A stretch of DNA of 25,582 nucleotides from positions 1-25,582 of IMG/VR virus record IMGVR_UViG_3300046010_009176; one strand, written 5' to 3'. This document shows, one piece after another, positions 1 to 25,582 of this stretch. Every line of letters starts with the position of its first letter. Within the stretch, counting starts at the first letter, position 1. The DNA comes from a virus. A program made the position numbers and the translations under genes. The notes under the pieces were generated by a model. It was not told the origin of the DNA and made no database searches. It was given only the letters and a program-made list of their open reading frames with translations.

Positions 1-1346
1 CGCAAATAGAAATCATCGTGCCAAGCGTGAATACCTGAACTAGTACCTAATACTAATGAAGTTGTTCCTGATGGTTTAACTGTAGTAACACGAGCTGCTT
101 TATTAATACCTAATATTTTAGCAACACGTTCGTTTTCATCAACTGCTACTTTAGCTGCTTCTTTCATATTCAATTTGAATACAGCACCTGAAGCAATTCC
201 GGTCATTCCAATACCTAACAATGCTTCTTTTTCAGTTGTTTTTCTCCATACATCTCTCAAATAGTGGAAATCAGTATATGAGGCTTGTAATGTACCGATG
301 AATGCTGCTGCTTTAGCTCTTGCATTGTATTCTTCTTGTGTTTCAATATCTGAAGCGTTAATTTCACATAAGTTACAGAATTGATTAGCTTTCAAGTTAA
401 TTTCAGCACATGGGTTTGTTCCAGCATCTTTATCATTTGTAAACAAAAATCCAGGTTCACCACTGTTAGAGGCCTCAATTTTACCCCATAAATTCATAAA
501 TGTTTCTTTATCAATTTTATTACGAAGTAATACTGCTGAGTTGTTAGCACGGCCACGTTGTGGGTTGTTTTCCCACCAGTTACCAAATTTGCAAGTCAAC
601 ATATCTTCATCATGTAAATTGAATAAAGCAATTAACGCTGCTCTTCTAATACCACCTGATAATACAGCATCTGCTAAGTGACAAATGATATCGTGACATT
701 CTACTGTTGTTAATTTTTCACCATCGTTTTTACGGTCCAAAATAGCTTGCATATGAATCAAAGCAATTTTCAATGGTTCAGGACCTGGTGCTTTACCTCC
801 AACTGTAATCAATTGAGCACCTTTTGCTCTAATGTCTCTAAAGTCAAATAAAGGAGCAGTTGATGTCTGTCCAAAATAAGCTTTACATAACATTCTTACT
901 GCATCAGCCCATCCTTCAATAGAATCACCTACCAAATAACGTTTGGTTTTTAGTGGTTTTCTAATTTCAGGTAGTTTTTCTACGTGATGGGTTTGTACTG
1001 AATAACCTACTCCACAACCCGAAAGTAATAGGAACATAATTTCAGAAAACGCTCTATAATCATCAATAGGTAGATAAGAGCAGTTAAAAATTCTAGCATT
1101 GTTTATTTCAATAGGTTTACCAGCAAACTGCATAGAACGCATTGAAGGTAATACTTTTTTATCATAAACGTACTTGTAAGCGGCTTCAATTTCATCCGCT
1201 AGATGTGGAAATTTCTTTAAGTGCATTTCCTTGTTCCGAGTAACTAATTCACCCCAAGTTTCTCTTCTATGTATTTCAGGTACATATTTAGCGTATTTGA
1301 GGTGAGTAGTGATCTCAGACAAAATTTGTGATTCTGTTGTTAACAT
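1..1346 (-). CDS. nrdJ: Adenosylcobalamin-dependent (class II) ribonucleoside-triphosphate reductase, N-terminal 448 residues (3' end outside window)
   Basis: This enzyme reduces ribonucleotides to deoxyribonucleotides in the cytoplasm, using a B12-derived radical to supply dNTPs for phage replication. I translated it from the ATG at 1346 to the window edge, and it stays open throughout. Cys89 (in NCSYL), Cys313 (in NPCAEI) and Cys324 (in FCNLCEI) match the redox and radical cysteines of the monomeric class II family (Cys119, Cys408 and Cys419 in Lactobacillus); the 11-residue gap between the last two is preserved. Other family motifs are LPSMRSMQFAG (66-76), LLLSGCGVGY (106-115), SGGIRRAALI (230-239), SGEPGFLF (295-302) and VKPSGTTS (423-430). 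The family is usually above 700 residues, so about 40% is missing to the left, including any C-terminal cysteine pair. It lies 16 bases after the helicase stop behind an A-rich leader, apparently as the last visible gene of the replication operon. Confidence 0.9.
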   Translation of the reverse strand, partial: MLTTESQILSEITTHLKYAKYVPEIHRRETWGELVTRNKEMHLKKFPHLADEIEAAYKYVYDKKVLPSMRSMQFAGKPIEINNARIFNCSYLPIDDYRAFSEIMFLLLSGCGVGYSVQTHHVEKLPEIRKPLKTKRYLVGDSIEGWADAVRMLCKAYFGQTSTAPLFDFRDIRAKGAQLITVGGKAPGPEPLKIALIHMQAILDRKNDGEKLTTVECHDIICHLADAVLSGGIRRAALIALFNLHDEDMLTCKFGNWWENNPQRGRANNSAVLLRNKIDKETFMNLWGKIEASNSGEPGFLFTNDKDAGTNPCAEINLKANQFCNLCEINASDIETQEEYNARAKAAAFIGTLQASYTDFHYLRDVWRKTTEKEALLGIGMTGIASGAVFKLNMKEAAKVAVDENERVAKILGINKAARVTTVKPSGTTSLVLGTSSGIHAWHDDFYL

Positions 1347-1362
1347 TGTTTTTTTTAATAAT

Positions 1363-2724
1363 TTAATCTGTTTGTAATTCGAAAAATCTTTGTTTGATAA
1401 GGGCTTTGTCTACAGCGTCGATGTTACCGAAATTATTACTTTGAGCTGGTGGTGAATCTTCATCGTCATCAAAACTTTCACAGACTTCAAAATGTCCGGT
1501 AGAGGTATCTACTTTGACATTATATGTCATTCCATCCATACCGTATCTGTTTTTCATAATGTGAAATCTTCCTGTTCCATTTGTTTTGTCTTGACGTTTT
1601 CTTGATAAAGAGATAGCAAAGTCAGTAATCATGATTTTATCGTAACTACCCGCTGCTTTATCTCCTTCAATAATGTCATCTTTTGCACCTGCTCTATTTA
1701 CTTGAGACACACTCCATATAGGTAAGTTTAATTCTCTAGCTAATCCCTTAGTGCTAATATAAATATCATCAATCTCATCCTTACGCTCACGATTATTTCT
1801 TTTTGAACGAAGAAGATCTACATAATCAATAATAATCAAATCTGGTTTGAAATCTAAATCAATACATTTTTTGATATGAGCTTCAATTGTTGAAATAGAT
1901 GCTTTACCTGTTGGGTATTCTTTAATGATTAGATTACCTGGTAGTTTATTAACTGTTTCTTCAACTTTATTTTTATGTCCAGTAATATTTTGAACTCCTA
2001 TCTCAGTAAAGAAAGCGTCATACCTGCGTCCTACATAATCAGAACCTAATTCTAAAGTATAATGTAAAACATTATAACCTAATTTAACAGCTACACCACC
2101 TAAAGCAACTAATGACCAAGATTTACCTCCACCTGGATTACCAAATATTAATCCAAAATCTCCATTTCCTAAACCACCTTGTAATAGATCATTAATTGAT
2201 TCCCAAGGTGTAGGAATAACTGTTCTATGATCTTCACGATAACGAGATTCAACATCTTTGTTGTACTCATGACCTATATTTTTGTCTTGACCCGCTTTAA
2301 GTGCGTTATCAACAATTGTCCTAATTGAGTCATAATCTCCAGCGTTTAAAAAATCTACGCTCGTTAACAACGCTTTTTTAAGTTGTTGGTTTTTACAAAA
2401 ATTAGAAAATTCTTCTTCTACGTACTTGAGATCTTCATCTGATGATTTATAAGCTTCACGTAGTTGTTCCTTAATAGAAACCTGTAAAACTTCATTGTCA
2501 ATTTTCTTTAATTCTACCTTCAAAACATCCATTGAAGGACAAGTATGATACTTTTGAAAGTAATCTAGGATTTGTTTAATAATCCATTTTTGAGATTGAG
2601 AATCAAAATATTCATCACTTAAAACATCATGAATATTCAAAAGAAATTCTTTATGTGTTAACAGGGATGATATTACTTTAATCTGGAATCCTGGACCATA
2701 AGCATTTAAATTATTGAGTGTCAA
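1363..2724 (-). CDS. Replicative DNA helicase, DnaB/T4 gp41-like
   Basis: This is a hexameric 5'-3' helicase that would unwind DNA ahead of the phage polymerase and usually works with a primase. At 453 residues it is close to T4 gp41 (475). Residues 1-150 are a helical N-terminal domain. The RecA-like motor follows, with Walker A GNPGGGKS (195-202), Walker B DLIIIDYVDLL (295-305), a sensor-type SVSQVNRAG stretch and a C-terminal KNRYGMDG segment typical of DnaB-family motors. The start is a TTG at 2724: an in-frame TAA lies just upstream, and the first in-frame ATG is residue 65, which would remove much of the N-terminal domain. The stretch before the TTG is A-rich (AAAAAATAAAAG). It sits between the 53-residue ORF and the ribonucleotide reductase, apparently co-transcribed. 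Helicase identity is strong; equivalence to gp41 rather than generic DnaB rests on context. Confidence 0.88.
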   Translation of the reverse strand: MTLNNLNAYGPGFQIKVISSLLTHKEFLLNIHDVLSDEYFDSQSQKWIIKQILDYFQKYHTCPSMDVLKVELKKIDNEVLQVSIKEQLREAYKSSDEDLKYVEEEFSNFCKNQQLKKALLTSVDFLNAGDYDSIRTIVDNALKAGQDKNIGHEYNKDVESRYREDHRTVIPTPWESINDLLQGGLGNGDFGLIFGNPGGGKSWSLVALGGVAVKLGYNVLHYTLELGSDYVGRRYDAFFTEIGVQNITGHKNKVEETVNKLPGNLIIKEYPTGKASISTIEAHIKKCIDLDFKPDLIIIDYVDLLRSKRNNRERKDEIDDIYISTKGLARELNLPIWSVSQVNRAGAKDDIIEGDKAAGSYDKIMITDFAISLSRKRQDKTNGTGRFHIMKNRYGMDGMTYNVKVDTSTGHFEVCESFDDDEDSPPAQSNNFGNIDAVDKALIKQRFFELQTD

Positions 2725-2741
2725 AACTTTTATTTTTTAAA

Positions 2742-2903
2742 TTAATTATATTTTTGCATTATCACATCAGCTACAGCGTAAAATTGATCATAATCATCTT
2801 CACGCATTAAAACTACTGCTGAAATCATTTCCGCAATAAATGCCTTACGTTTATTTCCTTTAAGGAACAAATCATCGGCTAGATTTAATATTTGTTTTTT
2901 CAT
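2742..2903 (-). CDS. Small unknown protein, 53 residues
   Basis: A short open frame fills the gap between exonuclease and helicase. It begins MKKQILNLADDLFLKGNKRK and ends at a TAA (2742-2744). The start ATG (2901-2903) follows the same A-rich leader (TTTTAAAAAATAAAATT) as the neighbouring genes. It lies 4 bases after the exonuclease stop and 17 bases before the helicase TTG, so the spacing fits an operon gene. The product is mixed-charge and probably helical, with no signal peptide or membrane segment. I recognise no family. Position suggests an accessory replication role, which is inference only. Confidence 0.6.
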   Translation of the reverse strand: MKKQILNLADDLFLKGNKRKAFIAEMISAVVLMREDDYDQFYAVADVIMQKYN

Positions 2904-2907
2904 AATT

Positions 2908-3945
2908 TTATTTTTTAAAACTATTTAATACTTTAAATGTATTGTTAATTGTTATTTCTGGATCTTTTATCATTTTTCCTAAACCGTCTTCATTATAAAG
3001 TAATGAAAATGTTTTGATATCCAAAGCTGGAGTTGATTCTTCAATTAAATTTTCTAGAAGTTGTTTTTCTGAATCATCAACAAGTGGTTTTCCCAAATCC
3101 ATAATTTTGAAATTATTTTTTAATCGTTCTTCATCTTGGATTATTCTAGCATAAACAACATGGTCTTTTATTTTAGACTCAGCTATTTCCATCAAGTCAT
3201 CAAATGTTAAAGGACGTTCAAGTAATTCAGGAAATTTTTTAAATATACCTTTTTCACCTAAACCTTTAATACCTCCTACTTTATCTGATTGGTCACCTAA
3301 TAATGTTTTGTATAAAATGAAGTTCTCAGCTAAAACACCAAAATTCTTTTTTACTGTATCTTTGGTGTAAAATTCCTTTTCTGCCGGTCTATACACTGTT
3401 ATATTTTCATTTACCAACTGAATAAAGTCCCGGTCATTAGATAATATGAAAACCTTAGAATCATATTTACTAGACAATGTACTACTTAAATAAGCAATAA
3501 TATCATCTGCTTCAACTTTATTGATACTAATGGTTTTAACAGGTAAACATCTTAGATAATGAATTAGTCTAACTGTTTGATTTATTTTGGAATCATGTTC
3601 TTCTTCTAAAGAATCAAATACATCCCAATTAGTAATTCTAGTTAAATTTCTACCAGATTTATATTCAGGTAATAAATTTTTTCTGTTAATAGAAGAACCA
3701 GCACCATCAAATACAACGTAAACCGATGTTGGTTGTAGCTGATTAATGGTATAATTTAGTGAGCGTAAAAAACCTCCTAGACCACCAATATGAATTCCAT
3801 CTTGGTTAACCATTTTTATCATAGCAAAGTTTCTGAAAAATAAATTCAATCCATCAATAAGTAAAACCCGTTCATGAGGATTTGTAATTATTTCTTCTTC
3901 CTTGGTTACTTTGCCTAGGAGGTTCATTAGTTCACTCTTGTTCAT
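2908..3945 (-). CDS. 5'-3' exonuclease / flap endonuclease, T4 RNase H-like
   Basis: This PIN-like nuclease would remove RNA primers and 5' flaps during lagging-strand synthesis. The metal-binding acidic residues of the family are visible: D31 in LLIDGLNLFFRNF, D80 in VVFDGAG, E145/D147/D148 in VEADDIIAYL, D171/D173 in LSNDRDF and D218/D221 in LLGDQSDKVGG. The last leads into the helix-turn-helix GIKGLGEKG (225-233) that contacts DNA. The conserved NRKNLLPEYKSGR arch-side motif is at 87-99. At 345 residues it is somewhat longer than T4 RNase H (305), with a 25-residue lead before the first strand. It lies 39 bases after uvsX, and that gap carries its own promoter-like sequence. It could equally be called a PolI-type 5' nuclease domain protein; no polymerase domain is attached. 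Confidence 0.88.
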   Translation of the reverse strand: MNKSELMNLLGKVTKEEEIITNPHERVLLIDGLNLFFRNFAMIKMVNQDGIHIGGLGGFLRSLNYTINQLQPTSVYVVFDGAGSSINRKNLLPEYKSGRNLTRITNWDVFDSLEEEHDSKINQTVRLIHYLRCLPVKTISINKVEADDIIAYLSSTLSSKYDSKVFILSNDRDFIQLVNENITVYRPAEKEFYTKDTVKKNFGVLAENFILYKTLLGDQSDKVGGIKGLGEKGIFKKFPELLERPLTFDDLMEIAESKIKDHVVYARIIQDEERLKNNFKIMDLGKPLVDDSEKQLLENLIEESTPALDIKTFSLLYNEDGLGKMIKDPEITINNTFKVLNSFKK

Positions 3946-3953
3946 ATTAATTA

Positions 3954-3982
3954 AATATAATATAAATTTTTGAATAATCCAA
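3954..3982 (-). promoter_or_regulatory. Candidate promoter of the exonuclease gene
   Basis: On the minus strand TTGGAT (3977-3982) is followed after exactly 17 bases by TATATT (3954-3959), 8 bases before the exonuclease ATG. The -35/-10 geometry matches four other sites in this window. The TTGGATTATTCAA here is an imperfect version of the inverted repeat found at the others. The leader would be extremely short or absent, so internal expression within the operon is uncertain. Confidence 0.4.
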
Positions 3983-3984
3983 GC

Positions 3985-5079
3985 TTAATCCTCATCCATT
4001 AAATCTAAAGGAATATCTCTTGTTGACTCATTCCAATCTGAAGCATCTTCAATGATTTCAAATTTACCTTCACCAAGAATATTTCTCCATTCACTAGAGT
4101 GTGCTTTTTTATATTCATCAATGTCCCTTTTCTCATCTTCAATAAAACCGTGAATAGTTGCTACTACTGTATTTTTAGTTTGTAGTCCTGTAACGTGGTT
4201 TTTATCACATGATACTTTGGTACGAACAGCAAATTCAACTTCTTTACCATCTTTAGTTGCTTTGATTTTACTAGTACCACTATTAGTAATATTACCAAAA
4301 GTTAATACAAGTGAGGCATCTAAAAACATAGTTTCACCATTTTTCATTTTCATTTTAGGCTGAGACATAATTGTTTCAGCTGGTGCAACCCAAATTTTAT
4401 TAATGGCTACCATTGAATTAGTGTATGGTGCATTTTCTTTTCTAGATAGAGGAAAACGTTGGTTGATAAAATTACCAAATTGTTGAGACATGGCTCCTGC
4501 ATTCCACATTGGGTTGTTTTTGTTTGCTTCAACACTCATTTTACAAGGTATTGAACCAATCGAATCCCAGAAGAAACATAAATCATAAGGTAAATTACCT
4601 TTTTTCTGTTCGTCTAATAAATCAGCAATAAATTCAGCTACGTCCTCAATAGTGCCCAATGATGTTCTATCACGATAAATAAAGAAACCAGTGTGGTCAA
4701 CTACTTCACCTGTGTTTTCATCGATTACATCATCGAGTTGAAAACCCATTGTGCGAGCATGTTCCCACGACCATTTCATTTCAGTAATAATAAAAACAGG
4801 TAAGATACCCATTTTTTGAGCGCTGATTGCTAACTCAAGTAATGCTGTAGTCTTACCTGTATTACTATGACCTCTTAATAAAGTGATATGACCCATTGGT
4901 GCTCCTGCTACAGAAATTGATTCTTGTAACGCTTCTGAGAATGGAATCCATTTTTGTTCTTTGAACTTAACTGTTCCATTCAACAATTTCTTCTCCTTAA
5001 ATTTCTCAAGGTTGAAATTGGATTTAATTTCCGCGGATACGGCTTCCGTTAGCGATTCGCTTTTTTTAGGTCTTGGCAT
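3985..5079 (-). CDS. uvsX: UvsX-type RecA-like recombinase
   Basis: This is an ATP-dependent strand-exchange protein for recombination-dependent replication and repair. It would work on single strands coated by the neighbouring gp32-like protein. At 364 residues it is near T4 UvsX (391). Walker A is GHSNTGKT (70-77). The Walker B region YDLCFFWDSIGS (165-176) ends in the DS that RecA-family proteins use. A TEMKWSWEHAR segment (99-109) and an SMVAINKIW segment near the centre also fit the family. A Lys-rich start (MPRPKKSE) is followed by a short helical arm that may mediate filament contacts. It starts 17 bases after the SSB stop behind an A-rich leader. SSB then UvsX directly adjacent suggests coordinated expression. 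Bacterial RecA is less likely because of the T4-type context and the divergent core. Confidence 0.87.
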   Translation of the reverse strand: MPRPKKSESLTEAVSAEIKSNFNLEKFKEKKLLNGTVKFKEQKWIPFSEALQESISVAGAPMGHITLLRGHSNTGKTTALLELAISAQKMGILPVFIITEMKWSWEHARTMGFQLDDVIDENTGEVVDHTGFFIYRDRTSLGTIEDVAEFIADLLDEQKKGNLPYDLCFFWDSIGSIPCKMSVEANKNNPMWNAGAMSQQFGNFINQRFPLSRKENAPYTNSMVAINKIWVAPAETIMSQPKMKMKNGETMFLDASLVLTFGNITNSGTSKIKATKDGKEVEFAVRTKVSCDKNHVTGLQTKNTVVATIHGFIEDEKRDIDEYKKAHSSEWRNILGEGKFEIIEDASDWNESTRDIPLDLMDED

Positions 5080-5095
5080 AACTTTAATTTTTTAA

Positions 5096-5923
5096 TTAGA
5101 AAGGTAAATCATCTGTTTGATCTTCATCAAATAAAGAATCAAATTTATCTACCTTAGATGTTTTTGAAGTTTGTAGAGTGTAATTTGTGTCTGGAGTGTC
5201 GTTCAATTCTTCTGGTGAATCTTCATCTACAACTTCTTCTGCTGCATCTTCTGGAGTCAACCAATTTTGAAGTACTTCTTTCAAATCATCAAAATTCATT
5301 TTTCTTTGGATTTCCAAAAGAGTTGGTTGTTCGTTCAACAAAGTTTTAATCAATGAAGCATCTGAAACTATTGGAGAAGTTTTAGGTTTAATTCTGATAG
5401 ATGATTTCAATCCTTGACGACCACCAACATCACCTTTAACTACATCAACGGTAAAATCTCTACCTTCATTGATGTCTGTGTAATCTCCGTAATCTTCATC
5501 TTCAGCAATACCTAGAAGTTGCATGTAAATTTCTTTACCAAATTCCCAAAGGCGCACACCTTTTTCTTCTTCACCCCTAACAATAACAGGAGCATAAACT
5601 CTCATTTTAGGGTCTAGTTTTTTAGCCAATGACCAGTTTTCTTTGTCATTAGTTTTTCTTAGTTGAGAAGCAAACTCAACAATGGGGTCTTTTTCTCCCC
5701 AGTTAGTAAGAGCAAAAATAGGAAATTTTCCGAACCCGTAGTGAACAAAAACCTCTTGAAATGGGTTTTTAGGATTCAATTTAGAAGGTACAATACGAAT
5801 TTGAAACTTTCCCTCTTGTTTTGGTTTCCAATAAACTTTTGTGTAATCAATTTTTTCTTTCTTGCCTGTGTTGTTCGTCGACTGTAAAGCATTTAGTCGT
5901 TGTTTAATTGCATTAATATCCAT
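5096..5923 (-). CDS. Single-stranded DNA-binding protein, T4 gp32-like, without zinc site
   Basis: This would coat single-stranded DNA at the fork and recruit replication and recombination proteins. The core (about residues 30-190) carries gp32-type segments: YWKPKQEGKFQIRIVPSK, the aromatic-rich FVHYGFGKFPIFAL and LWEFGKEIYMQLLGI. A low-complexity acidic tail from about residue 225 ends in DEDQTDDLPF. It has 275 residues against 301 in T4. Unlike T4 gp32 it contains no cysteine at all, so the zinc-binding subdomain is missing or replaced. The acidic tail ending in a DDLPF tip resembles the interaction tip of bacterial SSB, perhaps by convergence. It is the first gene of the replication cassette, with its own promoter-like sequence and a hairpin just upstream. 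Confidence 0.82.
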   Translation of the reverse strand: MDINAIKQRLNALQSTNNTGKKEKIDYTKVYWKPKQEGKFQIRIVPSKLNPKNPFQEVFVHYGFGKFPIFALTNWGEKDPIVEFASQLRKTNDKENWSLAKKLDPKMRVYAPVIVRGEEEKGVRLWEFGKEIYMQLLGIAEDEDYGDYTDINEGRDFTVDVVKGDVGGRQGLKSSIRIKPKTSPIVSDASLIKTLLNEQPTLLEIQRKMNFDDLKEVLQNWLTPEDAAEEVVDEDSPEELNDTPDTNYTLQTSKTSKVDKFDSLFDEDQTDDLPF

Positions 5924-5951
5924 AATTTTATTTATTTAGTTTAATATTAGT

Positions 5952-5980
5952 AATATAAGAACGAGGTGTTGTATAACCAA
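5952..5980 (-). promoter_or_regulatory. Candidate promoter of the SSB-UvsX replication cassette
   Basis: On the minus strand TTGGTT (5975-5980), 17 bases, then TATATT (5952-5957), about 28 bases before the SSB ATG. The segment TTGGTTATACAA matches the TTGG..AT.CAA inverted repeat seen at the polymerase and L/I-x-E protein promoters. It lies directly after the hairpin at 5989-6009, so a new transcript probably begins here. Confidence 0.45.
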
Positions 5981-5988
5981 GTTAAAGT

Positions 5989-6009
5989 GGGCCCTCTTTT
6001 AAAGGGCCC
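5989..6009 (-). terminator. Hairpin terminator after the 322-residue gene
   Basis: GGGCCC arms at 5989-5994 and 6004-6009 extend by three more pairs (one G-T wobble) around a 3-base loop. It stands 20 bases after the 322-residue gene and before the SSB promoter. The following minus-strand tract (ACTTTAAC) is only weakly T-rich. The plus-strand side (TTAATTTTTATTT) is richer, so it may act in both directions. Confidence 0.55.
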
Positions 6010-6029
6010 TTAATTTTTATTTATTTCTT

Positions 6030-6998
6030 TTAAACGAGATTAGAACTAATATATAATTCTACACCATTAACAATAATTTTCTTGGCCAAAGAACGGAATT
6101 TAGTAATTTTATTTTTATCAAAAGCCATTTGAAAAAATGGTTTTTTTACTTCTTTTCCGGTTGGTACATTACTATATCCTGCTCTATAATCATAATTTGC
6201 AGGTTTTCTTCTAACATATTCTGGAAGCATAACATACATTTGTACTAAATCCTCATTTCCTTCAATAAGTTCACTAGGATTAGCTTCTACTTCATCAAAA
6301 AGTTTTTTTCTTCGTTCTTGATTACTTTCATATTCAGCTGCTTTAGATGTTTTATCTGCTACTTCATCAAAATTTTGTTTTACAAAGTCAAGTACAGATT
6401 CTGTTCCTTTTGCTCCTTTTTCTCTTTTTCCATATAAAGAAAGTTTACCTTGTTGTTTTAATTGTCTTACTGCTTTTCTAACTTCAGCTTCTTTTCCTTT
6501 ATATTCTTTATGTTGTTCTAGGAAAAAATCTGTATCCCATGAAGCTTTATATTCACCGTCACTTTGAGCAGCATCATCTTGTAACAAATCCCAAAAGTCT
6601 AAAAGATCTTGTTCTAATGTGTTCTCTTCTTCATTTAAACGAGATTCATTTATTCCATCAGGTTCACTAAAGAAATAGAAACTCATTTCTTCACGCATAG
6701 CATCTTCTAATTGTTTATCAGACATTTGTTCAACATCTTCAAGATATTGTTCAAATTCTCCCCAACCTTCATCATCTTTAATAAATTGTTTAGCTGAGAC
6801 TTCTTTATTATTAAATTGTTTTAGATATTCAAGTGCTTTTTGTTGATCAATATAATAGAAATCATATTCATCATCACTCTCCTCTTCATCTTTAACAACG
6901 TATTTGTTTTTAATTTTACCTTCGTTTAAACGAGACTGACTAGTGATTTTGTTTTCAACTAGCCATTTACTAGAGTCAAAGTTATCTGCTTTTTTCAT
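6030..6998 (-). CDS. Unknown acidic protein with RLNE motifs, 322 residues
   Basis: I do not recognise an enzymatic family. The protein is strongly charged, with acidic runs around residues 37-47 and 74-130 and a Lys/Glu-rich helical centre. It has no signal peptide or membrane segment. The sequence SRLNEG occurs at residues 22-27, and a second INESRLNEEE lies at 117-126. These L/I-x-E tetrads resemble sites cut by T4-type prohead proteases, which raises the possibility of an internal head protein with a removable N-terminal targeting peptide. That is inference; no head gene is visible here. The gene has its own promoter, a copy of the 49-base repeat shared with the preceding gene, and ends before a GC hairpin, so it looks like a single-gene transcription unit between the polymerase and replication modules. 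Confidence 0.7.
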   Translation of the reverse strand: MKKADNFDSSKWLVENKITSQSRLNEGKIKNKYVVKDEEESDDEYDFYYIDQQKALEYLKQFNNKEVSAKQFIKDDEGWGEFEQYLEDVEQMSDKQLEDAMREEMSFYFFSEPDGINESRLNEEENTLEQDLLDFWDLLQDDAAQSDGEYKASWDTDFFLEQHKEYKGKEAEVRKAVRQLKQQGKLSLYGKREKGAKGTESVLDFVKQNFDEVADKTSKAAEYESNQERRKKLFDEVEANPSELIEGNEDLVQMYVMLPEYVRRKPANYDYRAGYSNVPTGKEVKKPFFQMAFDKNKITKFRSLAKKIIVNGVELYISSNLV

Positions 6999-7000
6999 GT

Positions 7001-7049
7001 TTATTAATATGTTATAAATATACGAAGGAAATTTTGGATTGCCAAATCT
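7001..7049. repeat. 49-base duplicated promoter element, copy 1
   Basis: This copy matches 7436-7484 at 47 of 49 positions, differing only at 7008 and 7023. Both copies lie immediately upstream of genes whose products carry L/I-x-E motifs. The sequence includes the -35, the inverted repeat and the -10 region. Confidence 0.85.
7017..7045 (-). promoter_or_regulatory. Promoter of the 322-residue gene
   Basis: On the minus strand TTGGCA (7040-7045), 17 bases, then TATATT (7017-7022), extended as TATATTTATAAC, about 18 bases before the ATG. The -35 is embedded in the inverted repeat TTTGG-CAAT-CCAAA (7033-7046), a possible operator. The near-perfect duplication at the next gene supports function. 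Confidence 0.6.
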
Positions 7050-7065
7050 GTTTTTGAATTAAAAT

Positions 7066-7086
7066 GAGCCCTCTTTTGAAGGGCTC
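7066..7086 (-). terminator. Hairpin terminator after the 108-residue gene
   Basis: GAGCCC (7066-7071) pairs with GGGCTC (7081-7086) around a 9-base interior that can add one or two pairs. It stands 13 bases after the 108-residue gene, with ATTTTAATT following on the minus strand and TTTATTTTTT on the plus side. It closely resembles the hairpin at 5989-6009 in layout. Confidence 0.55.
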
Positions 7087-7099
7087 TTTATTTTTTAAT

Positions 7100-7426
7100 T
7101 TATTTTTTAGACCTTGCAATATCATATAATGAAGTATTAGATAATTTTATTTCTTTACCGTCTTCAATTTTAACTCTAGCTGTATTACTTCTACCATCTT
7201 TGGGGAGATCAATAGATAAGATTTTAACTTTTTCTTTATGTTTAAAAAATTCACCATCCTCATCAGGTGACCTTAAAAAGAAATCTCCAGATTTAAAATC
7301 TTCAGGAGTAATTTCAAGATATTTGTGAGTTTTTTCAAAATTTTCATTTAAAATTTGCATCATTTTTTTAGCTTGGCCTTCAGTGATTACACCAGCTAAT
7401 TGATTCATTCTAATTATGTCTTTCAT
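7100..7426 (-). CDS. Unknown 108-residue protein with N-terminal LAGVITE motif
   Basis: There is no recognised family. Residues 1-30 form a predicted helix (MKDIIRMNQLAGVITEGQ) holding ITE at about 14-16 and LNE at 27-29. Both are L/I-x-E tetrads of the type cut by T4 prohead protease. The rest is a small basic domain with probable beta strands (EKVKILSIDL, TARVKIEDGKEIKLS). It may be a small internal head protein, but a DNA-binding accessory factor is equally possible. It is transcribed from its own promoter, a copy of the 49-base repeat, and ends just before the hairpin at 7066-7086. The two adjacent genes therefore look like parallel, separately controlled single-gene units. Confidence 0.65.
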   Translation of the reverse strand: MKDIIRMNQLAGVITEGQAKKMMQILNENFEKTHKYLEITPEDFKSGDFFLRSPDEDGEFFKHKEKVKILSIDLPKDGRSNTARVKIEDGKEIKLSNTSLYDIARSKK

Positions 7427-7435
7427 TTTATTGTT

Positions 7436-7484
7436 TTATTAACATGTTATAAATATATGAAGGAAATTTTGGATTGCCAAATCT
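7436..7484. repeat. 49-base duplicated promoter element, copy 2
   Basis: This is the partner of 7001-7049, with 47 of 49 identical bases. It occupies almost the whole gap between the 153-residue and 108-residue genes. Confidence 0.85.
7452..7480 (-). promoter_or_regulatory. Promoter of the 108-residue gene
   Basis: On the minus strand TTGGCA (7475-7480), 17 bases, then TATATT (7452-7457), extended as TATATTTATAAC. The inverted repeat TTTGG-CAAT-CCAAA (7468-7481) overlaps the -35. The spacing to the ATG is about 25 bases. Confidence 0.6.
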
Positions 7485-7489
7485 TTCTT

Positions 7490-7951
7490 TTACAGCTCAA
7501 TAATTTTATAAATTTTTGTATTAAATTGTTTTAACTCGTTATGGTTAGTTAATAAAATACAATTTTTATAATGTTGCCAATTTACACGATATGATGGGTC
7601 AACTACTCCTCCATTTAATTTTTTAATCAAATCATTTAGAGCATTGATTGTATACAAAGTGTTAGTTTCCTTTTTTCTATGTACTAAAATAGTATTTAAA
7701 GGAATACCTTCAACATTGCCTTGTTCTACATTATATGTTACAACATACTCGTTTGTACTTTTTACATGTAAAACAAACATCTTATTATACATTATGGAAT
7801 AGGCCATAGTCAAACCATTAATTAGTTCATCTAATTGTTCCAAATCCGTAAAAGTACAAAATAGTTTATTATTTAGCATATCTGCATTCGTATCAAAGTC
7901 GTATTGATTATACATATGGCTAATTTCTTGTAAAATCGTATGTGTTTCCAT
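7490..7951 (-). CDS. Unknown protein overlapping the polymerase gene, 153 residues
   Basis: I recognise no family. The product begins METHTILQEISHMYNQYDFD. It shows no membrane segment, signal peptide or cysteine cluster; the only cysteines are at about 32 and 130. The C-terminal part (from about residue 100) reads NALNDLIKKLNGG and then VNWQHYKNCILL, suggesting a small alpha/beta fold. The ATG at 7951 lies inside the polymerase gene, giving a 32-base overlap, so translation is probably coupled to the polymerase. That makes a polymerase-associated role plausible but unproven. The gene ends 6 bases before the duplicated promoter. Confidence 0.7.
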   Translation of the reverse strand: METHTILQEISHMYNQYDFDTNADMLNNKLFCTFTDLEQLDELINGLTMAYSIMYNKMFVLHVKSTNEYVVTYNVEQGNVEGIPLNTILVHRKKETNTLYTINALNDLIKKLNGGVVDPSYRVNWQHYKNCILLTNHNELKQFNTKIYKIIEL

Positions 7952-9209
7952 AACTTGTTTTTGTTGTTAATTTATATTTTTTAAAAATGTTTTGTATTTC
8001 GTTTTCAATGTCTTCCTCACCCTCTCCTATTTGAAAAAGGAAACTGTCATAAGTATAAAGTACAATTTTAGTTTTCCTCCCCATCAATAACTTATGTATA
8101 TCCATTAGTATGTAAGTGTTTATAGCACTCTCCATGTTTTGTAACATGTAGTTAAAAAGTTTTTGAGGATTCATATTTTCCATCTTATCCTTTTCAAAAC
8201 AATAACCCGAAATCGGTACAATAACTTGACCTGAGTTATTAAATTCTTTCCAGTTATTGTTAATAAATTCTTTTACTTGTTGAAAAAATTCAAGGTGCTC
8301 ATACTCTTTAGATATACCTCCATAAAGCTGTTTGAACGTGATTTGTTTCGCTTCCTTATAGCTCGTCTGGTATAGATCGGCGAACGCCTGATGGACATCC
8401 AAATGGCCAAAGTCATAGGTAAGCAAACGGCCGATAATAGTAGGATGGAATGCACTAATATCAAACTCCACAAACCCATGACTCGATATGAAGCCTCTCC
8501 TTGAGCCATTTTCTTTGTTTATTGCGGCAAAATTAATGCCATTAAAAGAGTTACTTGGTCTACGTGTTGTTGTAGCCAAATTGTAATTGGTGAAAATGTG
8601 ATCGCCTTTGATTGAATAAAATTCTTGATCGAGTTCATAGTGTTTATCAAATTCATATTTATTTATTTTAATTCCGTTTTTTTCAATCCCAAAAAATGCC
8701 AACACTACCTTATTGTTGTAAAAATCAAACCAAGAGGGTAGTTCCTTAGGCATTGCATTACGAACGTGTTCATAAATATGTTCACACCTTTCATAATGTT
8801 TGGATATGGGTATTATTTTATTTGTTTTATCGTAATTTGGATATTTGGAGTAAAAATGGTTGTGTGTTTTACTGTCTTGTATATACGGAGGAATAAGTTG
8901 GGATAGGTCATGCAAGCATTTAATCGGAAAATAATATAAAGCTTGTTTTTTATCTTGTACCCATACTCGTTCTATATTTTGTAGTATGCCGTCTATAACC
9001 GTCTTATTAAGCGAGAATGATTCACTATGGTCAATACATAACATATAGCCTTTCGTGTCATTAAACGGTCTAATATACACTAAAGAAACTTCGTTTAATA
9101 CAGGGTGTATTTTGTCATGGTAAGGAATGATTTCAACAAATGCCTCTTTTATAGGTTTTTGTTTTAAATAGTCTAATTGTTCTATATTTTCTATTAACCA
9201 GAATGCCAT
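7920..9209 (-). CDS. Family A DNA polymerase, compact form
   Basis: This is probably the replicative DNA polymerase. Family A palm motifs appear in order, numbered from the ATG chosen here: motif A with catalytic Asp in EFDISAFHPTII (D250), motif B as AKQITFKQLYGG (K288 to G298) and motif C as LYTYDSFLF (D388). A TTRRPSNSFNGINFAAIN stretch before motif A corresponds to the TGR-type template-contact region. Residues 1-170 are poorly conserved and lack clear DEDD exonuclease motifs. I chose the ATG at 9209 (429 residues). An upstream TTG at 9254 and ATG at 9230 are in frame, but they lie within or before the -10 of the promoter at 9226-9254, whereas the 9209 ATG follows AAGG and begins MAFWLIENIEQL. 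Motif C has YDS instead of the usual HDE. Confidence 0.82.
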   Translation of the reverse strand: MAFWLIENIEQLDYLKQKPIKEAFVEIIPYHDKIHPVLNEVSLVYIRPFNDTKGYMLCIDHSESFSLNKTVIDGILQNIERVWVQDKKQALYYFPIKCLHDLSQLIPPYIQDSKTHNHFYSKYPNYDKTNKIIPISKHYERCEHIYEHVRNAMPKELPSWFDFYNNKVVLAFFGIEKNGIKINKYEFDKHYELDQEFYSIKGDHIFTNYNLATTTRRPSNSFNGINFAAINKENGSRRGFISSHGFVEFDISAFHPTIIGRLLTYDFGHLDVHQAFADLYQTSYKEAKQITFKQLYGGISKEYEHLEFFQQVKEFINNNWKEFNNSGQVIVPISGYCFEKDKMENMNPQKLFNYMLQNMESAINTYILMDIHKLLMGRKTKIVLYTYDSFLFQIGEGEEDIENEIQNIFKKYKLTTKTSYGNTYDFTRN

Positions 9210-9225
9210 AACCTTGATTGATATA

Positions 9226-9254
9226 AACATAATAAAAAAAGCTTGGATGACCAA
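9226..9254 (-). promoter_or_regulatory. Candidate promoter of the polymerase gene
   Basis: On the minus strand TTGGTC (9249-9254), 17 bases, then TATGTT (9226-9231), extended as TATGTTTATATC. TTGGTCATCCAA repeats the inverted-repeat pattern of the other promoters. It implies a transcript start near 9219 and a leader of about 10 bases before the ATG at 9209. Confidence 0.5.
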
Positions 9255-9258
9255 GCTT
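9234..9258 (-). terminator. Intrinsic terminator ending the tail operon
   Basis: AAGCTTGG (9239-9246) and CCAAGCTT (9251-9258) form an 8-bp stem with a 4-base loop. On the minus strand seven T follow (9234-9240), a textbook arrangement. It lies 8 bases after the stop of the 222-residue structural gene. The same bases form the -35 region of the polymerase promoter. Confidence 0.75.
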
Positions 9259-9266
9259 AATTTAAT

Positions 9267-9935
9267 TTATTTATAATATTTAGTAAAATCAAATTTTAAG
9301 TATTGATCAAAACTATATAAATTGAATTTTTTCATTTGATATAATACTATATTTCTATTTACTTTATAAACTTGTTGTTTATCTCCTGTTAATTTCCAAT
9401 CTGCAAAGAATGGAAAATATAAAGTCCATTCAATAGCAGGATTTTGTCGTGACAATTGATAAAAAGTTTCTTGATTTATTTCAATGTATTGAACTATATT
9501 TGTTCTTTTAGCAAAATATCTTCTAAATTCTCCGTTTTGGTAATTTTGTTGGTTTGGAATAATAGGATTATATTGAGGAAGAATTTTTGTAGTGTTTGGA
9601 ACTATTGGAGTATTTTTTAAACCAGCATATTTTATTACATTTTCTGAATTGTATGGTAATGTACCATCTCCTATTTCTGGGGCATCTCCTTCTATGGCTA
9701 TTTTGATTTTATCTGTGTATGTTGGATTATTTTCAAAACCTAAATCATTTCCTACAAGAACCATTTTTATGATTTCTATGTTTTGGCCAGATTGAGGAGT
9801 TTCACCTGTGTAATATCTTCCATTACCAGTTGACCAGTACCATCCCTTATACTCTAGTTCTGAAGAAGCATATTTGAATTCTCCTCCAGCAGTGTATTGA
9901 TTAGGTTTTATATAATGTTTGGGAAAATATGACAT
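9267..9935 (-). CDS. Probable tail/baseplate structural protein, 222 residues
   Basis: I recognise no named family. The N-terminus is Tyr/Gly-rich (MSYFPKHYIKPNQYTAGGEF, then YKGWYWSTGNGRYYTG), a composition common in phage structural proteins. The centre is Pro/Asn-rich (about 105-135). The C-terminal third is aromatic and basic (YFPFFADWKLTG, KKFNLYSFDQYLKF). There are no membrane helices and no cysteines. It is the last gene of the tail operon: its ATG lies just 3 bases after the hub stop, and a strong terminator follows. Position suggests a baseplate or hub accessory protein. Confidence 0.65.
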   Translation of the reverse strand: MSYFPKHYIKPNQYTAGGEFKYASSELEYKGWYWSTGNGRYYTGETPQSGQNIEIIKMVLVGNDLGFENNPTYTDKIKIAIEGDAPEIGDGTLPYNSENVIKYAGLKNTPIVPNTTKILPQYNPIIPNQQNYQNGEFRRYFAKRTNIVQYIEINQETFYQLSRQNPAIEWTLYFPFFADWKLTGDKQQVYKVNRNIVLYQMKKFNLYSFDQYLKFDFTKYYK

Positions 9936-9938
9936 GGT

Positions 9939-12900
9939 TTAAAAATCAGGGTTCATTGGTACATATACAGATCCATACTTATCTTTACTTCCAACAGCCG
10001 GTAATCTAAATTCAAAGGAATTATTTCCTGCTAGGATTTCAACTTGTAGTCTAGCTAACTCATCTTCAAATAATTTTTTATGACCAGGATCTAAAATAGA
10101 TAGATTTAAATTACCATACCATTTATTAGTTGTAGGTTGTAATCCTAAAACTTGTCTAATTCTACTAACAGCTCCATCCTCATCATCACCAGTACCAGAT
10201 GATACAGCTTCTAATAAAGGTTTTTTATTATCGTATCCATCTTGTTTTTTAAGGATTCTATCTAATGCTTTTGCTATATAATCATAATCTTTTCTTGACG
10301 TATTTAAATCAGCAACTACTCCAATTTCAATAGGAGCTCTAAATACTAATATATTCCAACAATCAGATTTACTATAAACCATTGATGTTCCATAATTAGT
10401 AAATCTGTCTGTAGTCCAACCACTTTTTGGTTTATTAGATGGTTTTTGTTTTATATACCCATTACCTATATACATTTGAGTATGACCATATTGACTTGAG
10501 CTTCCATCTTTTGGATTACCATTAGACCAATAAACAACAACATCCCCTAAATTGAATTGAACACCTCCGTTTAATAAACTTCTCATTTGGGATAACGTAA
10601 TATTTTTTCCAGCAACATGTTGAGTGTATCCTAATTTTATTAGTTGAGCCCAATAAGTAGGTTGATTAGCATTTCCTCCTGCAGAATTAAATGCTCCTTT
10701 TGTTGTTGGTTTTCCAGTTAATGCTTGAACATAATTAAAGGCATGATTAAAAGTATATCTAGCACATCTACCACTTTTATATTCTCCTAATGAAAAAGTA
10801 GCATCATATCCTTTTTGTAAAGCTACTTTACGTTTTTCATCATATGGTCTATCTAATCCAGGAATATTATTATAAGGACCAACTCTGGTTAAGCATTTTC
10901 CATATTGAATGCCACTTAATACACCTGAGGCGTTTCTAACATCAGCACTACTAGCACTATCAGCTGAAGGACCACTAGCATTTCCTGTACTAGTTGTTTC
11001 GGTTGTGTTTAAAGGAGGTTTAGTATAATTTAATGTTGGGTTAGCTCCTGCTGTGGTATTTAATGGAACACTTAGTGCTTCAATACTAGTAAACCAACCT
11101 TTATTATCTACTTTATGAGATATTCCTTTAATAAGAAAATCTAAAGTTTCATCATAATTTAAAGGTAAAAAGTTTTGATTAATACTGAATTTTTGATAGA
11201 TTTTCATTCCAGAAAGACCTACCATGTTTAAATTTAAATTAATAGGAATAAATCCTAAAGTCCCAGAAGCAGTATTATTAGTAACACTATCTTGAGCTTG
11301 AAGTAAATTAAGTAAATTAGTTAATATTGAAGGAAATTCATCAATAGAATCATCAAAATTTAATTCATTCATTTTGGTAACAAAACCTGAATATTCTTTT
11401 ATTGTGGCAGCATTTTGTTCTTCTATATTTTTTTGTTCTTGGGCTTTTTGTTCAGGGGTTTGAGGATTAGTATCTTTATTTTTTTTAACTGGAAATATTC
11501 TATCTGTTAAACCTTCATTCCATTTAGAAAGAGCAGTAGCATCTTCACCAACAGCGGTACCATTAGCTTGAGCACCAACTGTTACCATATTAGCTAAATT
11601 ATTAGTTACTTCAGTTTTAATACTTAATTCAGTAATAAAAGTAGAATAATCTGGTTTATATCCAAAAACTTCAAATCTGGTTAAATCAACTCTAGTACCT
11701 GGTTTTTTGGTTTGAATAATTTCTGATTTATTTGGTAATGGGGTTTCATCTAAAAGATATAATCTATTTTCTTCTTCATCTATGACAGGTTCTATTTTAT
11801 TTAAATTTCCTAAAGATGAATTTATACCGTCACATATTTTTTTTAGTAAGTCATATAATGAAACAGCATCTTTATTATCAGGATTTTTAAGTTCATCCAT
11901 AGCCTTTACTATAAATGTCATGTTTATATAAACATTCATTAATTTTCCTACTAAAACACCCTTTACTTCTTCTTTGAAATCTTTAGGTAAATCTTTAAAT
12001 ATAGTTAATGGAGGGTTTTCTATACCTTCCATATCAATAGTAGCTTTTACTATACAAACTCTAGGATCAGCAGATAAAACATATGGTGTTGTAAAAATTA
12101 AATTTGTATTTTCATCATAATCTATTTTTAAAACTGGGGAATTATCTTTGTTGTAAAAAAGTCTATTGTCTTGTAAATATTGTAAAAAACCACCTAATCT
12201 AACATAATATCTTTCTTCATTTTTCCAAGTAGTTTCTATAAACATAGCAAAATCACTACCTGATGTAAAACCTAAAGAAACAGCAGAACTATCTGAAAGA
12301 GTAGCTATTTGACCTTGTGTTGTACCAGCATTCAATTCTTCTTTAGCATCAAAAAATAATTTAGAAATACTATCTTTATGTTTACTATAATCTAAAATTT
12401 CTTCATCAGTATCAGCAGATTTTAAATCTTCTGCTGCTTTTTTTTTCTCTTCAGATGTTAAGATTACTTCTTTACCCGTTGCTATTGTATTAATTCTCAA
12501 AGATTCAATTACATCTCCAATACTTACTATTTTTATTGAAATACTGTAAGTACCATCTTGTTCAAAACTCCAACTAAAATTACTTATTTTACCATAAATA
12601 GCATCATAATTACCTTCTAGAGCTATTTTATTACTATTGATGGCTTTATATGTTTCTTCTTGGTTTTTATAAACACCATTTAAAAAATTAGTACTTAAAG
12701 TATTAGAAGAATTCATATCCTTTACTTCCCCATTATTAGTTAAGTAAATACTATGTCCCCATTCTATTAAAACAGTATATCCTAATCTTAAATATAAAGC
12801 ATCTATTATAGCAAATTGTTCTGTATTATATGCTTTTATTTGTATGTTGGTTTCTCTTATAGAACCTCGGTTACGATTTTTTGATTCAAGAGATGTAATA

Positions 12901-13226
12901 CCTGGCATTGGTCTATAACCTTGGCTAGTACCTATACTATATGTTTCTGTAAATCCTTTTCTAATAGAATCTCCAATAGAAACTCCACCAAATAAAACAT
13001 AATCTTTAGCTAAATTATTTCCTGCTGCAACATTAATTCCATATTTTTTTAATTTTTCTACTACAGTGATATCAATATCTGTAGCGGATGTTAATTTTAT
13101 CCAAGGAGTTCTTCCATTTAAATATTTTTGATATGGAGATTTATCAACTGAACCAAAAATTGCTTGTCTTTTGTAAACCTGGTCATGGATTTTTTCATTA
13201 AAACCTTCCCCTATTATATTTCCCAT
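9939..13226 (-). CDS. Giant baseplate hub protein with embedded CHAP-like peptidase
   Basis: This 1095-residue protein probably forms the central hub or needle base and digests cell-wall peptides during penetration. The N-terminal half is a beta-rich structural region with segments such as YRPMPGITSLESKNRNRG and LRLGYTVLIEWGHS. A Gly/Ser/Ala-rich linker (about 735-770) leads to a cysteine peptidase-like domain at roughly 785-960. Cys821 (in SGRCARYTF) and His915 (in YGHTQMYIGNG) fit a CHAP or NlpC/P60 catalytic pair, with GDVVVYWSNG between them. A final segment (about 970-1095) looks structural again. It lies between the LysM-like baseplate gene (2-base gap) and the 222-residue gene. The peptidase call rests on motif pattern only; amidase versus endopeptidase cannot be told. 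T4 carries its hub lytic activity in gp5 instead. Confidence 0.75.
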   Translation of the reverse strand: MGNIIGEGFNEKIHDQVYKRQAIFGSVDKSPYQKYLNGRTPWIKLTSATDIDITVVEKLKKYGINVAAGNNLAKDYVLFGGVSIGDSIRKGFTETYSIGTSQGYRPMPGITSLESKNRNRGSIRETNIQIKAYNTEQFAIIDALYLRLGYTVLIEWGHSIYLTNNGEVKDMNSSNTLSTNFLNGVYKNQEETYKAINSNKIALEGNYDAIYGKISNFSWSFEQDGTYSISIKIVSIGDVIESLRINTIATGKEVILTSEEKKKAAEDLKSADTDEEILDYSKHKDSISKLFFDAKEELNAGTTQGQIATLSDSSAVSLGFTSGSDFAMFIETTWKNEERYYVRLGGFLQYLQDNRLFYNKDNSPVLKIDYDENTNLIFTTPYVLSADPRVCIVKATIDMEGIENPPLTIFKDLPKDFKEEVKGVLVGKLMNVYINMTFIVKAMDELKNPDNKDAVSLYDLLKKICDGINSSLGNLNKIEPVIDEEENRLYLLDETPLPNKSEIIQTKKPGTRVDLTRFEVFGYKPDYSTFITELSIKTEVTNNLANMVTVGAQANGTAVGEDATALSKWNEGLTDRIFPVKKNKDTNPQTPEQKAQEQKNIEEQNAATIKEYSGFVTKMNELNFDDSIDEFPSILTNLLNLLQAQDSVTNNTASGTLGFIPINLNLNMVGLSGMKIYQKFSINQNFLPLNYDETLDFLIKGISHKVDNKGWFTSIEALSVPLNTTAGANPTLNYTKPPLNTTETTSTGNASGPSADSASSADVRNASGVLSGIQYGKCLTRVGPYNNIPGLDRPYDEKRKVALQKGYDATFSLGEYKSGRCARYTFNHAFNYVQALTGKPTTKGAFNSAGGNANQPTYWAQLIKLGYTQHVAGKNITLSQMRSLLNGGVQFNLGDVVVYWSNGNPKDGSSSQYGHTQMYIGNGYIKQKPSNKPKSGWTTDRFTNYGTSMVYSKSDCWNILVFRAPIEIGVVADLNTSRKDYDYIAKALDRILKKQDGYDNKKPLLEAVSSGTGDDEDGAVSRIRQVLGLQPTTNKWYGNLNLSILDPGHKKLFEDELARLQVEILAGNNSFEFRLPAVGSKDKYGSVYVPMNPDF

Positions 13227-13228
13227 AA

Positions 13229-13555
13229 TTAAGAATTTATTCTATTAAAAACATTATATACTTCTAAAGGATTATTTGGAATTCTAATTTGAACACCTTC
13301 AGGAATTACTAAAGTATCTTGAGATAAACCAGTTAAAGTATTAGCCCCAGCATTTCCTGTATTAGCTATGGAAATAACCCACCATAAGGAACTATCCCCA
13401 TAGTATTGTTGTGCTAAAACATCAAATCTATCTCCTTGAGATGAAATAACATATATGTCATTTTCAGACAATGGAACCTCAGGATAACGAGATGTTTTAT
13501 AAACTATTTTTCCGTTTATTTTTTCTTTTGGTATGTTTTGATATCTATTAATCAT
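13229..13555 (-). CDS. LysM-like baseplate protein, gp53-type
   Basis: This is a small baseplate component, 108 residues. Residues 34-92 form a LysM-like unit: IYVISSQGDRFDVLAQQYYG, then SSLWWVISIAN and a closing IPEGVQIRIP. T4 gp53 and the tail protein X group carry comparable modules; in tails they mediate protein contacts rather than necessarily binding peptidoglycan. The start ATG overlaps the preceding stop as TAATG, so translation is probably coupled to the 800-residue gene. It is followed after 2 bases by the hub gene. The gp53 assignment is by domain and neighbourhood; a tail protein X-type hub connector is the alternative. Confidence 0.68.
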   Translation of the reverse strand: MINRYQNIPKEKINGKIVYKTSRYPEVPLSENDIYVISSQGDRFDVLAQQYYGDSSLWWVISIANTGNAGANTLTGLSQDTLVIPEGVQIRIPNNPLEVYNVFNRINS

Positions 13556-15957
13556 TATAATGATGTTCCATTTGGTGCTACTATACTTATAAATCTTGAT
13601 GCTGCATTTCCTGCTTCTGGTAAGTAATTTGGTAGTGGGGTAAAACTAAATCCAGTTACTTTTACCACATGAGGTAATTGGGAAATGGTATTATCCTTTG
13701 TTCCATCAGGATTTATTGCTATTTCCCAAGTAGAATCTTCAGCTATATCAACACTAAATCCTTCAATATAACCAGGTAAGTTATATATATAACCCCCAAC
13801 AGTTAAACTAACTATTGGACCTTGCATAAATCCATCCACATATTTAGGAGCGGTCATACTAGCTAAATAATTTAATCTTTTATACATTGGAAGAAGTTCT
13901 TCTCTTGATAAAGCTGCTATTGTCCAAGATAATGAAAGTTTTCTTGTTTGACCAGAATAAGTATAAAAATTTTCTCCTCGTCCTGGATATTGTTGAGAGT
14001 TAATTCCTGCTGTGTATGAATCTGTTATTCCTCCTAAAAATGCTCTAAAGGCTAATGTACTACCACTGGTAAATAAACTTTGTATTCTAAATTGAACTAA
14101 ATCATCATTAGATAAATCTTCACCTATACCTTCAGCATTAATTAAATCTCTTGTAAGAATATTTCCTGTTCCTTTAGTAAAGTCTGATAGATTTTTTAAC
14201 TTAGTGCCAGGATTACCTAATAAATTTTTAACACCTATATTTCTATCAGTATAACTAATATAATTTTCATCAACAATATTTCCTGTTTTTAAATAATCTT
14301 CAGCAACAGTATTATTTGTTATTTTTCTACGAAGTACTTTTCTAAAATCTTCTTTTAATAAACTTGTATATCTTGCAGATTCTTGTTCATCTAAATCTTT
14401 TTGACTATATGATATAGCACCACCATTCAAAGTTGGTGTTTCTCCTCCAACTTTTGTAGGGTCAGATATTAAAGGATAAGTACCTGGTGAGGATTGATAC
14501 ACTGTTTTAGGAGTTCTATAAAAACTCTCTAAATATAAAGGTTGGTTATTTTCTCCATCCCCTACTAATTTTGAAATACCTGTTTGAGTTAAAAGATTAT
14601 ATTTTGTACTTGTTTGAGGAGATGAAGCATCAATATAATTAGAGCCACTAGGATTTGTAACATCTTGTTTTGCTGTCCAAGTTAATGGTCCCTGTGGTAT
14701 GTTAGATAAATTTGAAGATTGAGGAGTATTTACATTATTGCTTGGTAAACCATATTGAGTAGATTTAGTCCAAGATTTATCAGGATTTATTTGTAAACCA
14801 CCTATTTGTTCATCTTCAGCATTTACTGTTTTTTGTATAAAACTACCACCATTTCCTAATATCCTTTGATCTTCAGGAATTACTTCATCAACTAATTTAT
14901 TATTTGTTGTGAAAGGAGATAAATCAAATACTTCTAGGAGTTTATTATCTTCACCTTTTCGAGCATTTAAATATGTTATAAAAAATGAGTTGTTTAAATA
15001 TTCACTAGAATATTTGTCAATATTTCCCCATTTGAATTCACCATCTCTAGTGTATTGAGGAGTCCAAGTACTTGGTCCTGAATACCAAGTATTATTTAGA
15101 CTGGATGATTGGGGGGAATTTACATTATTGTTAGGTAAAGTGTCTGTATAAAATTTTCCCTTGTAATCAAAAACAATACCTCCTTTAATCCAAGATTTTG
15201 TTCCATCACCTGTTTCTATTTGTAAACCACCAACTTGTTTATCTTCAACATTAACTGATCTTTGGTTGTTTTTACCTGTAAAAAAATCAGGGTTAGATGA
15301 AAAATATGGGTTTTGATTACCTGTTCTAAATGAAGAATATCTAATATTTGTTTTTCCAACACCTAAAATAGAACCAGGACCACCAATATATGTTAAAACA
15401 TTAGCAGGTCCATTATTTAAAATAAAACCATCTAATTTATCACCAGCATTTATTGATACTAACTGATGTAATCTGGCTAATCTATTATCTTCAACAGGTT
15501 GTGTTGGTTTTACTTTAACACTGTATAAAGCAATATTATTAGCATAAGCTCCTGTTTCAGCAAAAGGATTAACACCTTGTTTATTTAAATGACCTCCTAT
15601 GTTTACAACTCCTGCTTGAGCTAATGTATTTAAAGGTGAATAAATACCTTCATTAACACCTCTAGTTGTTTGAGTTCGAACAGCTGTTTGAGATAATAAA
15701 TTTTGTTTAGCAATAAAAAGTAACCCATTAGGAGATTTAGTATCAGTAAACATTTTGGTTAAACGTTTGATATCTGTAGCAGCATCTCCTACAACATTAA
15801 CTCCTCCTCTTAAAATAAAATCTTCATTTGCTCCTAAATTATTAAATCCATCAGGAATTGGTTCTTGAATATAAGGCTGTCCACTATACCCTCCTCCGAT
15901 GGTATCTTTCCCATATCTTAGGGACTTAAGATCAGTTTTTAGGTCAATTAAACCCAT
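13555..15957 (-). CDS. Large tail tube-cap or baseplate structural protein, 800 residues
   Basis: This is probably a baseplate or tube-initiator protein. The N-terminal part includes LRGGVNVVGDAATDIKRLTK and an SPNGLLFIAKQNLLSQTAVR segment. The middle contains two diverged repeats beginning at residues 236 and 379 (N-x-ED-x-Q-x-GGLQI, then NNVN-x-PQSS and TWT). The last 200 residues (IQSLFTSGSTLAFRAFLGGI, YTYSGQTRKLSLSWTIAALS, GYIYNLPGYIEGF) are beta-rich and could be a tube-like fold as in T4 gp48/gp54, which start tube assembly. That is inference. Both ends are TAATG-coupled, to the repeat protein upstream and the LysM-like protein downstream. No enzyme motif is seen. Confidence 0.65.
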   Translation of the reverse strand: MGLIDLKTDLKSLRYGKDTIGGGYSGQPYIQEPIPDGFNNLGANEDFILRGGVNVVGDAATDIKRLTKMFTDTKSPNGLLFIAKQNLLSQTAVRTQTTRGVNEGIYSPLNTLAQAGVVNIGGHLNKQGVNPFAETGAYANNIALYSVKVKPTQPVEDNRLARLHQLVSINAGDKLDGFILNNGPANVLTYIGGPGSILGVGKTNIRYSSFRTGNQNPYFSSNPDFFTGKNNQRSVNVEDKQVGGLQIETGDGTKSWIKGGIVFDYKGKFYTDTLPNNNVNSPQSSSLNNTWYSGPSTWTPQYTRDGEFKWGNIDKYSSEYLNNSFFITYLNARKGEDNKLLEVFDLSPFTTNNKLVDEVIPEDQRILGNGGSFIQKTVNAEDEQIGGLQINPDKSWTKSTQYGLPSNNVNTPQSSNLSNIPQGPLTWTAKQDVTNPSGSNYIDASSPQTSTKYNLLTQTGISKLVGDGENNQPLYLESFYRTPKTVYQSSPGTYPLISDPTKVGGETPTLNGGAISYSQKDLDEQESARYTSLLKEDFRKVLRRKITNNTVAEDYLKTGNIVDENYISYTDRNIGVKNLLGNPGTKLKNLSDFTKGTGNILTRDLINAEGIGEDLSNDDLVQFRIQSLFTSGSTLAFRAFLGGITDSYTAGINSQQYPGRGENFYTYSGQTRKLSLSWTIAALSREELLPMYKRLNYLASMTAPKYVDGFMQGPIVSLTVGGYIYNLPGYIEGFSVDIAEDSTWEIAINPDGTKDNTISQLPHVVKVTGFSFTPLPNYLPEAGNAASRFISIVAPNGTSL

Positions 15958-16205
15958 TATCTAGGAGGATTATCTAAGTATTTATCAGGTGTTTTACCAT
16001 CCAAATCTAATTGGGATTTAGTTAGACTAGCTATTTGAACTGTTTGTTTATTATATTCTAATGGGTTTTTACCATCCAAATCTAATTGGGATTTAGTTAA
16101 ACCAGCTATTTGAGCTGTTTGTCTGTCATACTCTAGAGGTTTTTTACCATCTAATCCACTTAATAAGGATCCGTCATTTGTTAGTTTATTTAATAGTGAT
16201 GCCAT
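15957..16205 (-). CDS. Small tandem-repeat protein, 82 residues
   Basis: The protein consists of a 17-residue lead and two nearly identical 25-residue repeats starting DGKKPLEYDRQTAQIAGLTK and DGKNPLEYNKQTVQIASLTK, then a partial third, ending in DNPPR. No family is recognised. Regular repeats with a conserved LTKSQLDL end suggest a short fibrous or adaptor peptide. It sits between tape measure and the 800-residue baseplate protein and is TAATG-coupled to the latter, so a structural or assembly role is likely. A late-type promoter motif lies 12 bases before the ATG. Confidence 0.68.
   Translation of the reverse strand: MASLLNKLTNDGSLLSGLDGKKPLEYDRQTAQIAGLTKSQLDLDGKNPLEYNKQTVQIASLTKSQLDLDGKTPDKYLDNPPR
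15993..16150. repeat. 75-base tandem repeat inside the 82-residue gene
   Basis: The string accatc recurs at 15996, 16071 and 16146, an exact 75-base period (25 codons). The first two units share long identical stretches (for example tctaattgggatttagtta), pointing to a recent in-frame duplication. Confidence 0.85.
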
Positions 16206-16217
16206 AATTATTTTTAT

Positions 16218-16227
16218 TTATAAATAT
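16218..16227 (-). promoter_or_regulatory. Late-type promoter motif before the tandem-repeat gene
   Basis: ATATTTATAA on the minus strand, followed by ATAAAA, 12 bases before the ATG. There is no -35 box. It matches the motif upstream of other tail genes. Confidence 0.45.
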
Positions 16228-16231
16228 TAAA

Positions 16232-19225
16232 TTATTGAACTTTAGATGTTCCCATTGCAAATCCTGTACCTACTTTGGTTGTATCTAAATAAATATTTGT
16301 TTCTTTTGCTAGTATTTGTTGTAGTACTGATTTTATTTCAGCTAATTCATTATCTCTTTCATTACCTCCACCAATAACATTTCCTAAAGCTTGGATAGGG
16401 GCTGTAATAGCATTTACAATACCACCAACTGCATTTCCTATACTATTAGTAGTGGCAAATTCATTTAATGAATCTAATTTATCTGTATCAATTTGGTTTA
16501 GGGCATTTGCTACTCCCATCAAAGCTGTAGCCATTTGTGTTAAGGCACTAGCTGTTGTTTGTAAAGGTCCAGCCATTTCTGCTAAAACTACAATTTGATC
16601 TATAATTCCACCACCAAAAAATGAACTCACACCAGCAGCTGCTAATGCAATAGCAAAAGCTCCTAACCCAACAGAGGCACTTAATAAAGCGGGTCCTAGT
16701 AAAATTAAGTTTCCAATTTTGTCTAAGGAAAGAGAATCCATTAATATAACAAAACCTTCAGCAACTGATGTTACTAAAGTTGCTAATCCGTCAAAAATAG
16801 ATGTTATTACTTTACCAAAGGCTTCAATAGCTGGTGCTGCTAGATTAAGAGCAAATCCTATGCCTATTAAAGCTCCAGTCAATAAAGCAAGTCCAACTGC
16901 TGCATAAGCTAATCCTACTGGTCCTAATGCTTCCATTGATTTTCCAAAACTTTTTATACCTTTTCCAAGTGCTGTTAATCCTTTACCGGCTGGTATTCCT
17001 ATTGCTGCTAGAGCTAATAAAGCAGGAACTGCTAATGTCATTACTGCTAATGCTCCTGCTGTGGCTGCTAATTTACCAATGTCTTTAAATTCAACTAATT
17101 TAAATGATTGAATTCCTTTAGATAGATTAGTTAAGAAATTTTTAATATTTTTTCCTGCTTGGTTGGTTATTCCTTTTGTTTTGTCTGCTGCTGCTTCAGC
17201 TCCATCACCTGCTTTATTGGCCATTTCTTTTGTTTTATCACCACCAAAGAATCCTTTAATTTTATCTTTTGCTTCTCCTAATCCTTCTTTTGTAAATAAT
17301 CCACCTATACCTTTTACCATTCCTGCTATACTTTTAGCCATAGAACTAAATCCAGAAACCATAGCTGGGATTGTTTTGAAAGCTATTATTGTTAATATAG
17401 TGCCTATGCCTACCCATGATGAAGCAAACCATGCTACAAGATCTATTAAAGGAGAAAATATACTTACAATACTTCCTAATATATCTAATACTTTATTTAA
17501 AACATTTTGTAATTTTTCGGTAGCATTTTGAGTTTTCATAGATTCATATGTTGTGTCACCATATATTCTTTTGAAATCTTCGGCTGCCATATTATTAAAT
17601 TTTTGTTGTAAAGTAATTTTAGCCAATTGATCACGATTAATACCCATAGCTTTAGCTATTGCTTCTTGTTTAATAACATTTTTAGAGGCAAAAGCATCTT
17701 GAATAATAGCATTATCATTTAATGATTTAGATAATCCTTCTAAATCACCTGCTAAGGCTAATTGTCTTTCTTTTTCTAAATTAATATCTTTACCAGTTAA
17801 TAATTCGGCTTCTAATTCAGCTTCAATAGATGATTCAAAATTTAGTAAACTATCGGCTACTCCTTGAACTTCAGATAATGAAAGACCTAATTTAGTAGCA
17901 GCAGCGGCTGCTTTAATTAGTTTATCATTACTGAAGCCTAAATTAGCTTGTAAACCCATAGAAGCACCTGCTGCTTCTTTTAATACTTTATTAACATTTA
18001 AAGCAGTTTTGTTTTGTTTATTAAATTCACCAACTATTTTTATGTTATTTTCTAATACTTTTTCAGTATCTTTACTTTGTAATCTAGCATTAGTTACTAA
18101 TGTAGCTGATTCTTTAGCACTAAAACCTAATTTTTGTTCTAAGTTTGTTGCTGATATTAAAGCATCATTTCCTAAAACTTGGGCAGACATTCCTAATTCA
18201 TTAGTTAGAGATGCTGCTGCTTTCATTAGTTTTTCAGTAGTAACAAAAGCATCTCCTGATGCTAGAGCTACTCCTGACATTTCTTGTTTTAACAAGTATG
18301 CATTTGTATATGACATACCTGTTTCTTTTCTTAATTCTGCTGTTTGTTTAGAAGCTTCAATAGCTGATTTTAAAGCAAAAGCTGCTATAGCTTCAAAAGA
18401 TGTTATATTTTTTACAAAACCTTTACCTAATTCACTAAGAGATGCTTGTAATACTTTTATTCTTCCAGCTGTATTAAGAGGTTTTTCACCATTTGCTGTT
18501 AATTCTGCTGCTAATTTTTTTCCTGCTGCTGCTGCTTTATCAAAATTAAATGCTGAGGCTAGGGAACTTAAACCAAGTTCTTTCATTGCCTCATTTGCGC
18601 TTTTTAAAACATCTCCTGTAAGTCCAGTAGCATCTTTTATATTTTTAGTTCTTTCTAGTAATTTACCTTCTACTTCTGCCTGTTGTTTGTATTCTAAAGT
18701 TTGTTGACCTAAAAGCTTTAATATATCTTTTTCATTTTCACTAATTTTTAAATCCCTTTTTTCAATTAAATCTAAAATTTCTAACTCACCATTTTTAGCT
18801 TTTACTATAGCATCAACAATTTCAGCATTGTTTTGGTTATTAGCTAGTACTTTTGACAATAATTGATCTTGTTCATTAAGAAGATTTGATTGTAATTTTC
18901 TTCCTTTTTCAATTTTTTCTTCAAGATCAGCTAAATCAGATGTTCCATCAAGAAGATCATCTATTGAATTATTGATATCTTTAACATAATCAGCTTGTTT
19001 TTTAAAAGCATTAAGTAATTCTCTGCTTTGAATCTTATCAATAGCTGTATATGTTTTTAAAGATCTTTCAAGCTCATAAGCAAGATCTCTATAAATAAAT
19101 AAATTATCTGAGGCTGCATCCTTTAGTTTTTGTTGATTTTTTGCTGCTTTTTCAGTAGCATTAGCTATTCTCTCAGTATTTTGAGCATTTTGAGCATTTA
19201 TGTTAGGATCTTGGTTATTAGCCAT
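16232..19225 (-). CDS. Tail tape measure protein
   Basis: This sets tail length, occupies the tube lumen and may help form the DNA channel in the host membrane. At 997 residues it is the second-longest gene here. Residues 1-220 are charged and coiled-coil-like; the middle is Ala/Lys/Leu-rich helix. Strongly hydrophobic segments occur near 595-625 (LIDLVAWFASSWVGIGTILT), 717-743, 767-792 and 845-875, as is usual for tape measures. The C-terminus has an IYLDTTKVGTGFAMG ending, a pattern I associate with this class. It follows the chaperone genes and precedes baseplate genes, the expected position. A terminator (19265-19286) and late-type motif (19240-19249) just upstream suggest independent late expression. 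Confidence 0.9.
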   Translation of the reverse strand: MANNQDPNINAQNAQNTERIANATEKAAKNQQKLKDAASDNLFIYRDLAYELERSLKTYTAIDKIQSRELLNAFKKQADYVKDINNSIDDLLDGTSDLADLEEKIEKGRKLQSNLLNEQDQLLSKVLANNQNNAEIVDAIVKAKNGELEILDLIEKRDLKISENEKDILKLLGQQTLEYKQQAEVEGKLLERTKNIKDATGLTGDVLKSANEAMKELGLSSLASAFNFDKAAAAGKKLAAELTANGEKPLNTAGRIKVLQASLSELGKGFVKNITSFEAIAAFALKSAIEASKQTAELRKETGMSYTNAYLLKQEMSGVALASGDAFVTTEKLMKAAASLTNELGMSAQVLGNDALISATNLEQKLGFSAKESATLVTNARLQSKDTEKVLENNIKIVGEFNKQNKTALNVNKVLKEAAGASMGLQANLGFSNDKLIKAAAAATKLGLSLSEVQGVADSLLNFESSIEAELEAELLTGKDINLEKERQLALAGDLEGLSKSLNDNAIIQDAFASKNVIKQEAIAKAMGINRDQLAKITLQQKFNNMAAEDFKRIYGDTTYESMKTQNATEKLQNVLNKVLDILGSIVSIFSPLIDLVAWFASSWVGIGTILTIIAFKTIPAMVSGFSSMAKSIAGMVKGIGGLFTKEGLGEAKDKIKGFFGGDKTKEMANKAGDGAEAAADKTKGITNQAGKNIKNFLTNLSKGIQSFKLVEFKDIGKLAATAGALAVMTLAVPALLALAAIGIPAGKGLTALGKGIKSFGKSMEALGPVGLAYAAVGLALLTGALIGIGFALNLAAPAIEAFGKVITSIFDGLATLVTSVAEGFVILMDSLSLDKIGNLILLGPALLSASVGLGAFAIALAAAGVSSFFGGGIIDQIVVLAEMAGPLQTTASALTQMATALMGVANALNQIDTDKLDSLNEFATTNSIGNAVGGIVNAITAPIQALGNVIGGGNERDNELAEIKSVLQQILAKETNIYLDTTKVGTGFAMGTSKVQ

Positions 19226-19239
19226 TATAAATTAGTTTA

Positions 19240-19249
19240 TTATAAATAT
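19240..19249 (-). promoter_or_regulatory. Late-type promoter motif before the tape measure gene
   Basis: ATATTTATAA followed by TAAAC on the minus strand, 14 bases before the ATG. It lies directly after the terminator T-tract and has no recognisable -35. Confidence 0.5.
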
Positions 19250-19264
19250 TAAAAAACAAAAAGT

Positions 19265-19286
19265 GGGCATCATTTATATGATGCCC
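19265..19286 (-). terminator. Terminator overlapping the stop of the short chaperone ORF
   Basis: GGGCATCAT (19265-19273) pairs with ATGATGCCC (19278-19286) as a 9-bp stem with a 4-base loop. On the minus strand it is followed by ACTTTTTGTTTTTT. The TGA stop of the short ORF (19270-19272) lies inside the hairpin, so terminating ribosomes could affect its folding. Confidence 0.8.
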
Positions 19287-19476
19287 TTTTTCCTGTTGGA
19301 GCCACAGGTGATTTAGGTATACCATTTTTATTAGTCCAAGATGCTTCTGCTTTTTTCTGTTCTTGGTTTTGGTTTTCATAGTATTCCTTAATTTTATTAA
19401 AAGTAAAATTTCTTAACCATATAGGCATATTATATATGGTGTAATAATCGTATCCTCCTTGTCCATGAAATACCAT
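19270..19476 (-). CDS. Short chaperone ORF, probably the frameshifted extension of the gp26-like gene
   Basis: As a free ORF it is 68 residues from ATG 19476, starting MVFHGQGGYDYYTIYNMPIW and ending in a Lys/Pro-rich tail. The frame stays open upstream to 19533, adding GLTQEYRLTLFTQIHE before the Met; this reads naturally into IHEMVFHGQGG. The ATG lacks the A-rich leader seen before other genes. The frame is +1 (or -2) relative to the preceding gp26-like gene and opens only at its T7 run. A short second ORF in another frame between tube and tape measure is the classic arrangement of tail assembly chaperones made by frameshifting. I therefore think it is expressed mainly as a fusion extension of about 325 residues total. 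Independent translation from 19476 remains possible. Confidence 0.65.
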   Translation of the reverse strand: MVFHGQGGYDYYTIYNMPIWLRNFTFNKIKEYYENQNQEQKKAEASWTNKNGIPKSPVAPTGKRASYK

Positions 19477-19504
19477 TTCATGAATTTGAGTGAATAAAGT
19501 TAAC

Positions 19505-20248
19505 CTATATTCCTGCGTCAGGCCAAAAAAAGTTTAGATTAATAGGAACATTAGCGCCCTCCTCGACACCATTTGGTCCATCATAATCAAATTTTATTTC
19601 AATTTCAGGAGTTACTGAACGAATATATTCTCTTAATGATCTGGCATCTCTGGCTAATAACATATTATCAACAAATTGTCTTATTGTTTTGCTTTCTGTA
19701 TTACCATCAATAGAAGTAATAATATGTTTTAAACGAGTTGTTAATTCTGGGTTTGAATCTTTGTTTATTTTTTGTAGACCTTTAATTTCATCATTTATTT
19801 TTTTATCATCACCATGAGATAATAATTTAAATGTTAATATATGACCTGTAGTAGGTAAAGTATAAGAGAATTCATTTTTACCTTTAGCCCATAATGATTC
19901 ATCTACTTTATTTGGTTCTAGTATACTTAAATCAACAACACATTTGTCTCCTTTATACATGAACTCATAATCTTTACCGTAACCTAAAACACGAGCAGCA
20001 ATCATAATTGCGTTTTTATCTACTAAAAGTAAATCATTATAATCAAATTTAGTTACAATCAAAGATTGTAATAATTTATCAATAACAATTCCTTTTTCAA
20101 TGTAAGCTCTATTAGTTAAAATGTCTTCTTCTTTAGCAGTCATATATTTCATTTCTATTTTACCTGAAGCTAAGGGATGATTTTCGGGATAAAGTAAACC
20201 TTTTGAAGGTAACTCAACCATTTCTGTTGGAAACTTTAATTCACTCAT
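19505..20248 (-). CDS. gp26-like baseplate hub / tail assembly chaperone
   Basis: This 247-residue protein is resolved by context and family-type segments rather than catalytic motifs. The N-terminus reads FPTEMVELPSKGLLYPENHP, followed by IEMKYMTAKEEDILTN, patterns I associate with the T4 gp26-type hub assembly family. The rest is helical with an acidic/aromatic end (NLNFFWPDAGI). Such proteins act transiently in hub or tape-measure assembly and are usually absent from finished virions. It sits between tail tube and tape measure. A T7 run 21 bases before its stop codon gives access to the short downstream ORF by frameshift. It has a late-type motif 11 bases before the ATG and a GAAA-loop terminator upstream. 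Confidence 0.7.
   Translation of the reverse strand: MSELKFPTEMVELPSKGLLYPENHPLASGKIEMKYMTAKEEDILTNRAYIEKGIVIDKLLQSLIVTKFDYNDLLLVDKNAIMIAARVLGYGKDYEFMYKGDKCVVDLSILEPNKVDESLWAKGKNEFSYTLPTTGHILTFKLLSHGDDKKINDEIKGLQKINKDSNPELTTRLKHIITSIDGNTESKTIRQFVDNMLLARDARSLREYIRSVTPEIEIKFDYDGPNGVEEGANVPINLNFFWPDAGI
19525..19533 (-). other. Candidate programmed frameshift site (T7 run)
   Basis: On the minus strand the gp26-like frame reads AAC TTT TTT TGG. The +1 frame has a TAA (19534-19536) immediately before this run and is then open through the short ORF to 19270. Slippage of tRNA-Phe on TTTTTTT by +1 or -2 would give FF-GLTQEYR and a product of 325 or 326 residues. Confidence 0.5.
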
Positions 20249-20259
20249 AAACTATTTTA

Positions 20260-20269
20260 TTATAAATAT
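20260..20269 (-). promoter_or_regulatory. Late-type promoter motif before the gp26-like gene
   Basis: ATATTTATAA followed by TAAAATAG on the minus strand, 11 bases before the ATG. It lies just after the GAAA-loop terminator and has no -35. Confidence 0.5.
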
Positions 20270-20282
20270 TGGTAGAAGAAAG

Positions 20283-20306
20283 AAGCTCGCGATTTCTCGC
20301 GAGCTT
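20283..20306 (-). terminator. Strong GC hairpin terminator after the tail tube gene
   Basis: AAGCTCGCGA pairs with TCGCGAGCTT as a perfect 10-bp stem. On the minus strand the loop is GAAA, a stabilising tetraloop, followed by CTTTCTTCT. It stands 23 bases after the tail tube stop. The plus-strand side is also T-rich, so it may be bidirectional. Confidence 0.75.
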
Positions 20307-20329
20307 TCTTTGATTTGTTTTAATTTTAA

Positions 20330-20818
20330 TTAGAAGTTCAACACACAGTAATCCATACCAAGTGTTAACTGTAAGTTAATAGCTTGGTTTTCAGTGTCCC
20401 AGTTATATTCACCAAAGTTTCCACCTTTAATAAAGGCACCTTTAATTACCCATTCAGAAACAATGTCACCTACAGGACCTAATACATCGATGGTTAAATC
20501 TTTCTTATAGAAATCTGAATAACCATCACGTCCTGTTACTGATTCATGATGTAAACGTACCCATTCCATTACTGCTTGAGCACCTGAAGGTGTGATAGGA
20601 TCAAATAGAGTCATTGTTAAATCATTCCATTTGGTTTTGCCTTTAACTTTAGTATAAACGTTTATATGGTTTAATACTACTTCACCCTGTTCGAACGTTA
20701 CAGCTGATATTCCTTTGATTACATACGATGGTATACCATCTATATACATAATGAATCTGTTTGCCTGTTTTGGTTCAAAGGCTGTGAAAAATATTTCGTT
20801 TGGATCTAAGATTGCCAT
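20330..20818 (-). CDS. Tail tube protein, gp19-like
   Basis: This is the major subunit of the inner tail tube, stacked as hexameric rings around the tape measure. Its 162 residues nearly equal T4 gp19 (163). Typical segments are the N-terminal NRFIMYIDGIPSYVIKGISA, KGKTKWNDLTMTLFDPITPS with the conserved W, and the C-terminal WVIKGAFIKGGNFGEYNWDT leading to LQLTLGMDYCVLNF. The pattern of a beta-barrel with a WVIKGAF-type strand is characteristic. It follows the sheath gene after 46 bases, the usual order in contractile-tail phages. It has its own late-type motif and a strong terminator behind, consistent with high-level separate expression. Confidence 0.9.
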   Translation of the reverse strand: MAILDPNEIFFTAFEPKQANRFIMYIDGIPSYVIKGISAVTFEQGEVVLNHINVYTKVKGKTKWNDLTMTLFDPITPSGAQAVMEWVRLHHESVTGRDGYSDFYKKDLTIDVLGPVGDIVSEWVIKGAFIKGGNFGEYNWDTENQAINLQLTLGMDYCVLNF

Positions 20819-20839
20819 TTTGTTATTTATTTAGTTTTG

Positions 20840-20849
20840 TTATAAATAT
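20840..20849 (-). promoter_or_regulatory. Late-type promoter motif before the tail tube gene
   Basis: ATATTTATAA followed by CAAAAC on the minus strand, 21 bases before the ATG. The leader that follows is A-rich (CTAAATAAATAACAAA). Confidence 0.5.
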
Positions 20850-20864
20850 TTAATTTTTAAAAAA

Positions 20865-22595
20865 TTACACAGGGAAAGAAACTCCAGTTGGTAAAATGCT
20901 AAAGTTCAAGTAAACAAATTCAGCAGTTTTAGTTGGTTGTAAGTAAATTTGACCTACTAATTGGTTTCTATCAATTACATCAGGAGTGTTATTTGATTCA
21001 TCCATTACTACTTTGAAAGCATACAAACCTTGTCTTTGTTGTACTGATTCCAAATAAGGGTTAACTTGAGCTAAGAATTGGTTTCTTGTAGCAATTGTGT
21101 TTTGTTCAAATACCAAGTTATTAGCAACTTGTGAAATGTAAGATTTAAGAGCAATTAACAATCTACGTACATTTACTCTATCAAGAGCAGATGCTTTAGT
21201 TTGTAATGTTTTCTGACCATATACTACAGTTCCAGTTCCTGGGAATGTTGCTATTGGGTTAACTTTGTTTTGGTATAAAGTATCACGGTTAGTTTGAGTT
21301 AATTTCTTTTCAGCTCTTACTACTGTGCTTAATCCACCTCTGTTAATACCAGCTGGAGCAAACCAAGGCTCACTTACTGAATCATTGTAAGCATAAACAC
21401 CAGCTACCATAGTTGAAGCAGGTACCCATACTAATTGAGCAGAATCAGGATCAATTGTTTGAACCCAAGGCCAATAAGCAGCAGCATATGAAGTATTTTT
21501 AGCATTTGCTTGAGTTGTTACTGTTGTAATACTTGAGCTAAATGGTACTAAATCATTTACAAAAATATTATCACCTCTGTTTTCAGTATTAGAAATAATT
21601 GAAGTTACTTGAGAAGAACCAATTGGTGCTTCAGAAGCAAACAAACCAGGAGCAATTAAAGCATTGAATCTGTAATCATCTTGATTTGATAACAAAGCAA
21701 TCATATTATTATAATCACTTCCTGTTAAACCTTGAGTATTTGTTACACCAGAAATAATATTGTTATAATATTTAGCATTTCCTCCAAATAAATTACCTGT
21801 TGCTCCACCAAATGAACCACTAGCTGCTACTGGAATTGAACCTGTAAAAGAAGATTTTGCTGTACCATTATTATCAAAATAGAATGGGGTTGGAGTTAAT
21901 ACTGAAGATACATAAACATATCTTGAAGCATTTGGATAAGTTCCATTAACTACAATTTGATTATCTGTAGAATCGTACTGTCTATATTGATCACCAATTA
22001 CTTTAGCTACATAATTTGGAGCTGTTGGATCCATTGATAAGTTAGTCCAAGCTTCTAATACAGTTGGAGTAGTAGTGGTATCATCACCTTGTCTAATTAA
22101 TAATGAGAATGTACCAGATGCTGTATCTGCATTAGTAATTTGCCATCTAATGTTATCAGATGAACCTGATGCTAAAGTTCCATTAGTTCCTAAACTGCTT
22201 GTACTATTCATAATGGCACCTTGTGAAATAGTGGCAAATCTAACTGATTCTGAAGTGTTAGAATTTAGAATAGGAGTACCTTGAGAACCAGAGGTAGTAG
22301 CTGATGTGAATGAACCACTTTTAACTCTTGCTACTAATAATGTTTCACCTCCATTAGCAAAATAGTTATAAGCTGCTATTGAAGTAAAATAAGTGTAAAC
22401 ATTACTTGCACTTAAAAAGGTAGTACCGAATTTATTTTGATAGTCACTGTATGAAGTAACAACGGTAGGAATTTCTACTGGACCTTTAACAGTAGGACCA
22501 ATAATAGCAGCTCCTACTACTACTGGTTGTTGAGTAATAAACGATTGATCATTTTCAATCGCTAATACGCCAGGGGATATTAATGTTTCTGCCAT
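20865..22595 (-). CDS. Tail sheath protein, gp18-like
   Basis: This forms the contractile outer tail tube; contraction drives the inner tube into the host. It has 576 residues (T4 gp18 has 659). The N-terminus starts MAETLISPGVLAIENDQSFI, with the SPGV motif and VVVGAAIIGPTVKGP typical of sheaths. A Ser/Thr/Gly-rich variable domain follows (about 95-270), likely the surface-exposed protrusion. The C-terminal half has the conserved core: WPWVQTIDPDSAQLVWVPAS, APAGINRGGL, and DRVNVRRLLIALKSYISQVA with the arm that links neighbours. It precedes the tail tube gene. Expression appears driven by a variant late-type motif 30 bases upstream of the ATG. Confidence 0.93.
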   Translation of the reverse strand: MAETLISPGVLAIENDQSFITQQPVVVGAAIIGPTVKGPVEIPTVVTSYSDYQNKFGTTFLSASNVYTYFTSIAAYNYFANGGETLLVARVKSGSFTSATTSGSQGTPILNSNTSESVRFATISQGAIMNSTSSLGTNGTLASGSSDNIRWQITNADTASGTFSLLIRQGDDTTTTPTVLEAWTNLSMDPTAPNYVAKVIGDQYRQYDSTDNQIVVNGTYPNASRYVYVSSVLTPTPFYFDNNGTAKSSFTGSIPVAASGSFGGATGNLFGGNAKYYNNIISGVTNTQGLTGSDYNNMIALLSNQDDYRFNALIAPGLFASEAPIGSSQVTSIISNTENRGDNIFVNDLVPFSSSITTVTTQANAKNTSYAAAYWPWVQTIDPDSAQLVWVPASTMVAGVYAYNDSVSEPWFAPAGINRGGLSTVVRAEKKLTQTNRDTLYQNKVNPIATFPGTGTVVYGQKTLQTKASALDRVNVRRLLIALKSYISQVANNLVFEQNTIATRNQFLAQVNPYLESVQQRQGLYAFKVVMDESNNTPDVIDRNQLVGQIYLQPTKTAEFVYLNFSILPTGVSFPV

Positions 22596-22625
22596 GTTTT
22601 AAAATTTATAATTAGTTATATTCTA

Positions 22626-22635
22626 TGATAAATAT
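22626..22635 (-). promoter_or_regulatory. Variant late-type motif before the sheath gene
   Basis: ATATTTATCA followed by TAGAA on the minus strand, 30 bases before the ATG. It has one change from the ATATTTATAA form of the other late genes. Confidence 0.4.
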
Positions 22636-22653
22636 GGCAAGGTCTTTTAAAAA

Positions 22654-22905
22654 TTATTCTAAAACAGTAAACTCTCCACTGTTTAGATCAACAGATCCTT
22701 TTCCGTACTTACCTGAAATTTCTTGACTAATTTGTTCTTCTTCTTTTTTTAATTGAGTTAAAAATTCAATTAACATTTCTTTTTGTAACTCTAATTCTTG
22801 AATTTGTACTTCTATGTAACCAAAATCAATTGTTAGTTTGTCTCTTTTTTGTTGAATGTTTTTTAATGATTGTAACTCTTCGGTTGTAACTGTTTGTTTT
22901 TCCAT
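22654..22905 (-). CDS. Small coiled-coil protein, 83 residues
   Basis: Residues 5-65 are a continuous predicted coiled coil rich in Glu, Lys, Leu and Gln (EELQSLKNIQQKRDKLTI, then VQIQELELQKEMLIEFLTQL). A short tail contains GKYGKGSVDLNSGEFTVLE. It has no membrane segment. It lies between the fibre-like protein (15 bases away) and the sheath gene. Small coiled-coil proteins of this sort in tail modules may serve as assembly or fibre-trimerisation helpers, but I do not recognise a named family. Confidence 0.72.
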   Translation of the reverse strand: MEKQTVTTEELQSLKNIQQKRDKLTIDFGYIEVQIQELELQKEMLIEFLTQLKKEEEQISQEISGKYGKGSVDLNSGEFTVLE

Positions 22906-22920
22906 GTTTTATATTTGTTT

Positions 22921-23601
22921 TTAAATGTATATTATGTGATAATAAAAATCTGTATCAGGAACTGTTGATTCAAAAGTTAATGAAGTACCTACTAAACTAT
23001 TAACTACCATATTGTTTGAAGCACCATTGCTTCCAGAAGGAGTAGCTGTTACAAAACAATTCTGTCCTAATGTTTTTCCTGAAATTTCACTTATATTAAT
23101 TATAACGGTATTAGTGGCTGTTTTACTAGCCCCTGCTATAAATTTTAAAGAGGCACTCGGTTGTGAAGCTGATCCACTTGGATAATAAGTATTTTGAACT
23201 GAAGTTGCTGGTCCAGTTGATGAAGCATATGAAGCTGTTCCAAACAAACTACCTGTTATGGTAGTTACAGTCAATGTGTTTGTAGATGGATTATATTTTA
23301 AACTATCATCATCAAATCTTAAAGCTGAATTGTTTGATTGGGTTGTATTAAATAAAGCTACAGCTAAAAATTCTGGAGAAACAGATGAAGTTATTGTTGA
23401 TGTATCTGCTTGTGAAGCCACACCCAATAAACTTCCAGTATAACCATTCAAAGACATTACTGAACCAGTAAATGTTGTTGAACCAGATATTTTTATATCA
23501 TAGGCTACAGTACCTGTTAAAGCATCAATACTTTGAGATACATCAGATGCCTGTATAGTATTTCCTGTTAGGATATTACTTTTTGAGAGAACTAAAGCCA
23601 T
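22921..23601 (-). CDS. Fibre-like structural protein, 226 residues
   Basis: The composition is Ser/Thr/Gly/Asn-rich with repeating TGS motifs (SGSTTFTGSVMS, GYTGSLLGVASQ, TITGSLFGTASYAS) and a DDDSLKYNPSTNTLTVT segment, all typical of phage tail-fibre shafts. The start MALVLSKSNILTGNTIQASD may be the attachment end, and the end (NSLVGTSLTFESTVPDTDFY) a small beta domain. It shares the TGS style with the large fibre at 24017-25582. It is probably a virion surface protein; whether it is fibre, fibre-connector or head decoration cannot be said. Confidence 0.65.
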   Translation of the reverse strand: MALVLSKSNILTGNTIQASDVSQSIDALTGTVAYDIKISGSTTFTGSVMSLNGYTGSLLGVASQADTSTITSSVSPEFLAVALFNTTQSNNSALRFDDDSLKYNPSTNTLTVTTITGSLFGTASYASSTGPATSVQNTYYPSGSASQPSASLKFIAGASKTATNTVIINISEISGKTLGQNCFVTATPSGSNGASNNMVVNSLVGTSLTFESTVPDTDFYYHIIYI

Positions 23602-23620
23602 TTTTTATTATATTAATTTT

Positions 23621-23962
23621 TTAAATCATTTCCCACCCATCAGTGTTAGCTGGGATACCATAAATATCATTGGTATTGAACCAATCTAATAACATTATTT
23701 CTACACCTGTTTGGATTTGTTCTGTAAATGGTAGGTTTTCAATTTGTGGTTTTAAAGCATCATACATGTCATTTATTTGTTGATTAGAATATAAATCAAT
23801 ACCTGTATGAATTAACATATTACGTCCATCTTGCTCATAATAGTGAGAAGTGGTAGAAACATATTCATTATTTCTAATTTCTAAAACACTATTTATAAAA
23901 ATGTATTTTAATACATCTGGTTGTAATGGATTTACACTAACTGTTGTTTTTGACTTTATCAT
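23621..23962 (-). CDS. Unknown protein between the two fibre-like genes, 113 residues
   Basis: No family is recognised. The product starts MIKSKTTVSVNPLQPDVLKY and ends in GIPANTDGWEMI. A central region (about 70-100) is likely helical. It has no cysteine or membrane segment. Position between two fibre-like genes suggests a fibre-associated or assembly protein, by inference. Two copies of the late-type motif precede it, more than for any other gene here, so it may begin a strongly expressed unit that includes the 226-residue and coiled-coil genes. Confidence 0.65.
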   Translation of the reverse strand: MIKSKTTVSVNPLQPDVLKYIFINSVLEIRNNEYVSTTSHYYEQDGRNMLIHTGIDLYSNQQINDMYDALKPQIENLPFTEQIQTGVEIMLLDWFNTNDIYGIPANTDGWEMI

Positions 23963-23977
23963 GTTTAATTTGTTTTA

Positions 23978-24008
23978 TTATAAATATGTGATATTTTGTT
24001 ATAAATAT
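23978..24008 (-). promoter_or_regulatory. Tandem late-type promoter motifs
   Basis: Two copies of ATATTTATAA (23978-23987 and 23999-24008) lie 21 bases apart on the minus strand, each followed by YAAAA. They are 15 and 36 bases before the ATG at 23962. Confidence 0.5.
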
Positions 24009-24016
24009 GTAGTTTT

Positions 24017-25582
24017 TTAAGCTATTTCATAAGAACCGTTCCAAGATATTTCATCTAAGTTTCCCCAAGTAAAAGGAACTGTTGATTCTAATCCAACAGC
24101 TACTGAGCTTGTGTTTTGCCATTGTATTTCTGATCTTGTAGAACTTCCAAGCCTTCCTCCATTCATTAATCCTGAATACCAGTTAATACCATTATCTAAG
24201 AATGAAGATGGTATTTGGATTCCGTAAGCAGAAGATGCTGTAAATGGTAATTGGAAATACCAAGCACCTGTTCCATAAGTAGTTGTAGTTCCCATTACTA
24301 ATCTTCCTCTTACAAAGCATGTTTTACCAATTACTTTATATTGACCTGTTATTGTTCCATCCCCAAGTGCTGGATCAACTGAAGCGGCTGTCCATTGAGG
24401 TGTATACGCAGTCCAAGCTGTTGATAATTCTGAACCATTAAAGTTTAAAGAACCAGTGGCTTGTATTGAACCAGTAAACGAAGGAGCATTTACAGAACCA
24501 AAGAAATCTACTCTTTTGGTTGTAAAACTTCCTGTTATTAGTAGGTTTGTAGAAGAGTTAGCTAATATAAAAGTGTTAGAAGCAGCTGTAATTGTTGATC
24601 CCGCAGCATAACCTATAAACACGTTATAGTTTCCTAAAGTTAATCTACCTGCTGTATATCCTATGTAAACTGAACCATCATTTGTTCCTGTTCCTGTAGC
24701 TGTTCCGTTTTGATAACCTGCTTCATAACCTACAGTTACCATGTAACGAGAAGAGGATGCTAACTGCATAGCTCCATATCCAACAGCTACGTTTGAAGTA
24801 GTTGATCCTAAACCGTTAAACCAACCCATTGCAAAAGCACCTACAGCTGTATCACTTATTGATGTTCTTAATCCATACCCTGTTGCATATCCTACAGTTG
24901 TTACCAAGTCGGAAGTAGCACCTGACATATCTCTACCTGCTAAATAACCTATTAAAACATGTTTACCATTTGTTACGTTTCTTCCAGCCGTATAACCAAT
25001 AGCTATTGGGTAATCATCATTACCGTCATTACCTGCAAAATTGGCAAACGTATCATATCCAATACCTATTGCACCAAATCTTGTATATTTATTTAAAGCA
25101 TTAGCACCTATAGCTATATTATTAGAACCACTTAAATTTTCAAATAAAGTACCTACTCCTAATCCTATATTAGCTTCTCCTACGGAAGTCTTATTTAAAG
25201 CCAATCTTCCTATAGCTGTGTTGTTAAATCCTGTGGTTAATGAGGATAAAGTACCCTCCATTCCAATAGCTATATTATTATATCCATTTATTAAAGTAGA
25301 GGCATTACCATTACCAGCAAAGAAATTGTTGGTTCCAAAACTTCCTGATATGGAAGAATAAGTAATTGCACCGTTACCTAATATAAAATTATTCCTACTT
25401 AGATCAGATCTTACTACCCAGTTAGAACCTATTTTGTAACCCATTGTAGAACCTGTTTGAGGAGTTATATCAATAAATGAAGAAGCAGATGTTAAACTCA
25501 TGTTTCCAAAGAAACCTGATGAACCTGTTACAACCAGGCTTCCAGTAATATTTGCTGAACCTGTGTAAGGGAATGCATTACC
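24017..25582 (-). CDS. Tail fibre with YadA-like beta-roll and receptor-type C-terminal domain (5' end outside window)
   Basis: This is a probable host-recognition fibre. The frame stays open 81 bases upstream of the first in-window ATG (25501), encoding GNAFPYTGSANITGSLVVTG, so the true start lies outside. The visible part is 521 residues. Numbered from the internal Met, residues 71-302 hold about 13 short repeats of the form N-x-AIG followed by a small helix-like turn (NNIAIG, NNTAIG, YPIAIGYTAGRN, NVFIGYAAGS). These resemble the left-handed beta-roll of YadA-type trimeric adhesin heads. After a linker, residues about 365-494 (AYTPQWTAASVDPALGDGTI, GAWYFQLPFTASSAYG) look like a beta-sandwich receptor-binding tip common at phage fibre ends. 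Homotrimerisation is expected. Confidence 0.78.
   Translation of the reverse strand, partial: GNAFPYTGSANITGSLVVTGSSGFFGNMSLTSASSFIDITPQTGSTMGYKIGSNWVVRSDLSRNNFILGNGAITYSSISGSFGTNNFFAGNGNASTLINGYNNIAIGMEGTLSSLTTGFNNTAIGRLALNKTSVGEANIGLGVGTLFENLSGSNNIAIGANALNKYTRFGAIGIGYDTFANFAGNDGNDDYPIAIGYTAGRNVTNGKHVLIGYLAGRDMSGATSDLVTTVGYATGYGLRTSISDTAVGAFAMGWFNGLGSTTSNVAVGYGAMQLASSSRYMVTVGYEAGYQNGTATGTGTNDGSVYIGYTAGRLTLGNYNVFIGYAAGSTITAASNTFILANSSTNLLITGSFTTKRVDFFGSVNAPSFTGSIQATGSLNFNGSELSTAWTAYTPQWTAASVDPALGDGTITGQYKVIGKTCFVRGRLVMGTTTTYGTGAWYFQLPFTASSAYGIQIPSSFLDNGINWYSGLMNGGRLGSSTRSEIQWQNTSSVAVGLESTVPFTWGNLDEISWNGSYEIA

Follow-up and report, generated by a model that had tools for sequence, protein, structure and literature searches.

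A putative early promoter class, in part fused to terminators, in T4-like phages related to Flavobacterium phage immuto

Five promoter-like sequences in a viral genome fragment are best explained, with a probability of roughly 0.6, as members of a genome-wide early (pre-late) promoter class of Bacteroidetes phages that resembles the early promoters of T4 and is in some copies fused to a terminator. The fragment (hereafter the window) is the whole stretch of 25,582 nucleotides analysed here, IMG/VR record IMGVR_UViG_3300046010_009176. In the proposed architecture, A-tracts at about -53 and -43 would lie upstream of a TTTGGC box (around -36 to -31), which a rigid gap separates from a T-rich extended element and TATATTTA (-12 to -5). 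Transcription by host RNA polymerase would most likely start about 5 nt below TATATTTA, often a few bases from the ATG. Owing to the short intergenic space, roughly a fifth to a third of the copies are thought to be fused to the intrinsic terminator of the preceding gene. In a fused copy, the TTGG box would fall within the 5' arm of an RNA hairpin, the spacer would provide the loop and 3' arm, and the T-run would meet the -10 element. Such fusion would explain the strong inverted repeats found at these promoters.

Sequence comparison identifies the window as part of a T4-like phage genome akin to that of Flavobacterium phage immuto (58% identity between the two UvsX proteins). Both have polymerase, small genes, SSB, UvsX, exonuclease and DnaB-type helicase in this order (Table 1). 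The host is presumably of Flavobacterium type, to judge from immuto, which infects Flavobacterium sp. LMO8 and is the sole relative here with a known host. Environmental loci with a related UvsX were collected (n = 80), and the class was analysed in the window and nine longer related records, immuto among them. A short motif like RMQKLAGII recurs in the protein encoded at 7100-7426 of the window and in proteins of immuto and of records G003, G006, G008 and G010, mostly near the N-terminus.

Table 1. Coordinates of genes, predicted promoters and terminators in the window, and of candidate late sigma genes in related records
Feature	Position	Strand	Remarks
Polymerase-like gene, 429 aa	7920..9209	-	Counterpart of immuto DNA polymerase family A by position and relatives; no Pfam match
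108-aa gene	7100..7426	-	No family match
322-aa gene	6030..6998	-	No family match
gp32-like single-strand DNA binding protein (SSB)	5096..5923	-	PF08804, E 1.2e-13
5'-3' exonuclease	2908..3945	-	PF02739, E 9.3e-34
Predicted early promoter, polymerase gene	9226..9254	-	TTGGTC-N17-TATGTT; score 26.0
Predicted early promoter, 108-aa gene	7452..7480	-	Score 28.0; late-type core 7455-7447 over -10
Predicted early promoter, 322-aa gene	7017..7045	-	Score 29.2; late-type core 7020-7012 over -10
Predicted early promoter, SSB	5952..5980	-	Score 24.5
Predicted early promoter, exonuclease	3954..3982	-	Score 25.6; directly after uvsX stop codon
Putative intrinsic terminator of 222-aa gene, fused with promoter	9239..9258	-	AAGCTTGG-TCAT-CCAAGCTT then TTTTTTT; -13.4 kcal/mol
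Terminator-like hairpin after 108-aa gene	7066..7086	-	Just upstream of 7045 promoter
Terminator-like hairpin after 322-aa gene	5989..6009	-	Just upstream of SSB promoter
Late-type elements ATATTTATAAYAAA before structural genes	24007-23999, 23986-23978, 20848-20840, 20268-20260, 19248-19240, 16226-16218	-	Window
Candidate late sigma genes	G004:80866-81576, G008:36814-37515, G010:147008-147718, G003:2457-3164		Homologue in immuto

A motif with fixed spacing in the window and its relatives

All five minus-strand sites lie where the preliminary description had placed them, each with exactly 17 bases between TTGGNN and TATATT or TATGTT. TTGG-N19-TATRTT occurs five times on the coding strand of the window and not at all on the other strand, compared with a mean of 0.17 and a maximum of 2 in 300 dinucleotide shuffles of the coding strand. 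A matrix trained on the relatives alone scored the five sites at 24.5-29.2 and every other coding-strand position below 7; the best match on the opposite strand (17.0 at 9243) mirrors the hairpin at 9254. The TTGG..AT.CAA dyad reported at four of the sites was also recovered (four observed against 0.000 in shuffles for motif plus dyad), though these represent about three independent cases because the 7480 and 7045 copies are near-identical. At the fifth site (3982, TTGGATTATTCAA) the dyad is one base out of register.

In all nine relatives, the count of TTGG-Nk-TATNTT rises sharply at k = 19, on the sense strand only, and each related phage has 10 to 47 copies of the class. Across the window and relatives the matrix gave 331 sense matches, against 14 antisense and 12 with a reversed matrix. 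The consensus consists of RTTTGGC, a pyrimidine run, a short purine run and then TTnnTATATTTA, with rigid spacing; TTG at -35 to -33 is almost invariant and the base before it is mostly T. Immuto has a variant (AGTTGC with TTCnTATATTTA). Upstream A-tracts are also present, with A at 59-63% at -53/-52 (p 2e-4 and 1e-5) and 57% at -43 (p 0.002). Equal frequency within coding regions had been named as a finding that would speak against the motif; most matches lie instead in the 3-6% of the DNA that is non-coding in the window and nine relatives, usually with a start codon 4-45 nt downstream. Furthermore, individual sites are conserved: relative L005 keeps TTGG-N19-TATATT at the position of the polymerase promoter, close relatives keep the SSB promoter (three with TAGG instead of TTGG), and the exonuclease promoter retains TTGG and TATATT/TATCTT across nine relatives. 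We infer that the five sites belong to a genuine promoter-like class and predict that they are active.

In F. johnsoniae, transcripts start 4-5 nt below the -7 element (PMC6847099). By this rule, starts in the window are predicted near 9219, 7445, 7010, 5945 and 3947, the last of which would make the exonuclease message almost leaderless. For the polymerase gene, the most likely start codon is ATG 9209, matching the relatives, since the TTG at 9254 falls within the promoter. Of 111 promoters, 18 have an ATG exactly at the predicted start, whereas only a small fraction of messages is leaderless in the hosts studied (PMC6847099, PMC9723704). Among all relatives, the four bases before ATG are most often AGTT (122/1644), and GGTT is also frequent (55), giving a recurring start context of RGTTATG.

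Genes served and candidate readers of the box

The class precedes arrays of small unnamed genes, one copy per gene, as well as the genes for polymerase, SSB, exonuclease, primase, GroES and NadR. A copy stands directly upstream of 2 of 125 immuto-named structural-gene matches and 49 of 236 named non-structural ones, a rough comparison given that many structural genes lie inside operons. The earlier assignment of these fixed-spacing sites to non-structural genes has therefore held up, and early (or early/middle) expression is the best reading of their timing. Structural genes bear a separate late element, ATATTTATAAYAAA, which has no conserved -35 box. It is found in the window and, in relatives, before the sheath, tube, hub, tape measure, portal and terminase genes. 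No further non-late promoter class was detected in the window and relatives. Host-type TAHHTTTG was considered as a second phage class and rejected, as it is not enriched before class-lacking genes and its intergenic copies are mostly by-products of the TTTGG box.

At the 7480 and 7045 promoters, a late core (TATATTTATAAC) lies over the -10 element, an overlap shared by 7 of the 248 early sites, so that expression of the 108- and 322-aa genes may span both phases. A conserved protein of 234-237 aa with weak similarity to sigma region 2 and to phrog_234, a late sigma family, is a candidate counterpart of the late sigma gp55. Since relatives encode this protein, these phages plausibly have a late switch like that of T4.

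The class had been attributed to a sigma70-like polymerase, which needs correcting: the host group has a divergent Bacteroidetes primary sigma with the published consensus TTTG / TAnnTTTG (PMC6847099, PMC9723704). In agreement with this consensus, TAHHTTTG is enriched in Flavobacteriia upstream DNA (117 vs 23 reversed), and TAHHTTTA is not (75 vs 62 reversed). The phage class shares the host-type TTTG near -33; at -5, most copies have A and only 2 of 248 have the host-type G. Moreover, TTTGG-N19-TATNTTTR shows no enrichment in ten Bacteroidetes genomes. Host sigma may therefore not recognise these promoters unaided.

A factor made by the phage or carried in the virion might instead read the TTTGGC box in the manner of MotA/AsiA and redirect host polymerase, in which case the class would be middle, or early but factor-dependent. 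This alternative is less likely but is the main rival: the box position matches that of the T4 MotA box (centred near -30), and both the departure from the host consensus at -5 and the lack of enrichment in host genomes would fit it, as would small candidate proteins shared by the relatives, one a DksA/TraR-type zinc finger and one ribbon-helix-helix-like. However, the MotA and AsiA families gave no match over the cut-off in the ten records (distant forms could be missed), the A-tracts suggest alpha-CTD contacts, and no other promoter class was detected from which such a factor could be expressed beforehand. Early reading by host polymerase, acting through the strong box and the upstream elements, is favoured over a phage factor, given that no second non-late class was seen. 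The mismatch with the host consensus in the -7 element makes phage capture of the Bacteroidetes polymerase a question that is directly testable in vitro.

Other candidates were also searched for in these records. There was no credible match to sigma region 4, and a search for single-subunit RNA polymerases matched neither these records nor its controls. An HTH_3-like small protein (G005, G006, G008 and G010) was considered as the regulator but set aside, being weak and not seen in all relatives. The DksA/TraR-type protein occurs in all nine relatives (e.g., immuto 60988-61395; PF01258 just below cut-off) and is a possible modifier of host polymerase. The second small protein, of about 63 aa (G001 at 39580, with homologues in all nine relatives), appears ribbon-helix-helix-like by eye, Pfam leaving this unconfirmed.

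Inverted repeats and putative upstream terminators

A strong stem is present in 35% of 111 non-redundant promoters, compared with 8% after column shuffling. The stems vary in centre, length and loop, with UUCG and GAAA loops present. Their placement is restricted: among 38 strong hairpins at most 80 nt upstream of the -10 element, 26 end 1-8 nt before it, 12 have their end at or above the box and none ends between. Strong stems ending 1-8 nt before the -10 are found in 26 of 122 promoters, with T's coming next, and in the hairpin-bearing set the box is 2-37 nt past the upstream stop codon. Judged by this layout of stable stem and T-run, seen at the 9254 copy and in the fused copies, the strong hairpins look like intrinsic terminators of the upstream gene that share bases with the next promoter. 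Putative terminators, placed less tightly, occur upstream of late elements too. In the window, the dyad at 9254 forms an 8-bp terminator stem followed by T7 and is the only strong hairpin; the 7480 and 7045 copies fold weakly, and those at 5980 and 3982 do not fold at the dyad. Terminator-promoter fusion in the window is therefore firm at 9254 only.

Fusion also raises a more speculative and unlikely scenario. Polymerase halted at a fused hairpin might restart at the next -10 element and so read one-gene units in turn, with the class requiring a phage factor on account of its mismatch to the host -7 consensus. E. coli polymerase recycles in vitro to the nearest promoter after termination (PMC11347151), and the fused layout would favour such recycling. 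Terminator-promoter fusions would be natural templates for the study of post-termination polymerase recycling.

The preliminary description had proposed that a common regulator, presumably dimeric, binds a TTGG-N4-CCAA dyad over the -35 and controls all five genes. In its favour, the dyad is matched at four of the five window sites, its right half shows a general though weak YY-RR bias, and small possible DNA-binding proteins are present. Nevertheless, this model is now quite improbable, as the strict dyad is rare in relatives (14 matches in 12 records) and hairpin centres vary, along with loop and stem. In orthologous exonuclease and SSB promoters the right half drifts, whereas TTGG and TATATT are kept. 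A general covarying stem was rejected, since the pairs flanking the dyad do not covary, and no operator with the same half-sites and spacing was found class-wide. What is general across the class is TTTGGC followed by a weak pyrimidine-then-purine run. This bias persists at the dyad position in hairpin-free copies, so some sequence readout there is possible. The best reading of the strong inverted repeat is an upstream terminator folded into the next promoter, and not a sequence bound by a common regulator. Finally, chance matches in AT-rich DNA can be dismissed: the window has 31% G+C and a generic sigma-70 scan of it finds fewer sites than in shuffles, but shuffle, antisense and reversed-matrix controls give about 20- to 30-fold fewer matches to the class.

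Comparison with known systems

In the open-access papers searched, nothing relevant on Flavobacterium phage promoters was found, nor any description of promoter classes in T4-like Bacteroidetes phages. With both classes mapped (TTTGGC with TATATTTA, and ATATTTATAAYAAA), expression timing could be predicted for many uncultured phage genomes.

T4 middle promoters, in which a MotA box is centred at -30 (PMC2988021), likewise combine a phage-specific box in the -35 region with a -10 element. They differ in the sequence of the box, in their use of MotA/AsiA, for which no match was obtained here, and in the upstream A-tracts of the present class. The T4 late promoter is TATAAATA. Structural genes of the Bacteroidetes phages similarly have a single -10-like element and no -35 box, but the element is ATATTTATAAYAAA, and among the five sites it is present only where it overlaps the 7480 and 7045 promoters.

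Bacterial adjacent terminator-promoter pairs (PMC11347151) likewise have a terminator immediately ahead of a co-directional promoter, whereas the phage hairpin shares bases with the promoter, lying between and over the -35 box and the -10 element. Bacteroidetes primary-sigma promoters (PMC6847099, PMC9723704, PMC7366714) share with the phage class TTTG near -33 and TA..TT at -12, -11, -8 and -7, in matching register. At -5 the phage class has A rather than G, and its strong TTTGGC box and rigid spacing contrast with the weak, variably spaced -33 element of the host.

The early promoters of T4 (UP/-35/TGn/-10; PMC2988021) resemble the class in their many copies per genome before arrays of small non-structural genes, UP-like A-tracts upstream of the -35, strong -35 box, extended -10 and fixed spacing. 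In the phages described here, TTTGGC and TATATTTA take the place of the sigma70 hexamers, the host is of the Bacteroidetes, and fusion to a terminator appears to be frequent.
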